Shown here: in pieces, positions 1 through 64,000 of the stretch
How positions within the stretch are numbered: position 1 is the stretch's first letter
Layout: every line of letters begins with the position of its first letter
NCBI RefSeq assembly: GCF_016863275.1
Contig: NZ_BOOO01000020.1
Coordinates: forward strand, 186,001-250,000
Direction: 5' to 3'
DNA length: 64,000 nucleotides
Origin: Planotetraspora mira
Lineage (GTDB): Bacteria > Actinomycetota > Actinomycetes > Streptosporangiales > Streptosporangiaceae
Program-made: the position numbers and the translations under genes
Notes under the pieces: generated by a model
What the model saw: only the letters and a program-made list of their open reading frames with translations
Databases searched by the model: none
Told to the model about the DNA's origin: nothing

Positions 1-504
1 GCCGTCGAGATAACGGATCCTCCTGCGCCTGCCGAGCCCGCCGTAGGTGTAGCTCCATCCCTCGGCGGGAAGCAGCAGCGTCGCTCCGTGGGCGACGACG
101 AACCGGGCCAGGGCCAGATGGACGGTCAGCAGGCCGGTCGGGTGCCCGGTGGCGACGATGACCCGGGCTCCGCCGCGGCGGAGCACCCCCGCGATGCGAT
201 CGCCCATCTCCTCCACGGCGTCGATCGTCCGCTCCGGATCGATGGTGTCCTGGCCCTCGCGATGACGGGGATCGGCGACCACACCCGTCTTCTTGGCCAT
301 GAGCTCGAGGATGTCGGCGAACGTCCATTCGGCGGACAGCGTGAGCCCGAACATGTAGTGCGGGTCACGCAGCGCCAGCGAGCGGTAATGATCGAGGTTG
401 TTCTCGCGGCTGGTCGCGACCTCGCCCGCGATGCGCGTCCGGACCAGATGATCGCTGAGCTCGGCGCGGGTGGGAGGAGGAGGGGAGGCGGGCTGACGGG
501 TCAC
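1..504 (-). CDS. Conserved actinobacterial phosphatase-annotated protein (N-terminal part)
   Basis: The first 168 codons of a gene that runs off the left edge. It starts at GTG 502-504, with GGAG twelve bases upstream. The product is soluble, with no signal peptide or membrane segment. It shows an N-terminal helical part (SDHLVRTRIAGEVATSRENN), then a central segment GVLRRGGARVIVATGHPTG and the start of a Rossmann-like half. From memory, similar proteins beside acuC and proC in streptomycetes are annotated simply as phosphatase, with no proven substrate, so I attach no reaction. It lies 62 bp downstream of acuC on the same strand and may share its transcript. Coding is certain; function is weak. 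Confidence 0.7.
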   Translation of the reverse strand, partial: MTRQPASPPPPTRAELSDHLVRTRIAGEVATSRENNLDHYRSLALRDPHYMFGLTLSAEWTFADILELMAKKTGVVADPRHREGQDTIDPERTIDAVEEMGDRIAGVLRRGGARVIVATGHPTGLLTVHLALARFVVAHGATLLLPAEGWSYTYGGLGRRRRIRYLDG

Positions 505-566
505 AATCGGTACAGCACTCCTGGTGTCGTCATGATTCCGGCGGGGTCTCGGATCCGGCCGTCGAG

Positions 567-1730
567 CTACGGCATCGGATCGAGTCCGTGGAGGGGGAAC
601 ACCGCGTTCCTGCACGCGAGGATCGCCCGGTCGATGGCATCAGCTGGATCGTATCCCTGCGCGATGTCCTGGTATCCGGGGTGGCGGCCGTCCGTCATGG
701 TCAGCGGGGCCGTCTCGCCGGTCCGCTCCTTGACCATGTCCCGCCAGCCCTGCGGTGTGAGGGTCTCGGGATCGACGGGTGAACCCGCCGCCTCGGCGAT
801 GAGGTGGGTCCAGGCCCGGGGCACCACCTGCACCAGCTCATACCCTCCGCCCCCGGTGGCGATCCAGCGCCCTCCGGCGGTCTCGTGCGCCAGCCGGTGC
901 AGCTCCGCGTAGGCCGTGCGCTGCCCGTCGAGGCTGAGCATGAGGTGGGCGAGAGGGTCGAGCGCGTGGCTGTCGCAGCCCTGCTGGGTCACGAGGACCT
1001 CGGGAGCGAACTCGCGCAGGAGCGGCGGGACGACGGCGTGGAAGGCGCGCAGCCAGCCCGCGTCGCCGCACCCGGCGGGCAGGGCGACGTTGACCGAGGT
1101 GCCGTCCGCGCCCGTCTCCCGGGGGAAGCCCGTCCCCGGGAAGAGCGTGGTGGGACTCTCGTGGAGGCTGATCGTCAACACGCGCGGATCGGCGTAGAAG
1201 GCCGTCTGGACGCCGTCGCCGTGATGGACGTCCACGTCGACGTAGGCGACCCTCGTGGCGCCCTGGGAGAGCAGCCACGCGATGGCGATCGCCGGGTCGT
1301 TGTAGACGCAGAAGCCGCTCGCGGTGAAGGGCATCGCGTGGTGGAGCCCTCCCGCCACGTTGAGGGCGTGCTCGGTCTCGCCGGTCCAGACGGCTCTCGC
1401 GGCCTCCAGGGTGGCTCCGGCGACCAGGGCTGAGGCCTCGTGCACCCCGGCGAACGCCGGGTTGTCCGGGGTTCCCAGGCCCCAGCGAAGGTTCGGGCGA
1501 CCGGTGCCGGAGACCTCTTTGACCCCGTCGATGTAGTCGCGATGGTGAACCAGCGCGAGCTCGTCGTCGGTCGCGGGGGCGCAGCCGGTGATCTCGACGC
1601 CGTCGAGCACTCCGAGGCTGCGGGCGAGCGCCATGGTCAGCTCGACCCGTACGGGCGCAAGCGGATGACCTGGCCCGAAGTCATAGGAAATCAGAGCGTC
1701 GTCCCAGACGACCCGCACCGCCTGACTCAT
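567..1730 (-). CDS. acuC: AcuC-type acetoin utilization / class I deacetylase-like protein
   Basis: 387 aa, start ATG 1728-1730; the open frame continues further upstream but only as out-of-phase coding of the neighbouring permease. The class I HDAC-like fold is clear: the paired histidines of the charge relay at residues 130-131 (GGLHHAMP), the zinc-binding motif DVDVHHGDG at about 165-173, and a downstream GGGGY loop. The family removes acyl groups from lysine; in Bacillus AcuC deacetylates acetyl-CoA synthetase, and an acsA gene lies elsewhere in this window (57994). It follows the MacAB-type operon by 44 bp on the same strand. The fold is certain; the identity of the physiological substrate is inference. 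Confidence 0.9.
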   Translation of the reverse strand: MSQAVRVVWDDALISYDFGPGHPLAPVRVELTMALARSLGVLDGVEITGCAPATDDELALVHHRDYIDGVKEVSGTGRPNLRWGLGTPDNPAFAGVHEASALVAGATLEAARAVWTGETEHALNVAGGLHHAMPFTASGFCVYNDPAIAIAWLLSQGATRVAYVDVDVHHGDGVQTAFYADPRVLTISLHESPTTLFPGTGFPRETGADGTSVNVALPAGCGDAGWLRAFHAVVPPLLREFAPEVLVTQQGCDSHALDPLAHLMLSLDGQRTAYAELHRLAHETAGGRWIATGGGGYELVQVVPRAWTHLIAEAAGSPVDPETLTPQGWRDMVKERTGETAPLTMTDGRHPGYQDIAQGYDPADAIDRAILACRNAVFPLHGLDPMP

Positions 1731-1774
1731 GCCCGCGACGCTACCGCACGAACGTCCACCGGACCTCATGCGGA

Positions 1775-2959
1775 TCACTCGGAGCGGAGGGCGACCACGG
1801 GGTCCAGCCTTCCTGCCCGCCGGGCGGGGGCGACCCCGAAGAAGACCCCGACACCGACGGAGACGCCGAAGGCGAGGGCGATCGACCACCAGGTGATCGC
1901 GGCGGGAACCGGTGAGAGCGCCTGGATCAGCAGGGCGCCGCCGACGCCGAGAAGGATGCCGATCAGCCCGCCGATCGTCGTGAGCAGCACGGCCTCGATC
2001 AGGAACTGCCACAGGACGTCACGCTGGCGGGCGCCGAGAGCCTTGCGCAGGCCGATCTCCTTGGTGCGCTCCCGCACGCTGACGAGCATGATGTTGGAGA
2101 CTCCCACCCCTCCGACCAGCAGCGAGATGCCGGCGATGGCGGCCAGGACCCCCGTCAGCATGCTGAGGACCGTGCCGATGGTCCCCAGAAGCTGCGTCTG
2201 GGTCACGGCGGAGAACTGCTCGTCCGGATAGCGGGCGTCCAGTGCCGCCACGACCTTGTGCTGGAGCGACTCGATCTCGTCGGGACCGGACGCGCCGACC
2301 GCGATGCCGTTGATCCGCGGCAGTCCGATGAGCCGCTGGGCGGTGGTGACCGGGACGTGCACCTCCTGGTCCCGCGCGACGCCGAAGGTCGAGCCGACGG
2401 ACTCGTAGATCCCGATCACCCGGAACCGGACGCCCGCGATCGTCACCTGGCGCCCGATGGGGTCGACGTCGCCGAACAGCTTCCCCGCGACCTCCGAGCC
2501 CAGAACGGTCACCCGGCGGCGGGTGTCGACGTCGGTCGCGGTCATGTAGCGGCCGCGGCGCAGGGGCCGGTCGAAGATGTTCTGCATGTTCTCGTCGGTC
2601 CCGGTGAGCGTGGCGAACACCTCGTTACGCCCCACCCGTACCGACTCGCCCGAGTTGACGGCCACCGTGACCTTCGACGGGTCTCCGACGACGCGCCGGA
2701 CGTAGGCCACGTCCGTCAGGTCGAGGCGGCTCTGCGTCGGGGCGGCTCCCAGGCCGACCTGTCCGGGGACGACGAGAATGATGTTGCTGCCGAGCCCGGC
2801 GATCTCCTTCTCGACCGCGTTCTTGGCTCCGGTGCCGATGGCGACGAGGATCACGACCGCCAGGACACCGATGATCACGCCGAGCATGGTCAGCGTGCTG
2901 CGCAGCCGGTTGACCCGCAGGGCCTCCAGCGCCATCCGCAGCGCCTCCGCCGTCCTCAT
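1775..2959 (-). CDS. MacB-like ABC transporter permease (FtsX family)
   Basis: 394 aa. One membrane helix near residues 20-42 is followed by a long extracytoplasmic MacB-PCD-type domain (about 45-240) and three C-terminal helices with the FtsX signature around VGVSNIMLVSVRERTKEIG, where the cytoplasmic coupling helix contacts the ATPase. Its ATG (2957-2959) overlaps the stop of the ATPase gene by 4 bp (ATGA), so translation is probably coupled. With the ATPase (2956-3753) and the adaptor lipoprotein (3750-5138) it forms a tripartite-like exporter. In Gram-positive bacteria such systems handle peptides, lipids or envelope stress; the substrate here cannot be read from the sequence. Confidence 0.9.
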   Translation of the reverse strand: MRTAEALRMALEALRVNRLRSTLTMLGVIIGVLAVVILVAIGTGAKNAVEKEIAGLGSNIILVVPGQVGLGAAPTQSRLDLTDVAYVRRVVGDPSKVTVAVNSGESVRVGRNEVFATLTGTDENMQNIFDRPLRRGRYMTATDVDTRRRVTVLGSEVAGKLFGDVDPIGRQVTIAGVRFRVIGIYESVGSTFGVARDQEVHVPVTTAQRLIGLPRINGIAVGASGPDEIESLQHKVVAALDARYPDEQFSAVTQTQLLGTIGTVLSMLTGVLAAIAGISLLVGGVGVSNIMLVSVRERTKEIGLRKALGARQRDVLWQFLIEAVLLTTIGGLIGILLGVGGALLIQALSPVPAAITWWSIALAFGVSVGVGVFFGVAPARRAGRLDPVVALRSE

Positions 2960-3753
2960 CCCGCGTCCCCCTCGGTCACGTCGCCGGCCGGTGCCGTACG
3001 GGATCGCGAGTCCAACTCGGTCGCGTCGCCGGCCGGTGCCGTACGGGATCGCGAGTCCAACTCGATGAGACCGTCACGGACATGGATCTGCCGGCGGGCG
3101 CGGGCCGCGACGTCCGGCTCGTGCGTGACCAGGACGACGGCCACTCCGCTGTCGGCGTTGAGGCGTTCGAGGAGGTTCATCACCTCTTCGCCGTTGCGCG
3201 TGTCGAGATTGCCGGTCGGCTCGTCGGCCAGGACGACCTGAGGATCGCCCACCAGGGCACGGGCGATGGCGACCCTTTGCTGCTCGCCGCCGGACATCTG
3301 GGAGGGCCGATGGCCCAGCCGGTGCCCGAGCCCCACGGCCTTCAGCGCCGCCTCGGCCCGGGCGCGCCGTTCCGATCTCGTGACGCCCCGGTAGACGAGG
3401 GGCAGCGCCACGTTGTCGAGCGCCGGAGTCCGGGCGAGCAGGTGGAAGGACTGGAAGACGAAGCCGATGGTCTGGTTGCGCAACTCGGCCAGGCGGGTGT
3501 CGTCGAGGGTCGCGACGTCGACCCCGCCCACCCGCAGGATGCCCGACGTCGGCCGGTCGAGACAGCCCAGCAGGTGCATGAGCGTGGACTTTCCGGAGCC
3601 GGACGGCCCGAGGATGGCCACGAACTCGCCCTGGTCGATGCGCAGGTCCACGCCGCGCAGGGCGTCCACAGACACGCCTTCGAGGTCGTACGACCTGGTC
3701 AGCCCGATCGCCTCGAACGCCGCGGGCGACGTCATGGGGGGTTCCGTCGTCAT
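2956..3753 (-). CDS. MacB/LolD-type ABC transporter ATPase
   Basis: 265 aa, start ATG 3751-3753, which overlaps the adaptor stop codon (ATGA). Walker A GPSGSGKS at 49-56, Q-loop around 100-101, signature SGGEQ at 154-158 and Walker B VVLADEP at 173-179 are all intact. It should energise the FtsX permease encoded immediately downstream. The odd part is the extreme C-terminus: residues 231-245 are repeated almost exactly at 246-260 because of a 45-bp tandem duplication in the DNA. The duplicated tail lies beyond the nucleotide-binding domain, so activity is probably unaffected. Confidence 0.92.
   Translation of the reverse strand: MTTEPPMTSPAAFEAIGLTRSYDLEGVSVDALRGVDLRIDQGEFVAILGPSGSGKSTLMHLLGCLDRPTSGILRVGGVDVATLDDTRLAELRNQTIGFVFQSFHLLARTPALDNVALPLVYRGVTRSERRARAEAALKAVGLGHRLGHRPSQMSGGEQQRVAIARALVGDPQVVLADEPTGNLDTRNGEEVMNLLERLNADSGVAVVLVTHEPDVAARARRQIHVRDGLIELDSRSRTAPAGDATELDSRSRTAPAGDVTEGDAG
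2975..3064 (-). repeat. 45-bp tandem duplication at the 3' end of the ATPase gene
   Basis: Two head-to-tail copies, 2975-3019 and 3020-3064, differ at a single base (GTCACG versus GTCGCG at the start). The unit is in frame and doubles a 15-residue tail (ELDSRSRTAPAGDAT, then ELDSRSRTAPAGDVT). The near identity suggests a recent slippage or unequal-crossover event. Confidence 0.95.
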
Positions 3754-5138
3754 GGCAGGGTTTGCGCCTGCCGGACGGTGTCCGCGCCTTTGATGACCAC
3801 CCGCTCGCCGGGCGACACCCCGCTGACGACCTGGACGGTGGCGTCGCCCTGGGCTCCCAGCTTGACGACCCGGCGCTCGGCCTTGCCGCCGCGCACCGCC
3901 CAGACGATCGACTCCCTGCCGCTCGTCACGATCGCCGAAGCCGGTACGGCTATCGCGTCGGGGGCCTGCCGTACGGTCAGGCGCACCACCGCGCTCATCC
4001 CGGGCTTGGGCGCCGGAGCGGGGCTCTGGTCGTCGTAGACGCCGTCGCCGAGCCGCAGGCGCACGGGATAGCTGACCCCGCCGGTGGTCCCCTCCTTCGG
4101 GGTGACCCCGACACCCGTCACCGTGGCGGTGTAAGTGGCGCCGGTGACCGCGTCGAACTCGGCCTCCGCGGGCGTCCCCTTCTGGACCAGCAGGACGTCG
4201 GTCTCGTCCACGTCGGCGGACAGGATGAGCGCCGAGACGTCGGTGACCGTCACGATCGTGTCCCCCGCCGCCACCGGGACGCCGGTCGCGACGACCCCGC
4301 CTGAGCGTCCTGTCGAGGCGGGGGCGGCCGCGCCCGCCTGGCCGGCCAGACCGGCGGGAAGTTGCCCCAGAAGACCGCTCAGGTCCCCCGCGCCGCCTCC
4401 CGAGGAGGCGCCGCCCAGCGTGATCACCCCGCCGAACGGGGCCTTGATGACCAGCCCGTCGACGGTTCGCTTGGCCGCCTTCACCGCCGCCTTGGTCTGC
4501 GACCGCGAGGCCGCCTGAAGGGACGACATGGACGCCGTGAGGCCGCTGAGCCCCGCGCCGAGCTGGCCGCTCACCTGCGCGACCACCTGGCCGACCGACC
4601 GGTTGAGGCCGCTGACCACCTGGTCGAGCTCCCGCCGCTGGGCCTTGTGCTGGGTCTGCGCCGCGTCGATGGCGGCCAGGAGTTGCGCTCTGATCGCCCG
4701 GTCCTCGACCTTCGCCGCCGCCTTCCTGGCTCGAGCGAAGTCGCGCGCGACCCTGGCGTCGAGGCTTCCCGGCACCTTCAGCGGCGGAAGCCGTACCGAC
4801 GTGGACACGCCTCGCGTCGAGACGGGCCGGGAGGCCTGCTTGTCGGCCTTTCGGGCCTGGTCGAGCTGGTCCTTTGCCTGCGGAGAGCTGATCCTCGCGA
4901 GGATCTGACCCTTCTTGACGGTGTCGCCGTCCTGCACGTAGAGCTTGGAGATCGTGCCGGACGCGGGGGTGGTCAGCGCCGCCGTGGCGCGCGCGCCGAC
5001 CGTCGCGGGGGCCTCGACGACCTCGCTGACCGGCGTGCGGGTGACCTGTGCGACCTGAACCGCGGGGGTGTCCGGGGACGAGCACCCGGCCATCAGGAGA
5101 ACGGCGAGAAGCGGAGGAATTCCGCGACGTGGCGTCAC
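3750..5138 (-). CDS. MacA-like periplasmic adaptor lipoprotein of the ABC exporter
   Basis: 462 aa. The N-terminus is a lipoprotein signal with lipobox LMAGC (Cys19), so the mature protein should be tethered outside the membrane. A first half-lipoyl segment (about 45-85, ending QDGDTVKKGQILARIS), a long alpha-helical hairpin rich in Ala, Lys and Gln (about 90-235), a second lipoyl segment and beta-barrel domains with TPAEAEFDAVTG follow the HlyD/MacA order. It is first in the operon; its stop overlaps the ATPase start by 4 bp. No Shine-Dalgarno sequence precedes the GTG start (5136-5138), but TACGAT lies seven bases upstream, consistent with leaderless transcription. Confidence 0.88.
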   Translation of the reverse strand: MTPRRGIPPLLAVLLMAGCSSPDTPAVQVAQVTRTPVSEVVEAPATVGARATAALTTPASGTISKLYVQDGDTVKKGQILARISSPQAKDQLDQARKADKQASRPVSTRGVSTSVRLPPLKVPGSLDARVARDFARARKAAAKVEDRAIRAQLLAAIDAAQTQHKAQRRELDQVVSGLNRSVGQVVAQVSGQLGAGLSGLTASMSSLQAASRSQTKAAVKAAKRTVDGLVIKAPFGGVITLGGASSGGGAGDLSGLLGQLPAGLAGQAGAAAPASTGRSGGVVATGVPVAAGDTIVTVTDVSALILSADVDETDVLLVQKGTPAEAEFDAVTGATYTATVTGVGVTPKEGTTGGVSYPVRLRLGDGVYDDQSPAPAPKPGMSAVVRLTVRQAPDAIAVPASAIVTSGRESIVWAVRGGKAERRVVKLGAQGDATVQVVSGVSPGERVVIKGADTVRQAQTLP

Positions 5139-5207
5139 TCGATCAATCGTAAACGGATGGTCAACAACCCCCCTTTAACTACCCACTTCACCACCCGCTT
5201 CCCCACC

Positions 5208-5259
5208 GGCCGTCACCACCGGCCGTCACCACCGGCCTTCACCACCGGCCTTCACCACC
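5208..5259. repeat. 13-bp tandem repeat, four copies
   Basis: Four consecutive 13-bp units with pattern GGCC(G/T)TCACCACC: two GGCCGTCACCACC, then two GGCCTTCACCACC, with more degenerate relatives to the left. It lies between the start of the adaptor gene and the first 53-bp repeat array, and abuts the first GTGATCATGCAC core (5263). Simple tandem repeat; no function is evident. Confidence 0.9.
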
Positions 5260-5262
5260 GGC

Positions 5263-5434
5263 GTGATCATGCACAGGTTCGTGATCACGTTGCCTGACCG
5301 GCGCAAACCCCGCCCGTGATCATGCACACTTTCGAAATCTTGCCGTCCTGCCAGGGAAAATACCGATCGTGATCATGCGCGAATTCTGTTTTCATCTACC
5401 GCGACCAGCGCGAACACCTCGCGCGATCATGCAA
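5263..5434 (+). repeat. 53-bp phased intergenic repeat, array 1 (four units)
   Basis: Cores GTGATCATGCAC at 5263-5274 and 5316-5327, GTGATCATGCGC at 5369-5380, and a decayed GCGATCATGCAA at 5423-5434. Start-to-start distances are 53, 53 and 54 bp. Units 1 and 2 continue into (A/T)TTCG; unit 1 has the second conserved box TGACC about 34 bases in, flanked by TTGCC and GGCGCAA, which can form a short stem. The array fills the space between the divergent adaptor gene and the MFS gene and points towards the MFS gene. It is not CRISPR: cores are only 12-19 bp and the intervening bases are themselves conserved between arrays. Confidence 0.9.
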
Positions 5435-5493
5435 TCCGCTCGCCATGCGGACGGCCACCACGTGGTCGCCACTCAGGAAAACCCCTTTGATTA

Positions 5494-5504
5494 GGAAACT
5501 TTCC
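5494..5504. promoter_or_regulatory. Palindrome ahead of the MFS gene, possible operator
   Basis: GGAAACTTTCC is an exact odd-centred palindrome within an A/T-richer stretch (TTAGGAAACTTTCCAAT), 44 bp before the preferred MFS start. TTAGGAAA-TTTCC-type elements occur upstream of many actinomycete genes and are typical of repressor sites, but no cognate regulator is encoded next to it. Called on symmetry and position only. Confidence 0.35.
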
Positions 5505-5548
5505 AATCTGGCATGATGTCCGCGGCGGATCGGACATCAGGGGGCGAA

Positions 5549-6772
5549 GTGGCGCAGGCCGTACAGGCTGTGGGAAAAGAGCAGCGGCTCCCCCTGTGGA
5601 CGAGGGACTTCGCGCTCTACTTCGTCGGCCGGGCCATCTCCATCCTCGGCGACGCGATGTTGCCCGTCGCCGTCTCGCTGGGCGTTCTGGGAGCCGGATA
5701 CGGGTCCACCGGTGTCGGATTCGTCCTCGCCGCGTGGATGGCCCCCATGGGCACCCTCATCCTGTTCGGCGGAGTCTTCGCCGACCGGTTCACCGCTCGG
5801 CGCATGATGATCGGCGCCGACCTGGTGCGAGTCGTCACGCAGTCCGTCATCGCGATCAGCTTCCTTACCGGCAGGCCCTCACTCGTTCTGCTCATCGTGC
5901 TCTCGGCGCTGAGCGGCGCCGCCGCCGCGATGTTCCAGCCGGGCGTGGCGAGCATGGTGCCGCAGATCTCCCGAGACGTGCAGCGGGCCAACGCCACCCT
6001 GCGGGTCGCCGACGCCATCGCCCAACTGTTCGGACCCGCGCTTTCCGGAATCCTGGTGGTCTTCGGCGGCGCGGGCGTCGTCTACGGCGTCAACGCCGGC
6101 ACCTTCGCGGTGAGCGCCGTCTGCATCCTGTCGCTGAGCGTCCGTCCGGTAGCGTCGATCACCGCGGGATCGTCGATGCTCAGAAACCTGCGTGAGGGCT
6201 GGGACGAGTTCCGGTCCCGGACATGGATGTGGGCGGTCATCCTCGTCTGGGCCGTCTACGGCGTGGTGGTCTTCGGCCCCCTCGTGCCCCTCGGAGCCGC
6301 GCTGGTCACCGAAGAACTGGGCAGGTCGGCCTACGGCTGGATGATGTCGGCCGTCGGCGCGGGGACCATTCTTGGCGGCATGATCGCGATGTACGTCAGG
6401 CCTGCCCGGCCGCTTGCCACCGGAGCGATCGTGATGATCGCGTTCTTCCTGGAGCCATTGGTCATCGCCACCCGGATGCCCGCCGGTGTGATGGCGGCCG
6501 GGTTCGCCCTCAGCGGGGCGGCGTGGGCCTTCTGGTCGGTGATGTGGGCCACCAGCATCCAGACCAAGGTCGCTCCGGACGTCCTCAACCGGGTGACGGC
6601 CTACGAGGTCGGGGGCTCGGTCCTCAGCATGCCGATCGGCCAGGCGCTCTCCGGGCCCGTCTCCGAACGGGTCGGAGCCGATCACGTGCTCCTGTTCGGT
6701 TTCGGCGTGGGACTGGCCGGCATCGTCGTCCTGCTGAGCGTGCCCGCGATCCGGAACCTCCGCAGGGCATGA
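5549..6772 (+). CDS. MFS transporter
   Basis: 407 aa from GTG 5549, which has AGGGGG just upstream (5539-5544); an in-frame ATG at 5513 would add 12 residues but has no ribosome site. About twelve hydrophobic helices are visible, with the MFS loop 2-3 motif region GGVFADRFTARRMMIGADL between helices 2 and 3. The overall look is that of the EntS-like MFS exporters common in actinomycetes, where a single polypeptide exports a small molecule by proton antiport. It is followed 45 bp later by proC on the same strand, and the pair is bracketed by inverted 53-bp repeat arrays. Substrate unknown. Confidence 0.88.
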   Translation: MAQAVQAVGKEQRLPLWTRDFALYFVGRAISILGDAMLPVAVSLGVLGAGYGSTGVGFVLAAWMAPMGTLILFGGVFADRFTARRMMIGADLVRVVTQSVIAISFLTGRPSLVLLIVLSALSGAAAAMFQPGVASMVPQISRDVQRANATLRVADAIAQLFGPALSGILVVFGGAGVVYGVNAGTFAVSAVCILSLSVRPVASITAGSSMLRNLREGWDEFRSRTWMWAVILVWAVYGVVVFGPLVPLGAALVTEELGRSAYGWMMSAVGAGTILGGMIAMYVRPARPLATGAIVMIAFFLEPLVIATRMPAGVMAAGFALSGAAWAFWSVMWATSIQTKVAPDVLNRVTAYEVGGSVLSMPIGQALSGPVSERVGADHVLLFGFGVGLAGIVVLLSVPAIRNLRRA

Positions 6773-6817
6773 GCGTCGGTAGGCTGCCAACCGGGTTCTA
6801 GCGGTGAGGACGATGCC

Positions 6818-7612
6818 ATGATCGCGATTCTCGGAACAGGCAAGATGGGCGAGGCCCTCCTGTCCGGACTGGTGCGGGCCGGCCTCCGGCCGCACGAGAT
6901 CACGGCGACCGTCCGGCGCCCGGAACGCGCCGAGGCCCTGCGCGAGCGGTACGGCGTGCGGGTGACCGACAACGCCGAGGCGGTCAAGAGCGCCGAGACC
7001 ATCATCCTCGCGGTCAAACCGCAGGACATGGCGAGCCTGCTCGCCGAGATCGCCCCCCACCTCACTGCGGGCAGCCTGATCATCTCGGTGGCGGCGGGCA
7101 TCACGACCGGCTTCGTCGAGGCGAGGCTCGGCGGCGAGGTGCCCGTCGTCAGGGTCATGTCCAACACCCCCGTGCTGGTCGACGAGGCCATGAGCGTCAT
7201 CTCCGCAGGTGAGCACGCGTCGGAGGCCCACCTCAAGCGAGCCGAGGACCTGCTCTCCCCCGTCGGCAAGGTGCTGCGGATCCCCGAGTCGCAGCAGGAC
7301 GCCGCAACCGCGCTCTCCGGCAGCGGCCCGGCGTATTTCTTCTACCTGGTGGAGGCCATGGTCGACGCCGGCATCCTGCTGGGCATGCCCCGCGCGGCCG
7401 CGCTCGACATGGTCACCCAGTCGATCGTCGGCGCCGCGATCATGCTTCGCGACTCCGGCGAGCACCCGGTGATCCTCCGCGAGGCCGTGACCTCTCCCGG
7501 AGGCACGACGATCGCCGCCATCGCCGAACTGGAGCGTCACAAGGTGCGCGCCGCGTTCCTCGACGCCATCGAGGCGGCTCGCGACCGCAGTCGCCAGCTC
7601 GCCTCCGGCTGA
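6818..7612 (+). CDS. proC: Pyrroline-5-carboxylate reductase
   Basis: 264 aa. The product reduces 1-pyrroline-5-carboxylate to proline with NAD(P)H, the last step of proline synthesis. The N-terminal Rossmann motif is ILGTGKMGEAL (residues 4-14), followed by LAVKPQD, and the C-terminal family signature is AVTSPGGTTIAAI (about 225-237). Length is normal for the family. GAGGA lies about nine bases upstream of the ATG. Gene order acuC / MFS / proC resembles that in streptomycetes. Its 3' end is followed by 53-bp repeat array 2 rather than by an obvious hairpin terminator. Confidence 0.96.
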   Translation: MIAILGTGKMGEALLSGLVRAGLRPHEITATVRRPERAEALRERYGVRVTDNAEAVKSAETIILAVKPQDMASLLAEIAPHLTAGSLIISVAAGITTGFVEARLGGEVPVVRVMSNTPVLVDEAMSVISAGEHASEAHLKRAEDLLSPVGKVLRIPESQQDAATALSGSGPAYFFYLVEAMVDAGILLGMPRAAALDMVTQSIVGAAIMLRDSGEHPVILREAVTSPGGTTIAAIAELERHKVRAAFLDAIEAARDRSRQLASG

Positions 7613-7656
7613 CATCTCGTACGGCTCTCGCGCCCGACTGGGCCTCCTGACCCCTC

Positions 7657-7827
7657 GTGCATGATCACGACAAGAGAATGCCCTGGTCGTACGGCACGGG
7701 CGCGAATCTGTGCATGATCACGCCGGGTATCCGCGCAGGTCATACGACACGATCACGAATCCCTGCATGATCACGCCGAGAGAATGTGCAGGTCATGTGG
7801 CATGAACACGAACCTGTGCATGATCAC
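7657..7827 (-). repeat. 53-bp phased intergenic repeat, array 2 (four units, inverted)
   Basis: Cores, written on the plus strand as GTGCATGATCAC, are at 7657-7668, 7710-7721, 7763-7774 (CTGCATGATCAC) and 7816-7827, exactly 53 bp apart. They point opposite to array 1, so the two arrays form an inverted pair around MFS and proC. Units also share the internal box GCAGGTCAT (minus strand ATGACCTGC) and a CACGAA(T/C)C flank. The array fills the gap between the convergent ends of proC and the ABC-2 permease gene. Confidence 0.92.
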
Positions 7828-7850
7828 GGCCCAGGGGGGAGGGGGGAAAG

Positions 7851-8585
7851 TCAGGGGGTTCGGCGGCGGAGGGTGGCGGCGCCAAGGATGAGGGCGAGCA
7901 GGGCCGAGCCCGCCACGACCGTCACGTCACGCCAGAACTCGCCCCCCAGCTCACCGCCGATGACGACGTCCTTCATCCCCTCGATGGCGTACGACATCGG
8001 CAGGACGTTGGAGATCCACTCCAGAACGGTGGCCATCTGGTCGCGCGGGACCAGGATCCCGCCGAGCAGGAGTTGGGGGATCATGACCACCGGCATGAAC
8101 TGCACGGCCTGGAACTCACTGCGCGCGAAGGCGCTGCAGAACAGCCCGAGCGCCGTGCCCAGCAGGGCGTTGAGCAGCGCGATCACGACCAGCGACCACA
8201 ACGGCCCGGCCAGGTCGAACCCGAGCCACGTCAGCGAGACGGTCAGCGCGATGGCCACCTGGACGCAGGCCATCAGGCCGAACGCGATGCCGTATCCGAG
8301 GAGCAGATCGAGCTTGCCCAGCGGCGTGGCCATCAGCCGCTCCAGCGTGCCCGACGTCCGTTCCCGCAGAGTGGCGATGGAGGTGACCAGGAACATCACG
8401 AGGAAGGGGAAGACGCACAGCAGGATCGGCGCCCACGCGCCGAACGAGCGCTGATCGTCGATCACGTAGTAGAGCAGGATGATCACAAGGGTGGGCACCA
8501 GCGCCATCAGCGCGACCGTGCGGTGGTCGTGGCGCAGCTGGGTCAGGATCCGCCGCGCCGTCGCAAGGGTGATCGCGGGGTTCAT
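7851..8585 (-). CDS. ABC-2 type transporter permease
   Basis: 244 aa with six predicted membrane helices and the ABC-2 family pattern: helix 1 at about 24-42, the conserved TLRERTSGTLERLMATPL cytoplasmic segment between helices 2 and 3, then FARSEFQAVQFMPVVMIPQLLLGG before helix 5. Its start overlaps the ATPase stop by 4 bp (8582-8585). With that ATPase it forms a DrrAB-like two-gene exporter of the kind used for antibiotics, lipids or polysaccharides. The substrate cannot be inferred. Its stop lies 24 bp from the last core of repeat array 2. Confidence 0.92.
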   Translation of the reverse strand: MNPAITLATARRILTQLRHDHRTVALMALVPTLVIILLYYVIDDQRSFGAWAPILLCVFPFLVMFLVTSIATLRERTSGTLERLMATPLGKLDLLLGYGIAFGLMACVQVAIALTVSLTWLGFDLAGPLWSLVVIALLNALLGTALGLFCSAFARSEFQAVQFMPVVMIPQLLLGGILVPRDQMATVLEWISNVLPMSYAIEGMKDVVIGGELGGEFWRDVTVVAGSALLALILGAATLRRRTP

Positions 8586-9310
8586 GCCGCCGTCCTCTCC
8601 TCCATGAGGCGCAGGAACGCCTCTTCCAGATCCGTCGTGCGCGTGTGCTCGCGCAGCTCATGCGGGGTGTCGTCGGCGAGGATCTCCCCTTCGCGCATCA
8701 CGATGAGCCGCTGGCACCGGGCGGCCTCGTCCATCACGTGGCTGGAGACGATGAGCGTCACGCCGCGGTCGGCCAGGCTCTGGAACAGCCGCCACAGCTC
8801 CTGGCGCAGGACGGGGTCGAGCCCGACGGTCGGCTCGTCGAGCACGACGAGTTCGGGGCTGCCCAGCAGGGCCACGGCGAGGCTGGCCCGGTTGAGCTGG
8901 CCGCCGGAGAGCGTCCCACCGAGCTGGCCGGCGACGCTGGAGAGGCCGACCTCCTCGATCACCCGGTCCACGTCCGATTTCGGCGCCTTCAGCACGGCCG
9001 CGAAGTAGCGGAGGTTCTCCACCACCGACAGATCCCGGTAGACGGCCGGGTTCTGGGTGGAGTAACCGATCATGCGCCTGAGGGAGGGGTCGCCGGCGGG
9101 CCTGCCGAGCACGGTGACCTGTCCCCCGGTCACGATCTGCACGCCGACGATCGCGCGCATCAGCGTGGTCTTCCCGCAACCGCTGGGGCCGAGCAGCCCC
9201 GTCACCTGGCCGCGCGGCACCTCGAAGGTGAGCCCGTGCAGCACCTCGACCCCACCACGGACGACCCTCAGGTCCCGTACGGCGATCGCGGGTTCCGATA
9301 AATTCATCAT
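8582..9310 (-). CDS. ABC transporter ATPase (DrrA/CcmA-like)
   Basis: 242 aa. Walker A GPSGCGKT, signature LSGGQLNR and Walker B LVVLDEPTVGLDP are intact, as is the H-loop histidine in SSHVMDE. It is the energy-coupling subunit for the ABC-2 permease encoded downstream with a 4-bp overlap. Two ATG codons in tandem open the frame (9305-9310), without a strong Shine-Dalgarno sequence. The upstream 95 bp contain an A/T-rich stretch (TGTTGAAATTAAGG) suitable for a promoter. No regulator is adjacent. Confidence 0.92.
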   Translation of the reverse strand: MMNLSEPAIAVRDLRVVRGGVEVLHGLTFEVPRGQVTGLLGPSGCGKTTLMRAIVGVQIVTGGQVTVLGRPAGDPSLRRMIGYSTQNPAVYRDLSVVENLRYFAAVLKAPKSDVDRVIEEVGLSSVAGQLGGTLSGGQLNRASLAVALLGSPELVVLDEPTVGLDPVLRQELWRLFQSLADRGVTLIVSSHVMDEAARCQRLIVMREGEILADDTPHELREHTRTTDLEEAFLRLMEERTAA

Positions 9311-9405
9311 GTGTTGAAATTAAGGCTTCACCCGTCGACCGTCAACAGCCGGGAAGGTCTGCCCTCCAGGTGAACTCGGGCCGCCGCTCATCCGTTGTCG
9401 GGGGT

Positions 9406-9840
9406 ATGGGAAAGCTCTGGCTCGCGGCACTCCTGTTCCTGGCGGTGGCCTGCGGAGAGACGCCGTCGACGTCGGCGTCGGCCTCGCCGGAACAGCCCGT
9501 CGGCGTTCCCGTGAGCTCCGGCGGCGCGGCGCCGTCACCGTCCGCGGTCACTCCCGTGGGCAACACGATCAACCCGCGCAAGGTCCCCTGGATCAGCGCG
9601 ACGCCCACGGACGACGGCAAGGCTCTGGACGTCGTCTGGTGGTCGGGCGTCGAGCCGTGCAACATGCTCGACCGGGTCGAGGTGGCGGAGACCGCCGACA
9701 CGGTCGCGGTCACGCTCTGGGAAGGCCACGACCGGCGCCAGCCTGACGCGGTGTGCATCGACATCGCGATCCAGAAGCAGACGCGGGTCCGGCTCCCCGC
9801 CCCTCTCGGAGACCGCAAGGTGGTCGACGGCGCCCGCTGA
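9406..9840 (+). CDS. Small conserved actinobacterial lipoprotein
   Basis: 144 aa from ATG 9406; an in-frame GTG at 9370 would only add a hydrophilic stub before the signal peptide. The N-terminus is a short lipoprotein signal (GKLWLAALLFLAVAC) with lipobox AVAC. After a Ser/Pro/Ala-rich linker comes a compact domain around WWSGVEPCNMLDRVEVAET and a terminal GDRKVVDG motif. I recall similar small secreted proteins of unknown function in other actinomycetes. It is isolated between the ABC exporter (divergent) and the dnaK promoter, so context gives no clue. Confidence 0.75.
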   Translation: MGKLWLAALLFLAVACGETPSTSASASPEQPVGVPVSSGGAAPSPSAVTPVGNTINPRKVPWISATPTDDGKALDVVWWSGVEPCNMLDRVEVAETADTVAVTLWEGHDRRQPDAVCIDIAIQKQTRVRLPAPLGDRKVVDGAR

Positions 9841-9948
9841 CGCCGTTCCCGAAACCTCCTCCGACCTGCCTGTACGGCCCCGCCGTCCAGGCCGTTGCGA
9901 CCTTGATGAATCCTTGCCGAGATCGGGAAGAATTCCGCGCGTGGCGGG

Positions 9949-9969
9949 GTTGAGCCTCCTAGACTCAAG
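9949..9969. promoter_or_regulatory. HAIR element 1 (HspR operator) upstream of dnaK
   Basis: GTTGAGC, seven spacer bases, ACTCAAG: close to the HspR-associated inverted repeat CTTGAGT-N7-ACTCAAG, with one perfect arm. It lies five bases upstream of the -35 hexamer of the dnaK promoter. The repressor HspR is encoded in the same operon (13838-14185). Confidence 0.85.
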
Positions 9970-9973
9970 ACGT

Positions 9974-12565
<2,592 letters not shown>

Positions 12566-12575
12566 ACAACCGGAA

Positions 12576-12607
12576 GCCTCTCCCGATCGGGCAAGATCGG
12601 GAGAGGC
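12576..12607 (+). terminator. Perfect 13-bp stem-loop between grpE and dnaJ
   Basis: GCCTCTCCCGATC pairs without mismatch with GATCGGGAGAGGC across a six-base loop (GGGCAA). No U-run follows, and dnaJ continues on the same strand 38 bp later, so it may act as a partial terminator or an mRNA-processing or stability element that sets the grpE/dnaJ ratio. Confidence 0.6.
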
Positions 12608-12645
12608 GACCAGTGATTCCCCTTTTCGTACGAAGGAAGCGATAG

Positions 12646-13833
12646 ATGAGCACCAAGGACTACTTGGAGAAGGACTACTACGCCGTCCTTGGTGTGCCCA
12701 AGAGCGCGACCGGCGAGGACATCAAGAAGGCCTACCGGAAGCTCGCCCGCAAGTACCACCCCGACGCCAACCAGGGCGACACCCAGACCGAGGAGAAGTT
12801 CAAGGAGGTCTCCGAGGCCTACGACGTCCTGTCCGACACCAAGCGGCGCAAGGAGTACGACGAGGCCCGCACCCTGTTCGGCTCGGGCGTCGGCGGTTAC
12901 ACGGGCGCGGGCGGCCAGCGGGGAGGCTTCAACTTCGACTTCGGCGACCTGTTCTCCGGAAGCGGCACCGGTCAGGGCCAGCAGCCGGGCGCGGGCGACC
13001 GCCTGGGCGACCTGTTCGGCGGTCTGTTCAACCGCGGCGGCGGCGCCACACGTACGACCACGCAGCGGCCCCGCCGCGGCCAGGACATCGAGTCGGAGGT
13101 CACCCTCTCCTTCAGCGAGGCGGTCGACGGCACGACGGTGTCCCTCAGGCTGACCAGTTCGTCGGCCTGCACGGCGTGCGGCGGAACCGGAGCCAAGGCG
13201 GGCACCACCCCCCGGGTGTGCCCCACGTGTGAGGGCACCGGGGCGGCCAGCCGCAACCTCGGCAACTTCGCCTTCTCCGAGCCCTGCCGCGACTGCCGCG
13301 GCCGAGGGCTTCTGGTCGACGACCCCTGCCCGGTCTGCGAGGGAAGCGGACGCGGCAAGAGCACCCGCACCATCCAGGCCCGCATCCCCGCGGGCGTCGG
13401 GGACGCCCAGCGGATCCGGCTCAAGGGAAAGGGCGCGCCGGGCGAGAACGGCGGCCCCGCGGGCGACCTCTACGTGCAGGTCCATGTGAAGCCGCACGCC
13501 GTCTTCGGGCGCAGCGGGGAGAACCTCACGATCAATGTGCCCGTCACCTTCCCGGAGGCCGCGCTCGGAGCCGAGATCAAGGTTCCGACCCTCAGCGGCA
13601 TGCCGGTCACTCTCCGTATCCCGGAGGGCACGCCCAACGGCCGCACGTTCCGCGTCCGCGGTCGCGGAGCCGCCCGCAAGGACGGCACCAAGGGTGACCT
13701 GCTGGTCACCGTCCAGGTGGCGGTGCCGCACGACCTTGACGACAAGGCCCGCGCGGCGCTCGAGGAGTTCCGGAACGCGACGGAGGGCGCCGACCTCCGT
13801 GACGAGTTGATCAAGCAGTCCAGAAGCGAGTGA
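12646..13833 (+). CDS. dnaJ: Chaperone DnaJ (type I Hsp40)
   Basis: 395 aa. J domain with HPD at about residues 41-43 (RKYHPDANQ), Gly/Phe-rich linker, four CxxCxGxG zinc motifs ([32 protein letters not shown]) and the C-terminal substrate-binding domain. It stimulates DnaK ATPase activity and delivers clients. The N-terminal [17 protein letters not shown] is typical of the operon-encoded actinobacterial DnaJ1. AAGGAAG precedes the ATG. hspR starts 4 bp after its stop. Confidence 0.97.
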
Positions 13834-13837
13834 GCCG

Positions 13838-14185
13838 ATGGATGCGAATTTCTTCAATCTGTCCGACGACACTCCGGTCTATGTGATCTCAGTGGCCGCC
13901 CAGCTGTCGGGGCTGCACCCGCAGACCCTGCGCCAGTACGACCGGCTCGGGCTCGTGAGCCCGGGCCGCTCGGCGGGGCGCGGGCGGCTCTACTCCACGA
14001 GGGACATCGTGCTGCTGCGCGAGGTCCAGAGGCTCTCCCAGGAAGACGGCATCAACCTGGCCGGCATCAAGCGCATCCTCGAACTCGAGACCGAGACCAT
14101 GCGCCTGCGCGACGAGGTGTCCCGGCTCCGGGGAGAGCTGGCCATGATGCGGGCTCTGATCCGCTACGAACTGCCTCCTGCCTGA
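13838..14185 (+). CDS. hspR: Heat shock repressor HspR (MerR family)
   Basis: 115 aa. N-terminal MerR-type winged helix with [20 protein letters not shown] (recognition helix) and [11 protein letters not shown], followed by a C-terminal coiled coil rich in Leu, Glu and Arg. HspR represses dnaK operons by binding HAIR repeats with DnaK as co-repressor, and two such repeats lie in front of dnaK. It is co-transcribed with the chaperones it controls, giving a feedback loop. Confidence 0.95.
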
Positions 14186-14213
14186 TCTTCCGAAGCGAGG
14201 GCATCGAACACAT

Positions 14214-16799
<2,586 letters not shown>

Positions 16800-16896
16800 G
16801 GTCTTCGCCACCATTGAGGCAAGCCGACCCCCGTGTTTTCCCTCGCTGCTACGTTCGGCGTTCGTCGGAATACCGTAAGCAACCAGGGGGACGTGG

Positions 16897-18174
16897 ATGT
16901 CCAGGACATCACGAAGTATGCGGGGGCGGTGCGTCGTTCTGGCGGCGGTCACCGCTGGGGTGAGCTGGCTCGCGACCGGTCACGCGATGGCGGACGGCAC
17001 GACCATGACCGATGCCTGCAAGCCGCATAACCAGAGCTCGCCGGCGAACCTGAACACTCTCACTCCGCCAAGCGGAGTGCTCAGCATCGCCGACACCGCA
17101 GGGGCCGCAGCCGCACACGGGTTGCCCTCCATGCCCGGCCGGCCGGCCACCACACCCGACGGCGACACGCCCAAGGGCGGCACCCCCAAGGGGGGCACTG
17201 CCAAGGGCGGCGCAGCGCAGGGCGGGGCTGCCAAGGGCGGCGCAGCGCAGGGCGGCACTGCCAAGGGCGGGGCAGCGCAGGGCGGGACCGCCAAGGACGG
17301 CGCGGCGCAGGGCGGCACTGGCAAGGGCGGCGCGGCGAAGGGTGTTCAGGGTGCCCCGGGCAAGTCCGCCGCAGGCCGCCCGAGGACGCTTCCGGCCCCC
17401 GCGCCCGACGCGTCGACGGTGCTGCCGGCGATGCCGAACAGCAAGAAGGCGGCTCCCGCGGGAGCGCAGACGGCGCCTCAGGCCGTGTCCAAGGCAGTGC
17501 CCGGCGAGATGCCGAACCCGGCTCCGGCGGTGGACGCGGCGCAGTCCGTGGCCAAGCAGGCCGCGACAGGGGCCTCCGCCGCGACCGAGGCGGCCCAGCC
17601 GTCGACGACGGTTCCCATGGTTCCCCTCATGGCCATCGCTCCGGCACGCCCGGGCGTGATGCACCAGGCGTGCACTCCGGTGAAGGCAGCGAACGAGCAC
17701 AACCCCAAGGGCCGTGACTCGGCCGCGGACGGGCGTGGAAAGAACGACAAGTCGTCATCCCGTTCGGGCGCCGAGTTCCTCCCGGCTCATCCCCACGGCC
17801 GTCCCCACCACAAGGCGCCGTCGGCCGTCATCCAGCCGGGGGACAAGCAGCACGGCGGACAGAACGCGATGACACCCGCCGGCCCGGGCCGTCCGGCTCA
17901 CCCGAACTCCGGCGCCCAGGAGGCCGCCGGAGCCAAGGGCAAGCAGGCCGATCAGGGACGCGCACAGGGCCACCGGCGCCACGACGCGGACGCCAAGACC
18001 CGGTCCACGGAGGGCTCCAACACACGGACCGGCGTGGTGCACCCGAAGGCGCCGGCACACCCGAACGGCGCCGTACCGAACGATCTCACCGCCCCCGCTC
18101 TGGCCAAGGCCGCGGACACGCGCTCGGTGACCAGGCTCGCGAACAACGCGACCGACAGCACGATCCTGCCCTGA
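16897..18174 (+). CDS. Secreted low-complexity protein with pentapeptide repeats
   Basis: 425 aa. A signal peptide (positive MSRTSRSMRGR, hydrophobic VVLAAVTAGVSWLATG, cleavage near AMA-DG) is followed by a Pro/Ala/Lys/Gly-rich chain with no recognisable catalytic domain. Residues about 91-150 are twelve tandem five-residue units of the form (T/A)(P/A/G)(K/Q)GG. Two isolated Cys flank the central region (KPHNQ and TPVKA neighbourhoods). The composition suggests an extended cell-wall or matrix protein. GGGGG lies just upstream of the start. Codon usage is normal for the window, so this is a real gene; its function is unknown. Confidence 0.75.
   Translation: MSRTSRSMRGRCVVLAAVTAGVSWLATGHAMADGTTMTDACKPHNQSSPANLNTLTPPSGVLSIADTAGAAAAHGLPSMPGRPATTPDGDTPKGGTPKGGTAKGGAAQGGAAKGGAAQGGTAKGGAAQGGTAKDGAAQGGTGKGGAAKGVQGAPGKSAAGRPRTLPAPAPDASTVLPAMPNSKKAAPAGAQTAPQAVSKAVPGEMPNPAPAVDAAQSVAKQAATGASAATEAAQPSTTVPMVPLMAIAPARPGVMHQACTPVKAANEHNPKGRDSAADGRGKNDKSSSRSGAEFLPAHPHGRPHHKAPSAVIQPGDKQHGGQNAMTPAGPGRPAHPNSGAQEAAGAKGKQADQGRAQGHRRHDADAKTRSTEGSNTRTGVVHPKAPAHPNGAVPNDLTAPALAKAADTRSVTRLANNATDSTILP
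17167..17346 (+). repeat. 15-bp in-frame tandem repeat, twelve units
   Basis: Twelve consecutive 15-bp units encode TPKGG, TPKGG, TAKGG, AAQGG, AAKGG, AAQGG, TAKGG, AAQGG, TAKDG, AAQGG, TGKGG and AAKGV. The alternating K and Q units imply that a 30-bp double unit was itself duplicated. Copy number is likely to vary between strains. Confidence 0.92.
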
Positions 18175-18193
18175 GCAGAAGGACTGAGGACGA

Positions 18194-18224
18194 TCCCGGC
18201 CGTACGACTTCGTACCGGCCGGGA
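18194..18224. terminator. Hairpin terminator after the secreted repeat protein
   Basis: TCCCGGCCGTACG pairs with CGTACCGGCCGGGA with one bulged base and a short loop. It lies 20 bp after the stop of the plus-strand gene and about 60 bp from the end of the convergent minus-strand gene, so it can serve both. Confidence 0.55.
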
Positions 18225-18286
18225 CGGAAGGGGGCCGTATGCCGCGCGGCCCCTTTTTCATCGCCGCCCCTCAGCCCGCACCGGAC

Positions 18287-18823
18287 TCAGCGGGTGACGT
18301 CGAGCAACGCGTCGAGATCGTCCTCAGGCAGTCCCAGGTCGACCCGGATGCGGTAGCGGGTGCGCAGCAGCACCTCCCGCATCGTGGAGCCCGCCGCGCA
18401 GGCGCGGACCCCTTCGGTCGCCCACTCGTGGGCGCCCTGCAGATCTCCGTACGCGACCAGCGTCTCGGCGACGGTGAGCGCCGTCGCGGGATTCCATTGC
18501 CCGGTCTTGATGTCCGCGATGACGGCCCGGGCCTCGTCGGAACGTTCTAGCTCGAAGAGCGTGTCGGCGATGCCCGACCGGGGATCGATCAGCACCTCGC
18601 CACCGTCGTCGACCGCGCTCTGGAACCGCTCGAGAGCGGTCACGGGCTGACCCGCCTGCCGCCACTCCTCCGCGGCCAGCACGAGAATCGCCGCCCTCGA
18701 CACCTCGCCGGACTCGTAGCCCTGGGCCAGCGCATCGAGTTGCGATGCGAGGGCACCGTGGTCATCGAGCAGGAGCGCCTGTTCGAGCAGTCGATCCAGC
18801 TGCTCATGCGTCACATGTGCCAC
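18287..18823 (-). CDS. TPR-like helical repeat protein of unknown function
   Basis: 178 aa if started at GTG 18821-18823; GTG 18812-18814 (VTHEQLDRLL) is also possible and upstream codons look non-coding. The chain is a regular series of amphipathic helix pairs, for example AILVLAAEEWRQAGQPVTAL, then ADTLFELERSDEARAVIADI and VAETLVAYGDLQGAHEWATEG, the spacing of tetratricopeptide repeats. No catalytic motif, signal or membrane segment. It is probably a cytoplasmic scaffold or regulator. Neighbouring genes give no pathway. Confidence 0.7.
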   Translation of the reverse strand: MAHVTHEQLDRLLEQALLLDDHGALASQLDALAQGYESGEVSRAAILVLAAEEWRQAGQPVTALERFQSAVDDGGEVLIDPRSGIADTLFELERSDEARAVIADIKTGQWNPATALTVAETLVAYGDLQGAHEWATEGVRACAAGSTMREVLLRTRYRIRVDLGLPEDDLDALLDVTR

Positions 18824-18985
18824 AGAGCCGAGGCTACCGACCTCGGCCGGTCTTTGCAGGGACAACGGCAGGCATTCACGAAGCAACGATTAGTACACGT
18901 TCGCACACGAATCGTGTCTCAGTGCAGCTGACCGGGCATATTGCCCGCGCTGTGCTAATCGGAGCTGGCGGAGGGCTGACAGGTC

Positions 18986-19444
18986 ATGTCCAAGCGGGTG
19001 ATGGTGACTCTTGCTTCCGCCGCAGTGCTGTCCGCAGTCGTTCCCGGTATCGCCGGCTATGTGACCGCGCAGTTCGAGGCGCTCGACCAGGCACGCAAGG
19101 ACCTCGCGCGGCTCCAGTCCCAGCTCCGCATGGTCGAGTTGAACGTCGAGCCCGCCGCGGCCGTGCCATGCGGTCCCGGGACGTCCTCGGACGACAACAT
19201 GCGGGAACTGCAGGTCCCCCGGCACACGCATGTCAGGCCCTGGCACAACTCGGCCTACATGCAGGCGATGCCGCCCTCGATATGGAGTTCGCTGGAGGTG
19301 CCGAACATCGCACGCCCGGCGGTCTCCCCCTGGCCTCGCGAGCTGGCCCACCAGCCGTTCCGCTTCGAGCGGAGCGTCAGGGCGCCCCGCGACTGGCCTC
19401 ACGATCATTCCGGCTGGGACGATCGCAGCTGGCGCGAGAGGTAA
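18986..19444 (+). CDS. Membrane-anchored or exported protein of unknown function
   Basis: 152 aa. ATG 18986 follows GGAGG (18969-18973). The N-terminus is positively charged and then hydrophobic (about 5-27), with no clear cleavage site, so it may be a signal anchor. A coiled-coil-like stretch FEALDQARKDLARLQSQLRM follows, then a Pro/Trp/His-rich tail (WPHDHSGWDDRSWRER) that resembles no family I recognise. Its last 40 bp overlap, antisense, the end of the TetR gene. Confidence 0.55.
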   Translation: MSKRVMVTLASAAVLSAVVPGIAGYVTAQFEALDQARKDLARLQSQLRMVELNVEPAAAVPCGPGTSSDDNMRELQVPRHTHVRPWHNSAYMQAMPPSIWSSLEVPNIARPAVSPWPRELAHQPFRFERSVRAPRDWPHDHSGWDDRSWRER

Positions 19445-20106
19445 CCGCGGACGAGTTGTCGCGCCTCGGCGACGATCTCCGGCGCCCCCGAGGAGTCGTG
19501 CCGGAAGGCGAGTTTGAGGACGGCGTCACCCGCCTCGGCGGCCACGAGGATGGCACGGTCCACGTCTTCGCTGTCGAGCAGGCCGAACTCTTCCAGCAGC
19601 AGCGCACGCAGGCGCCCGGCTATCACGGTGTTGTTGTCCGCCACCGAGTCGGGCACGTCGAGCCCCTCGACGTCGCCGAAGTTGAGCGAGCGGAACCCGG
19701 GGACCGTTCTGTGGAGGTCGACGTACTCGTCGATGATCGCATCCACCGCCTCCCACCAACCGCCGTAGTCGTCGGTGATGAAGCGGCGGCCGACCCTGGT
19801 CACGAACAGCTCGAGATTCCTCCGGGTCAGCGCCTGGCTCAGGGCCCGTTTGTCCGGGAAGAACTGGTAGACGGATCCGATCGCGACACCGGCGCGCTCG
19901 GCGACGCGGGTGGTCGAGAGCGCCTCGTAGCCGCCCTCGTCCAGCAACTCGGCGCAGGCGTCGAGCATCCGCTCGACTCTGCGGGCGCTCCTGCGTTGCG
20001 AAGGGCGCCGGCGCAGGGGTCCGGCGGGAACCGACGGCTCCTGCCCACCGACAGAAGAACGTTCCACATCCTGTACGCGCTGGCTGGACACATACCCATC
20101 TTGCAC
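19405..20106 (-). CDS. TetR-family transcriptional regulator
   Basis: 233 aa from GTG 20104-20106; GTG codons at positions 6 and 14 are alternative starts and none has a strong ribosome site. The TetR helix-turn-helix is clear: RRVERMLDACAELLDEGGYE then TTRVAERAGVAIGSVYQFFP and KRALSQAL. The C-terminal ligand domain is unclassified. No palindromic operator is obvious nearby and no transporter is adjacent, so its target is unknown. It is convergent with, and overlaps by 40 bp, the exported protein gene at 18986. Confidence 0.88.
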   Translation of the reverse strand: MQDGYVSSQRVQDVERSSVGGQEPSVPAGPLRRRPSQRRSARRVERMLDACAELLDEGGYEALSTTRVAERAGVAIGSVYQFFPDKRALSQALTRRNLELFVTRVGRRFITDDYGGWWEAVDAIIDEYVDLHRTVPGFRSLNFGDVEGLDVPDSVADNNTVIAGRLRALLLEEFGLLDSEDVDRAILVAAEAGDAVLKLAFRHDSSGAPEIVAEARQLVRGYLSRQLRSSQPE

Positions 20107-20166
20107 GCGGATGCCGCCGAGGTCAGGCCTTACTCATGAGTCGCATGGAAATGCCGTGGCGTTCCC

Positions 20167-21249
20167 TCAGGGCGTGGCGTCGAGACCCGCGCAGCCGCGC
20201 AGGTTCCGGTAGTTCGCGATGCCTCGCTGCTTGGCCGCACCGGTCTCCACAATGGGGATTCCGCCGCTGATCCGCGCGGGGGTCCACTGGTCCTTGAGGA
20301 CCTTTCTGCCATTGATCGTCAACGTCAGCACGCCCGTCCTGCCGGTCTCGGGACCGGAGTTGTAGAACGCGAAATTGCCCAGGCCGTAATGCACGTAGGC
20401 GCCGTCGTGATATCCGCCGCCGAGCAGGACGTGCGCGTGGCTGCCGACGATGACGTCGGCGCCCGCCGCCTCGAGCGCGTCCGCCAGGGACCGCTGGACG
20501 GATGTGGGGCAGGCGGCCAGTTCTGTGCCCCAGTGCAGGAAAACGATCACCGTGTCGGAGTTCTTCCGGGCCTGCCGTACAGCCTGGATCAGGCGCGGTT
20601 CGTTCTTCGCCGAGGCGAGGCCGCCCTTGGCCGCGGTGGCCGTCCACGCCTGGACGAACTCGTCGTCGAGGACCTGCGTCGCGCCGATCAGGGACACCCG
20701 GTTTCCCTTGACCGTGACCCGGTACGGGCGGTAGGCCGCCGCCTCGTCCTTGCCGATGCCGACCACGGGGAACTTGCTCTGCTTGATCGCGCCGAGAGTG
20801 TCCCGCAGGCCGCTCTCCATGTAGTCCATGCCGTGGTTGTTGGCCATCGTGACCACGTCGACCCCGGCCGCCTTCAGCGCCGTGAAGGCCGTGGCCGGCG
20901 CCCGGAAGGTGTACTGCTTGCCCGGGGCGGGCGTCCCACCGGTGGTGATGGCCGTCTCCAGGTTGAGCGCGGTGAGGTCGGCCTTGCGCAGCACGCTGGC
21001 GATCGGGCCGAGAGCCGTACTCGGGTTGCTGTCGAGGCGGCCGCGGAGCACGCCCTCGAAATGGACGTCTCCGGCGAAGGAGATCGTAAACGGCCGGCGC
21101 GCCGGCTTGGGGGGAGGCGGCTTGGAGGGGGTCACGGTCGCCTCCTGCTCCACCGGACTGGGCGCAGGCTGACCTTGCGCGGCCGAACAGCCGGCGAGGA
21201 ACAGGACGAGAGCGGGGAGGAGGGCTCGGGGTCTCACGTCTGCGAGCAT
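20167..21249 (-). CDS. CapA-family metallophosphatase-like lipoprotein
   Basis: 360 aa from ATG 21247-21249, which places a lipoprotein signal at the N-terminus (RALLPALVLFLAGC, lipobox LAGC). After a Pro-rich linker the CapA/PgsA domain shows FAGDVHFEG, LNLETAI, MANNHGMDY, FLHWGTE and VGSHAHVLLGG, the metal-ligand motifs of this calcineurin-like family. Members take part in poly-gamma-glutamate or capsule assembly, but many are isolated and unassigned, as here. It is divergent from furA. Confidence 0.88.
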   Translation of the reverse strand: MLADVRPRALLPALVLFLAGCSAAQGQPAPSPVEQEATVTPSKPPPPKPARRPFTISFAGDVHFEGVLRGRLDSNPSTALGPIASVLRKADLTALNLETAITTGGTPAPGKQYTFRAPATAFTALKAAGVDVVTMANNHGMDYMESGLRDTLGAIKQSKFPVVGIGKDEAAAYRPYRVTVKGNRVSLIGATQVLDDEFVQAWTATAAKGGLASAKNEPRLIQAVRQARKNSDTVIVFLHWGTELAACPTSVQRSLADALEAAGADVIVGSHAHVLLGGGYHDGAYVHYGLGNFAFYNSGPETGRTGVLTLTINGRKVLKDQWTPARISGGIPIVETGAAKQRGIANYRNLRGCAGLDATP

Positions 21250-21341
21250 GCCATCCCAGGTCGACGCGGGCGACTCGAAGGGATTTGTCACAGAAAACTG
21301 GGAGAGTTCCTTTACTTGAGTCATTCAGGTTTGATGCTAGC

Positions 21342-21782
21342 GTGGTTCATGTGGGAGATACCGTCCGACTTCGCCAAGCGGGACTGCGGGTGACCGCCGC
21401 CCGGCTGGCCATCTTGCAGACCGTGAGAAACGGCGACCACCTCGACGTGGAAACCATCCACCGGGGTGTCTGCGATCGCGTCGGCCAGGTCTCCCTGCAA
21501 GCCGTCTACGACTCGCTGAACGCGCTCCAGCGCGGCGGACTGCTCCGCCGCATCGAGCCCGCGGGAAGCCCCACTCGCTACGAGGCCAGGGTGGGCGACA
21601 ACCACCACCACCTCGTCTGCCGCGAGTGCGGAAGGGTCACAGACGTCGACTGTGCCGTCGGGCACGCCCCTTGCCTGGAACCCGTGTCCAACGCCGGCTT
21701 CCTGGTCGACGAGGCGGACGTCATCTACTGGGGGATCTGTCCCGGCTGCCGCAGCGTCACCACCGAAGTCGCGGGCCCTTGA
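21342..21782 (+). CDS. furA: Fur-family regulator next to catalase (FurA/CatR)
   Basis: 146 aa if read from GTG 21342; GTG 21351 (VGDTVRLRQAG) is possible. It has the Fur winged helix (RLRQAGLRVTAARLAILQ, VSLQAVYDSLNALQ) and the metal region DNHHHLVCRECG plus a second CPGC zinc pair. In actinomycetes and mycobacteria FurA-type regulators sit directly upstream of katA or katG and repress it until peroxide oxidises them. katA begins 59 bp downstream. No Shine-Dalgarno sequence precedes the start and the upstream 50 bp are A/T-rich, consistent with a leaderless, autoregulated transcript. Confidence 0.9.
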   Translation: MVHVGDTVRLRQAGLRVTAARLAILQTVRNGDHLDVETIHRGVCDRVGQVSLQAVYDSLNALQRGGLLRRIEPAGSPTRYEARVGDNHHHLVCRECGRVTDVDCAVGHAPCLEPVSNAGFLVDEADVIYWGICPGCRSVTTEVAGP

Positions 21783-21841
21783 TCAAGGGCCGCTCGCGTA
21801 TGGATCCGCATCTTTTGAAAGCACATCTCGGAGGGAACCCC

Positions 21842-23290
21842 ATGACCGACAGGCCGATAACCACCACAGACGCAGGGATCCCCGCTCCCAGCGACGAGTT
21901 CTCGCTGTCCGTCGGCCCCAACGGGCCCCTGCTGATGCAGGACCACTACGTCATTCAGAAGATGGCCCAGTTCAACCGCGAGCGCGTGCCCGAGCGGGTC
22001 GTGCACGCCAAGGGCGGCGGCGCCCACGGCATCCTGCAGATCACCGAGGACGTCAGCCAGTTCACCAAGGCCGACCTCTTCCAGAAGGGCAAGGAGACCG
22101 ACCTCTTCCTGCGCTTCTCCACGGTGGCGGGCGAGCTCGGCAGTGCGGACACCGCCCGTGACCCGCGCGGATTCGCGATCAAGTTCTACACCGAAGAGGG
22201 CAACTACGACATCGTCGGCAACAACACGCCGATCTTCTTCATCCGCGACCCCTCGAAGTTCTCCGACTTCATCCACAGCCAGAAGCGCCGCGCGGACACC
22301 CACCTGCGTGACAACAACATGCAGTGGGACTTCTGGACGCTTTCGCCGGAGTCGGCGCACCAGGTCACCTTCCTGATGACCGACCGCGGCACGCCGAAGA
22401 GCTGGCGGCACATGCACGGCTTCGGCTCGCACACGTTCCTCTGGTACAACGCGGCCGGCGAGAAGTTCTGGGTGAAGTACCACTTCAAGACCGACCAGGG
22501 CATCGAGAACTTCACCGCCGCCGAGGCGGGCGCACTGGTCGCGCAGGACGCCGACCACCACATCCGTGACCTGCACACCGCGATCGAGAACGGCGACCAC
22601 CCGTCCTGGACGGTGAACGTGCAGATCATGCCGTTCGAGGCCGCGGCGGACTACCGCTTCAACCCGTTCGACCTGACCAAGGTGTGGCCGCACAGCGACT
22701 ACCCCGAGATCACGATCGGCAGGTTCACGCTCAACCGGAACCCGGAGAACTACTTCGCCGAGGTCGAGCAGGCAGGCTTCGAGCCGGCCAACCTCGTCCC
22801 CGGCATCGGGCCCTCCCCGGACAAGATGCTCCAGGGCCGGCTGTTCTCCTACCCGGACGCCCACCGCTACCGCATCGGGACCAACTACCTGCAGTTGCCC
22901 GTCAACGCGCCGAAGTCGCCCGTCCACAGCTACAACAAGGACGGCTCGATGCGTTTCAGCAACTCGAGCGACCCGGTCTACGCGCCGAACTCCGTCGGTG
23001 GCCCGGCCGCCGATCCGTCGATCTTCGCGGGCGAGAGCCACCAGGTCGCCGGCGAGATCATCCGCAGCGCGTACGTGAAGCACGCCGAGGACGACGACTT
23101 CGTTCAGCCGCGCGCCCTGTGGGAGAACGTCCTGTCGGACACCGACCGGGCCCACCTGGTGAGCAACATCGTCGGCCACGCCTCGGCTCCCGAGGTCACC
23201 GGCGACATGAGGAAGCGCGTGGTCGACTACTGGACCAACGTGCACAAGGACCTCGGCCAGGGCGTCGCCCAGGGCCTGGGTCTCGCCTGA
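21842..23290 (+). CDS. katA: Monofunctional haem catalase
   Basis: 482 aa from ATG 21842, with GGAGG eight bases upstream. It converts hydrogen peroxide to water and oxygen. Visible are the catalytic His55 (VVHAKGGGAHG), the distal-side Asn in GNNTPIFFIRDP, and the proximal haem-ligand Tyr in RLFSYPDAHRYRIG. Length matches the small-subunit clade. It lies in tandem with furA and ends before a strong terminator. It is probably cytoplasmic, as no signal is present. Confidence 0.97.
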   Translation: MTDRPITTTDAGIPAPSDEFSLSVGPNGPLLMQDHYVIQKMAQFNRERVPERVVHAKGGGAHGILQITEDVSQFTKADLFQKGKETDLFLRFSTVAGELGSADTARDPRGFAIKFYTEEGNYDIVGNNTPIFFIRDPSKFSDFIHSQKRRADTHLRDNNMQWDFWTLSPESAHQVTFLMTDRGTPKSWRHMHGFGSHTFLWYNAAGEKFWVKYHFKTDQGIENFTAAEAGALVAQDADHHIRDLHTAIENGDHPSWTVNVQIMPFEAAADYRFNPFDLTKVWPHSDYPEITIGRFTLNRNPENYFAEVEQAGFEPANLVPGIGPSPDKMLQGRLFSYPDAHRYRIGTNYLQLPVNAPKSPVHSYNKDGSMRFSNSSDPVYAPNSVGGPAADPSIFAGESHQVAGEIIRSAYVKHAEDDDFVQPRALWENVLSDTDRAHLVSNIVGHASAPEVTGDMRKRVVDYWTNVHKDLGQGVAQGLGLA

Positions 23291-23306
23291 CCCCCGTCCC
23301 CTCACA

Positions 23307-23348
23307 GCGTGCGGCTTGTGCCTGTCTCCTTGGGCGCAAGCCGCACGC
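23307..23348 (+). terminator. Terminator of katA
   Basis: Twelve-base perfect stem GCGTGCGGCTTG / CAAGCCGCACGC around an 18-base loop, in which GCC and GGC can pair further. It begins 16 bp after the katA stop and before a convergent gene. No U-run, as is common in actinomycetes. Confidence 0.75.
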
Positions 23349-23404
23349 GCGTGTCGCACGCGTGGTGATCCGCCGCATTCTCAGGACGTCGAGCGGCGGC
23401 TCGC

Positions 23405-23611
23405 CTAGATGTCGAACTCGCCGTCCTTGACTCCACCGATGAAGGCGTCCCATTCCACCGGGGTGAAAACGAGGACGGGCCCCTCCTGGTTCTTACTGTC
23501 ACGAACGCCGACCTGGCCGTCCGACAAAACGGCTATTTCAACACAGGCACAGTTGTTGGCACTGCGCGTGCTCTTCCACCAGACAGCGCCCGGCAGATCC
23601 GTAGAGTTCAT
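23405..23611 (-). CDS. DUF397 small protein
   Basis: 68 aa, with the DUF397 pattern WWKSTRSANNCACVEIAVL, then VGVRDSKNQEGPVLVFTPVEWDAFI. These small acidic proteins are encoded next to XRE/DUF5753 regulators many times per genome in streptomycetes and relatives, and the partner lies 60 bp upstream on the same strand. By analogy with WhiJ-type pairs, the small protein may antagonise its regulator. It is convergent with katA across the katA terminator. Confidence 0.93.
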   Translation of the reverse strand: MNSTDLPGAVWWKSTRSANNCACVEIAVLSDGQVGVRDSKNQEGPVLVFTPVEWDAFIGGVKDGEFDI

Positions 23612-23671
23612 TTATTGGTCTCTCCCCCCGGGGTGATCCCTGTCGGGGCTTCCGAGGCGGCTCAGGATGGC

Positions 23672-24529
23672 TCATCGCCAGTGGCTAAGACGTTTTTCTA
23701 CGCATTTCCGAGAAGCCTCGACGTCCAATGCCTTGCTTTCCAGGTAATCGAAAGCGACCTCGTAGCGGTACACGATGGCCTCGTCCTCGACCAGGCGTCC
23801 GCCGAGGAGCGCCTCCAGATACACCACGTCATGGAATTCGGGCACCTTGAGATGACTGAAGGCTCCCGTGTTGATCGGATGCTCGGCATCCAGAGGGAGG
23901 ATCCTCAACTGGACGTTGGGGAGTTCCGAGACCTCGATCAGCCGTCCGAGTTGCTCGCTCATCACTTCGTCGTCCCCGAAACGACGCAGCAGCACCGACT
24001 CCTCGAGCACGACGGAGAGGTTCAGCGGACTCTGGGTGCCGAGGACGGACTCTTGCCGGGCCATCCGGACCTCGATCCGGCTCCGGACCCCACCTGGCGC
24101 TTCGAGAGTGCTCCGCTGTCCGCTTTCCATCATGGCTCGGACGTATGTCTCCGTCTGGAACAGGCCCGGCACCACCTGGGGTTCCCAGTCTCGTGCCGCC
24201 GTGGCTTCGGCCTCCAGCCCCAGGAAAGTGGTGTATTCCTTCGGCAGAGAGTCCCGATACTCCTCCCACCAGCCCTTTCGGGTCGCATCCCGGTGCAGGG
24301 CAAGCAGCTCATGGCGCTGGCGCGAATCTACCATGTAGATCACGAGCATGGCCTCGATGTCGGCCTCGCGCGGCGAGGTTCTGGCCGTCTCGATCCGGCT
24401 CACCTTCGCCGCCGACCAGCCCAGCTGCGCGGCGACCTGGTCGCCGGTGAACTCGGCGCGCTCTCTCAGCCGGCGAAGCTCCTGACCGAGCCTTCGCCGG
24501 CGAACGGTGGGACTGCCATGATCCGGCAC
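23672..24529 (-). CDS. XRE-family regulator with DUF5753 domain
   Basis: 285 aa from GTG 24527-24529, chosen because AAGGAGG lies eight bases upstream; the long upstream extension lacks coding character. The helix-turn-helix is LGQELRRLRERAEFTGDQVA then QLGWSAAKVSRIETART. The rest is the DUF5753 domain (GLEAEATAARDWEPQVVPGLFQT, LNLSVVLEESVLLRR). It forms a WhiJ-like pair with the downstream DUF397 gene. A 13-bp palindrome 67 bp upstream of the start is a plausible autoregulatory operator. Such pairs influence development and secondary metabolism in streptomycetes; the role here is inferred. Confidence 0.93.
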   Translation of the reverse strand: MPDHGSPTVRRRRLGQELRRLRERAEFTGDQVAAQLGWSAAKVSRIETARTSPREADIEAMLVIYMVDSRQRHELLALHRDATRKGWWEEYRDSLPKEYTTFLGLEAEATAARDWEPQVVPGLFQTETYVRAMMESGQRSTLEAPGGVRSRIEVRMARQESVLGTQSPLNLSVVLEESVLLRRFGDDEVMSEQLGRLIEVSELPNVQLRILPLDAEHPINTGAFSHLKVPEFHDVVYLEALLGGRLVEDEAIVYRYEVAFDYLESKALDVEASRKCVEKRLSHWR

Positions 24530-25002
24530 CCCGCCGACCTCCTTGGTCACGCCAAGCGGGCGCGCGCCTTCGTCTGGGCCGCTTCGCGGAGCATAGTGCA
24601 AATTGCACCGACACATGCACCGCACGCCTAAAAGATCCTTGCAAGTTTCCTTTCGCCAAGTATTGCAGCGATATCCCTCCTGGGTCACGATCGATGCGGG
24701 AGGGGTTCCCGGAATTTCGGGGAGGCGCCGATGAAAATGCGGCGAACGGCTCGGCGGACCGCTTCTTTCACATGGGCAACATCCGTACCCGACGACGGTG
24801 TCGCCCTTCGCGGATATCGCGACGACGGGGAGGCGTCCGGCCACCGGGAATCATCACGTGCCTAGCGACGGCGACCTGGTCGCTCGCATCACGACAGCCC
24901 CGTTCGCGGGCTTTGTTAAAGCCGGGCCGAAAGGCTGCCACCTGCCGACCCGGCGAGCAGAAACGAGAACTCCATCTCGAAGCCACCCGAAAAGGAGTCT
25001 CC
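24530..25002. other. Intergenic region with no supported gene
   Basis: Divergent spacer between the XRE regulator and the small protein at 25003. Apart from the palindrome at 24596-24608 it contains several TTGCAA/TTGCAG-like half-sites to its right (near 24641 and 24662). Open frames crossing it are arginine-rich or lack ribosome sites, so I annotate none. Confidence 0.6.
24596..24608. promoter_or_regulatory. Palindrome, likely operator of the XRE/DUF397 pair
   Basis: GTGCAA-A-TTGCAC, a perfect inverted repeat with 6-bp arms, 67 bp upstream of the XRE start codon. Half-site relatives (TTGCAAG at about 24641) occur nearby. Symmetry, distance and adjacency to a DNA-binding protein suggest autoregulation. 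Confidence 0.5.
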
Positions 25003-25209
25003 ATGCATCCCCACGGTACCAATTGGTTATTACTAATCAAGACCCACATGAACATGGCGGATCGAGCGCTCTGCGCCGACCAGGACGGCTGGGCGTACGA
25101 ACTCCGCTGGACGGTGAACCGGACCGGCTTCGGCGCCCGGCACTACCGCGATCCGCGGTTCGATCTCGTACGCGAACTCGAGGAAGTCGGCCGCGCCTTC
25201 ACCGCGTGA
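25003..25209 (+). CDS. Small protein of unknown function
   Basis: 68 aa. ATG 25003 follows a good ribosome site, AAAGGAG (24991-24997). The sequence opens MHPHGTNWLLLIKTHM and ends DLVRELEEVGRAFTA. It is neither a secretory protein nor membrane-spanning, and I recognise no family. The upstream part of the frame is arginine-rich and probably untranslated. A 15-bp stem-loop lies 69 bp after the stop. The call rests on ribosome site and codon use. Confidence 0.5.
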   Translation: MHPHGTNWLLLIKTHMNMADRALCADQDGWAYELRWTVNRTGFGARHYRDPRFDLVRELEEVGRAFTA

Positions 25210-25277
25210 CGGGGCATGCCCGCCGTCCGCGGGCCCCACGGACGCGCCCAGACGCACCGCGGGGGCGTCAGGGCGCG

Positions 25278-25315
25278 GGGAGGCCCTAGAACTTCATTCG
25301 GTTCTAGGGCTTCCC
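25278..25315 (+). terminator. 15-bp stem-loop between the small protein and the oxidoreductase
   Basis: GGGAGGCCCTAGAAC pairs with GTTCTAGGGCTTCCC (one G-U) around the loop TTCATTCG. It may terminate the small gene at 25003 or act in the leader of the oxidoreductase gene, whose start lies 57 bp downstream. There is no U-run. Confidence 0.55.
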
Positions 25316-25371
25316 TCAGCAGGGATCACCGGTCAAGGATGGGTTCGACTCCCGGACCCTGGAGGCCGCGA

Positions 25372-27534
25372 ATGGAGACCGTCCACCGGACCTGCCCGCT
25401 GTGCGAGGCCGTCTGCGGCCTGAAGATCACCCTTGACGACTCGGGGCATGTGACCGAGGTGCGCGGCGACAGGGACGATCCCTTCAGCAAGGGGTTCATC
25501 TGCCCCAAGGGCGCCTCGCTCGGCCGTCTCGACGAGGACCCCGACCGTCTTCATACGCCCCTGGTCCGCACGGACGGCGGATGGCGGGAGGTCTCCTGGG
25601 ATGAGGCCTTCGCGGCCGTCGAGCGGGGCCTCTCCCGGATCCCCGGCCCCAGCCGGGCGATCTACCTCGGCAACCCGAACGCCCACACGATGGCGGGCGC
25701 CCTGTACGGCACGCCTCTCGTCCGGGCGCTCGGAACCAGGAACGTCTTCTCCGCCAGCACCGCCGACCAGATGCCCAAGCACGTGTCGTGCGGCCTGATG
25801 TTCGGCCACCCGCTGTCGATCCCGGTGCCCGACCTCGACCGCACCGACTACCTGCTCATGCTGGGCGCCAACCCGCTGGAGTCCAACGGCTCGCTGTGCA
25901 CGGCGCCCGACTTCCCCGGCCGGCTGAAGGCGCTGCGCGGGCGCGGAGGCAGGCTCGTCGTGGTCGATCCGAGGCGGACCCGGACGGCCTCCCTGGCCGA
26001 CGAACATGTCTTCATCCGCCCGGGCACCGACGCCTACCTGCTCGCGGGCATCGCCCACACGCTCATCGCGGAGGACCTCGTCACGGTGACGGTTCCCGCG
26101 GCCGGCCTGGCCGAGGTGGACCGCGCCCTCGCCGACTTCCCTCCGGCCGCCTGCGCGCAGGCCTGCGGCGTCGACGCCGAGGTGATCGTACGGCTCGCGC
26201 GGGAACTCGCCTCCGCCCCCACCGCGGCCGTCTACGGCCGCATCGGCACGTGCACGGCGGAGTTCGGGACGCTGGCCCAGTGGCTGGTCGACGTGATCAA
26301 CGTGCTGACCGGCAACCTCGACCGTCCCGGCGGCGCGATGTTCCCCCGGCCCGCCACAGAGGGGCCCGCGCGGCGCCGGCCGTACCGGACCGGTCGGTGG
26401 CACAGCCGGGTGCGCGGGCTGCCGGAGGCGAACGGCGAACTGCCGGTCGCGACCCTCGCCGACGAGATCGAGACCCCCGGCGAAGGCCAGGTCAGAGCTC
26501 TGATCACGGTGGCGGGCAACCCCGTGTTGTCCGCACCGAACGGCACGCGGCTGGACCGGGCGCTGCCCGGTCTGGAGTTCATGGTCAGCGTGGACCCCTA
26601 CCTCAACGAGACCACCCGCCACGCCGATGTGATCCTTCCGCCGCCGAGGGTTCTGCAGTCGGGCCACTACGACTTCGCGCTGCTCGGCTTCGCTGTGCGG
26701 AACTACGCGCGTTACTCGCCGCCCGCGCTGCCCCTCGACGGGCGGCCGTCGGAGGCGGAGATCCTCGCCCGCCTGGCGATGATCGCGTCCGGGCAGGGCG
26801 TGGACGCCGATCCGGCACTGCTCGACGAGCTGATCCTCGACCAGATGGTGCGGGCGGCGGCCGACACGGGCCCTCTCGCCGGCCGTGACCCCGCCGAACT
26901 CCGCGCGGAGTTGGGCGGGACGAACGGAGCCGAGTCGCGGCTCGACGCGATGTTGCGGCTGGGCCCCTACGGCGAGTGGAACGGCGGCGACCTGTCGCTC
27001 GCCGAGCTTCGCCGGCACCCGAACGGGCTCGACCTGGGCCCCTTGGAGCCGCGCCTTCCCGGCCTTCTGAGCACCGCGTCCGGCCTCGTCGAGCTCGCAC
27101 CGGCTCCCCTGCTCGACGATCTCGTACGGCTCCGCGCCGGGCTCGGCCGCACGGCACCCGAGTTCGTGTTGATCGGCCGGCGCCACCTGCGGTCGAACAA
27201 CAGCTGGCTGCACAACATCGGACCGCTGGTCGGCGGCAGCAACCGCTGCACGCTCCAGATCAACCCCGCCGACGTGACCCGGCTCGGGCTGGGCGACAAG
27301 GCGCTGGTCCGCTCGGCCGCGGGCGAGTTGGCCGTGCCCCTCGAACCGACGGACTCGATCATGCCGGGCGTGGTGAGCCTGCCGCACGGCTGGGGCCACG
27401 ACGGAAGCACCCAGGCCGTCGCGGCCGAGAATGCCGGGTTCAGTGCCAACACCCTCACCGACGAGACGGTCGTGGATCCCCTTTCCGGGAACGCCGTCTT
27501 CAACGGGGTTCCGGTCGTGATCGTCGTGCCCTGA
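25372..27534 (+). CDS. Molybdopterin-dependent oxidoreductase with 4Fe-4S cluster
   Basis: 720 aa from ATG 25372, with GGAGG six bases upstream. The N-terminal cluster motif is C8-x2-C11-x3-C15-x28-C44 (CPLCEAVCG ... ICPKG). The bis-MGD domains follow (LGANPLESNG, VVDPRRT, GNLDRPGGAMFPRP, GNPVLSAPNG), with the C-terminal molydopterin-binding domain around LIGRRHLRSNNSWLHN. It belongs to the DMSO reductase superfamily, near formate dehydrogenase / nitrate reductase-type catalytic subunits. No separate electron-transfer or membrane subunit is adjacent and no signal peptide is present, so it is a cytoplasmic single-subunit type. Substrate unknown. Confidence 0.9.
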   Translation: METVHRTCPLCEAVCGLKITLDDSGHVTEVRGDRDDPFSKGFICPKGASLGRLDEDPDRLHTPLVRTDGGWREVSWDEAFAAVERGLSRIPGPSRAIYLGNPNAHTMAGALYGTPLVRALGTRNVFSASTADQMPKHVSCGLMFGHPLSIPVPDLDRTDYLLMLGANPLESNGSLCTAPDFPGRLKALRGRGGRLVVVDPRRTRTASLADEHVFIRPGTDAYLLAGIAHTLIAEDLVTVTVPAAGLAEVDRALADFPPAACAQACGVDAEVIVRLARELASAPTAAVYGRIGTCTAEFGTLAQWLVDVINVLTGNLDRPGGAMFPRPATEGPARRRPYRTGRWHSRVRGLPEANGELPVATLADEIETPGEGQVRALITVAGNPVLSAPNGTRLDRALPGLEFMVSVDPYLNETTRHADVILPPPRVLQSGHYDFALLGFAVRNYARYSPPALPLDGRPSEAEILARLAMIASGQGVDADPALLDELILDQMVRAAADTGPLAGRDPAELRAELGGTNGAESRLDAMLRLGPYGEWNGGDLSLAELRRHPNGLDLGPLEPRLPGLLSTASGLVELAPAPLLDDLVRLRAGLGRTAPEFVLIGRRHLRSNNSWLHNIGPLVGGSNRCTLQINPADVTRLGLGDKALVRSAAGELAVPLEPTDSIMPGVVSLPHGWGHDGSTQAVAAENAGFSANTLTDETVVDPLSGNAVFNGVPVVIVVP

Positions 27535-27604
27535 GCCGTCCCCGATACGAGCAATCGCCGGAGAAGCGGGCGAGCGGTGATCACAGGGCGTTAGGCTTTC
27601 GAGA

Positions 27605-28204
27605 GTGACGATCGCTCTCCAGGAACGGCTGGACGCCCAGATCACCTTCGCCATGGAGATCGACAAGCTCAAGCGCATCATCCGCCGGAACACGCTGATC
27701 GACGGCTCACGGCGGGAGAACGACGCCGAGCATTCCTGGCATCTCGGCATGATGGCCATGGTCATGGCCGAGCACGCCCCGCCGGGAACCGATCTCGACA
27801 AGGTCGTCGCCATGTTGCTGGTGCACGACATCGTGGAGATCGACGCGGGGGACACCTACATCTACGACACCGTGGCGGTCGAAGGCCAGGCCGCGCTGGA
27901 GCAGGCGGCGGCCGACCGGATCTTCGGAATGCTCCCCGAGGACCAGTGCAGGCGGCTGCGGGCGCTCTGGGACGAGTTCGAGGAGCGCCGCACGCGTGAG
28001 GCGCGCTTCGCCAAGGCGCTCGACCGGCTCGCGCCCATCCTGGCCAACCACCACAACGAGGGCGGGTCCTGGGCCCTGAACAAGGTGACCGCCCGCCAGG
28101 TGCTGGAGAAGGTGCAGATCATCACGGAGGGTTCGCCGGCTCTGGGCGAGTTCGCGGCCCGGCTGATCGAGTCGTCGGTGGCCAACGGCCACCTCGCCCC
28201 CTGA
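27605..28204 (+). CDS. HD-domain phosphohydrolase (YfbR / HDDC2-like)
   Basis: 199 aa, GTG start. HD-superfamily metal motifs are RRENDAEHSWHLGMMA (His43), LLVHDIVEIDAGD (His74-Asp75) and the distal Asp in FAKALDRLAPIL. Relatives such as YfbR and HDDC2 are nucleoside 5'-monophosphatases, so a nucleotide phosphohydrolase role is likely but not proven. It begins 70 bp after the oxidoreductase gene and 150 bp before the Rieske protein gene, all on the plus strand. Confidence 0.88.
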   Translation: MTIALQERLDAQITFAMEIDKLKRIIRRNTLIDGSRRENDAEHSWHLGMMAMVMAEHAPPGTDLDKVVAMLLVHDIVEIDAGDTYIYDTVAVEGQAALEQAAADRIFGMLPEDQCRRLRALWDEFEERRTREARFAKALDRLAPILANHHNEGGSWALNKVTARQVLEKVQIITEGSPALGEFAARLIESSVANGHLAP

Positions 28205-28354
28205 GACCCCCTGAGACTCCGCCACCCTCACGAATACCCCACGACGATCCCATTGGGGCCCTGCGGAGGCCCTGCTGAGGGTCCGTTCCGGCGTGCCGCC
28301 CCATGTTCGTGGCCGTGGCGGGCGGGTACGTGGTCCGTGTTAAGGGGGCGAATG

Positions 28355-29266
28355 ATGGAGAAGACGACAAGGCCGCGACGGACGGGCCGGCTGCCACGAA
28401 TTGTCCCATCGCCGAACCTCCTCGACGGGCTGGAACGGACGACCGCCATGGATCGGCCGGTCAACGCGCTGTCCAAGACCATACGCCGCAGACTGGGCCC
28501 GAGCAGGCTCAGGGACGTCCTTCACGGGGTTCCTCTGGGACACCCGCTGCATCCCGCGATGGCGATGGTGAGCGCGGGCTGCTGGATCGCGTCGGCGGTC
28601 CTCGACGTCACCCGGTCGGATCCGCGGGCGTCGCGGACCCTGATCGCGACCGGCGTCGGCATGGCCCTGCCCACGGCGACCGCCGGCCTGGCCGACTGGT
28701 CGACGTTGCACCGGGAGCAGCAACGGGTGGGCTTCGTCCACGCGATCACGAATCTCACCGCCACCGGTCTCTACACCGGCTCGCTGCTGATGCGGATGGC
28801 GGGTCGCGAGCGGACCGGCCGGGCCCTGGCGTTCACCGGCCTCGGCGCCGTCTCCGTGGGCGCCTATCTCGGCGGTCACATGGCCTACCGTCAGGCCGCG
28901 GGGGCGAACCACGCCGAGTCGGTCAGCCACCTGGTGCCGCTCGGCTGGCACGATCTCTGCTCGCTCAAGGACCTGCCCAACGGGCGTCCGGTCAGAAGGC
29001 GCCTCGGCTACATCGAGTTGTTCGTGCTCCGCCTGGGCGACGGCGTGAGCGTGCTCGCGGACGGCTGCTCCCACCTCGCCGGGCCGCTCCACCAGGGCCG
29101 CGTCACCGTCGAGGACGGTGACCCCTGCATCGTGTGCCCCTGGCACGGCAGCGTCTTCCGCATCTCCGACGGCTCGGTCGTGCACGGCCCGGCGACCGCG
29201 AAGCAGCCCGCGTTCAGGACGCGGTTACGGCAGGACGGCGTCGTTCAGGTCCGTCCCGCCGACTGA
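28355..29266 (+). CDS. Membrane protein: DUF2231 domain fused to Rieske [2Fe-2S] domain
   Basis: 303 aa from the second of two tandem ATGs (28355), six bases after AAGGGGG. After a basic N-terminus comes a DUF2231-type membrane domain (about 45-180; GVPLGHPLHPAMAMVSAGCW, GLADWSTL, GHMAYRQAAG) with four helices. A C-terminal Rieske domain carries the cluster ligands C-x-H (CSHLAGPLH) and C-x2-H (CPWHGS). The DUF2231 part resembles haem- or quinone-linked membrane modules. The fusion suggests an electron-transfer protein with the Rieske domain on the cytoplasmic side. Partner unknown. Confidence 0.88.
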   Translation: MEKTTRPRRTGRLPRIVPSPNLLDGLERTTAMDRPVNALSKTIRRRLGPSRLRDVLHGVPLGHPLHPAMAMVSAGCWIASAVLDVTRSDPRASRTLIATGVGMALPTATAGLADWSTLHREQQRVGFVHAITNLTATGLYTGSLLMRMAGRERTGRALAFTGLGAVSVGAYLGGHMAYRQAAGANHAESVSHLVPLGWHDLCSLKDLPNGRPVRRRLGYIELFVLRLGDGVSVLADGCSHLAGPLHQGRVTVEDGDPCIVCPWHGSVFRISDGSVVHGPATAKQPAFRTRLRQDGVVQVRPAD

Positions 29267-29291
29267 ACGCACCCACGCCGCGACCCGGTGC

Positions 29292-29525
29292 TCAGAGTTC
29301 GTCGGGTTTCGGACCGTCCGCGGGGTGCTCCACCAGGGCGAGGATCCTCGAGGACATGAACCGGGCTGTGCGGACCTGCGTGCCCGTCCTGGTCACCTCG
29401 CTGACCTCGACGATGCCCCTGCCCGTGCTGATCTCGACGCGGCGGCCCGCCCTCGTCGCGATCACCTCGTAGGTACGCGGAGTTCCCCCCGCATCAATGA
29501 CGATCTCCACCCAGTCGCCCTTCAT
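29292..29525 (-). CDS. Small conserved-looking protein of unknown function
   Basis: 77 aa from ATG 29523-29525 (MKGDWVEIVIDAGG); an ATG 12 bases further upstream is also possible. It is rich in short beta-strand stretches (TYEVIATRAGRRVEISTGRG, IVEVSEVTRTGTQV), as in small SH3-like barrels. There is no signal or membrane segment. It lies 18 bp downstream of the TauE-type gene on the same strand and could share its transcript. No family recognised. Confidence 0.55.
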   Translation of the reverse strand: MKGDWVEIVIDAGGTPRTYEVIATRAGRRVEISTGRGIVEVSEVTRTGTQVRTARFMSSRILALVEHPADGPKPDEL

Positions 29526-29543
29526 AAGGGCGTACATACCCTT

Positions 29544-30290
29544 TTACGACATCAGCTTCACTATTGCCGCGACTCCGACGCAGACGATGAAACCGCGGAG
29601 GAGCGCCGGGGGAAGCCTGCGGCCCACGCGGGCGCCGAAGAACCCGCCCACGGCCGAGCCGACCGCCACCAGCAGCACGACGATCCAGTCCACGTCCGCC
29701 ACCAGAATGAACAGCACGGCGGCCGTGGTGTTGACCAGCAGGGACAACAGATTCTTGGCGGCGTTGATCCGTTGCAGGTGCTCGTCGAGGAACACCCCGA
29801 GCAGGCCGATCAGCACGATCCCCTGGGCGGCGCCGAAATAGCCCCCGTAGACGCCCGCCAGCAGGACGCCCAGCCACAACCAGGGCCCGCCGTGGGGGTG
29901 GACCCGCCGGCCGGTCAGCCACCGGCTCAGCTTCGGCTGGAGGAGCACCAGGACGCAGGCCACCGCGATGAGCACGGTCACGATCACCGGGAAGGCGCCC
30001 TCCGGCAGCGTGAGGAGCAGGATCCCGCCGGCCAGCGAGCCCAGCACGGAGGCGATCGCGAGCCGGAGCAGGCGGCTCCGCTGGCCGCTCAACTCGGCGC
30101 GGTAGCCCAGCACGCCGGTGATGCCGCCGGGTACCAGCCCGATGTTGTTGGACACGTTGGCCACGATGGGCGGGACGCCCACGGCCAGCAGGGTCGGGAA
30201 GGTGATGAGTGACCCCGACCCCACCACTGCGTTGATCGCACCGGCTCCAATGCCGGCCGCGAACACGGCGGCGGCGTCCAACGGCGTCAA
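29544..30290 (-). CDS. TauE/SafE-family membrane transporter
   Basis: 248 aa with about eight helices and the family's two-fold internal repeat (GAGAINAVVGSGSLITFPTLLA near residues 17-38; GVYGGYFGAAQGIVLIGLLG near 145-164). Members export sulfite, sulfoacetate or other organosulfur anions. Glycine-rich helix starts and length match the family. Substrate is not deducible; no sulfur-metabolism gene is adjacent. Confidence 0.9.
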   Translation of the reverse strand: MTPLDAAAVFAAGIGAGAINAVVGSGSLITFPTLLAVGVPPIVANVSNNIGLVPGGITGVLGYRAELSGQRSRLLRLAIASVLGSLAGGILLLTLPEGAFPVIVTVLIAVACVLVLLQPKLSRWLTGRRVHPHGGPWLWLGVLLAGVYGGYFGAAQGIVLIGLLGVFLDEHLQRINAAKNLLSLLVNTTAAVLFILVADVDWIVVLLVAVGSAVGGFFGARVGRRLPPALLRGFIVCVGVAAIVKLMS

Positions 30291-30355
30291 AAGTGCTACT
30301 CCCTCGTACGGCTAACGCCTGATCGTAGGCGGCGGGCCGTACAGGAGCGCGAGCG

Positions 30356-30378
30356 CCCCCTGATCACCGGTCAGGGGG
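30356..30378 (-). terminator. Hairpin overlapping the stop codon of the SPFH gene
   Basis: CCCCCTGA / TCAGGGGG, 8-bp stem with a seven-base loop. The stop codon (30371-30373) is inside one arm, so the terminator starts within the last codons of the gene. Confidence 0.55.
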
Positions 30379-31315
30379 TGGCGGTCGAACCGTTCTGGTC
30401 GGTGTGCGACTGCTCCTTCGGCGCGGAGAACAGGCCGCCGAGATTCTCGAGGACCTTGTTCATCTCCGAGGGGACGATCCAGACCTTGTTGGCATCGCCC
30501 TTGGCGATCTCGGGGAGCGTCTGGAGGTACTGGTAGGCCAGCAGCCGCTGATCGGGCTTGCCCTCGTGGATGGCGCGGAAGACCATCGAGATGGCGTCGG
30601 CCTGGCCCTTGGCCCGCATGGCCTGGGCCTCCGCGTCGGCCTGAGCGCGGAGCACGACGGCCTCCGCCTCGCCCTTGGCCTTGAGCACGGCCGACTCCCG
30701 CTGGCCCTGCGCGGTGAGGATGGCGGACTGTTTCTGCCCCTCGGCGGCGAGGATCGCTGCCCGCTTGTCGCGGTCGGCCCGCATCTGCTTCTCCATCGAG
30801 TCCTGGATCGAGGCAGGCGGGTCGATGGCCTTGAGCTCCACGCGATTGACGCGGATGCCCCACTTGCCGGTGGCGTCGTCCAGCACTCCCCGCAACTCGG
30901 TGTTGATCTCCTCGCGTGAGGTCAGCGTGCGCTCCAGGTCCATGCCGCCGACCACGTTGCGCAGAGTCGTCACGGTCAGCTGCTCGACGGCGACGATGAA
31001 GCTGGCGATCTCGTAGGTCGCCGCCTTCGGGTCGGTGACCTGGAAGTAGATGACCGTGTCGATCGAGACGACCAGGTTGTCCGAGGTGATCACCGGCTGG
31101 GGCGGGAACGTGACGACCTGCTCACGCAGATCGACCTCGACCTTGATCCGGTCGATGAACGGCACCACGATGTTGAGACCGGCATGCAGAGTGCGGTGAT
31201 AACGACCGAAACGTTCCACGATGCAGGCAGTGGCCTGGGGAACGATCCGGATCGTCCGGGCCAGGGCGAATCCCACGACGGCCACCACGACTACGGCGGC
31301 GATGAGCTGACCCAT
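30371..31315 (-). CDS. SPFH/Band 7 (stomatin-like) membrane protein
   Basis: 314 aa. An N-terminal membrane segment (LIAAVVVVAVVGFALA) precedes the Band 7 domain (IVERFGRYHRTLHAGLNIVVPF, VVSIDTVIYFQVTDP, ELKAIDPPASIQDSMEKQMRA) and an Ala/Glu/Gln-rich coiled coil (about 180-245). Stomatin-type SPFH proteins oligomerise in the membrane and often work with an NfeD-type protease-like partner, which is not adjacent here. It is probably anchored in the cytoplasmic membrane with the bulk inside. Confidence 0.93.
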   Translation of the reverse strand: MGQLIAAVVVVAVVGFALARTIRIVPQATACIVERFGRYHRTLHAGLNIVVPFIDRIKVEVDLREQVVTFPPQPVITSDNLVVSIDTVIYFQVTDPKAATYEIASFIVAVEQLTVTTLRNVVGGMDLERTLTSREEINTELRGVLDDATGKWGIRVNRVELKAIDPPASIQDSMEKQMRADRDKRAAILAAEGQKQSAILTAQGQRESAVLKAKGEAEAVVLRAQADAEAQAMRAKGQADAISMVFRAIHEGKPDQRLLAYQYLQTLPEIAKGDANKVWIVPSEMNKVLENLGGLFSAPKEQSHTDQNGSTATP

Positions 31316-31405
31316 CCGACACTCCAGTCTGTGAACCCTGACTGGAGGATATGCCGTTTCGGCTTTACGCGCGGATTAAGCGTTGATGTCGGAGAGTTGG
31401 GGATC

Positions 31406-32194
<789 letters not shown>

Positions 32195-32248
32195 GTGGTC
32201 CCCCTCCCGTGAATGCTCCACCAACTATGACAGGCCCGAACACTTATC

Positions 32249-32989
32249 GTGGATCGGGTGCGCATCGATTCACCGATCTCCGCCACCCTCGTCTCGTGGG
32301 GCAACGCCTGGCTGGCCGGGCACGTCGGCCTCGACGAGGCCGTCGACCGCGTCGAGCGGGCGGCGGGCCCCCAAGTGGTGGCAACCGAAGCGGGCGAGAC
32401 AACGCTCCGCGCCTTTCTCGTGGACCAGCGGATCGAAGGGCTCAGCTCGTTCCGGCTGGCCCTCCCGATCCCCGGCGATCCCCTCGGACTGACAGGACCC
32501 CCCGCCTTCAACGGCGCCGCCATCGACGCCGGCCAGGCCGCGGTGGCCGTCCTGCCGGGCCGCTGCCTCGGTCTCGTGCCCGCCGACGACAGAAGGGGAT
32601 CGTCCTACCAGGGCATCCTCTGGACCGCGTGCGACGCCTCGACCGCCGTGCCGAGCCTCCCCTCACTCGCCGAGGCCGAGCAGGTGTTGTCGGCGGCGAT
32701 GCGGGCGGCCACCGAGGCGCTGCTCGGCGTCGAGGGGCCGGCACAGGGATTCCCCGCGCTCGACACGGTCGACGACGCCCTCGCCCCCGGGTATCCGGGC
32801 CGGGCGCACCGCGTCGGCACCCTCGCCGCACGGCTCGCCCTCGCCCTGCGCCTGGCCGACGAGCGCGGCCTCACGTCGGGGCAGCTCGCGACGCGCGGTG
32901 AGGCCCTCCGCGACCTCGACAGGGCGGTACGGCGGGCCCGTGTGGCCGCCCATCACGCCATCGTCGAGTCCGGCCAGCCGCAGATCTAG
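32249..32989 (+). CDS. Conserved-looking actinobacterial protein of unknown function
   Basis: 246 aa, GTG start 32249 (a second GTG at 32258 is possible; no strong ribosome site). The protein is Ala/Leu/Arg-rich, soluble and without recognised motifs; distinctive stretches are SPISATLVSWGNAWLAGHVG and a C-terminal helix ALRDLDRAVRRARVAAHHAI. Regular codon bias over the whole length supports coding. It faces the response regulator gene across a 4-bp gap. No function assigned. Confidence 0.7.
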   Translation: MDRVRIDSPISATLVSWGNAWLAGHVGLDEAVDRVERAAGPQVVATEAGETTLRAFLVDQRIEGLSSFRLALPIPGDPLGLTGPPAFNGAAIDAGQAAVAVLPGRCLGLVPADDRRGSSYQGILWTACDASTAVPSLPSLAEAEQVLSAAMRAATEALLGVEGPAQGFPALDTVDDALAPGYPGRAHRVGTLAARLALALRLADERGLTSGQLATRGEALRDLDRAVRRARVAAHHAIVESGQPQI

Positions 32990-32993
32990 CCGG

Positions 32994-33611
32994 TCACGCG
33001 AGGCCGTGCCTGACGGCGTAGAGGGCGGCCTGGGTCCTGTCCTGGACACCGAGCTTCATCAGGACGTTGGACACGTGGGTCTTCACGGTCTTCTCGGCCA
33101 CGAGGAGCTCACGGGCGATCTCCCGGTTGGAACAGCCGGTCGCGATCAGCCGCAGCACCTCGAGTTCCCGCTCCGTCAGGACGGCCATGGCGTCCGGCGC
33201 GGGGCCCGGGCCGGACAGCATGGCCACGGCGGCGTCCGGCGCCAGCAGGACCTGGCCACCGTGGACGGCCCTGATGGCCTGGACCAATGCGGCCGGGTCG
33301 ACGTCCTTGTAGAGGAAGCCCGCCGCGCCCGCCCGCATCGCCGGGGCCACGTCGACGGGGTCGCTCACCGACGTCAGGACGATCACCCGCACGCCGAGAC
33401 CCTCCAGCCGGCCGAGCGCCCCCAGCCCGTCGAGGACGGGCATCCTGAGGTCGAGCAGCAGCACGTCGGGCGTGAGGGACTCGGCCATCGCCACGGCCTC
33501 CTCGCCGTCGGCGGCCTCGCCGATCACGGTCAGATCGTCCTGGACGTCCAGGAACGTGCGCAGGCCCTGCCGTACGACGGGATGGTCGTCGGCGATCAGC
33601 ACCCGGATCAC
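32994..33611 (-). CDS. NarL/FixJ-type response regulator
   Basis: 205 aa. Receiver domain with acidic pocket IADDHPVV, phospho-acceptor Asp in VLLLDLRMPVLDG, the Thr/Ser in VIVLTSVSD and Lys in GFLYKDVDP. The C-terminal LuxR-type helix-turn-helix is LTERELEVLRLIATGCSNRE and VAEKTVKTHVSNVLMKLGV. Its start overlaps the stop of the sensor kinase gene by 4 bp, so the two form a co-translated pair. Target genes are unknown. Confidence 0.95.
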   Translation of the reverse strand: MIRVLIADDHPVVRQGLRTFLDVQDDLTVIGEAADGEEAVAMAESLTPDVLLLDLRMPVLDGLGALGRLEGLGVRVIVLTSVSDPVDVAPAMRAGAAGFLYKDVDPAALVQAIRAVHGGQVLLAPDAAVAMLSGPGPAPDAMAVLTERELEVLRLIATGCSNREIARELLVAEKTVKTHVSNVLMKLGVQDRTQAALYAVRHGLA

Positions 33612-34753
33612 GCGGGCACCTCCAGACGGATCATCGTGCCGTGACCCGGTCGGGAGACCACCGTGAGCGACCCGCCCGCGGCCTCGGCTCGGTCGTTCAT
33701 CGAGGCGAGGCCCAGCCCGCGCCCGCCGGCCTCGTCGAACCCCATCCCGTCGTCGCTCACCTCGAGCACCAGCCTCGGCGGGTCGTGCGAGACCCGTACG
33801 GCGACGCTCGTGGCGCAGGCGTGCCGCAGGGCGTTGTGCAGCGCCTCCTGCGCGACCCGGAAGACGGCGATCTCGGCCAGCGCCGGCAGATCGCCGGGCG
33901 GGTCACCGTCGAAGGTGAACGTGACCGAGGTGGGATGCAGGCGATCGAGCAGGTCGGCGTGCTTGCGGAGGGTTTCGACGAGCCCGTGCCGGTCCAGCTC
34001 GGCCGGGCGGAGCTCGACGATCACCGCTCGCAACTCGGCCAGCGCCTCCCCGGCCATCCGCTCCACCTGATCGATCTCCCTCGCGGCACGCTCGGGATCG
34101 GACCGCATCAGCGACGCGGCGGCCCTCGCAGTGAGCCGGAGCGAGAACAGCTTCTGGCTGACGGAGTCGTGGAGGTCGCGGGCCATCCGCGTCCGCTCCT
34201 CGACGACCGTCAGTTCCCTGCCGCGTTCGTACAGGCGGGCGTTCGTGAGGGCGATCGCGGCGTGGGCGGCGAACATCGTGAGCAGGTCCTCGTCCGCCTC
34301 GGTGAACCCTCCCGGCGTCTTCTTGTTGGACAGGAAGATGATCCCCAGCACCTCCTCGCCGTCCTGGATGGGCACGCCGAGGAAGTCCTTGAGAACGGGG
34401 TGGGCCCGCGGCCACCACTCGAACCGGGGGTCCCTGCGGATGTCGGCGAGCCGGACGGGCGTGCCCTCGCGGAGCATCGCCCCGAGCATGCCGTGTTGCC
34501 GCGGCGTCGGGCCGATGGCCTCCCACTGCTCGTCCGTGATGCCCTCGGCGACGAACTCGGCGAACGCGCCCTGATCGTCCGGCACGCCCAGCGCCGCATA
34601 GCGGGCGTCGAGAAGTCGCGCCGCCGACCGCACGATGACCTGGAGCACCTCACGGACGGACAGATGCCGGGTGACGGCCAGCACGGCCGAGCTGACGGCG
34701 TGCAGCACGGCGTCACGACCGGGCTCGCTCGTTTCCTCCGACACGCACCTCAC
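33608..34753 (-). CDS. GAF-domain sensor histidine kinase (HisKA_3 type)
   Basis: 381 aa from GTG 34751-34753; GTG three codons later (VSEETSEPG) is as likely. It has no membrane helix, so it senses inside the cell. GAF domain at about 25-175 (SARLLDARYAALGV, FLGVPIQDGEEVLGIIFLSN), then HisKA_3 with the phosphorylated His in ARDLHDSVSQKLFSL (about 205), and a HATPase domain with HNALRHA and DDGMGFD. It pairs with the NarL-type regulator downstream. GAF kinases of this type include DevS-like redox or gas sensors, but no haem ligand can be asserted here. Confidence 0.93.
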   Translation of the reverse strand: MRCVSEETSEPGRDAVLHAVSSAVLAVTRHLSVREVLQVIVRSAARLLDARYAALGVPDDQGAFAEFVAEGITDEQWEAIGPTPRQHGMLGAMLREGTPVRLADIRRDPRFEWWPRAHPVLKDFLGVPIQDGEEVLGIIFLSNKKTPGGFTEADEDLLTMFAAHAAIALTNARLYERGRELTVVEERTRMARDLHDSVSQKLFSLRLTARAAASLMRSDPERAAREIDQVERMAGEALAELRAVIVELRPAELDRHGLVETLRKHADLLDRLHPTSVTFTFDGDPPGDLPALAEIAVFRVAQEALHNALRHACATSVAVRVSHDPPRLVLEVSDDGMGFDEAGGRGLGLASMNDRAEAAGGSLTVVSRPGHGTMIRLEVPA

Positions 34754-34786
34754 CCTAGGCGGTGGAACGGCGACGGGCCTCGGTCG

Positions 34787-34801
34787 TCGGCCCTAGGCCG
34801 A
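34787..34801. promoter_or_regulatory. Palindrome in the divergent kinase / SDR promoter region
   Basis: TCGGCC-CTA-GGCCGA, perfect 6-bp arms, in the 114-bp spacer between the divergent kinase and SDR genes. The same spacer also contains GGGCC and GGCCC half-sites left of it. Position suggests a site for the adjacent NarL-type regulator controlling one or both directions. Confidence 0.4.
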
Positions 34802-34867
34802 ACTGCCGACCCGAAGCCCGGTCCACGGCCCGATGTACGGTCCGCGCCCTCTTCTTAGCGTGAGGTC

Positions 34868-35551
34868 ATGAAGAAGGCACTCATCACCGGGGCCTCCCGA
34901 GGGCTGGGACTGGCCCTCGCCAAGGCCCTCGCCGACGACGGCTGGTCCCTGCTCCTCACCGCGAGAGGTGAGGAGGACCTGTTCTCCGCGGCCTTCGACC
35001 TCAACGCCGAGGCGATCGCCGGGGACATCACCGATCCCGCGCACGTCGCCAGGCTCGCGGAAGCCGCGCCGGAGCTGGACCTGCTGGTCAACAATGCCAG
35101 CGACCTCGGACCCGTCCCCCTGCCTCCACTCGCGGACCTCCCGCTCGCCGGGCTCCGCCGGCTCGTGGAGACCAATGTGATCGCGCCCCTCGCGCTGGTG
35201 CAGGCGACGCTGCCCGCCCTGCGCAAGCGGAAGGGGGCGGTGCTCGGCATCTCCTCGGACGCCGCCGTCGAGGCCTACGAGGGCTGGGGCGGCTACGGCG
35301 CCACGAAGGCGGCCCTCGACCAGTTGTCCCACGTGCTCGCCGCCGAGGAGCGGGACCTCGCGGTCTGGTGGGTCGATCCGGGCGAGATGAACACCCGCAT
35401 GCTCGCCGACGCCGTCGGGCCTGGGGAGGCCGCCTCGGCTCCCTCCCCCGACACGGTCGCCTCCGCGCTGACCCGGCTCGTCACGATCCGCCCCGAGAGC
35501 GGCCGCTTCACGCGCGAGGCGCTCGCCATCGCGACAGGAGCACTCGAATGA
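34868..35551 (+). CDS. Short-chain dehydrogenase/reductase (SDR)
   Basis: 227 aa. Rossmann motif TGASRGLGLAL (residues 7-17), NNASDL structural motif, and the active-site region with SSDAAVEAYEGWGGYGATKAAL: the Tyr and Lys of YxxxK are present. NAD(P)-dependent; substrate unknown. Its stop overlaps the start of the queA-like gene by 4 bp (35548-35551), implying a functional pair. It is divergent from the sensor kinase gene. Confidence 0.92.
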   Translation: MKKALITGASRGLGLALAKALADDGWSLLLTARGEEDLFSAAFDLNAEAIAGDITDPAHVARLAEAAPELDLLVNNASDLGPVPLPPLADLPLAGLRRLVETNVIAPLALVQATLPALRKRKGAVLGISSDAAVEAYEGWGGYGATKAALDQLSHVLAAEERDLAVWWVDPGEMNTRMLADAVGPGEAASAPSPDTVASALTRLVTIRPESGRFTREALAIATGALE

Positions 35552-36555
35552 ATCCAGGAAGCGTCGATTTCGCCCTTCCGCCCGTCCGGGAGGCGCACGA
35601 GCCGCCGGAGGCACGCGGCCTGCGGCGGGACGAGGTGCGGCTGCTCGTCTCCCGCCGCGACACCGGGGAGATCACCCATCACACCTTCGCGGACCTTCCG
35701 GGGATCCTCTCCCCCGGTGATCTGCTCGTGGTCAACAACTCCGCGACCCTGCCCGCGGCCGTGCGACTCGACCGGCTCGCCGTCCACTTCTCCGGCACGT
35801 CGCCGTCCGGCGATCGGCTGGTCGAACTCCGGCGCCTGACGGCCACTTCCACCGAGCCCTACTCCGGCGGGGCTCCCGGGGAGTGGCTGCCGCTTCCCGG
35901 CGGCGCCACCCTGCGGCTGATCGCGCGGCAGACGCCGCGACTGTGGCGGGCCACTCTCGATCGCGACGTCCCGGCGTACCTGCGCGAGCACGGCGTGCCC
36001 ATCCGCTACTCCTACGTCAGGCGGGACTGGCCGCTCTCCGACTACCAGACGGTGTTCGCCGTGGAGCCGGGCAGCGCGGAGATGCCGAGCGCGGGCCGCC
36101 CGTTCACGGCCGAACTGGTGGCGGGCCTCGTCTCCCGGGGGGTCACCGTCGCGCCCATCACCCTCCACACGGGCGTGGCCTCGCCGGAGAAGGACGAACC
36201 GCCCTATCCCGAGTGGTTCTCCGTCCCGCGGCGGACGGCGGACCTGGTGCGTCTCACGCGGGAGACCGGCGGCCGGGTCGTCGCCGTCGGGACCACCGTC
36301 GTCAGAGCGCTGGAATCCGCCGCGCTGGACGGCCCCGTCCGGGCGGCCGACGGATGGACGTCACACATCGTCACTCCGGCCGGGGGCGTCCGGGCGGTCG
36401 ACGGCCTGATCACCGGCCTGCACGAGCCGCGGTCGAGCCATCTGATGATGTTGTCGGCGATCGCGGGCGAACCGCTGCTGTCGCGCTCGTACGCGGCCGC
36501 TCTGGAAGAGGGCTACCTGTGGCACGAGTTCGGGGACACCCACCTGATCGTCTGA
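35548..36555 (+). CDS. QueA-like SAM:tRNA ribosyltransferase-isomerase homologue
   Basis: 335 aa, ATG overlapping the SDR stop, with GGAG eight bases upstream. Family features: LPPGDLLVVNNSATLPA-type segment near residues 50-66 (SPGDLLVVNNSATLPA), YVRRDWPLSDYQTVFA, GSAEMPSAGRPFT, APITLHTGVAS and VAVGTTVVRALES. QueA transfers the ribosyl part of SAM to 7-aminomethyl-7-deazaguanine in tRNA during queuosine synthesis. No tgt or other queuosine gene is visible in this window, and the operon partner is an SDR, so a different substrate is possible. Confidence 0.85.
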   Translation: MNPGSVDFALPPVREAHEPPEARGLRRDEVRLLVSRRDTGEITHHTFADLPGILSPGDLLVVNNSATLPAAVRLDRLAVHFSGTSPSGDRLVELRRLTATSTEPYSGGAPGEWLPLPGGATLRLIARQTPRLWRATLDRDVPAYLREHGVPIRYSYVRRDWPLSDYQTVFAVEPGSAEMPSAGRPFTAELVAGLVSRGVTVAPITLHTGVASPEKDEPPYPEWFSVPRRTADLVRLTRETGGRVVAVGTTVVRALESAALDGPVRAADGWTSHIVTPAGGVRAVDGLITGLHEPRSSHLMMLSAIAGEPLLSRSYAAALEEGYLWHEFGDTHLIV

Positions 36556-36568
36556 TCCCCCCGAGAAG

Positions 36569-37471
36569 CTACGCGGCCACCGGCTGACGGTGCGTCTCCA
36601 CGACGCCCGCGCGGACCTGGGCCTCGGCGATCCTCGCGAGAGTCCTCCGAGCACGGCGCGGATCTCCGCCGCGGGGCACCTGCACGCCGGGGAAGAAGGT
36701 GACCTCGGCGACCAGGTCCCTGATGGCGACGACCCGCATGATGGACGCCACGAGCGAGTCGTCGCCCACGTAGGACGGCCCGGTCGACAGCTCCTCGCCC
36801 TGCCGGAACCGCAGCGCCATCGGCCGTACGGGCACGCCCGCGTCGATGGCCGCCTGGAACACGGCGGGCCGGAACGGGCCCATCTCGCGCCCGCACCAGG
36901 TGGTCCCCTCGGGGAAGGCGACCACTGTGTCCCCGTCCCGCAGGGCGGCGGCCACGTCGTCGATCGCCTGGGGCAGGGCGGACAGGCGGTTCCTGTCGAT
37001 GAACAGCGCACCGCCGCCCGCGGCCAGGGTCCGGATCACCGGCCACTCGGCGATCTCGCTCTTCGCCAGCAGCCGGCAGGGGGTGATGGCGGCGACCACG
37101 ATCGGGTCGAGCCAGGAGATGTGGTTGCCGACGAGAAGCGTCCCGCCCTCCCCTTCGGGTACGGCACGGGCCTCCAGGGAACCGCCGACGAAGGCGAATC
37201 CCCGCCGGGCCTCGATCTTGATCCCCAGCGCCCTGATCAACATCCGCGACCACATCATGGTGAACCGCTTGCGCTGCGCCGTACTGCTCAGGCGGGCGAC
37301 GAAGGCGAGCGGGACGCCCGAGACGACGACGGCCAGAGCACCCAGGACCCGAGCGGCGCGCCGCAGGGGCCCCGCCATCGCGAGGGGCTCCTCCATGCAC
37401 TCGCTCGGCATGCACGGGGAGACCGGGAACCACGGCGAGGTGGTCACCGGCAGATGGATGATCGTGCTCAC
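36569..37471 (-). CDS. 1-acyl-glycerol-3-phosphate acyltransferase (PlsC/OlsA-like)
   Basis: 300 aa from GTG 37469-37471, overlapping the stop of the upstream acyltransferase gene by 4 bp. PlsC motifs: NHISWLDP (the NHx4D catalytic block, N116-D122) and FPEGTTWCG (about 194-202). A hydrophobic segment (VLGALAVVVSGVPLAFVA, about 42-59) would anchor it to the membrane. Coupled to an OlsB-like N-acyltransferase, it most likely O-acylates lyso-ornithine lipid (OlsA role); plain lysophosphatidate acylation is the alternative. Confidence 0.88.
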   Translation of the reverse strand: MSTIIHLPVTTSPWFPVSPCMPSECMEEPLAMAGPLRRAARVLGALAVVVSGVPLAFVARLSSTAQRKRFTMMWSRMLIRALGIKIEARRGFAFVGGSLEARAVPEGEGGTLLVGNHISWLDPIVVAAITPCRLLAKSEIAEWPVIRTLAAGGGALFIDRNRLSALPQAIDDVAAALRDGDTVVAFPEGTTWCGREMGPFRPAVFQAAIDAGVPVRPMALRFRQGEELSTGPSYVGDDSLVASIMRVVAIRDLVAEVTFFPGVQVPRGGDPRRARRTLARIAEAQVRAGVVETHRQPVAA

Positions 37472-38184
37472 AGCATGTCTCCCAGGAAGTGCCGCAGGTA
37501 GCGGGTGTCGACGTTGGCCATCGACAGCAGGACGAGGAAGTCCGCGCTGCGGAAGTCGGGGTCGTGAGCGGGAGCCCCGCACACCCAGGAGCCGAGGCGC
37601 ATGTAGCCGCGCAGCAGGGACGGCAGCACGAACCGGTCCGGCAGGGGCGCCCCGGTGCTCGTCCACGGCTTGCGGGGCGTGACGCGGTACTCCTCCGGGC
37701 CGAGCGGCACCCGGTCGACGACTCCGCCGGCGACCGCGCCGCCGTCGTCGAGCGGCACCGAGCAACATCCGGTCAGGTAGCCGTACCCGCCGTTCACCAT
37801 GTAGTTGGCGATCCCCGCCCACATGAGGCCGACGACCGCACCCGCGCGGTGGTCCGGATGCACGCACGTGCGGCCCACCTCGACGAGGTCGCTCCGGATG
37901 CCCGCGAGCCTGCTGAGATCGAACTCGGCGTCCGAGTACAGCCGGTCCGAACGTCCCGGCGGCAGAAGCCGGTAGGTTCCCACGACGGTGTCACCCTCGC
38001 GGACCAGCAGGTGGTCGCAGTACGCGTCGAATCCGTCGACGTCGAGCCCGCTCACCGGGGAGTCGAGGACGGCGCCCATCTCCTGGGCGAACACCTCGTA
38101 CCGCAGTCGCTGGGCGGCTCTGACGTCGGCGGCGCTCTCTGCGAGCCCGACGGTGTAACGACCGGTGTCAAGGGAGATCGTCAT
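37468..38184 (-). CDS. OlsB-like N-acyltransferase (GNAT-type)
   Basis: 238 aa from ATG 38182-38184, after GAGGAAGGA. The autoinducer-synthase/GNAT-like fold is indicated by AAQRLRYEVFAQEMGA, FDAYCDHLLVREGDTVVGTYRL, EVGRTCVHPDHRAGAVVGLMW and a C-terminal LRGYMRLGSWVCGAP. Homologues transfer an acyl chain from acyl-ACP to the alpha-amino group of ornithine, the first step of ornithine lipid synthesis. The PlsC/OlsA-like gene overlaps its 3' end, which supports that pathway. Phosphate-free ornithine lipids typically replace phospholipids under phosphate limitation; no pho box was identified. Confidence 0.85.
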   Translation of the reverse strand: MTISLDTGRYTVGLAESAADVRAAQRLRYEVFAQEMGAVLDSPVSGLDVDGFDAYCDHLLVREGDTVVGTYRLLPPGRSDRLYSDAEFDLSRLAGIRSDLVEVGRTCVHPDHRAGAVVGLMWAGIANYMVNGGYGYLTGCCSVPLDDGGAVAGGVVDRVPLGPEEYRVTPRKPWTSTGAPLPDRFVLPSLLRGYMRLGSWVCGAPAHDPDFRSADFLVLLSMANVDTRYLRHFLGDML

Positions 38185-38324
38185 GGGCGCGTCCTTCCTC
38201 AAGGTCTCCGTGACCATGACGTCATGCGGAAATGACTGTGATCTCTCACACGTGCGGCAGTGAGGCGTCCGCATGGTGAACCTCGTGCACAGTGGTGAGG
38301 CTTCGCCCAGTAACCTCAAACAAC

Positions 38325-39548
38325 GTGAACCAGCGCACGCTCCTGATCACGCTCACAGGTCCGGATCGCCCGGGCGTCACCTCTCGCCTGTTCACCGTCC
38401 TGGCCGGGTTTCCCGTGACCGTCGCCGACGTGGAACAGGTCGTCATCCGTGGGCGTCTGACGCTCGGCGTCCTGGTCGCCTACGCCGGCGGCCCGCCCAC
38501 GGGCACCGGCGGCACGATCGGCGGGCTCTGGACCGCCGTCGAGCAGGTGGCCGCCGATCTCGACATGGACCTGGAGATCGCGACCGGCACGGCGTCGCAG
38601 GAGAAGCGGCGGCGCGGCCGGCTGCACGTCACCGTTCTCGGCGCGCCCCTGCTGCCCGCCGCCATGGCCGGCATCGCCGGAAGGGTCGCGGCCAGCGGGG
38701 CCAACATCGACCGCATCGAGCGGTTGTCCAGCTACCCCGTCACCTGCATCGAGATGGCGGTCTCCGGCGCCGATCCGCAGGCCATGCGGGCGGAACTCGC
38801 CGCCGAGGCGGCGCTGCAGAAGGTCGACGTGGCCGTCCAGCGCAGCGGCCTCAGCCGCCGGGCCAAGCGGCTCATCGTCATGGACGTCGACTCCACTCTG
38901 ATCCAGGGCGAGGTCATCGAGTTGCTCGCCCGGCACGCGGGCTGCCTCGACGAGGTCGCGCGCGTCACCGAGCAGGCCATGCAGGGCGAGCTCGACTTCG
39001 CCGAGTCGCTGGTCAGGCGCGTGGCGTTGCTCGAAGGGCTGTCCGAGCAGATCTTCGAGAAGGTCGTCAAGGAGGTCGTCCTCACGCCCGGGGCGCGCAC
39101 GCTGGTCCGGACGCTCAAGCGCCTCGACTACCGCTTCGCCATCGTCAGCGGCGGCTTCACCCAGATCACCGACGCCCTGGTCGCCGATCTCGGCATCGAC
39201 TACTCGGCCGCGAACACGCTGGAGGTCGTGGACGGCAGGCTCACCGGCCGGGTGATCGGCGAGATCGTCGACCGGCCGGGGAAGGCGCGCGCGCTGGAGC
39301 GCTTCGCCGCCCAGGCGGGCGTGCCCCTCAGCCAGACCGTGGCGGTCGGCGACGGCGCCAACGATCTCGACATGCTCGCCGCCGCCGGCCTCGGCATCGC
39401 CTTCAACGCCAAGCCGGTCGTACGGCAGGCCGCCGACACCGCGCTCAACGTGCCCTACCTGGACTCGATCCTCTACCTCCTCGGGATCTCCCGCGACGAG
39501 GTGGAGGCGGCCGACGCCGAGGACGGCATGGTCTCCCGCTGGGACTGA
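38325..39548 (+). CDS. serB: Phosphoserine phosphatase with N-terminal ACT domains
   Basis: 407 aa from GTG 38325. Two ACT-like domains (about 5-80 and 98-170; TGPDRPGVTS) precede the HAD hydrolase domain with catalytic DVDST (187-191), SGGFT and GDGANDLDM (about 344). It makes serine from phosphoserine; the ACT domains suggest serine feedback. No ribosome site precedes the start, and TAACCT (38311-38316) ends eight bases before it, the spacing expected of a -10 element for a leaderless mRNA. It is divergent from the olsB-like gene and convergent, three bases away, with the FUSC gene. Confidence 0.95.
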   Translation: MNQRTLLITLTGPDRPGVTSRLFTVLAGFPVTVADVEQVVIRGRLTLGVLVAYAGGPPTGTGGTIGGLWTAVEQVAADLDMDLEIATGTASQEKRRRGRLHVTVLGAPLLPAAMAGIAGRVAASGANIDRIERLSSYPVTCIEMAVSGADPQAMRAELAAEAALQKVDVAVQRSGLSRRAKRLIVMDVDSTLIQGEVIELLARHAGCLDEVARVTEQAMQGELDFAESLVRRVALLEGLSEQIFEKVVKEVVLTPGARTLVRTLKRLDYRFAIVSGGFTQITDALVADLGIDYSAANTLEVVDGRLTGRVIGEIVDRPGKARALERFAAQAGVPLSQTVAVGDGANDLDMLAAAGLGIAFNAKPVVRQAADTALNVPYLDSILYLLGISRDEVEAADAEDGMVSRWD

Positions 39549-39551
39549 GCT

Positions 39552-41702
39552 TCAGGCGGCCGCCGCCTCGGGCGTCACGTAGGCGAACGCGGACGTGGCG
39601 GCGTCGCACAGGCGGACGGTGTCCACGCTCAGGGACCGGAGGGCCTGGTCTGCCACGGCCGTGCGGATGAGGGCCCGCCGCACCTCCGTCCGCGTGTCGC
39701 GCGGATCGGCGTCCAGCTCCGCGAGACGCCGCCCCGCGAGCCGCCCCACCGAAGCGGCGACCACCGCCAGCTCGCAGTCCACGTCACCCGTGAAATCGAA
39801 CGGTTCGCCGGCCTGTACGGCTTGCGCCGTCGTCTCCAGCCGCCGCGCGACCGTCTCGAGCACCTCGGGCACATGGCCGGGATCGCCCGGATCGTCCCGC
39901 AGAACCGAGGTGACGGATATCAGATCGTCCCGCACCCGCTGAGCGGCCTCCACGGCCTCTTGGACGGCGTGGGGCACCGTCCCACCGGGCTCGTGCGCGA
40001 TGTAGTCCAGGGACAGGGCCACCGCGTCCGCGTCCAGCTCGGACTGCTTGATCTTGACCTCGGCCTTCTCCACGGACGGCTTCCCCCGGGCCACCCCCGC
40101 AAGTGTGCGGGCGGCTCCGGCATGGGCCGTCAACATCCGGGCGACCCGGTCGGCGAGCCTGACGGTCTCCCCCCGGGGCCACAGCAGGCGCGTACAGGCC
40201 ACGGCGATCAGCCCGCCGAGGATGGTCAGCAGGATCCGGGACTCCACGACCCCGGTGCCCGCCGGCAGCTGGAAGTCGATGAGCAGCAGCACGCACATGG
40301 TCATGAACGTCGACCAGTAGGCCTGATGGACCGACGCCATGCCGAAGGCGAGCGCCGCTGACACTCCGATCAGCAGTCCGAGCCACCAGTAGCCGGGGTC
40401 GAAATGGAGGATCGCCACTGTGACGAGCCCGCCCACCGTGCTGCCTCCGATACGCGCCCACACCCTGGCACGCGTCTCGCCGTACGTCGGCTGAACCGTC
40501 ACGAGGACGGCGATCACCAGCCAGTGCGGGTGGGGCGGCTTGAACAGCACGATGATCGTGGAGGCGAACGCCGTACCGAGGAGGACCCGGAGCGCGTGCC
40601 TGACCCGGGGATTGTCGAAGGCGAACGACAGGCGGAGCTCCGGAGGTGTCTTGGGCCGTGCCGTGAGGGTGGGGAGCACGTTGCGGGTGGCATGGAGCGC
40701 CCGCGCGGCGCCCCCCGCCTTCGTCAGGGCCTGCCCGATGCGCTCGGCGCAGTGCCCGATCTGCCGCAACAGGACCAGGACCAGCAGTTCCCGTTCCTCG
40801 TGCGGGCGGTCCGCGCGCACCTCGTTCACCCGGGCCTCATAGGCGGGAAGCGGGTCCTCGGTGGTGGCGGGGCCTTCTCCGATGAAGGAGCGCAGGGCCT
40901 GGGCCAGGGAGTGCGTCAGGTCGTCGGCACCGGCCCTCTCCGCGGCGGCCGGGGCCCGCCCCTGGACCGCGACGTACATGCCGTGCAAGGCCACCGCCTC
41001 GTAGAACACCCGCCGGAGCGCCACGGCCACCTTCTCGGCGTCCCGTGATCGGCGTTGCCACCGGTGGCGGACATAGGCCATCAGCGCCTCGACGAGCGAG
41101 TCGCCTGCCTTGCGGCGGAGAACGTCCCATTCGTGGGAGTCGCGCTGCGGATCGGCGGCGGCCTCCACCAGGTCGGCCACCGCCTCGGCCGTCTGGGACA
41201 GCAGCAGGGCCAGCGGGCGGGTCCGCCGCCACGGCCAGGGAAGAGTGAGCAGCGCGCTGGCGAGCAGCCCGCCGAGCAGTTGCAGGCCCGTGTGCGCGAG
41301 GGGGTCGATGGGCAGCGGGTTGGCCGCCGTGAGCAGGAAGGTGAGCGCGGGCGTGATGCCGATGGGCCGCACCAGCACGCCGAGCCCGCCGAGCGCCGAG
41401 GCGGCGGGCACGATCAGCCAGCTCTCACCCGAGATGACGATGCCGAGGACGGTGCCCACCGCGAGCGACACCACCACGCCGAGCATGAACGTCCTGCTCA
41501 CCCGCGCCGGGTCGAGGAGGGCCCTGCTGGCCACCAGCCACGCGCCCAGCCCGACGGTGGCGCCGCCGATCAGGTGCCCGGTGACGATGCCGACGAGCAG
41601 GGGGATCACCAGGGAGGCGGCCCCGGTCAACCCGAAGCCGAGCGCGAGCCGGGGATCCGCGGGCCTCAGCGCTCGGATGGTGTTGGCGAGCAGTAGGCGC
41701 AG
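39552..41702 (-). CDS. FUSC-family membrane transporter, probable CTG start
   Basis: 716 aa if started at CTG 41700-41702, which has GGAGG five bases upstream inside the 18-bp gap after sixA; the nearest conventional start (TTG 41628-41630) lies inside the first hydrophobic segment region and lacks a ribosome site. Two hydrophobic halves (about 25-150 and 355-480) are separated by a soluble helical region, as in YccS/FusC and aromatic-acid exporters (FDNPRVRHALRVLLGTAFA opens the second half). It probably exports aromatic or amphipathic acids. It is the last gene of the microprotein-sixA-FUSC operon. Confidence 0.85.
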   Translation of the reverse strand: MRLLLANTIRALRPADPRLALGFGLTGAASLVIPLLVGIVTGHLIGGATVGLGAWLVASRALLDPARVSRTFMLGVVVSLAVGTVLGIVISGESWLIVPAASALGGLGVLVRPIGITPALTFLLTAANPLPIDPLAHTGLQLLGGLLASALLTLPWPWRRTRPLALLLSQTAEAVADLVEAAADPQRDSHEWDVLRRKAGDSLVEALMAYVRHRWQRRSRDAEKVAVALRRVFYEAVALHGMYVAVQGRAPAAAERAGADDLTHSLAQALRSFIGEGPATTEDPLPAYEARVNEVRADRPHEERELLVLVLLRQIGHCAERIGQALTKAGGAARALHATRNVLPTLTARPKTPPELRLSFAFDNPRVRHALRVLLGTAFASTIIVLFKPPHPHWLVIAVLVTVQPTYGETRARVWARIGGSTVGGLVTVAILHFDPGYWWLGLLIGVSAALAFGMASVHQAYWSTFMTMCVLLLIDFQLPAGTGVVESRILLTILGGLIAVACTRLLWPRGETVRLADRVARMLTAHAGAARTLAGVARGKPSVEKAEVKIKQSELDADAVALSLDYIAHEPGGTVPHAVQEAVEAAQRVRDDLISVTSVLRDDPGDPGHVPEVLETVARRLETTAQAVQAGEPFDFTGDVDCELAVVAASVGRLAGRRLAELDADPRDTRTEVRRALIRTAVADQALRSLSVDTVRLCDAATSAFAYVTPEAAAA

Positions 41703-41720
41703 GTCGTCCTCCTGCCGGAA

Positions 41721-42176
41721 TCAGGGATTGTGCGTGCGGATCAGGCGTCCCGTCCTGGGCACGACCTCCTCCCAGGGCGCCGTGAACTCGATCACGGCGA
41801 AGGCTCCTGGGGGGAATCGATCGTCCTGCGTGCCGGTGAGGCTCAGGACGAGCTCATGGACTCCGGGGTTGTGCCCCACGAGGACGAGGGTGTCCACCTC
41901 CGGGTCCGTACGGCGGAGCAGTTCGAGCAGCTCGTCGGGGTAGGCCTCGTAGATCCCGCCCTCGAACTCGATGGGCGCGTCCAGGCCGAGCAGTTCGGCC
42001 GTGCGGCGGGTGCGGACGGCCGGGGAGGACACGATGAGCCCCGGTTCGAGCGGCCGGATCAGATCGCCCGCTTCCCTGGCGTTGCGCTCCCCGCGCGCCG
42101 TGAGCCCGCGCTCCCGGTCGGCCAGCCCGGCGACGTGCTCGGCCTTGGCGTGTCTCACCACGATGAGCGTCTTCAC
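41721..42176 (-). CDS. sixA: Phosphohistidine phosphatase SixA family
   Basis: 151 aa, GTG start (42174-42176) overlapping the stop of the preceding 51-residue frame by 4 bp. Histidine phosphatase motif VVRHAKAE (Arg8-His9), SSPAVRTRRTAELL and the second catalytic His in LVGHNPGVHEL. SixA removes phosphate from phosphohistidine in two-component or PTS proteins; in actinomycetes the substrate is unsettled. Length is normal. Confidence 0.92.
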   Translation of the reverse strand: MKTLIVVRHAKAEHVAGLADRERGLTARGERNAREAGDLIRPLEPGLIVSSPAVRTRRTAELLGLDAPIEFEGGIYEAYPDELLELLRRTDPEVDTLVLVGHNPGVHELVLSLTGTQDDRFPPGAFAVIEFTAPWEEVVPRTGRLIRTHNP

Positions 42177-42328
42177 CTGACCGCCTTCTCCGACGCGTCC
42201 GGCACGGCCGGGCTCTGAACGGCATCCGGCGTTATCGGGCCCTGGACCGCGTCCGGCGTGATCGGGCCCTCGGCCGCGGCCGGGCTTCCGGCGGATCGCG
42301 GCGTGGTGGCGACGCCCTGGAACGTCAT
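42173..42328 (-). CDS. 51-residue Pro/Ala-rich microprotein
   Basis: ATG 42326-42328 overlaps the stop of the upstream 33-residue gene (ATGA), and its own stop overlaps the sixA GTG (GTGA). The sequence MTFQGVATTPRSAG is followed by two GPITPDAVQ repeats and a degenerate third (SPAVPDASE), reflecting a 27-bp tandem repeat. No membrane segment. Coupled overlaps at both ends argue for translation; the low-complexity composition argues for caution. Confidence 0.5.
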   Translation of the reverse strand: MTFQGVATTPRSAGSPAAAEGPITPDAVQGPITPDAVQSPAVPDASEKAVR

Positions 42329-42426
42329 CCCGCAGCCCATACGGCGAGGCCGACGATCACAGCGAACATCACCAGCATGGCCAGCAGAACCAGTGCCAGA
42401 CCCCGGCCTCCGGAGGGTTCGTCCAT
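42325..42426 (-). CDS. 33-residue single-helix membrane microprotein
   Basis: ATG 42424-42426 to TGA 42325-42327. After a short hydrophilic start (MDEPSGGRG) the chain is one continuous hydrophobic helix (LALVLLAMLVMFAVIVGLAV) ending WAAG. It overlaps the next frame by 4 bp and heads the sixA/FUSC operon, so it may be a small subunit or regulator of the FUSC transporter. The hppA terminator hairpin ends 18 bp upstream, so its promoter must overlap that hairpin or it depends on read-through. Confidence 0.6.
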   Translation of the reverse strand: MDEPSGGRGLALVLLAMLVMFAVIVGLAVWAAG

Positions 42427-42444
42427 AACAGCCCAGTGTATGGA

Positions 42445-42478
42445 GAGAGGGTCCCCCATGGTCATGGGGGACCCTCTC
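42445..42478 (-). terminator. Terminator of hppA, 16-bp inverted repeat
   Basis: GAGAGGGTCCCCCATG and CATGGGGGACCCTCTC are perfect complements separated by two bases; in RNA the loop would open to about eight bases. It starts 25 bp after the hppA stop codon. Confidence 0.85.
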
Positions 42479-42503
42479 GTCAATCGACCTTCGCCGCCGG
42501 AAT

Positions 42504-44843
42504 TCAGCTTCCGACGGTCTCCGGGGCACGCTCCTCGTGGTCGTTGTCGTTGTCGTCCGAGGAGGCGATGCTGACCGACCGCCGCTTGGACACGACGACC
42601 GCGCCCACGACGACCCCCACGGCGAGGACCGTCACGCCGACGCGGATCGCCACGTTGTCGGCGTAGGTGACGACCGCCGGGGCGATCAGGAGGGCGACCA
42701 GGTTCATGACCTTGATCAGCGGGTTGATGGCCGGGCCCGCGGTGTCCTTGAACGGGTCGCCGACGGTGTCGCCGATGATCGTGGCCTCGTGCGCCGGTGA
42801 ACCCTTGCCGCCGTGGTGGCCGTCCTCGACCAGCTTCTTGGCGTTGTCCCAGGCACCACCGGAGTTGGCCAGGAAGACCGCCATCAGGGTGCCCGCCGCG
42901 ATCGCACCGGCCAGGTAGGCGCCCAACGGCGCGTAGCCGAGGGCGAAGCCGACCGCGATCGGCGTCAGGACCGCGAGCAGGCCGGGCGTGGCCAGCTCCC
43001 GCAGCGAGTCACGGGTGCAGATGTCCACCACACGGCCGTAGTCGGGCAATTCGGTGCCGTCCATGATCCCCGGCTTGGTGCGGAACTGCTCGCGCACCTC
43101 GTAGACGACCCGGCCGGCGGCGCGTCCGACCGCGGCGATGGCCAGTCCCGAGAACAGGAACACCACGGCCGCGCCGATGATCAGACCGACGAGGACGTTC
43201 GGCGAGTCGATGGACAGATTGAAGCTCGCGAACGAGCCCAGCGCGTCCTTGACGCCCTGCGACGCCGTCGCCAACTGCCCTTCGACCGCCGTCCGGAACG
43301 AGCCGAACAGCGCCGTCGCGGCGAGCACGGCCGTCGCGATCGCGATGCCCTTGGTGATGGCCTTCGTGGTGTTACCGACGGCGTCCAGAGAGGTGAGCAC
43401 CTGGGCACCCTCCCCTTCCACGTCGCCGGACATCTCCGCGATCCCCTGGGCGTTGTCCGACACCGGGCCGAAGGTGTCCATGGAGACGATGACGCCGACC
43501 GTGGTCAGCAGCCCCGTGCCCGCCAGGGCGACGGCGAACAGCGCTATGGTCACGTTGCCGAAGCCGAGCAGGAACGCGCCGTACACCGCGCCGCCGATCA
43601 GCAGCGCCGAGTAGACGGCGGACTCCAGGCCGACCGAGATGCCGGCCAGGATCACGGTCGCCGGTCCCGTGAGCGAACTCTTGCCGATATCCCTCACCGG
43701 GCGGCGGTTGGTCTCGGTGAAGTAGCCGGTGAGGACCTGAATGGCACTGGCGAGGACGAGGCCGATGAGCACCGCGCCGATCGCGATCAGGCGAGGGTCG
43801 GAGCTGAGCCCCGCGATCGCCGGGCTGACCCCGCTGAGCCCGGAGAAGCTCGACGGCAGGTACACGAACGCGGCCACCGCGACGAGGACGGCGGAGATCC
43901 CGGCCGAGATGAAGAAGCCGCGGTTGATGGCCGACATGCCCGAACGGTCGCCGGAGCGCGGCCGGGTGGTGAAGATGCCGATGATGGCGGTGATGACGCC
44001 GATCATCGGGACGATCAGCGGGAAGACCAGACCCTCGGTGCCGAAGGCCGCCTTGCCGAGGATCAGGCTGGCGACGAGCATGACGGCGTACGACTCGAAC
44101 AGGTCGGCCGCCATACCGGCACAGTCGCCGACGTTGTCGCCCACGTTGTCGGCGATGGTCGCCGCATTGCGCGGGTCGTCCTCGGGAATGCCCTGCTCGA
44201 CCTTGCCGACCAGGTCGGCGCCGACGTCCGCCGCCTTGGTGAAGATGCCGCCGCCGACACGCATGAACATCGCGAGCAGCGCGGCGCCGAAACCGAAGCC
44301 TTCGAGCACGCTCGGAGCGTCACTCTTGTAGATGATCACCACGACGGCCGCACCGAGCAGACCGAGGCCGACGGTGAACATGCCCGCCACACCGCCGGTG
44401 CGGAACGCGATGCGCATCGCGAGCTTCTCACCGGATTCACGGGCCGCCGCCGCCACGCGGACGTTTCCGCGGACCGCCAGCCACATGCCGATGAAGCCCG
44501 TGAGCGCGGAGAACACCGCGCCGATCACGAAGAAGACCGACCGGCCTACGGCCACGCTGGTCGAATCCGCAGGCAACAGGAACAGTAGGAAAGGAATGAG
44601 GACAACGAACACGGCAAGTGTCCGGAACTGCCGTGTGAGATATGCGGCGGCACCTTGCTGTACGGCATGCGCGATGTTCTGCATGCGTTCGGTGCCCTGA
44701 CCTGCGGCGAGCACTTCTCGCACCAGACCGCCGGCGACCGCGAGGGCCAAAAGGGCCACCGCCGCGACAACGACCACGAGTGTGAGATGGGAACCGCTAA
44801 GTGCCACCGCTGTGCCTTCGCCAGCGGCTAGATAGGCAGACAT
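42504..44843 (-). CDS. hppA: Membrane-bound proton-translocating pyrophosphatase, K+-independent type
   Basis: 779 aa from ATG 44841-44843, preceded by AGGAGG. About sixteen membrane helices. Catalytic motifs DVGADLVGKVEQGIPEDD and DNVGDNVGDCAGMAAD bind Mg-pyrophosphate. The sequence GNTTKA carries Lys where K+-dependent enzymes have Ala, which by the accepted rule marks a K+-independent H+ pump. It hydrolyses pyrophosphate and exports protons, recovering energy from biosynthesis. The order hppA, anti-sigma gene, bldG, helicase matches that around SCO3547-SCO3550 of Streptomyces coelicolor as I recall it. Confidence 0.96.
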   Translation of the reverse strand: MSAYLAAGEGTAVALSGSHLTLVVVVAAVALLALAVAGGLVREVLAAGQGTERMQNIAHAVQQGAAAYLTRQFRTLAVFVVLIPFLLFLLPADSTSVAVGRSVFFVIGAVFSALTGFIGMWLAVRGNVRVAAAARESGEKLAMRIAFRTGGVAGMFTVGLGLLGAAVVVIIYKSDAPSVLEGFGFGAALLAMFMRVGGGIFTKAADVGADLVGKVEQGIPEDDPRNAATIADNVGDNVGDCAGMAADLFESYAVMLVASLILGKAAFGTEGLVFPLIVPMIGVITAIIGIFTTRPRSGDRSGMSAINRGFFISAGISAVLVAVAAFVYLPSSFSGLSGVSPAIAGLSSDPRLIAIGAVLIGLVLASAIQVLTGYFTETNRRPVRDIGKSSLTGPATVILAGISVGLESAVYSALLIGGAVYGAFLLGFGNVTIALFAVALAGTGLLTTVGVIVSMDTFGPVSDNAQGIAEMSGDVEGEGAQVLTSLDAVGNTTKAITKGIAIATAVLAATALFGSFRTAVEGQLATASQGVKDALGSFASFNLSIDSPNVLVGLIIGAAVVFLFSGLAIAAVGRAAGRVVYEVREQFRTKPGIMDGTELPDYGRVVDICTRDSLRELATPGLLAVLTPIAVGFALGYAPLGAYLAGAIAAGTLMAVFLANSGGAWDNAKKLVEDGHHGGKGSPAHEATIIGDTVGDPFKDTAGPAINPLIKVMNLVALLIAPAVVTYADNVAIRVGVTVLAVGVVVGAVVVSKRRSVSIASSDDNDNDHEERAPETVGS

Positions 44844-45203
44844 CCGTCCTCCTCGGCCAGACGGGTTGGATTCTGCCCGGAGGGCGCTGCTGACGGTGTA
44901 CCTGCCGGTCCTAGCGGCGCACTTCCGGGTGATTGGCAAGTGCCGCTTCCGGTTGCATCCGCAATACCTTGGCCGGTGCCGGGAGTCTACGCAGCGACGC
45001 CGCGGATATGAAGGCCTCTCGCCTCGGTAATTAGGACCACGTCCAGTAATGGTGCAAGTTTTGCCCCGCCCGATGGTCCTTTTGACCAGGTGAGTCAGGA
45101 TGCGGGCCTCGCGTGTCACTCCTGTTACGGCGGGCCTTAAAGGGGATATTCAAGATGCCCTTAATGTGCTCAGGAATGGCCGTTCGCCACACTGTCACCA
45201 GGG
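44844..45203. other. Upstream region of hppA, no supported gene
   Basis: Spacer of 360 bp with clearly lower GC than its surroundings between about 44930 and 45200. It must contain the hppA promoter on the minus strand. A small hairpin TGGTC-CTTTT-GACCA lies near 45075. Open frames crossing it look random. A small RNA or a leader for the downstream plus-strand frame cannot be excluded. Confidence 0.5.
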
Positions 45204-45422
45204 ATGACGCGGTTCCAATTACCGGCAGGCCGTTTTCCGGCCGGTCTGGTGCGACGCTCGACCGCCGGGGGGCGATCGCTCACGAGCATGCGAGCCGCGG
45301 GATACGCGGCCTCCGAGCCTCAGGGATGTGCCGCCTGGATGGAGCGGCTCGACCGGACGGCCGGAAGCCTCGGCGGCACGGCCGACTTCATGTTCCAGGA
45401 TGTGGAGCGGCCCTTGCAGTGA
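45204..45422 (+). CDS. Possible small protein of unknown function
   Basis: 72 aa from ATG 45204, or 44 aa from ATG 45288 (MRAAGYAASEPQG). The second half has the high G/C third positions of real genes; the first half is weaker. The C-terminus reads WMERLDRTAGSLGGTADFMF. A strong bidirectional hairpin 22 bp downstream supports a plus-strand transcript ending here. No family recognised. Confidence 0.4.
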   Translation: MTRFQLPAGRFPAGLVRRSTAGGRSLTSMRAAGYAASEPQGCAAWMERLDRTAGSLGGTADFMFQDVERPLQ

Positions 45423-45443
45423 TTGACGGAGGCACGCGGAAAA

Positions 45444-45465
45444 CCGCCCCCGCTCCCGGGGGCGG
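45444..45465. terminator. Bidirectional terminator between convergent genes
   Basis: CCGCCCCCG-CTCC-CGGGGGCGG, perfect 9-bp stem and four-base loop, between the possible small plus-strand gene and the minus-strand anti-sigma gene. Confidence 0.75.
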
Positions 45466-45479
45466 ACACCCGCTCCCGG

Positions 45480-45911
45480 TCAGATCGCGGCGATCCCGTC
45501 GACCGACGCGGGCCAGCTCATCCTGATCCGCATGCCCTTGGGACCCGGCACCACTTCGACGTCGTCGGCGAGCCCCGCGATGACCGCGACACCCAACTCC
45601 GCCATCTCATCAGGCATGAAAGCGCCGTCGACGTCCAGGACGTAGGGCTTCGGCTCCTCGCTCGGGGCGGCGTCGGTGACGGTCACCTCGAACCGGCCCG
45701 CGTCATCGCGTAACTCGATGCGGACAGGCTCACCCGGGCAGTGAAGGCGATGCGCCTCCACCGCCCGCGAGCACGCCTCTCCGACCGCGAGGCGGACCTC
45801 GTCCAGGATCGCCTCCGCCACCCCGGTGCGCCGGGCGATGGCCGTCGCGACCAGTCGCGCCGTACGCACGTGGGCCGGCAACGCGCTGAACGTCAACTCG
45901 ACGGTGGCCAT
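45480..45911 (-). CDS. Anti-sigma factor-like ATP-binding protein (HATPase_c_2), BldG partner
   Basis: 143 aa. RsbW/SpoIIAB-type ATPase: N-box region ILDEVRLAVGEACSRAVEAH (about 38-57), then a degenerate G1 region and a C-terminal GPKGMRIRMSW strand. It starts 17 bp after bldG and corresponds in position to the downstream partner of bldG in streptomycetes (SCO3548-like). Such proteins bind sigma factors or BldG depending on BldG phosphorylation. The glycine-poor ATP lid suggests weak or altered nucleotide binding. Confidence 0.88.
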   Translation of the reverse strand: MATVELTFSALPAHVRTARLVATAIARRTGVAEAILDEVRLAVGEACSRAVEAHRLHCPGEPVRIELRDDAGRFEVTVTDAAPSEEPKPYVLDVDGAFMPDEMAELGVAVIAGLADDVEVVPGPKGMRIRMSWPASVDGIAAI

Positions 45912-45927
45912 GTTGGCTCCTCGGCCG

Positions 45928-46278
45928 TCACTTGTCCCGGCCGTGGGCTTCCTTGGCCTCTTCCACCGAGGCGTAGATGCCGAAGACCTTCGTGAGACCG
46001 GTGATCCGGAAGATCTTCAGAATGCGCTCCTGCGTGCAGACGAGTTCGAGTGACCCGTCGTGCGCCCGGACCCGCTTGAGCCCGCCGACCAGCACACCAA
46101 GGCCGGTCGAGTCGAGGAAGTCCACCTTCTCCATGTTCACGAGAAGGTGGAAGTTGCCCTTGTTGACCAGGTCGATCAGCAGCTCACGCAGTCTGGGCGC
46201 GGTGTAGACATCGATCTCACCCTCGACATCGACGATGGTGAGACTGTCCTCGGAATGGTGGTCCAACTTCAGATCCAC
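45928..46278 (-). CDS. bldG: Anti-anti-sigma factor BldG (STAS domain)
   Basis: 116 aa from GTG 46276-46278, with GGAGG four bases upstream; a longer upstream frame lacks support. The STAS domain contains [16 protein letters not shown] and the phosphorylation loop [20 protein letters not shown] with Ser57, the residue phosphorylated in Streptomyces BldG. C-terminal [16 protein letters not shown] is nearly invariant in BldG proteins. It controls developmental and stress sigma factors by binding anti-sigma partners when unphosphorylated. Divergent from the helicase gene, as in streptomycetes. Confidence 0.95.
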
Positions 46279-46443
46279 AGATCCTCCAGCGCCGTACTTG
46301 CGTAGGTCTCGATGAGAGTCGTGCATCCTGGTAGCCCCAGAACCATGACCCTGACGCGCGGCATTCAACCACGCTCCGACTCCGTGTCTATACGAAATCA
46401 CGACTCCGGGCGACTCTCCCCGCAGATGGCAAACTGGAAACCA

Positions 46444-49047
46444 GTGACTCCGTTTACTTCTCCCTCGGAACGATCAGGCCCCCTTCTCGGCCGCCTGCTC
46501 GCTGTTCCCGCACGCCAGCGGCGTGTCACCCATGTGGAGCATGTTCCAGCACGTCAGGCGGGTCAAGTCCATTGGCCGGATTGGGCTCCTGAACTGCTCG
46601 TTACGCGCTTGGTGAACCAGGGCGTCCCGGGCCTCTGGCAGCACCAGTTCGAGGCCGCCGAGCATGTTCACCGTGGCCGAAACGTGATCATCGCCACAGG
46701 AACGGCCTCGGGAAAATCCCTGGCCTACCTGGTTCCGGCGGTGACGGAGATCTTCTCCGGCGGCACCGTGCTCTACCTCACCCCGACCAAGGCACTGGCC
46801 GCCGACCAGCTCAGGACCGTCAGGGGATTGCGGCTCGCGCAGGTGCGCGCGGCCACCTTCGACGGCGACACCCCCACCGACGAGCGCCAGTGGGTCCGCC
46901 AGCACGCCAACTATGTCCTGACAAATCCGGATATGTTGCATCGGTCGGTCCTGCCCCGGCACGCGTCGTGGTCGTCCTTCTGGCGACGGCTGCGGTTGGT
47001 CGTGGTGGACGAGTGCCACGGCTATCGGGGCGTCTTCGGCTCCCATGTCGCCCAGATCCTGCGCCGGCTGCGCCGGGTCTCCGCCAAATACGGCTCTCAG
47101 CCCGTGTTCCTGCTGGCCTCGGCCACCGCGAGCGAGCCCGCTCTCGCGGGAATGCGCCTGACAGGCCTTGAGATGGCCGAGGTGACGACGGACGCCTCTC
47201 CTCGGGGTTCGACCACCTTCGCCCTGTGGGAGCCTCCTCTGACCGATCTGCGGGGCGAGGGCGGCGCCCCCGTCCGGCGGACGGCGACCGCAGAAGCGGC
47301 CGACCTGCTGTCGGATCTCGTGATCGAGGACGTCCGCACACTGGCGTTCGTCCGATCTCGGCGCGCCGCCGAAACGGTCGCCCTCGCCGCGAGGCGCAAC
47401 CTGGAGGAGATCGAGACGGGCGAAGGACTCGCCCTGCCGTTCGGCGCCGATCTCGTGGGATCGGCTCCGCCGTACGGCCAGGACCCCGCGGGACCGACGG
47501 TGCGACGGGCCGGGGAGTTCGAGGAGCCGGCCCTGGCGCGCGGTGAGGAACTCGAGGAGCCGGCCCTGCCGTACGGACCGGGCCTGGGGGGACCGGGCCT
47601 GGGGGGACCGGCGGTCGCCGGCGACGGCGGCCCGCATGGGGAGACGCTCACGAGCAGGGAATCCGAGTCCGAGGATGGCGCCCGCATTCTCGACGGCCCA
47701 CCGGCCGGCCGGCTGGCGGACCGGGTCGCGGCCTATCGAGCGGGCTACCTGGCCGACGACAGGCGTGTGCTGGAGAAGGCCCTGCGTTCGGGAGCCCTGG
47801 TCGGCCTGGCGACGACCAACGCGCTGGAACTCGGCGTGGACGTGTCCGGCCTCGACGCCGTCCTCATCGCCGGATGGCCGGGCACCCGCGCCTCCCTCTG
47901 GCAGCAGGCGGGCCGGGCCGGGCGCGCGGGGCAGGACGCGCTGGCCGTGCTGATCGCGCGCGACGATCCTCTGGACACCTATCTGGTCCACCATCCCGAG
48001 GCGTTGTTCGGCCGCCCGGTGGAAGCCATCGTTCTCGATCCGGACAATCCGTACGTGCTGGCGCCCCATCTCTGCGCAGCCGCCTCGGAGATCCCGATCA
48101 CCGACGACGACCTCGAGATCTTCGGCCCGGCCGCCCGGGACGTGCTGGACGATCTGGTCGCCCGCGGGCTGCTGCGCCGACGTACGACGGGATGGTTTTG
48201 GACGAGCCGAAACAGGGCCGCCGACCTTGCGGACATCAGAGGATCGGGCGGGAGCCCGATCCAGGTGGTCGAGTCCGGCACCGGGCGGCTCCTGGGCACG
48301 GTCGACGAGTCGTCGGCGCACACCACCGTCCACACCGGGGCGGTCTACCTGCACCAAGGCGAGACGTTCGTGGTCGAGGAGCTGGAACTCGACGCCGGGG
48401 TCGCCCTGGTCTCCACGGCCGAGCCCGACTATTCGACCTTCGCCAGGGACGTGACGGACATCCGCGTGATGGAGTCGCTGCGGTCTCAGGCTTTCGGTCC
48501 CGGTGAGCTGCATTTCGGCTCTGTGGAGGTCACCCATCAGGTGGTCTCCTACCTCAAGCGCCGCCACCAGACCGGCGAGATGCTCGGTGAGGAGCCTCTC
48601 GACCTACCGGCCCGGACACTGTGCACGCGCGCGGTGTGGTGGACTCTGCCCTCCGCCGCTCTCATCCCGCTGACGGCGGACCCGGACGGCAAACCGGTCG
48701 ATCTGGGCGGCGCGGCCCACGCGGCCGAGCATGCCTCGATCGGCCTCCTCCCGCTGTTCGCCACGTGCGACCGCTGGGACATCGGCGGCGTCTCGACAGA
48801 ACTCCACCCCGACACGGGATTGCTCACCGTCTTCGTCTACGACGGTCATGAGGGTGGTGCGGGGTTCGCCGAACGAGGGTACGCCAAAGCGGCCGAGTGG
48901 CTCTCCGCCACCCGTGAAGCGATCTCCTCCTGCGAGTGCGAGAGAGGCTGCCCGTCCTGCATCCAGTCACCCAAGTGCGGCAACGGCAACGAGCCTCTCG
49001 ACAAGGCCGGCGCCCTCCGCCTTCTCGGCGTGCTGCTGGGCTCCTGA
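46444..49047 (+). CDS. MrfA/Hrq1-like DEAD/DEAH helicase with C-terminal zinc cluster
   Basis: 867 aa from GTG 46444, chosen for GGAAA five bases upstream; ATG 46426 would add six residues. SF2 motifs: TGTASGKS (about 87-94), [13 protein letters not shown] (189-192) in [18 protein letters not shown], and the C-terminal RecA domain with [24 protein letters not shown] and QQAGRAGR. The end has the DUF1998-type four-Cys cluster [18 protein letters not shown]. Bacillus MrfA acts in mitomycin-lesion repair, so a DNA repair role is likely. A Gly/Pro/Glu-rich insertion (about 345-410) with short DNA repeats is unusual. Confidence 0.9.
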
Positions 49048-49072
49048 TCGGCTCACCGGCCCCCCACGCCGC

Positions 49073-50593
49073 TCACGGCTCCCTGCGGCGCCGTCCGGTG
49101 TAGGGATCGTCGTCGTCCCCGATCCATTCGCCCTCTGCCGGTCGGTAGAACCTTCCCTGATCGGCCGCGTCCTCCACCGGAACCTGCTCGAGGGGGCCGG
49201 TTCGATCGGTGTCCGCGGGCACGGGGGAGGCCACCAGCACGGGTTGCGACCTTCCCGCCCCGCTGACGAGCACGATGGAGGGACGCCTGGCGATCGTGGT
49301 GGCGGTGCCCCTGACCAGCCCCCACGTGGTGGTCGCGGAGGTTCCCGAAGCGGAGCTTCCTGAAATCGTCGGCGCGAGTCCCGGATGACGACGCGTGGCC
49401 GCCGGCGCCAGGGCGGGAACGCCCGTCCCGCCACCGGCGGAACCCGGAGCGACGGCACGCAGCCCGCCCGTCCAGATGCGGCTCCCCGCCCCTGCAGGCC
49501 GGGCCACACTCGCGCCGGCGCCGATCGGCACCGCCGCCACGGCTCCGGCACCTGAGGGCGCGTAGACGCCCTTGCGGCGCTTCAACCGGCCGCGCACGTG
49601 GGCGCCCAGGAGGAGCGCCGCGCCGACCAGAGCGAGCAGGATGCCGTAACCGGGTCCGCTGAGCAGCGAACCGGACGGCTCCAGGACGGGTTCGCCCGCC
49701 ATGGAACCCGGAGGAGCGACCTCCGGCGGGGTCGCGTCCGCATCGGGCAGGTCGGGAAGAGTGAGACCGGCCTTCGAGGTGCCGCCGGCCAGTCGCTGGA
49801 GGGGCTGCGATCCGGCCGTGGCCGTCGAGCCCCGAGTCGGGACGGAGGAGGTCGCGGAGGGCGACGCGGAGGACGACGTCACCACCGAGGACGTCGCGGT
49901 CGGAGTCGGCTGCGCCGCGACCGGCATGTTCAGGTAGGAGACCGCGGATCCGCTCGAAGCGACGGTGCCGCCCGAGCCGTCGGAACGCACTGCCTTCACG
50001 GAGAACCCGACCCGCTGACCCGCCGCCCCCGCGGGAACCGTGAGACTCGCACGGCAGGACGAGCCCGAGCACGCCGTGGCCAACGGGATGGCTTCCGACT
50101 TCGCCGCCGTCGTGCTGGAGACCGTGTAGGACCGCAGATCGGGTTCGGACCCCTTGGCCCACGTGACGACCACGTCAGAGGTGCCCGTGAGCACGGCGTT
50201 GACGGCGGAGGGCGCGGCCGGAGGCCTGCTGACCGTGAACGTGGACGTCTTGTAGGTCTTCGCCGTGATCTCTCCGCGGAGCGACACCGTGAAGACGCCG
50301 TTCGGAACGGCCCCGGGATCGAACGAGCCCTTGATCGTCTGATTGAGACCGCCCTGGGCGACCCTCCGCCGGGGTACGGACGGTCCCTCGACGTAGAGGC
50401 CCATGCTCAACTGCAGAAGGCCGGTCTTGGCCGAGATCGTCACCGGGCCCGAGGTCTTGATGACCTCTCCAGCCGATGGTGAGGTGATGCCGCTGGGTGC
50501 CGCGCTCGCCGGGGCGGCGCCGACCATCAGAACGGACACCGTCGCGAGCGGCACGACTCCCGCCGCCACGGCCAGGCTGCGAAGCGCGGTCAC
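49073..50593 (-). CDS. Secreted, membrane-anchored fibronectin type III-like protein
   Basis: 506 aa from GTG 50591-50593 after AAGGA. Signal peptide (SLAVAAGVVPLATVSVLMVG, cleavage after ASA), an Ig-like N-terminal segment (about 35-115), an FnIII-like domain (PSAVNAVLTGTSDVVVTWAKGSEPDLRSYTV region, about 118-215), a Ser/Thr/Pro linker, one membrane helix (YGILLALVGAALLLGAHVRG, about 310-329) and a long Ala/Gly/Pro-rich cytoplasmic tail ending in Arg. It follows the pilin-type genes on the same strand after a 190-bp gap and may be a surface partner of the Tad system. Confidence 0.75.
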   Translation of the reverse strand: MTALRSLAVAAGVVPLATVSVLMVGAAPASAAPSGITSPSAGEVIKTSGPVTISAKTGLLQLSMGLYVEGPSVPRRRVAQGGLNQTIKGSFDPGAVPNGVFTVSLRGEITAKTYKTSTFTVSRPPAAPSAVNAVLTGTSDVVVTWAKGSEPDLRSYTVSSTTAAKSEAIPLATACSGSSCRASLTVPAGAAGQRVGFSVKAVRSDGSGGTVASSGSAVSYLNMPVAAQPTPTATSSVVTSSSASPSATSSVPTRGSTATAGSQPLQRLAGGTSKAGLTLPDLPDADATPPEVAPPGSMAGEPVLEPSGSLLSGPGYGILLALVGAALLLGAHVRGRLKRRKGVYAPSGAGAVAAVPIGAGASVARPAGAGSRIWTGGLRAVAPGSAGGGTGVPALAPAATRRHPGLAPTISGSSASGTSATTTWGLVRGTATTIARRPSIVLVSGAGRSQPVLVASPVPADTDRTGPLEQVPVEDAADQGRFYRPAEGEWIGDDDDPYTGRRRREP

Positions 50594-50784
50594 GACCCAT
50601 CCTTCCGCCAAGAACCGGCCTGGGACCCGATCCCGAGGAATCTTCAGGATGACCGGGAGTACCCGAAACCTTAGCCAGTCGTCCACTCTTAGACGCCGCG
50701 TCCAAGAAGTCGTGATTCTATTGCGACGAACACCCACGGTCACATATCCCTGTAAACCTCCCCATGCCAGGATCATCGGGCTGC

Positions 50785-51150
50785 TCACGACTTCACGCCG
50801 ACTGGTCCCGCCCTTGCCACGGCGGCAGCCGTACGACTGCCGAAAACCGGAAGCGCGAAACGCACGGAGACCGCGACGGTGGCGATCCCGTCCGAAATCG
50901 AGCACCTGTGCACTCGCGCCCCGTTGGCGTCCGCCACCGTCCGCGCCCGCGCGCAGCCGTCCTCCAGGGCGGACGCCGCCCGGGCCGCCGCGGCGAGCGC
51001 GCTGAGATCGGCCGCGCTCTGCGCGCGGTGCCGTGCCACGCGGGCGACCGCGACGTCCACGACGGCCATCGTCGTGATCCAGACCACCGCCATGATCGCG
51101 ATCATCCACACCGTCGCGGAGCCCTTGTCCGGACGTCCCGACCACCTCAT
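50785..51150 (-). CDS. TadG/Rv3654c-like helicase-associated pilus assembly protein
   Basis: 121 aa from ATG 51148-51150, overlapping the stop of the TadE gene by 4 bp. Start MRWSGRPDKGSATVWMIAIM: the DKGSATV motif followed by one membrane helix is typical of the Rv3654c / TadE-like flp-pilus accessory family of actinobacteria. The remainder is an extracytoplasmic domain with two Cys (DGCARA, VHRCS) that could form a disulfide. Probably a minor pilin-like component. The name helicase-associated reflects only a recurrent neighbour in this genus group and says nothing about activity. Confidence 0.8.
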   Translation of the reverse strand: MRWSGRPDKGSATVWMIAIMAVVWITTMAVVDVAVARVARHRAQSAADLSALAAAARAASALEDGCARARTVADANGARVHRCSISDGIATVAVSVRFALPVFGSRTAAAVARAGPVGVKS

Positions 51151-51632
51151 GGCCGTACGCCCGGCTCGAGCATGGAGACGGCCGACGTCTTCACGTCGAC
51201 GGCAGGCGACATCGGACCCCACGCAGGCTCGACCCGGACGGAGACCTCGACACGGGCGACCTCCGCACCGGAGGAGACGTCGATCCTCGCGTTCGCCGGG
51301 ACCGACCGGGCGACGGCCTCGCGGACGGCCCCGGCCGGCTCACCTCGCGCGGCGGCCCGGGCGCCCGCCCGGGCCGCGTCCACGCATTGGAGATGCACAC
51401 CGACGACGGTGACCGCCCACAACGAGGCGGCCAGCACGATCACCAGAGCCGGAAGGGCGACGGCCGTCTCCGCCGTCACCGAGCCCCGCTCCCGCCTCGG
51501 CCTGCCGATGCTCACCGGTCCCGGTTGTGCCGAGACCACATCGGCCGACACAACATCGGCCGAGACCACGTCGGCCGAGGTACCGGGGCCCGGAGTGCCC
51601 ACGCTCCGAGGTGACGCCACGATCCTTCGCAC
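51147..51632 (-). CDS. TadE-family minor pilin-like protein
   Basis: 161 aa from GTG 51630-51632, with GGGAGG nine bases upstream. The TadE core is RGSVTAETAVALPALVIVLA followed by GVHLQCVDAARAGARAAARG. The preceding N-terminal 45 residues contain three SADVV repeats (15-bp DNA repeat) that are not part of the family. After processing it would form an envelope-anchored pseudopilin. Overlaps the next gene by 4 bp. Confidence 0.88.
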   Translation of the reverse strand: MRRIVASPRSVGTPGPGTSADVVSADVVSADVVSAQPGPVSIGRPRRERGSVTAETAVALPALVIVLAASLWAVTVVGVHLQCVDAARAGARAAARGEPAGAVREAVARSVPANARIDVSSGAEVARVEVSVRVEPAWGPMSPAVDVKTSAVSMLEPGVRP

Positions 51633-51683
51633 GCTCTGTTCCTCCCTTCAGGACTCTCTTCCGGAATCTGCCGCGAGCCCCAT

Positions 51684-52103
51684 TCAGCCGGCCAGCTTGA
51701 GCGCCTTCTGAATGAGCGCGGAGAGCATCGACCTCACCTCGGCACTGGTCACGATCTTGAAGAGCAACGCGGCGAATCCGCAGGCGGCGATCGTCCCGAC
51801 GGCATACTCCGCGGTCGACATGCCGGCCTCGGCCCCCGCGCGGGCTCTCGCGAATGCTCCTTCCGCGACTCGCGAACGGGCGTCGACGGAAGCTTCGGCC
51901 GGCGCGTCCGTCCGAGCCCCCTCCCGGCCCCCGCTCCGAACTCCCGCCCGTCCTCGGGCGGGGGTCTCCGCGCAGACGAGAAGCGTCCACTGCACCCCCG
52001 CCCGGTGGGCCGCGGCCCGGACGGCGCCGACCACGCGCCGAATGAACTGAGCCGGCGCCTGCTCGACGCCGAGGGATGTGGGCTCCGCTCTCCAACCGAC
52101 CAT
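51684..52103 (-). CDS. DUF4244 protein, Flp-pilin-like
   Basis: 139 aa from ATG 52101-52103, preceded by GGAGG. The C-terminal 45 residues carry the DUF4244 signature GMSTAEYAVGTIAACGFAAL, which parallels the Flp pilin motif (AEYAV...). The N-terminal 90 residues are unusually long and rich in Arg/Ala/Glu for a pilin, which in relatives usually has a short leader. This gene encodes the probable major pilin of the Tad system. It follows the tadC-like gene after a 275-bp spacer. Confidence 0.85.
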   Translation of the reverse strand: MVGWRAEPTSLGVEQAPAQFIRRVVGAVRAAAHRAGVQWTLLVCAETPARGRAGVRSGGREGARTDAPAEASVDARSRVAEGAFARARAGAEAGMSTAEYAVGTIAACGFAALLFKIVTSAEVRSMLSALIQKALKLAG

Positions 52104-52378
52104 CGGTCCTCCTGACACCCTGGGACGGCCCATCCGCCCGCTGCCGGAGCCACGTTGCTGGATTTCGCGTCGCCTTCTTCGCGGCGAATCGGCATCTGTG
52201 GATGAGTCGCTTCCTGAGCGGCACCTGTGGATTCCAGAAAGCACGAGGCCACGCGGCATTGCCCGGCCGCTGCCCGCATCGGCTGTCCACAGCTGTGGAA
52301 GACGCTGTCCACAACGCCTGGAGGCTTTACGCGCGACGCGATGGACCGGCGCGCTTCACACCGGGATCGCATCGATGG
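52104..52378. other. Spacer in the tad cluster with DnaA-box-like motifs
   Basis: 275 bp between tadC-like and the DUF4244 gene, GC-rich and without a supported frame. It carries CTGTCCACA twice (around 52284 and 52308) and TGTGGAT twice (around 52196 and 52226), each one or two mismatches from the actinobacterial DnaA box TTGTCCACA. It is presumably also the promoter region of the pilin genes. Confidence 0.45.
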
Positions 52379-53113
52379 TCACGGCAGAAGGATCTGTGTC
52401 GCCAAACCCGCGACCACAGGCACGATCCCCAGGAACACGAACGCGGGGAGGAAGCACAGACCCAGAGGCGCCACAGCCTGGACTCCGACCTTGCGAGCGG
52501 CGGCCGCGGAGGCGGCCCGAGAGACCTGGCGCGCGTCATCGGCGAGCCGCGTGAGCGCGTCGGCGACGGGAGCCCCGTTCCGCGCGGCCCTGATCATCGT
52601 CCGAGCCAGCGCACCCAGCGGCGGGTCGCTCCCGACGGCCGCCCAGACGTCCTCCGGGTTCGCCCCGAGCCGCACCTGGGCCGCCACCCAGGAGAGCCTG
52701 TCGCCGAGAGGTCCGCCAAGGGCGTCCGCCGTGGTCTCGATCGCCCCGCTCAACGGCTGACCAGCCCGCAGGCAGGCCGCCATGAGGTCGGCCGCGAACG
52801 GAAGATCGGCGGTCATCCGCTCGCGGCGACGGCGCGCCTCGGCCGGCTCCCGTCTGCCGACCATCACGAGCACGCCACCCGCGACCAGCACGCCCACCAC
52901 CACCCCCGGGAGACCGCCCACGAGCAGGAAGGCGACGAACCCCACCGGCGCCGCGACCGCGAGCGACGGCACAGGGACATCACCGCCGGAGCCGTCCGTC
53001 GTGCCGGGACCACTCGGTACGCGGATTCCGCGGAGCCGCTCCACCGGGGACATCGCAACCGGCCAGGCCAGCACCGCGAGCACGGTGAGGGCCATCGCGG
53101 TCATCACGATCAT
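52379..53113 (-). CDS. Type II secretion system F-family protein (TadC-like)
   Basis: 244 aa from ATG 53111-53113, overlapping the tadB-like stop by 4 bp. N-terminal helices, a GspF-type cytoplasmic domain (MTADLPFAADLMAACLRAGQPLSG, about 103-126; ADALTRLADDARQVSRA), and a C-terminal hydrophobic hairpin ending GIVPVVAGLATQILLP. It is one of two platform proteins of the Tad pilus machine, together with the gene just upstream. Confidence 0.92.
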   Translation of the reverse strand: MIVMTAMALTVLAVLAWPVAMSPVERLRGIRVPSGPGTTDGSGGDVPVPSLAVAAPVGFVAFLLVGGLPGVVVGVLVAGGVLVMVGRREPAEARRRRERMTADLPFAADLMAACLRAGQPLSGAIETTADALGGPLGDRLSWVAAQVRLGANPEDVWAAVGSDPPLGALARTMIRAARNGAPVADALTRLADDARQVSRAASAAAARKVGVQAVAPLGLCFLPAFVFLGIVPVVAGLATQILLP

Positions 53114-53883
53114 GTCGCCCGACCTCCCGGCACGCGCCTGCGCGGCTCCTGATCGACCGGCTCCCGTCTCTTCGGGGACCGTCCCTGCGCTCCGGCGACG
53201 AGACGACCGGTCCACCAGACACCCGTCGCGTCGAGCGCGAGGCCGATGGTCAGGCAGCCGAGCCCGGCTGGGCTGCCCAGCAGGAACGACACGGGACTCA
53301 TGCCGAGACCCGCCGCCATGAGGAAGCCCAGCAGGGGAAGGCCGGCCAGCATGCGGGCCGTCGCCCGCGGACCCGCGAGCTGCGCGGCCACGTCTTGCCG
53401 ATGAGACTCCTCGGCGCGGAGCGACGCCGCCAACCGCTCGACGAGCGCGACGAGGTCGCCCCCGACGGTCACACTCACCTGCCAGCAGGCGGCGAGCCGT
53501 ACAAGCCCCTCCCCGCCCTGAAGAGGAGCGGCGCGAGCGAGAGCGGCCGGAACGTCGCCGCCGTCGCGGGCCGCGGCGACCACCGGCAGCAGGGCGGCAG
53601 CGTCGGGCACGGTCATGGCGGAGACCGCTCTTGCCAGCGCTTCGCCCGCCTGTTTCCCCGCGGCGACCTCGGCGGCCACGCCCTCGCACAGCTCGATGCA
53701 CGCCGCGCGCCAGGCCGCCGCCTCGGCCATCGGGCGCCGGCGTTCCACCAGCGCCTTCCACACCGCGTGGCCGGGTCTCGGATCACGCACACCGAGAACG
53801 GCGGCCAGTCTCTCGGCCTGGGCACTCGGGCCCGCGCCGACCCAGGCCGCGACCATGGCGGCCAGGACGGCTACGGCGACCAT
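53110..53883 (-). CDS. Type II secretion system F-family protein (TadB-like)
   Basis: 257 aa from ATG 53881-53883; the start lies 13 bp inside the tadA 3' end. Membrane helix 1 ([16 protein letters not shown]), GspF domain (GKQAGEALARAVSAMTVPDA region, about 75-170; LVALVERLAASLRAEESHRQ) and C-terminal helices (LLGFLMAAGLGMSPVSFLLG, then LGCLTIGLALDATGVWW). Integral platform component that works with the TadA ATPase. Confidence 0.92.
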   Translation of the reverse strand: MVAVAVLAAMVAAWVGAGPSAQAERLAAVLGVRDPRPGHAVWKALVERRRPMAEAAAWRAACIELCEGVAAEVAAGKQAGEALARAVSAMTVPDAAALLPVVAAARDGGDVPAALARAAPLQGGEGLVRLAACWQVSVTVGGDLVALVERLAASLRAEESHRQDVAAQLAGPRATARMLAGLPLLGFLMAAGLGMSPVSFLLGSPAGLGCLTIGLALDATGVWWTGRLVAGAQGRSPKRREPVDQEPRRRVPGGRAT

Positions 53884-55037
53884 GAGATCTCCGGGCACAG
53901 CCGGCTCAGCGCGTCCAGGGCTGGGCCTGGACTGACACGTCCGCCGGCCGCGAACGTCAGCGCGGGCACGGCGACCACCAGCCCGGAGGCTTCGCGTTCG
54001 AGCAGGCAGACCTCCGCCACCCGGCGACGCCCGCCGCCGGGCTCGCGGACGAGATGGACCACGAGGTCGAGGGCGGCCGCGATCTGACTGTGCACGGCCT
54101 CGCGGGAAAGACCGGCCGCGCACGCGAGCGCCTCCAGCCGGGCGGGCACATCCGTCGCCTTGTTGGCGTGCAGGGTGCCGCAACCGCCCTCGTGACCGGT
54201 GTTGAGCGCCGCCAGCAGATCGACGACCTCACGGCCGCGCACCTCGCCCACGACCAGACGGTCGGGCCGCATGCGGAGGGCCTGCCGTACCAGGTCGCGA
54301 AGACCGACGCCTCCGGCGCCTTCGAGGTTGGGCGGCCGGGCCTCGAGCCGCACCACGTGAGGGTGGTGGGGGCGCAGCTCCGCGGAGTCTTCGACGAGGA
54401 TCAGGCGCTCTCCCGGATCGGCGAGGGAGAGCAGACTCGACAGGAGGGTCGTCTTCCCCGTGCCTGTGCCGCCGGTGACGAGGAACGCCTGGCGCGCGGC
54501 CACGATGGCCCGCAGGACCGCCGCCCCGGATCCCGTGACGAGCTCCTCGATCGTGAAGACGCGGCGTGACGGCAGCCGGAGCGACAGACAGGTGCCGTCG
54601 GGCGCGATGGGCGGCAGCACCGCGTGCAGGCGCACCCCGCCTGCCAGGCGCGCGTCCACGTAGGGGCTGGCGTCGTCGAGCCGCCGCCCGGCGGCGGCCG
54701 CGAGACGCTGGGCCAGCCGCCGGACCTCTTCGTCGCCGGGGAAGGTGACCGACGTGCGGCGCAACCCGTCGCCGTCGTCGATCCACACCTCGCGCGGGCC
54801 GTTGACCAGGACGTCTGTCACGCCGGGCTCGGCCAACAGTCCTTCGAGAGGGCCGGCGCCGATGAGCTCCGCCTTCAGGACACGGGCGATCGCGAGGACC
54901 TCGGCGTCTCCGAGCACCGCACGCTCGGCTCGCAGTGCGGCGGCCACCTGCGCCGCGGTGGGCGGTGCACCGGCCCGCGACAGCCGTGCCCTGACCGCCT
55001 CGGCCAGCTCCGCCGAGACGGTGTTCACCGTGGTCAC
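53871..55037 (-). CDS. tadA: TadA/VirB11-like secretion ATPase
   Basis: 388 aa from GTG 55035-55037, overlapping the ssd stop by 4 bp. Walker A GGTGTGKT (189-196), Asp box [10 protein letters not shown] (about 214-223), Walker [16 protein letters not shown] and His box [12 protein letters not shown]. It is a hexameric ATPase that drives Flp/Tad pilus assembly. The order ssd-tadA-tadB-tadC-pilin genes matches the conserved actinobacterial locus (Rv3660c-Rv3654c in M. tuberculosis). Confidence 0.95.
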
Positions 55038-56068
55038 GGCGCGAGCTCCGACAGCAGTTCGGAGCAGAACCGGCCGAGCGGGGTGCGGCCGAGCGGGGGC
55101 GGATCGCCCCGATCCAGCGTCTCGACGAGACCGCGCGACTCGGGAACGAGCCCCGCGCAGGGAAGGTCCAGGGCCGTGGCGACGACATCCGGTTCGAGCG
55201 TCCCCGCGCGGATGACCGCCCGCAGGTCGCCGGTGTGACGCCGGAGCAGCGCGAGCGTCTGGGCCGCCGCGAGAGTCCCCCGGACATCGGCCTGGACCAC
55301 CACCAGCGTCGCCGTCGCCCTGGACAGGGCCTCCGCCTCCCCTTCGCCCACCGTTCGCGGGAGGTCGACGACCACCAGATCGCACCCGCGCCTGGCGGCG
55401 TCCAGCACGGCTCGCATCGCCTCCCGTGGAATGTCCGCCGGCTCGCCGCGATGCCAGGACAACACGGTGAGCTCGCCGAACGTCGGCAGCGCGCCCTGGA
55501 GCGCGGCGAAGCTGACCCGGCCCTCCCGCCCGACGATGTCCGGCCAGCGGGCCCCGGTCGCCTCCTCCTGGCCGAGGACGACGTCGATGCCCCCGCCCAG
55601 GGGGTCGGCGTCGATGAGCAGCGTCCTCGCCCCCGCGCGCGAGGCCGTGAGGGCCAGCGAGGCCGACAGGACCGTCGCGCCGGCGCCTCCCCTCCCGCCG
55701 ACGACGCACACCACGGTGCCCGACCTGGTCACAGGGTCGGCCAGCTCGCCCAACTCCTCGACCAGAAGCCGCTCCTCGTGAGGCAGTTCGAGCACGGCCT
55801 GCGCCCCCACGGCCACGCATCTGCGCCACATGTCCGGATCGTTGCGCACCCGGGTCACGAGCAGCACGTTCGGCCGGGGAGGCGGCGCGACGGCGGCGAG
55901 GGCGTCGGCGAGATCACCTCCGACGACCACGAGCGGGGCCCGGGTCCAGTACGGCCGGGCGTGGCCTGCCGCGTGGGCGACGTCGATCTCCACTCCGGCG
56001 GCTGCGGCGATGCGCAGCAGATCGTCGAGGAGATCCTGGTCGTCGGTGATGGCCAAGGGCCGGTGCAT
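55034..56068 (-). CDS. ssd: Ssd: septum site-determining / CpaE-like MinD-family protein
   Basis: 344 aa from ATG 56066-56068, with AGGGAGAG upstream. N-terminal receiver-like domain without a canonical phospho-Asp, then a MinD/ParA-type ATPase with deviant Walker A GGRGGAGAT (about 124-132), TLLIDADPLGGGIDV and CDLVVVDLPRT. Homologues are Rv3660c (Ssd, affects septation) and CpaE of Tad systems, which localise the pilus machine. It heads the tad operon. The region upstream holds the 6C RNA gene, transcribed in the same direction. Confidence 0.9.
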   Translation of the reverse strand: MHRPLAITDDQDLLDDLLRIAAAAGVEIDVAHAAGHARPYWTRAPLVVVGGDLADALAAVAPPPRPNVLLVTRVRNDPDMWRRCVAVGAQAVLELPHEERLLVEELGELADPVTRSGTVVCVVGGRGGAGATVLSASLALTASRAGARTLLIDADPLGGGIDVVLGQEEATGARWPDIVGREGRVSFAALQGALPTFGELTVLSWHRGEPADIPREAMRAVLDAARRGCDLVVVDLPRTVGEGEAEALSRATATLVVVQADVRGTLAAAQTLALLRRHTGDLRAVIRAGTLEPDVVATALDLPCAGLVPESRGLVETLDRGDPPPLGRTPLGRFCSELLSELAP

Positions 56069-56216
56069 CGGTCTCTCCCTGTCGGTCGGGGAGACCACCG
56101 TGCGCCGTCACGTCTTCCCGCCCGGCGCCCGAACGCGGCTCTGTGGATGAGGACCGGCCTGTGGACGACGGTGTCGTCCCACGGCCGCGGCGGCTCAGGC
56201 CGTGCGGCGGAAAGTG

Positions 56217-56306
56217 GAAGAGAAAGCAGGCGACCCCCGCTGGGGGGGAGAGCGGGGGTCGCCAACCGGTCCGGCTCTGGGGGGGTAGAGCCGGCTCCGT
56301 ATTAGA
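56217..56306 (-). ncRNA. 6C small RNA
   Basis: On the minus strand, two adjacent perfect hairpins carry C-rich loops: stem CCGGCTCT / AGAGCCGG (56271-56294) with loop ACCCCCCC, and stem GCGACCCCCGCT / AGCGGGGGTCGC (56230-56262) with loop CTCCCCCCC. Two hairpins with runs of C in both loops define the actinobacterial 6C family, and the position just upstream of ssd matches M. tuberculosis (B11, beside Rv3660c). A U-rich tail (CTGCTTTCTCTTCC) follows the second hairpin. C-rich loops can base-pair with G-rich ribosome sites of target mRNAs. The ends are approximate; size about 90 nt. Confidence 0.8.
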
Positions 56307-56311
56307 AGAAA

Positions 56312-56340
56312 GCTTTAAGTAGGAGGCCACCGCGTGACAA
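56312..56340 (-). promoter_or_regulatory. Probable promoter of the 6C RNA
   Basis: On the minus strand TTGTCA (56335-56340), 17-bp spacer, TAAAGC (56312-56317), which places the start near 56305 and gives a transcript of about 90 nt to the hairpin terminator. The same segment contains an inverted repeat AGGAGGCC (56321-56328) / GGCCTCCT (56354-56361). Confidence 0.5.
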
Positions 56341-56422
56341 GTCGCACATGCTAGGCCTCCTTAGGAAGAGACACACCGTATGCTGCCCGATCGATATGAG
56401 GTTCGTCGAGCATCCTCTCTAA

Positions 56423-56451
56423 ACTGAGTCAGTTTTTTTCACTGAGTCAGT
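56423..56451. promoter_or_regulatory. Two identical palindromes ACTGAGTCAGT
   Basis: ACTGA-G-TCAGT occurs at 56423-56433 and again at 56441-56451, 18 bp apart and separated by a run of seven T. They lie in the spacer between the 6C gene and the putative Ms1-like RNA, so a regulator bound here could act on both small RNAs. Confidence 0.5.
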
Positions 56452-56830
56452 CTCGACTGTGGACATCCACTTCCGGTTCCGGTAGGGCCACCGGTCACAC
56501 CGAGTGAAACCAGCAACCCGTATCGGTCGAGTGAGCCCCAACTACGGAGACTCTCCCTTACCGCCATAAGACCATACGAATGCCTGTTTCCGGAAGAGCG
56601 TGATCGTCGTAAAGGTCTTGGTCCCGGGGTTTCCAACCGAAGCAATCGGACGTAGAAAGGGCTTACGGGCTGCAAGGTCCGCGTACGGCCGCAGGGCACC
56701 CACGCGCGACCAGCCGCGGGAGGCGTGCCGAGACGGGCTTGACCCGGTCCGGCAAATTCGAGGTGCACGCTTGGTAACCCAGTGTGACGTACAGGCGACG
56801 GCGTTCCATCCCAGGGACGCCGTCCGCTTT
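56452..56830 (+). ncRNA. Candidate Ms1/scr3559-like (6S-like) RNA
   Basis: About 380 bp of non-coding DNA with lower GC than its surroundings and many possible pairings: GTCACAC (near 56494) with GTGTGAC (near 56781) as a closing stem, AAGACC (near 56568) with GGTCTT (near 56614), and an 11-bp terminal hairpin GACGGCGTTCC / GGGACGCCGTC (56797-56824). In mycobacteria and streptomycetes Ms1 (MTS2823) and scr3559 lie at the same place, between ssd/HAD and the Rv3662c-like gene, pointing towards the latter. Strand and ends are inferred from that synteny. Ms1 binds RNA polymerase core. Confidence 0.45.
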
Positions 56831-56935
56831 GCCCCCAGCTGATTTCCCGTTTCCCCGGCGAAACCGGGCCCGGCGGCAATGCATGCCGTTCCCCGGCTTT
56901 GCGCGGCTCCACGTTCTCCCCTTTCGCCACCTGTA

Positions 56936-57712
56936 TCAGCGCGACAGCGCTTCGCATACGGCGGTGGTCTCGCGGGCTCCCAGGACGGTGGCCGCGGCGC
57001 AGTGCCGCACCCACGTCCCCACGCCCTCGGCGGTGCCCGTGAGATAGCCCCGCAGGCTCTCGCCGTACGCGTCGCCGAGATCGGCGTGACCCACCTCGAC
57101 GGCGACGAGCGACTTGGGATCGAGCCCGTACTCCACGAGCGTGAGCCGCGCGGCCGCCCGGGCGACCACGCCGTCCACGACACCGAACGGCCGGAGCACG
57201 GCGAGCTCGGCGTGCACGATCGCCGACAGGACGAGGGCCGGCGCCTGTGAGGTCGCCGAGACCAGCTCCGCCAGGGCGGCCATCCGCGCCGCGGCCTCCT
57301 CAGGACCCGGCGCCGCGCCGAGCCCGAGCGGGTCCGCGGAGGTCGGCGCGGTTCTCGGCCGGCCGGGATCAGAGGTCAGGCCCGTCGCCGCCAGGGTGTG
57401 CAGGCGGGCGAGGACCTGGGGAGGGGCCGATCGCCAGGTCTTGCCGAGCCGTCCGAGCTCGGCTGACGCCCGCAACGCCCCCTGGACGACCGGGTCGGTC
57501 ACCTCGCCCAGCCGGAGCGGCTCCAGCCCGACCTCGACGCCTTCCAGCGACGCCGAGGCACGCGCGCCGCGGAGGGCGGACTCCGCCGACACCTCGGGGC
57601 TCCGACGGCGCAACAGCCGATGTCCGTAGAGGCGGTCGACCGCCTCTCGCGCCTCCTGGACGGCCTGGGGCACACCAGGCAACGCGGCGACGGCGGCCAA
57701 TGGGTCGTTCAC
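56936..57712 (-). CDS. Fic/DOC-like protein with degenerate active site (Rv3662c-like)
   Basis: 258 aa. The all-helical chain resembles Fic proteins: a motif region LRPFGVVDGVVARAAARLTL (about 176-195) aligns with the HPFxxGNGRxxR loop but lacks the catalytic His (Arg instead) and the GNGR glycine-asparagine core. It is therefore probably not an AMP-transferase. Streptomycete homologues are sometimes called oxidoreductase without evidence. Located between the Ms1-like RNA and acsA (divergent), as Rv3662c is in mycobacteria. Confidence 0.75.
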   Translation of the reverse strand: MNDPLAAVAALPGVPQAVQEAREAVDRLYGHRLLRRRSPEVSAESALRGARASASLEGVEVGLEPLRLGEVTDPVVQGALRASAELGRLGKTWRSAPPQVLARLHTLAATGLTSDPGRPRTAPTSADPLGLGAAPGPEEAAARMAALAELVSATSQAPALVLSAIVHAELAVLRPFGVVDGVVARAAARLTLVEYGLDPKSLVAVEVGHADLGDAYGESLRGYLTGTAEGVGTWVRHCAAATVLGARETTAVCEALSR

Positions 57713-57993
57713 AGAGATCGACCTTACCGGCCAGTAGGGGTCGTTCGGCGAGCCGGTCGAGCCGCTGAGCGCAGGAAATGCACACTTGTCCCTCTAAAGG
57801 GCTGATTTCCCAGCCATAGCGCTATTAACGGAGACAAGAGGTGGTCACACCGGCTGGTCGTAGGCTGCCTGTGGACCTACCTGGATTACTTGTACTTTGC
57901 GCCCCTGGCCTGGTGAAGTGGGACACACACATCCATGGCTTGGCCGAGGCGGCCGAACGAAAGTGATTCCACAACGCTGTGAAGGAGTACGGA

Positions 57994-59970
57994 GTGGCCC
58001 CCGAGACCCCCGGTCACGAGACCCAGGAGACGCTGTCGAACCTGCTGAGTGAGACGCGGCGGTTCGCACCACCGGCCGACCTGGCAGCGGCCGCGAACAT
58101 CACGGCGAGCGCCTACGAGGAGGCGGCCGAGGACCGGCTCGCCTTCTGGGAGCGCGCGGCCGAACGGCTGACCTGGGCCCAGCCCTGGGAGACCACCCTG
58201 GAGTGGAATCCCCCCTTCGCCAAGTGGTTCATCGGCGGCAAGCTGAACGTGGCCTACAACTGCGTCGACCGCCACGTCGAGGCCGGCAGGGGCGACAAGG
58301 TCGCCTACTACTGGGAGGGCGAGCCGGACGGCGACAGCCGGACGATCACGTACGCGGACCTCCAGGTGGAGGTCTCCAAGGCGGCCAACGCCCTCGAGGA
58401 GCTGGGCGTCCGCAAGGGCGACCGGGTCGCCATCTACATGCCGATGATCCCCGAGCTGCCGATCTCGCTGCTCGCCTGCGCGCGCATCGGCGCCATCCAC
58501 TCGGTGGTGTTCGGCGGCTTCTCCTCGGCGGCCCTGAAGAGCCGCATCGACGACGCGGACGCCAAGATCGTCATCACGGCCGACGGCGGCTATCGGCGCG
58601 GGGCGCCGAGCGCGCTCAAGCCGACGGTCGACGAGGCGGTGGAGCAGTGCCCGGGCATCGAGCACGTGCTCGTCGTCCGCCGGACCGGCCAGGACGTCGC
58701 GACCACCGACAAGGACGTGTGGTGGCACGACATCGTCGACCGCCAGCCGTCCGAGCACGAGCCCGTGCCGCACGACGCCGAGGACCCGCTCTACATCCTC
58801 TACACGAGCGGCACCACCGGGAAGCCCAAGGGGATCCTGCACACCACCGGCGGCTACCTCACCCAGTCGGCCTGGACGCACCACGCGGTCTTCGACCTCA
58901 AGCCGGAGAGCGACATCTACTGGTGCACGGCCGACATCGGCTGGGTGACCGGGCACTCCTACATCGTGTACGGCCCGCTCGCCAACGGCGCGACCAGCGT
59001 GATCTACGAGGGCACGCCCGACACTCCCCACCGCGGCCGGTTCTGGGAGATCGTGCAGAAGTACGGCGTGACGATCCTCTACACCGCTCCCACGGCGATC
59101 CGGACGTTCATGAAGTGGGGCGACGACATCCCCGCCAAGTACGACATGTCCTCGCTGCGGGTGCTCGGGTCGGTCGGCGAGCCGATCAACCCCGAGGCGT
59201 ACGTCTGGTACCGCGAGCACATCGGCGGCGAGCGCTGCCCGGTGGTCGACACCTGGTGGCAGACCGAGACGGGCGCCATGATGATCAGCCCGCTGCCCGG
59301 CGTCACCGCGGCCAAGCCGGGCGCGGCCATGCGGCCGCTCCCCGGCATCGTGGCGGACGTGGTGGACGACCAGGGCGTGTCCGTGCCCGACGGCGGCGGC
59401 GGCTTCCTCGTCGTCCGCGAGCCCTGGCCGTCGATGCTCCGCACGATCTGGGGCGACGACAAGCGGTACATCGACACCTACTGGTCACGCTTCGACGGGA
59501 TGTACTTCGCCGGCGACGGCGCCAAGCGCGACTCGGACGGCGACCTGTGGCTGCTCGGCCGCGTCGACGACGTCATGCTGGTCTCCGGCCACAACATCTC
59601 GACCACCGAGGTCGAGAGTGCGCTGGTCAGCCACCCGAAGGTCGCCGAGGCGGCCGTCGTGGGGGCGACCGACCCCGTCACCGGCCAGGCCATCGTGTCG
59701 TTCGTGATCCTGCGCGGCAACGCGGAGGAGGGCGCGGACATCGCCACCGAACTGCGCGCCCACGTGGCCAAGGAACTCGGCCCGATCGCCAAGCCGCGTC
59801 AGATCATGATCGTGCCCGAGCTGCCCAAGACCCGTTCCGGCAAGATCATGCGTCGCCTGCTCCGCGACGTGGCCGAGAACCGCTCGCTCGGTGACGTCAC
59901 CACGCTCACCGACAGTTCGGTGATGAACCTCATCTCCGAGAAGTTGCCGAGCGCCAAGAGCGAGGACTGA
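57994..59970 (+). CDS. acsA: Acetyl-CoA synthetase
   Basis: 658 aa from GTG 57994, six bases after AAGGAG; an upstream GTG at 57979 overlaps that ribosome site and is rejected. The AMP-forming acyl-CoA synthetase motifs are [11 protein letters not shown] (P-loop), the adenylate-binding [15 protein letters not shown] and DTWWQTETG, and the C-terminal [11 protein letters not shown] containing the catalytic Lys that is controlled by acetylation. It activates acetate to acetyl-CoA. An AcuC-type deacetylase (567-1730) is a candidate regulator of that lysine. Confidence 0.97.
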
Positions 59971-59986
59971 GCCGGTCGGCTCACCT

Positions 59987-60015
59987 GGGGCGTGGGTGCT
60001 CGGCACCCGCGCCCC
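59987..60015 (+). terminator. Terminator of acsA
   Basis: GGGGCGTGGGTGC pairs with GCACCCGCGCCCC (one G-U) across a three-base loop TCG, starting 16 bp after the acsA stop and followed by TTCGC. Confidence 0.8.
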
Positions 60016-60099
60016 TTCGCATGCTTCGGTAACCTTGTCCCCAGGTGTGCCGGGAAGTCTGGTCGGCGAACTGACAGAAGCCGATCCGTGGGAGAGACA

Positions 60100-61302
60100 A
60101 TGGACCGACCCACCGAGGGACGGCCACCCAGATCCACCGTCGGGTACGCCCAGCGGATGGCCGAGGCCCTGCGGGCGGAGACCATCGGCGGCATCGTGGT
60201 CCTGGCCGCCACCGCCATAGCGCTGATCTGGGCGAACTCCCCATGGGGCCCTTCGTACGACGCGTTGAGGAATACCGTTGTCGGCCCGACGCACCTCACG
60301 CTCTACGAGTGGTCCGCCGAGGGCCTGCTCGCGATCTTCTTCTTCGTCGCCGGCATCGAGGTCAAGGAAGAACTCGTCCATGGCGAGCTGACGAGCCTCA
60401 AAGGCGCCGCCCTGCCGGTGATCGCCGCTTTCGCGGGCATGGCCGTACCGGCGCTGTTCTATCTGGCGGTCAGCTGGGGCACTCCAGGCGCCACCAGAGG
60501 GTGGGCGATCCCGACGGCCACCGACATCGCGTTCGCCCTGGCCGTGCTCGCCGTGACGGCTTCGGCGATGCCCGCCGCGCTGCGCGCCTTCCTCCTCACG
60601 CTGGCCGTGGTGGACGACCTCGGGGCGATCACCGTGATCGCCCTGTTCTACAGCGAGAGGGTGCACCTTCTGCCGCTGCTGGGGGCGGCGGCAGTCCTCG
60701 CCATGTACTGGTTCCTCCAGCGGCGGCGTTTCCGCCATGTGGTCGTCTATGCGGCGCTCGGCGTGGCCGCCTGGACGCTCATGCACGAGAGCGGCGTGCA
60801 CGCGACGGTCGCCGGGGTGCTGTGCGGGCTGCTGACCAGGGCCGGCAACGAAACCGACGGCCGGCTCTCTCCCGCCGGCCGTGCCGCCCACTTCGCACGT
60901 CCCCTCTCGGCCGGTCTCGCGGTACCGGTGTTCGCGTTCCTCGCCGCGGGGGTGAAGCTGGACCCGGCGTCACTCGGCTCGGTCTTCACTGACAGGATCG
61001 CCCTCGGCGTCGTCGTCGGGCTGGTCGTCGGCAAGTTCGCCGGGGTGCTCGGAGGGGCCTGGTTGTCGGTGCGCCTCGGGTTCGCGAGGATCAGCGACGA
61101 CCTGCGCTGGCATGATCTCGCGGCGGTGTCCGTCCTCGCCGGGATCGGTTTCACGGTCTCGCTGCTGATCGGCGACCGGGCCTACCCGGGCTCCGATCGC
61201 GTGACCACGGCGGTGCTGATCGCCAGCCTGATCGCCGCGGCGCTTGCCGCCGCCCTTCTTCACGTGCGCGTACAGGCGCGAACACGACATGATGTTCTGT
61301 AG
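60100..61302 (+). CDS. nhaA: Na+/H+ antiporter NhaA
   Basis: 400 aa from ATG 60100 after GGGAGAG. Eleven to twelve helices with NhaA hallmarks: FFFVAGIEVKEELVHGEL, PTATDIAFALAVLAV, and the ion-binding Asp pair in LAVVDDLGAITVIALFY. It exchanges Na+ for protons at the membrane, supporting pH and salt tolerance. It lies between acsA and the holin-like gene, which starts 20 bp downstream. Confidence 0.96.
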   Translation: MDRPTEGRPPRSTVGYAQRMAEALRAETIGGIVVLAATAIALIWANSPWGPSYDALRNTVVGPTHLTLYEWSAEGLLAIFFFVAGIEVKEELVHGELTSLKGAALPVIAAFAGMAVPALFYLAVSWGTPGATRGWAIPTATDIAFALAVLAVTASAMPAALRAFLLTLAVVDDLGAITVIALFYSERVHLLPLLGAAAVLAMYWFLQRRRFRHVVVYAALGVAAWTLMHESGVHATVAGVLCGLLTRAGNETDGRLSPAGRAAHFARPLSAGLAVPVFAFLAAGVKLDPASLGSVFTDRIALGVVVGLVVGKFAGVLGGAWLSVRLGFARISDDLRWHDLAAVSVLAGIGFTVSLLIGDRAYPGSDRVTTAVLIASLIAAALAAALLHVRVQARTRHDVL

Positions 61303-61322
61303 ACGCAGATAGGAGATCGCTG

Positions 61323-61811
61323 ATGCCCGAGGACGAATCGCTCGGCGCGCTGGTCGCTCAGGCCAGCCATCAAATCTCGACCCTCGTCCGTTCGGAGATC
61401 GAGCTGGCCAAGGCTGAGCTCAAGTTCGACGCGAAGCGGGTCGGCGTGGCCGCCGGGCTGTTCGGGGCCGCCGCCTTCATCGCGCATCTGTGCCTGATCC
61501 TGGCCTCGTTCACCATCGCGTACGGCCTGGTCGCGCTTGGGATGTGGACGTGGGCCGCGTTCCTCATCGTCACGGTCTTCTACCTCGTGGTCGCCGTAGG
61601 GCTGAGCTTCGTCGGGTACCGCCGTCTCAAGGGCCTGTCGGGAATGAAGCGCACCGCCCGGTCACTGAAGGGCCTCGCGAGCACCACCGAGGCCGACGCG
61701 GCGCCCCCGACCACCCCCGCGACGTCCAAGCCCTCTCCTCCTCCGCCGTACACCGGCCCCACCGCCGGACAGGTCGGCGCACACCGGGAGTCCATCAGCG
61801 ATGGCACTTGA
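61323..61811 (+). CDS. Holin-X-like (phage holin family / DUF1469) membrane protein
   Basis: 162 aa. N-terminal helix SLGALVAQASHQISTLVRSE and IELAKAELKFDAKRVG, two membrane helices (about 43-66 and 75-98) and a Pro-rich tail (PPTTPATSKPSPPPPYTGPT). The actinobacterial Holin-X family is not of phage origin here: it sits in a conserved chromosomal cluster (Rv3669-like) with nhaA upstream and the epoxide hydrolase overlapping downstream by 11 bp. Role unknown. Confidence 0.88.
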   Translation: MPEDESLGALVAQASHQISTLVRSEIELAKAELKFDAKRVGVAAGLFGAAAFIAHLCLILASFTIAYGLVALGMWTWAAFLIVTVFYLVVAVGLSFVGYRRLKGLSGMKRTARSLKGLASTTEADAAPPTTPATSKPSPPPPYTGPTAGQVGAHRESISDGT

Positions 61812-62721
61812 CGAGTCCGTGGTCCGGGTCGAGGGCCCGTGGACCCACCGCGACGTCCACGCCGGGGGCACCCGGTTCCACGTCGTGGAGGCGGGTGAGG
61901 GGCCGCTGGTGCTGCTTCTCCACGGCTTCCCCCAGTTCTGGTGGACCTGGCGGCATCAGCTCGCGTCCCTGCCCGCCGCCGGTTACCGTGCCGTCGCGGT
62001 CGATCTCCGGGGGTACGGCGCGAGCGACAAGCCTCCTCGCGGGTACGACCTGCCCACGCTCGCCGTGGACGCCGCCGGCCTGATCCGCGCACTCGGCGAG
62101 ACCGGGGCCGTGGTGGTGGGCCACGACTGGGGCGGGCTGCTCGCCTGGACGATGAGCGTGCTCGACCCGAAGACGGTGCGCCGCCTGGTCCCCGTGGCCG
62201 CTCCGCACCCCCTGCGGATGCGCGCGGCTCTGCTGACCGACTTCTTCGGGCAGATACGGGCCAGCGGGCACGCCTTGGGGTTCCAGGTCCCGATCGTGCC
62301 GGAGCGCCGGCTGACGGCCGACGGAGGCGCGCTCGTGGGGCGGCTGATCGACGCCTGGGCGGGCCCGGAGTGGCCACCGGGCGACGTGAGGCGTACGTAC
62401 CAGGACGCATTCCGCATTCCGGGAGTCGCCCACTCGGCCCTGGAGTACCACCGCTGGTTCGGGCGTTCGACGCTCCGGCCCGACGGGCTGCGCTACGCCA
62501 GGCAGATGCGGACGGAGATCGAGGCGCCCACCCTGCAACTGCACGGCGCCCTCGACACATGCGTGCTCCCCCGGACCGCCCAGGGTTCCAGCAGGTACGT
62601 CGCCGCGCCGTACCGGTGGAGGCAGATCGAGGGGGCCGGGCACTTCCCCCACGAGGAACGGCCGGACCAGTTCGACGCCGAATTGATCTCCTGGCTCACC
62701 GACCCCGAACCCGACCGATGA
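61801..62721 (+). CDS. Alpha/beta hydrolase, epoxide hydrolase-like (EphE-type)
   Basis: 306 aa, ATG 61801 within the 3' end of the holin gene. Alpha/beta fold with oxyanion HGFPQFWWTWR (about 40-50), nucleophile Asp in VVGHDWGGLLAW (about 108), lid domain, and the C-terminal His in GAGHFPHEERPD. Asp as nucleophile and HGFP motif fit epoxide hydrolases (Rv3670 EphE in the same order in mycobacteria) or haloalkane dehalogenase-like enzymes. Cytoplasmic. Confidence 0.9.
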   Translation: MALDESVVRVEGPWTHRDVHAGGTRFHVVEAGEGPLVLLLHGFPQFWWTWRHQLASLPAAGYRAVAVDLRGYGASDKPPRGYDLPTLAVDAAGLIRALGETGAVVVGHDWGGLLAWTMSVLDPKTVRRLVPVAAPHPLRMRAALLTDFFGQIRASGHALGFQVPIVPERRLTADGGALVGRLIDAWAGPEWPPGDVRRTYQDAFRIPGVAHSALEYHRWFGRSTLRPDGLRYARQMRTEIEAPTLQLHGALDTCVLPRTAQGSSRYVAAPYRWRQIEGAGHFPHEERPDQFDAELISWLTDPEPDR

Positions 62722-62747
62722 CCCCCAAGCCCCGCTCCCCCTTGGGC

Positions 62748-62918
62748 GTGATCATGCACAAGTTCGTGGAAAGGCCACCTGACCTGGCCACTCTCCGATC
62801 GTGATCATGCACAGGTTCGGCAAGTGCCGTCCCGACCTGCGAAAACCCCCTCCGTGATCATGCAAGAGTTCTCGATCAATAACCATGAGCAGGCTGAACA
62901 CTGTTCGTGATCATGCGA
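62748..62918 (+). repeat. 53-bp phased intergenic repeat, array 3 (four units)
   Basis: Cores at 62748-62759, 62801-62812, 62854-62865 (GTGATCATGCAA) and 62907-62918 (GTGATCATGCGA), exactly 53 bp apart. Units 1 and 2 continue A(A/G)GTTCG and carry the second box, CTGACCTGG or CGACCTGCG. The last core overlaps the region just upstream of the DUF309 ribosome site (GGAG 62922-62925). It points towards the DUF309 gene and is the mirror image of array 4 beyond that gene. Confidence 0.92.
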
Positions 62919-62930
62919 TGCGGAGAAGAC

Positions 62931-63404
62931 ATGCGCGACCGTGATGAAGCAGGCAGACCACGCAGTTCCCGTCCCCGGGACGACTACGGCAGGCCGCTGC
63001 CGTACGGCACGGAAGGTGTGCCGCGCGTTCCGGACGACTACACCCCGGATGCCCTGCAGGCGCTTCGCGAGGCGCGCCGGTTCCTCGAGACCGGCCGCCC
63101 GTTCCACGCGCACGAGGTGCTGGAGGCACGCTGGAAGACCGGCCCTGCCGACGAGCGGGAGCTCTGGCAGGGGCTCGCCCAGATATGTGTCGGTTTGACC
63201 CACATTCAGCGGGGCAACCCGTCCGGGGCCGTCGCCCTCCTGGCCCGTGGAGCCGCCCGTCTCGGCTCGTACGGCTCTCGCAGGCCGTTCGACCTGGATC
63301 TCCGGGCGATGACCTTGGCCGCCGATCAGATCATCGTTGAGATCGACTCGGGGACCTCCGACGCGGACATCGCGATCGCCCGCATCGTGGGACATCTGGG
63401 CTGA
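62931..63404 (+). CDS. DUF309 protein
   Basis: 157 aa from ATG 62931, five bases after GGAG; a longer frame from 62907 would use the repeat core as coding sequence and has no ribosome site. DUF309 signature: ALQALREARRFLETGRPFHA and HEVLEARWK, then GLAQICVGLTHIQRGNPSGA (about 82-101). The family is an all-helical, TPR-like fold of unknown function found in actinobacteria, cyanobacteria and others. It stands alone, enclosed by inverted 53-bp repeat arrays. Confidence 0.92.
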   Translation: MRDRDEAGRPRSSRPRDDYGRPLPYGTEGVPRVPDDYTPDALQALREARRFLETGRPFHAHEVLEARWKTGPADERELWQGLAQICVGLTHIQRGNPSGAVALLARGAARLGSYGSRRPFDLDLRAMTLAADQIIVEIDSGTSDADIAIARIVGHLG

Positions 63405-63426
63405 GATGGGCCTCGCGACCGATGGA

Positions 63427-63650
63427 CCGCATGATCACGCATCGGGTCCGGCCAGGTCAGGCCGGGGACGGCCGAATCCGTGCATGATCACGAATGGCGC
63501 CTTCGCAGGTCATGCGGCATTTTCCCGAAACCGCGCATGATCACGGAGGGGGTTTTCGCAGGTCGGGACGGCAATCGCCGAACCTGTGCATGATCACGCC
63601 CAAAGGGTGGCCAGGTCAGGCCACCTTTCCACGAACCTGTGCATGATCAC
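63427..63650 (-). repeat. 53-bp phased intergenic repeat, array 4 (five units, inverted)
   Basis: Plus-strand cores (C/G)(C/T/G)GCATGATCAC at 63427-63438, 63480-63491, 63533-63544, 63586-63597 and 63639-63650, exactly 53 bp apart. Read on the minus strand, units are arranged in the same order as in array 3: the second unit differs from the second unit of array 3 at only two of 53 positions. Stems around the TGACCT box are strong here (GGTGGCC / GGCCACC; CCGGCC / GGCCGG). Confidence 0.95.
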
Positions 63651-63675
63651 GCCTGACGACGTCACGCCTGAGGGG

Positions 63676-64000
63676 TCAGTCGCATTCCTGGGTGCCTACG
63701 CGGGCTACTGCGGCGCTGCCGTCCTCGGCGTCGGGAAGGACCTCCTCGGCCGTGAGCGCGTAGCCCGTCTCCGGCTGGTCGGTGGCCGCCGCGAAGATCA
63801 CGCCGAACACCTTGCCGTCCGGGCTGAGCAGAGGACCTCCCGAGTTGCCCGGCTGGACCTTGCCCCGGATCGCGTACACCTCCCGGTCGACCTTCCGGTG
63901 GTTGTAGATGTCGTACGACTCCGCCCGCTGCTTGACCCTGATCCTCGCGGCGAGCGGGGTGAAACCGTGACCCTTGGGGTATCCGGCGATGACCGCGCTG
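63676..64000 (-). CDS. MarP-like trypsin-family serine protease (C-terminal part)
   Basis: The last 108 codons of a gene that runs off the right edge. The fragment contains GYPKGHGFTPLAARIRVKQR, then VQPGNSGGPLLSPDG with the catalytic Ser of the trypsin fold (GNSGG), and YALTAEEVLPD at the end. In mycobacteria MarP (Rv3671c) lies next to ephE in this same cluster and is a membrane-anchored periplasmic protease needed for acid and oxidative stress resistance; its N-terminal membrane part would be outside the window. The final Cys (QEC) can form the disulfide known in MarP, but that is inference. Confidence 0.85.
   Translation of the reverse strand, partial: SAVIAGYPKGHGFTPLAARIRVKQRAESYDIYNHRKVDREVYAIRGKVQPGNSGGPLLSPDGKVFGVIFAAATDQPETGYALTAEEVLPDAEDGSAAVARVGTQECD

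Follow-up and report, generated by a model that had tools for sequence, protein, structure and literature searches.

Arrays of a short repeat recurring every 53 bp are scattered through the genome of Planotetraspora, and one gene of this genome, encoding an AbiEi-type domain joined to a predicted nuclease domain, lies between two such arrays. We think it reasonably likely that the two belong together in a two-part system resident in the genome, with the arrays as its dispersed half and this AbiEi-nuclease gene as the other.

The window, the whole 64-kb stretch of DNA analysed here, contains four arrays (Table 1). A sequence-only reading had reported the first two, with eight cores. Both arrays are real and the positions and spacing of their cores held, but not every core is an exact copy of GTGATCATGCAC (0–2 mismatches), and arrays 3 and 4 had been overlooked. 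The latter two face each other across a DUF309 gene, and the first two units of array 4 closely resemble the first two of array 3. Allowing up to two mismatches, GTGATCATGCAC matched the window 26 times, against a mean of 4.26 and a maximum of 10 in 100 shuffles. Genes were called with a custom dicodon script, and their start codons are uncertain. The names of the HlyD-like gene beside array 1 and the trypsin-like ORF beside array 4 were given by inspection.

Table 1. Repeat arrays and C-rich leaders in the window (mismatches are counted against GTGATCATGCAC).
Feature	Position	Strand	Description
Array 1	5263..5434	+	Four GTGATCATGCAC cores at 5263, 5316, 5369, 5423 (mismatches 0, 0, 1, 2; spacing 53, 53, 54 bp); between HlyD-like gene (-) and MFS gene (+)
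Array 2	7657..7827	-	Four cores at 7657, 7710, 7763, 7816 (mismatches 0, 0, 1, 0; spacing 53, 53, 53 bp); between convergent proC (+) and ABC-2 permease (-) genes; head 23 bp past permease stop codon
Leader of array 2	7828..7850	-	C-rich (G-rich on +); directly outside head
Leader of array 3	62722..62747	+	C-rich; between hydrolase stop codon and array head
Array 3	62748..62918	+	Four cores spaced 53 bp apart; head 26 bp past alpha/beta-hydrolase stop codon
Array 4	63427..63650	-	Five cores spaced 53 bp apart; head 25 bp past stop of trypsin-like ORF

The placement of arrays 1 and 2 around MFS-proC, to which significance had been attached, proved incidental when sister genomes were compared. 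Array 1 is kept in the three sisters readable at that position, with 2, 3 and 5 cores in G002, G003 and G004, respectively. Array 2 has three cores in P. silvatica and is missing from G001, G002 and G003, which carry an 18–24 bp spacer instead and also lack its leader. Names were assigned to these genomes by identity to ProC loci of named organisms. The MFS-proC and DUF309 genes look like ordinary neighbours.

The 53-bp regularity and the two-box design extend genome-wide and are conserved. Searching the 9.03-Mb Planotetraspora genome for GTGATCATGCN{40,46}GATCATGC pairs gave 326 + 344 matches (670), and the reversed-pattern control gave 0. A full reading covered 0.76 Mb of this genome (764 kb: the window and contigs C1 and C2). 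There, 123 GTGATCATGCA pairs lay 52–54 bp apart (≤1 mismatch), of which 120 were spaced by exactly 53 bp, the enrichment that the sequence-only reading had proposed to look for. Within the same 764 kb, 97 of 98 exact 12-mers fell inside arrays of at least two, and the remaining one was outside predicted genes.

In a profile built on 99 units of the window and C1, the polar GTGATCATGCAC core was followed by a TTCG box at unit positions 16–19 and by CTGACCTGCGC at positions 32–42, with GACC at about +33; a second box about 30 bp on had been correctly noted. The same units showed no GTAG (or CGTC) tag and no convincing pairing covariation. Core, TTCG box, GACCTGC box and pitch are kept across units, while the filler has largely drifted at orthologous arrays: orthologous units were 99.1% identical in the core and 55.7% in the filler.

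Arrays were present in all five Planotetraspora genomes searched, so the motif does recur in related genomes. The restriction to this genus suggested by our first pattern was rejected, as a relaxed core matched 10 of 68 genera of the family, as well as other families. Four of the ten did so by a single match only, and six have arrays. An 11-nt core, GTGATC(A/T)TGCA, recurs in at least three further families, in genus-level "dialects" and at pitches of roughly 17–58 bp; stretches of G070, G078, G202 and the other families were picked around arrays. Core spacing was mostly 41 bp in NEAU-GS5, 31–45 bp in Actinomadura and 52–54 bp in Microbispora. Other families had spacings of 22, 31–35 or 34–38 bp, interrupted by some longer ones. 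A spacing of exactly five helical turns, as first proposed, is therefore not a general rule. Within the family, 31–35, 41 and 53 bp fit three, four and five turns, but the 34–38 bp spacings of G388 and G329 broke whole-turn phasing.

The suggestion of a dedicated DNA-binding protein was a good guess. The one AbiEi-nuclease homolog found in this genome is encoded outside the window, on contig C30 at about 192.06–193.03 kb, between inward-facing arrays of the 53-bp repeat. Its product probably combines an AbiEi-type DNA-binding domain with a Vsr/I-Bth0305I-like PD-(D/E)XK nuclease domain, and we regard it as a strong candidate for the protein dedicated to the arrays. A Pfam scan of 12 members matched the MTES_1575 nuclease in 12 and AbiEi_1 in nine; DUF559 also matched, and Y1 transposase was not among the matches. 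PADLOC AbiEi models matched all 12. In an AlphaFold model (pLDDT 89), the N-terminal part (about residues 3–180) resembled AbiEi in sequence and fold (6y8q_A, E 6.8e-6, TMt 0.47). The C-terminal domain aligned with the I-Bth0305I catalytic domain (3r3p_B) at TMt 0.76 but with E 0.15, and fold matches of the nuclease domain to 3r3p and Vsr (1cw0) had weak Foldseek E-values (0.15–0.45). E192, D224, E235, D237 and H242, putative catalytic acidic/His residues, were invariant in the 12 members.

The gene is linked to the arrays well beyond this genome. Cores lay on both sides of it at 16 of 30 homologous loci, 13 of which carry inward arrays of at least two cores per side (one of these a decayed remnant). 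Among the remaining loci, two had cores on one side, one had a core about 730 bp away and 11 had none. Gene-flanking arrays had the pitch of the dispersed arrays of the same genome (53 bp in Planotetraspora, 52–54 in Microbispora, 22 in G327, 32 in G535 and 31–35 in G447). A tree covering 28 of the 30 loci set the 16 array-bearing homologs, together with the unflanked G007 homolog, apart from the 11 others (support 0.973). Flank comparison gave about five distinct contexts (Planotetraspora/Microbispora; G447; G535 and G329; G388, G375 and G327; Actinomadura G069 and G108), so the sixteen flanked loci are not independent cases. Another gene found between arrays (MobA-like, L217:7119-7757) had no second instance.

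Planotetraspora and Microbispora have the gene in one syntenic setting (P450 ... GDP-mannose dehydratase), where G102 keeps a remnant. Each of their genomes that has a flanked gene (four of Planotetraspora, three of Microbispora) has a single homolog. The locus is vertically inherited in both genera, and its stability argues against self-movement of the enzyme. Genomes of other families have 2–6 homologs each, mostly unflanked where read; in one other family, three genera have another locus in common.

Where the gene is missing, arrays are fewer or shorter in some genomes and numerous in others. Planotetraspora G002 lacks it and has 10 arrays with 23 units, compared with 18 arrays and 70 units in gene-bearing G003 (compared stretch 0.39–0.40 Mb; 91.8 and 91.1% identity to G000 for G002 and G003, respectively). 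G002 arrays were shorter than those of G003 (one-sided p 4e-5) and those of G000 (one-sided p 4e-6) in this comparison of one lineage. Exact cores made up 10/23 in G002 versus 52/70 in G003 (p 0.01), with no difference from G000 (49/82, p 0.23). The gene was found in 3/3 tested Microbispora species with at least 32 array matches and in 0/5 with 16 or 0. Arrays were also seen in four genomes where no flanked gene was detected, G078 (361 matches), G070 (109), G053 (32) and G209 (16), and in G102 (136), which has only a gene remnant. Either arrays can exist without the gene or a divergent copy escaped the search. Conversely, the patterns used gave no array population in G007, G344, G361 and G375, all of which have homologs, although single cores adjoin the homolog in G361 and G375.

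We infer from these patterns a process of binding, cleavage and copying, perhaps with some benefit to the host. Most likely, the AbiEi part would bind the core, and perhaps the second box, with cooperativity between the units of an array, and nicking or cutting at or near cores would fall to the nuclease part. Repair through misaligned or ectopic copying may then add units and occasionally seed new sites, and intergenic 3' ends may be places where arrays are tolerated or useful. In its boldest form, which we put forward tentatively and hold somewhat less likely than its negation, this would be an undescribed class of genetic symbiont in Actinobacteria. An AbiEi-nuclease, without a transposase, would copy the site that it recognises and maintain arrays of it at the 3' ends of genes by a nuclease-driven, homing-like repeat drive, the 11-nt core being kept across families as flanking dialect and pitch vary by genus.

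The position of arrays relative to genes might instead point to a host-owned 3'-end device, with AbiEi-nuclease or another factor binding arrays as roadblocks, terminators or insulators kept by host selection; we consider this rather unlikely. In five genomes, 75 of 105 arms followed a gene on the same strand; 57 of these lay no more than 40 bp from its stop codon, and in 13 arms the TGA of the first core doubles as the stop codon. In six genomes from other families, a same-strand gene likewise lay upstream of 41 of 50 core runs, single cores within predicted genes being left out. Convergent intervals held 10 of 24 elements but only 120 of 698 background intervals. Array heads are preceded by a C-rich, G-poor leader (mean C-G over 25 nt 9.1 in 36 arms versus 0.6 at 404 array-less stops; one-sided p 4e-15). 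However, the leader was about as strong at heads facing gene starts (7.9, n=27, versus 8.8, n=70; p 0.6), so it belongs to the array rather than to gene ends, which also weakened its reading as a rut site for Rho. Moreover, single arms in codirectional intervals pointed both ways (12 vs 7), array 2 was gained or lost among close species with no obvious replacement signal, and promoter avoidance alone could yield the same placement. A terminator stem split by the array was also rejected: flank complementarity was no better than in mismatched pairs within a genome (z -2.4 to 0.5).

Gain and loss of arrays among close species would also suit ordinary MITE-like miniature mobile elements moved by some transposase, with the AbiEi-nuclease gene as a passenger. 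In G078, whole paired elements of about 262 bp indeed form a dispersed subfamily (77–86% alike over 250–306 bp). We find this improbable: no obvious target-site duplications were seen at arrays, where the longest flank repeats were short, cores stayed nearly identical in place as filler drifted, which is not expected of dead insertions, and one gene family is array-flanked in several distinct contexts.

The PADLOC matches and the position of the gene between its own repeats would fit an anti-phage gene that is titrated or restrained by multiplied copies of its operator sites; the inverted repeats bound by AbiEi antitoxins lie at the antitoxin's own promoter, which counts in favour. This seems very unlikely, as titration would hardly seem to call for hundreds of arrays, and no AbiEii-like gene was present among six direct neighbours at three loci: P450 and GDP-mannose dehydratase (the G002 locus, gene lost there), P450 and Rieske oxygenase (G447), and GGDEF-EAL and one without a Pfam match (G535). 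Least credible of all are RNA hairpin terminators in which facing cores matter only as transcribed stems: facing cores do form perfect or near-perfect palindromes of about 47–54 bp in G447, G535 and G329, and less perfect ones of about 40–50 bp in G388, but unpaired single arms retain the same units and spacing, covariation within units is unconvincing, and Rfam searches found no family at arrays in five sources (window, L223, L224, L231, L168).

We return to the two-part reading of arrays and AbiEi-nuclease. If it is true, intragenomic repeat populations with a partner enzyme have evolved more than once, and an otherwise unassigned protein family gains a role. Upkeep of extragenic repeats by host or enzyme could be tested in culturable soil bacteria, with Planotetraspora G002 and several Microbispora as natural gene-loss controls. 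Termination signals of high-GC actinobacteria are poorly known, and the arrays would extend the list if they also function where transcripts end.

Neither a matching family nor a matching system was described in the open-licence literature searched, and the pairing of this repeat with an AbiEi-nuclease accordingly matches no family found there. Some known systems resemble parts of it. The AbiEi part is like that of AbiE type IV toxin-antitoxins, whose operators the flanking repeats could represent, whereas the fused nuclease domain, the genome-wide sites and the lack of an AbiEii-like nucleotidyltransferase neighbour at the three loci scanned are unlike AbiE. The C-terminal domain aligns, with the weak E-values given above, with Vsr and I-Bth0305I nucleases, which we take to be of the EDxHD type, and so recalls homing endonucleases; these have a single homing site, whereas the AbiEi-nuclease would recognise arrays dispersed through the genome. 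DNA uptake sequences (DUS/USS) share the short core, the genus dialects and the inverted pairs near gene ends, but they are frequent in coding sequence, and here all but one of the exact cores lie in arrays.

The closest parallel is REPIN-RAYT, in which bacterial repeat families spread over the genome are known to have a partner enzyme of their own, a HUH transposase. In two accounts, REPs are hundreds of short intergenic repeats, commoner in convergent and codirectional intervals, and their partner gene is vertically inherited, flanked by REPs and associated with more REPs where present (PMC3733652, PMC8049555). Our arrays are alike in number and in preferred intervals, in the repeat-flanked, vertically inherited partner gene, and in being commoner with it in Microbispora and relative to G002, though not in every genome (G078, G070 and G102 keep many). 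Their lineage-specific dialects are reminiscent of REP classes. The enzymes differ, RAYT being a HUH/Y1 tyrosine transposase and the partner here AbiEi plus a Vsr-like PD-(D/E)XK domain, and so do the repeats, a GTAG (or CGTC)-tagged palindrome of 20–40 bp in REPs versus a polar 11-nt core in direct arrays of genus-specific pitch. We read the system as REPIN-RAYT-like genome-resident repeats built on an unrelated enzyme that would bind and cut them.

The sequence-only reading had described two GTGATCATGCAC arrays with a 53-bp step, and both were present as described, with small mismatches in the cores, the conserved repeat starts. The window holds a further facing pair of arrays, and the repeat occurs there far more often than expected by chance (26 matches at ≤2 mismatches; mean of 4.26 in shuffled sequence). 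Across 99 units, drawn from a single contig plus the window, the conserved positions were 1-10 (core), 16-19 (TTCG), 32-42 (box 2, CTGACCTGCGC) and 53, and the final core of each array was bare. Exactly 53 bp separated 120 of the 123 core pairs spaced 52-54 bp in 764 kb. Arrays on contig C1 of the host genome (G000) and in the window comprised three to five cores and stood singly or in inward-facing pairs. The leader ahead of array heads (first-core ends) was C-rich and G-poor, about equally whether heads faced gene ends or gene starts. The 13-bp tandem repeat beside array 1 was absent from G002, G003 and G004, the sister genomes read at that site.

Features located in the window
Feature	Position	Strand	Remark
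13-bp tandem repeat (CTTCACCACCGGC, 6 copies)	5186-5262		adjoins array 1 head
Array 1	5263-5434	+	
Array 2	7657-7827	-	between proC and ABC-2 permease genes
Further facing array pair	62748-62918 and 63427-63650		
6C RNA (Rfam RF01066)	56225-56300	-	56.1 bits, over gathering score
45-bp direct duplication	2971-3064		near the end of an ABC-transporter ORF (the ORF named by inspection)
15/30-bp tandem repeat	17171-17342		about 5.7 x 30 bp

The window ProC is 98% identical to that of Planotetraspora silvatica, and a 3792-bp alignment of G004 with P. silvatica shows 100% identity, which places the host (9.03 Mb) in Planotetraspora. Arrays were found in all five genomes of the genus searched (matches: G000, 670; G001, 762; G002, 148; G003, 599; G004, 685). 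Seventeen of the 19 C1 arrays had a syntenic array in G003 at 91% aligned identity, the seventeenth recognised via a spanning alignment. Across 45 orthologous unit pairs, identity was 99.1% in the core (positions 1-10), 76% in box 2 and 55.7% in the filler (positions 20-31; ~36% between unrelated loci); core and pitch, the core-to-core step, are thus maintained in place. Arrays are also gained and lost between species: array 2 is missing in G001, G002 and G003, where the proC-permease gap is 18-24 bp, and array 1 has four cores in G000, five in G004, three in G003 and two in G002, the four genomes readable at this site.

In G447 and G535, two genomes of one genus with differing neighbours, arrays lay on both sides of the same kind of gene. 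Homologs of this partner gene were found in 22 of 32 genomes searched. Of the 30 loci read, cores bordered the gene on either side in 16, and in 13 of these they formed inward arrays with two or more cores apiece; two loci had one-sided cores, one had a distant core and 11 had none; both Actinomadura loci had cores in both orientations. The G000 gene (L248:1477-2445) has four + cores on one side and three - cores on the other, at 53-bp steps, and gene-flanking arrays had the pitch of the same genome's dispersed arrays. A tree covering 28 of the 30 loci split the homologs, with support 0.973, into the 16 that bear arrays plus G007, which is unflanked, and the remaining 11. Synteny at this locus extends over Planotetraspora and Microbispora; in G102 the locus has decayed. 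Translated flanks showed one further locus common to G388, G375 and G327, and one neighbour in common between G329 and G535; the G447 locus shares with the Planotetraspora/Microbispora locus nothing but a P450 of moderate similarity (about 50%).

G002 had no partner homolog at E 1e-3; the locus has closed up there, leaving two degenerate cores. Although G002 and G003 are equally diverged from G000 (91.8% and 91.1% identity), the compared stretch held 10 arrays with 23 units in G002 versus 18 with 70 in G003. G002 arrays were shorter (one-sided p 4e-5 vs G003, 4e-6 vs G000) and its exact cores fewer than those of G003 (p 0.01); the shortfall against G000 was not significant (p 0.23). Within Microbispora, all three tested species with at least 32 array matches carried the gene, and the five tested species without it had 16 matches in one and none in four. 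Arrays without a flanked gene occurred in G078 (361), G070 (109), G102 (136, with a gene remnant) and G053 (32); either arrays can outlast the gene, or a divergent partner was missed.

At least one relaxed-core match was found in 20 of 297 family genomes, representing 10 of 68 genera; four genera rest on single matches and six have arrays. A class-wide sample gave matches in 10 of 394 genomes, including G000 and G136, with clear arrays in five from three other families (G327, G329, G388, G447, G535) and weaker matches in G579, G491 and G640. Other-family arrays carry a genus-specific extension after the core, and facing cores can make palindromes. Among the six array-bearing genera of the family, pitch was 52-54 bp in Microbispora (GTGATCTTGCA), mostly 53 bp in Sphaerimonospora, mostly 41 bp in NEAU-GS5 and 31-45 bp in Actinomadura. 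The proposed five-turn helical phasing thus did not hold as a system-wide rule: pitches of 34-38 bp in the other families are not whole turns, which limits it to some lineages. By eye, box 2 appears reversed relative to the core in the 41-bp lineage (G070, NEAU-GS5, L175-L178; GCAGGTC for GACCTGC). One position in the Sphaerimonospora dialect (G053, G102) often alternates (GTGATCTTGCAG AAA/TTT CTCGCA), which would fit a symmetric triplet tolerated in either orientation. In Microbispora G202 (L168-L174, loci picked around arrays), arms (individual arrays) abut with gap 0 in six of seven paired elements, and four of the seven are 236-237 bp long. G078 has a dispersed subfamily (L159-L167) of whole paired elements of ~262 bp, 77-86% alike across 250-306 bp, a sign of complete elements being copied.

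Among 105 arms in five family genomes, 75 had a same-strand gene upstream, 57 lay within 40 bp past its stop, and in 13 the core TGA was the stop codon itself; outside the family, 41 of the 50 core runs seen in six genomes likewise followed a same-strand gene. Separately, stretch L234 of G327 has 19 tandem cores exactly 22 bp apart, 20 bp past a stop codon. A host function of the arrays at transcript ends is a serious rival to the reading in which the partner protein would bind, cut and copy the repeats.

For that protein, an AbiEi domain was assigned by PADLOC in 12 of 12 homologs and by Pfam (AbiEi_1) in 9 of 12, and an MTES_1575 nuclease domain in all 12, with invariant acidic and histidine residues. 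Its model (pLDDT 89.2, pTM 0.86) matched AbiEi 6y8q (E 6.8e-6). Two further matches had weak E-values, 0.15 for the catalytic domain of I-Bth0305I (TMt 0.76) and 0.45 for Vsr.

No matching described family turned up in Rfam (arrays from five sources), in Pfam, NCBIfam and PADLOC beyond the AbiEi and MTES_1575 domain names, or in the open-licence literature searched. The system has neither the HUH transposase nor the GTAG-tagged palindrome that define REPIN-RAYT, and is therefore not a member. REPIN-RAYT is nevertheless the closest life style known: as PMC3733652 and PMC8049555 describe it, extragenic repeats surround a vertically inherited partner gene and are commoner where that gene is present. 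The arrays are likewise extragenic and flank a vertically inherited gene; they are more numerous with the gene in Microbispora and in the G002 comparison, but not in every genome.

Follow-up and report, generated by a model that had tools for sequence, protein, structure and literature searches.

Phased 53-bp repeat arrays, mainly at gene ends in Planotetraspora, as candidate docking sites for a putative DNA-binding protein

Planotetraspora is a soil bacterium of the family Streptosporangiaceae. We analyzed a 64-kb stretch of the Planotetraspora mira genome (contig NZ_BOOO01000020.1, positions 186,001 to 250,000; hereafter, the window) and identified four arrays of short direct repeats spaced at 53 bp, with a single 54-bp distance in array 1 (Table 1). 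Array 1 is a single array in the intergenic region between divergent HlyD and MFS genes. Array 2, also single, is flanked by the 3' ends of two genes, proC and one for an ABC-2 permease. The other two form a pair: array 3 begins 26 nt past the stop of an alpha/beta-hydrolase gene, and its last core ends 12 nt upstream of the likely DUF309 gene start codon (62931), while array 4 begins 25 nt past the stop of a trypsin-like gene. The leaders that precede the first core are C-rich (56% C versus 38% after other stops) and vary in length and sequence within Planotetraspora.

Table 1. Repeat arrays and leaders in the 64-kb window.
Feature	Coordinates	Strand	Description
Array 1	5263..5434	+	3 full units and terminal core; cores at 5263, 5316, 5369, 5423
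Array 2	7657..7827	-	3 full units and terminal core; cores at 7657, 7710, 7763, 7816
C-rich leader of array 2	7828..7850	-	From permease stop codon to first core
C-rich leader of array 3	62722..62747	+	
Array 3	62748..62918	+	Plus arm of pair with array 4
Array 4	63427..63650	-	Minus arm of pair with array 3; 4 full units and terminal core
Leader of array 4	63651..63675	-	

Each 53-bp unit consists of a near-invariant 12-bp core, GTGATCATGCAC, followed by a 41-bp segment that carries two helper boxes: TTCG at +15 to +18 and GACC(T/A)G, mostly GACCTG, at +33 to +38. A typical array comprises three or four full units and then a bare terminal core, and it occurs singly or as one arm of a head-to-head pair. 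A preliminary description of arrays 1 and 2 had given core distances of 53, 53, and 54 bp and of 53, 53, and 53 bp, respectively, which our analysis bears out. The four core copies that it reported per array are present when one or two mismatches are allowed; exact copies of GTGATCATGCAC number two of four in array 1 (the others have one mismatch and, in the last core, two) and three of four in array 2 (one mismatch in the other). It had also placed a second box, TGACC, about 30 bp beyond the core. This box exists as the GACC(T/A)G motif, and the TTCG box is conserved as well. Segments between cores share boxes and positions across loci, rather than being the unrelated spacers expected of a CRISPR array. 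The second units of arrays 3 and 4 are 95% identical outside the core.

In the window, there were 26 core matches with two or fewer mismatches compared to 4.3 expected, and 13 same-strand core pairs at 52 to 54 bp compared to none in each of 200 shuffles performed within 200-bp blocks. The whole genome (G000) contains 502 + 514 = 1016 cores with one mismatch at most (reversed-pattern control, 2 + 3 = 5), along with 249 + 250 = 499 pairs of the form GTGATCATGCAC-N38-42-TGATCATG, in which cores are 49 to 53 bp apart (control, 0 + 0). Genome-wide enrichment at 53 bp, proposed earlier as a check, was evident in the 849 kb of G000 from which our array statistics are drawn: 53 bp dominates, with 138 of 146 neighbor distances at exactly this value. 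All 111 exact cores in these 849 kb belong to arrays, and one of them falls inside a called gene. The same distance was found in stretches of the congeneric genomes G001 (31 of 34), G003 (35 of 38), and G004 (42 of 47), and G062 had 50 of 80 distances at 53 bp and 21 at 52 bp. The preferred spacing is close to 5 x 10.5 bp, that is, five helical turns.

Arrays were present in all five Planotetraspora genomes examined, contrary to the absence from relatives that would have refuted the preliminary description, and related arrays with lineage-specific cores were found in three further genera. In genomes with diverged segments, spacing stays at 52 to 53 bp. None was found in 140 kb of G139, which shares genus g65 with the array-bearing G182, or in 100 kb of G097. 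At loci orthologous with G003, substitutions affected 0.5% of core positions (400 sites; a figure that may be lowered by the aligner matching neighboring cores), 14.6% of segments, and 4.7% of flanking coding DNA. The corresponding values against G001 were 1.2%, 36.8%, and 8.6%. In other words, orthologous copies show seven to nine times less divergence in the core than in the coding DNA around them. A set of 38 matched units from G000 and G003 gave a similar picture, with 4.6% substitution in TTCG and 7.5% in GACCTG. The core itself varies by lineage: at position 11, 93% of 138 units in G000 have C and 95% of 42 units in G004 have G. Moreover, G004 contains 458 TGATCATG triples, yet only 16 pairs with a GCAC core; its first box has changed and its second box is still GACCtG. 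Finally, G002 retains approximately one-fifth of the core pairs, so the arrays are not indispensable.

When tabulated against genes, as the preliminary description had recommended, arrays were located mainly at gene 3' ends. Of 43 arrays in G000, 29 had the 5' side turned toward the 3' end of a gene on the same strand (14 did not), and 19 of those 29 started 11 to 28 nt past the stop codon; in six of the 29, the stop TGA lies within the core. The 30 array-bearing regions in the 849 kb of G000 comprised 16 tandem, 11 convergent, and 3 divergent gene arrangements, array 1 being among the divergent ones. Single arrays occupied 17 of the 30, and 7 of the 16 tandem regions held a plus-minus arrangement. 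In the usual pair the arms are adjacent, with inner cores 8 to 56 bp apart in 32 of 39 cases (a count that included pairs up to 1200 bp apart). The inverted placement of arrays 1 and 2 around MFS-proC, to which significance had been attached, therefore does not represent a designed pair. Array 2 is present in G003 and missing from the other three of four congeners (G001, G002, and G004). Array 1 has a history of its own: G002 carries a single full unit and a terminal core, G001 carries two units, G003 carries four, and G004 has none before MFS. In addition, Microtetraspora glauca and G062 have the MFS-proC block in the opposite orientation.

Genes beside the arrays are unremarkable and of many kinds, as judged from a scan of 16 proteins (on C1, 9 of 14 listed upstream genes). 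We considered whether a gene for a binding protein lies between arms, but the five long-gap pairs enclose genes without evident relation (named by Pfam only in the two window pairs). Strong hairpins followed the last core of single arrays at a frequency of 0.40 (n = 40, with the arms at C1:22285 and 22526 taken as single because their inner cores overlap in the chain) and other stops at 0.46 (n = 444). These frequencies are about equal and give no indication of arrays taking the place of terminators.

The nearest described kinds of element are STAR and REP/BIME, and by the features that define each, the arrays belong to neither. Among the matches listed from open-licence papers, none describes the arrays. 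The earlier statement that no described family matches nevertheless went too far: staphylococcal STAR elements are built to the same design with another sequence (PMC3532100). The available excerpts of that paper describe a 14-bp direct repeat with spacers of 40 to 44 bp and one to seven repeats at the loci studied, and report the function as unknown (PMC3532100). They also provide the grounds for likeness, which include interspersed intergenic direct repeats, a short conserved core, variable spacers with a distinct last one, locus- and lineage-specific spacers, and expansion and contraction (PMC3532100). A 12-bp core plus 41 bp agrees with a design of intergenic direct repeats, a short core, and a recurring spacer of at least 40 bp. 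However, the STAR core, T(G/A/T)TGTTG(G/T)GGCCC(C/A), had an exact match in 0 of 290 loci, and the window contained one match with two mismatches compared to 2.2 expected. Unlike STAR elements, Planotetraspora arrays are almost always spaced at 53 bp, are often head to head, lie mainly at gene 3' ends, and have lineage-varying cores.

With REP/BIME, as portrayed in the excerpted sources, the arrays share many extragenic copies, convergent or unidirectional neighbors, termini that often give a stop codon, inverted pairing, and protein binding, the last putative here (PMC3733652, PMC2817692). Placement agrees, with 27 of 30 regions tandem or convergent and 1016 cores genome-wide. In contrast to REP/BIME, the arrays are regular five-turn tandem units with no constant GTAG/CGTC tag (GTAG in 4 of 138 units, CGTC in 26 of 138) and no covarying stem. 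At E <= 1e-5, the search for the RAYT-type Y1 transposase (PF01797) was negative in G000, G001, G002, G003, G062, G182, and G223 and positive in the array-bearing G004, G037, G086, G120, and G183, as well as in 5 of the 14 control genomes. We therefore rejected a REP/RAYT identity, given 7 of 12 array-bearing genomes in which the transposase was not found and the inconstant GTAG tag. Two other elements bear a partial likeness, as far as excerpts of the sources describe them. MIRU are actinobacterial intergenic tandem repeats in which a 53-bp unit type exists; they differ in that, at one locus, a single unit of this type follows repeated 77-bp units, and this comparison is by description only (PMC2453075). 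BrickBuilt of Porphyromonas gingivalis, a MITE with an internal minisatellite, is likewise dispersed and has tandem repeats enclosed by inverted-repeat ends. It differs in that its 23-nt repeats lack spacers, its listed loci number 19, and the terminal inverted repeats of some copies resemble IS5-family ends (PMC4596501).

We evaluated whether the arrays could be read from RNA or from DNA. A candidate RNA hairpin within the unit (GCACAGGTTCG / CGACCTGCGC) was rejected, with pairing frequencies equal to the independent-column expectation. No covariation was detected at this stem in 203 distinct units, which is why we read the arrays as double-stranded binding sites. In the same units, the nine strongest of 25 listed dependencies were between adjacent bases. 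Core-to-core RNA pairing is possible in Planotetraspora (a run of 9) but is lost in genera with the GTGATCTTGC core (longest run, 4); pairing is therefore not what has been conserved. Judging from these sequence patterns, it is very probable that the arrays would be recognized sequence specifically as double strands. An element of the 3' untranslated RNA, acting from the transcript in stability, decay, or Rho-type termination, would account for arrays that are placed and oriented directly past stop codons, for their C-rich leaders, and for the RNA folding z-scores of 12 arrays, which were computed on the first 150 nt and ranged from +0.8 to -3.0, with 10 of them negative. We regard such an element as improbable. 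Besides the lack of covariation, G004 altered the first box while the second remained, arms lying antisense between tandem genes keep their cores (zero or one mismatch per core in three such pairs on C1), and strong local hairpins occur less often within arrays (13%, n = 117) than within coding DNA (32%, n = 213). In an Rfam search of the window, only a 6C RNA at 56225 to 56300 attained the gathering score, and the arrays had no family match.

The arrays also differ among genomes in ways that bear on how they arose. Unit number differs between orthologous arrays, and some neighboring units are identical (e.g., G001 C1:150746-150860). Both features would be expected of a neutral satellite or VNTR that is without function and regular through tandem duplication alone. 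That account is hardly tenable: beyond the core, which is fixed, adjacent units average only 47% identity over 78 comparisons that took in terminal units, and spacing is retained across genera although segments have diverged. Array elements also spread between loci, and array 2 was gained in the lineage of G000 and G003. Such copying and gain also fit a mobile element. G062 contains an amplified subfamily, in which 17 of 22 tested loci share a 28-base center (0 to 7 mismatches) with similar arms. An end motif, CTAGRNNNCCGGNCANG, occurs at eight elements of this subfamily, usually on one side only, and often coinciding with a TAG stop codon (10 of 12 places found, the check having covered these 10; the reversed pattern occurs at 8 places). 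A phage, plasmid, or virus origin was rejected on the comparisons made: array 2 against a plasmid collection and array 4 against a phage collection gave no match at E 0.01, and among 52 viral-contig stretches with the two-core pattern, the 10 inspected were those that also had exact GTGATC[AT]TGC pairs at 52 to 54 bp, and none of these 10 contained the unit.

A MITE-like element moved in trans by a putative transposase would interpret the inverted arms as transposase-binding ends with multiple sites, the conservation as transposase recognition, and gene ends as the safest landing place. The head-to-head arms, each with several like sites, the gain of array 2, and the G062 subfamily with its common center and end motif are all consistent with this possibility. 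Yet stationary copies should drift evenly, which is not what the constrained orthologous cores do. Single arrays are also common, and leaders are variable. By eye, we saw no constant terminal inverted repeat in Planotetraspora and no clear target duplication when the filled site of array 2 was compared with one empty site. Together with the Y1-family search, which was negative in 7 of 12 array-bearing genomes, these observations make the MITE-like explanation unlikely.

A core seven to nine times less variable than neighboring coding DNA, some 1000 copies at fixed turns, and another sequence genome-wide in relatives together imply a strong, putative trans-acting partner. From core constraint, preserved spacing, adjacent-base dependencies, and cores that differ by lineage, we infer, in partial support of the preliminary description, five-turn phased binding sites for a sequence-specific protein, although the protein itself and the insulator or nucleoid role suggested with it are putative. 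We give roughly even odds (probability of about 0.5) to the reading that the arrays are docking sites for a putative clade-specific DNA-binding protein acting at gene ends. That they function where they stand and are maintained by selection is probable; a boundary role at gene ends in particular is a tentative suggestion.

Under the docking-site reading, dispersed extragenic elements would dock a putative sequence-specific protein of the clade, with each 53-bp unit offering a core and two helper boxes. Because neighboring units are five helical turns apart, several protein molecules could align on one face of the helix, where they would probably touch one another. A bare core would close the row of units, and a full element would consist of two such rows, placed head to head with a short dyad in the middle. 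The resulting nucleoprotein patch, behind stop codons and between transcription units, may act as a boundary that pins or bridges the chromosome and limits the extent to which transcription or supercoiling reaches the neighboring gene, comparable to what has been suggested for BIME. More generally, we find it plausible, at a little under even odds, that the arrays form a clade-specific chromosome-boundary code in which one dedicated protein aligns along helically phased 53-bp units at hundreds of sites, most of them gene ends, with the sequence that it recognizes and the sites themselves changing in step by lineage and copies being seeded at new gene ends over time. If found, the partner protein would offer a tractable case of gene-end marking or chromosome organization in a bacterium, an example of joint change in a DNA-binding protein and its hundreds of sites, and a handle on STAR elements.

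Extra cores at short distances showed weak helical phasing (94 distances, R = 0.24, uncorrected P ~ 0.005, non-independent) when the 30 rows representing sub-distances of the 53-bp unit (18 + 35 or 19 + 34) were omitted.

A preliminary description had reported two arrays, placed around the MFS-proC block and each with four copies of a 12-bp core, and had proposed that they were protein-binding sites or a nucleoid or insulator element. Their positions and 53-bp phasing were reproduced. The count of four holds only if mismatches are allowed, as two cores of array 1 and three of array 2 are exact and the remainder carry 1 to 2 mismatches. The window holds a second pair, arrays 3 and 4, and 13 core pairs at 52 to 54 bp compared with 0 in 200 shuffles within 200-bp blocks. 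Across the whole P. mira assembly (G000; 9.03 Mb, 100 contigs), a search allowing one mismatch yielded 1016 cores versus 5 for the reversed pattern, and 499 core pairs were 49 to 53 bp apart versus 0 in the control. At about 4 cores per array, we estimate approximately 250 arrays. Detailed analysis covered 849 kb (9.4%) of this genome, comprising the window, the bulk of contigs C1 and C2, and portions of C4, and identified 43 arrays of at least two cores. The expected enrichment at 53 bp was borne out, with this distance separating 138 of 146 neighboring cores; the others were 21 (n = 3), 55 (n = 2), 52 (n = 2), and 54 bp (n = 1) apart. All 111 exact cores fell within arrays, and one was inside a called gene.

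Coordinates of arrays and other features
Feature	Sequence	Position	Strand
Array 1	Window	5263-5434	+
Array 2	Window	7657-7827	-
Array 3	Window	62748-62918	+
Array 3, final core (region)	Window	62907-62931	
Array 4	Window	63427-63650	-
13-bp C-rich repeat	Window	5186-5262	
MFS-proC block	Window	5570-7612	
15/30-bp tandem repeat	Window	17171-17342	
6C RNA (RF01066)	Window	56225-56300	-
Extra core at +18	G000	C1:270395; C22:149386; C33:119819	
End motif (examples)	G062	C1:580491; C24:83304	

Most arrays contained four (18/43) or five (17/43) cores. The consensus of 138 full units was GTGATCATGCACAg.TTCGg.ga.a.gcc..ctGACCtGcgc..ac.cc...C, and the 43 terminal cores were a bare GTGATCATGCA without boxes. 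Some units carried an extra core at +18 (18 + 35 = 53), with similar cases in the congener G003, and the unit consensus at +18 resembles a weak core copy. Single arrays made up 17 of the 30 array-bearing regions in G000. Among 40 two-array regions from five genomes, some of them orthologous, 38 had a plus-strand arm followed by a minus-strand arm with cores inward; the reverse order occurred once in G004 (another congener) and once in G062, an array-bearing genome outside Planotetraspora. The gap between inner cores had a mode of 11 bp (8/39), with 27 (n = 5) and 33 bp (n = 4) also recurring. Genome searches found 27 tight pair centers in G000, 45 in G004, 54 in G062, and 37 and 12 in the further genomes G086 and G182, versus 0 in the control. 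Arms within a pair resembled each other more than arms across pairs (best unit identity, 0.69 versus 0.59), and 33% of 39 pairs exceeded the 95th percentile of the control.

The 5' side of 29 of the 43 arrays faced the 3' end of a same-strand gene. Nineteen of these began 11 to 28 nt past the stop codon, and in six the stop codon was the TGA of the core itself, with the caveat that single distances may be off because genes were called with a small purpose-written script that may miss a start or stop. Cytosine made up 56% of the leader that separates the stop from the opening core (1034 nt, five genomes combined), compared with 38% of the sequence past other stops (12480 nt). Array-bearing regions were tandem (n = 16), convergent (n = 11), or divergent (n = 3), whereas all called neighboring gene pairs numbered 488, 132, and 133, respectively. 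Convergent regions were therefore overrepresented (37% versus 18%); for divergent ones (10% versus 18%), numbers are too small for judgement. The neighboring genes scanned are ordinary: TPP enzyme, EIIA-man, Smr, ArsR-type regulator, solute-binding protein, lumazine synthase, [2Fe-2S] protein, DAHP synthase, NlpC/P60, DUF309, hydrolase, trypsin-like protein, HlyD, MFS, ProC, and ABC permease. The last core of array 3 stops 12 nt before the likely DUF309 start codon, and the array thus reaches into the ribosome-binding region. Six copies of the C-rich tandem repeat CTTCACCACCGGC immediately precede the opening core of array 1; none were seen at the corresponding place in G003.

Of ten regions compared with orthologous stretches, 7 were usable with G003, 5 with G001, and 3 with G002 (all congeners); the remainder lacked an anchor in the stretches available. 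Cores differed from G000 at 0.5% of 400 sites (G003) and 1.2% of 250 (G001), with gaps at 40/440 and 80/330 core sites; the core differences may be too low because the aligner may match a neighboring, nonorthologous core. Segments differed by 14.6% and 36.8%, and flanking coding DNA by 4.7% and 8.6%. The same result was obtained from 38 G000-G003 units matched by segments alone: core bases 0 to 9 differed by 1.1%, TTCG by 4.6%, GACCTG by 7.5%, bases 10 to 14 by 17 to 25%, and other positions by 14 to 16%. In the three G002 regions, arrays were mostly absent rather than decayed (130/150 core sites gapped).

Among 203 distinct units from G000, G001, and G003, pairs in a candidate stem occurred at the frequency expected of independent columns. 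Of 25 listed column dependencies, the nine strongest joined neighboring bases, and weaker distant ones (e.g., 4-34 and 7-34) depended on few units. For 12 arrays, folding z-scores of the initial 150 nt ranged from +0.8 to -3.0 (10/12 negative). Pairing between successive cores is possible in Planotetraspora but not where the core is GTGATCTTGC, and antisense arms between tandem genes retain their cores (three pairs on C1). From the lack of stem covariation, the lost core pairing, and the kept antisense cores, we read the arrays as probable double-stranded DNA sites. The 53-bp period (52 to 53 in G062) is near five turns of 10.5 bp; the 94 short extra-core distances had only weak helical phase (R = 0.24 at 10.5 bp).

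Recognition as DNA, with a selected function at the site, is the best-supported reading. We infer that a putative clade-specific protein would dock on the arrays, assemble in phase along them, and form a boundary at gene ends. The main rival is that the arrays are a mobile element with multisite ends. In G062, a 28-base center with 0 to 7 mismatches and similar arms recurred at 17 of 22 loci tested, which we read as a likely amplified subfamily of ~300 bp. The motif CTAGRNNNCCGGNCANG, a possible marker of where a mobile unit ends, adjoins these elements, often at TAG stop codons; 10 of its 12 places were at eight of them, and the count alone says little because the reversed pattern gave 8. Array 2 is present in G003 and P. 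silvatica (locus L109; probably conspecific with G003) and absent from G001, G002, and G004, so that its gain in a single lineage is the simplest account. In array 1, the number of full units ahead of the terminal core is one in G002, two in G001, three in G000, and four in G003. At one further locus, arrays common to G000, G001, and G003 are missing from G002. Compared with Microtetraspora glauca and G062, in which HlyD, MFS, and proC (in M. glauca also ABC genes) follow on one strand, the MFS-proC block is inverted, and at one locus a small gene between single cores is inverted in G002; such inversions may plausibly have arisen through recombination between inverted arrays. The G000 ProC shared 98% identity with its P. 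silvatica counterpart and at most 89% with other loci among the matches listed, which possibly lack the nearest records.

Arrays were present in all five Planotetraspora genomes searched, as anticipated for related genomes. G002 had core-pair counts of 62 and 44 versus 239-299 and 247-266 in G000, G001, and G003, about a fifth of its congeners' number. Three consecutive cores occurred in 6 of 150 genomes of the family (2/68 genera), and with one core base left free, matches occurred in 13/297 genomes of the order (4/62 genera), patterns that could miss genomes with other core variants. These 13 were the five Planotetraspora, G062, two of genus g34, and five of g65 (one with a single match). 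Inspection of 140 kb from G139 (g65) and 100 kb from G097 revealed no arrays. The core is GTGATCATGCACAGGTTCG in most Planotetraspora, GTGATCATGCAGAAGTTCG in G004, ...TTCCCG in G062, and, read by eye, GTGATCTTGCAGTTTGTCGCA in g65 and GTGATCTTGCAGAAACTCGCA in g34; the GACCTG box is common to lineages with differing cores. At the edge of a contig in Sphaerimonospora thailandensis (L107), cores GTGATCTTGCA follow one another at 53-bp spacing.

Among the open-licence papers listed in literature searches, none was seen to describe the element. We file the arrays with interspersed intergenic direct-repeat arrays, a known kind. In design they come nearest to the staphylococcal STAR element (PMC3532100); with REP/BIME elements they have in common a high copy number, their location, and overlap with stop codons (PMC3733652, PMC2817692). 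The arrays lack the defining sequence features that were tested for each. Elsewhere, the window contains a long tandem repeat with 85% matches at period 30 and a 6C RNA (E = 0.00012).
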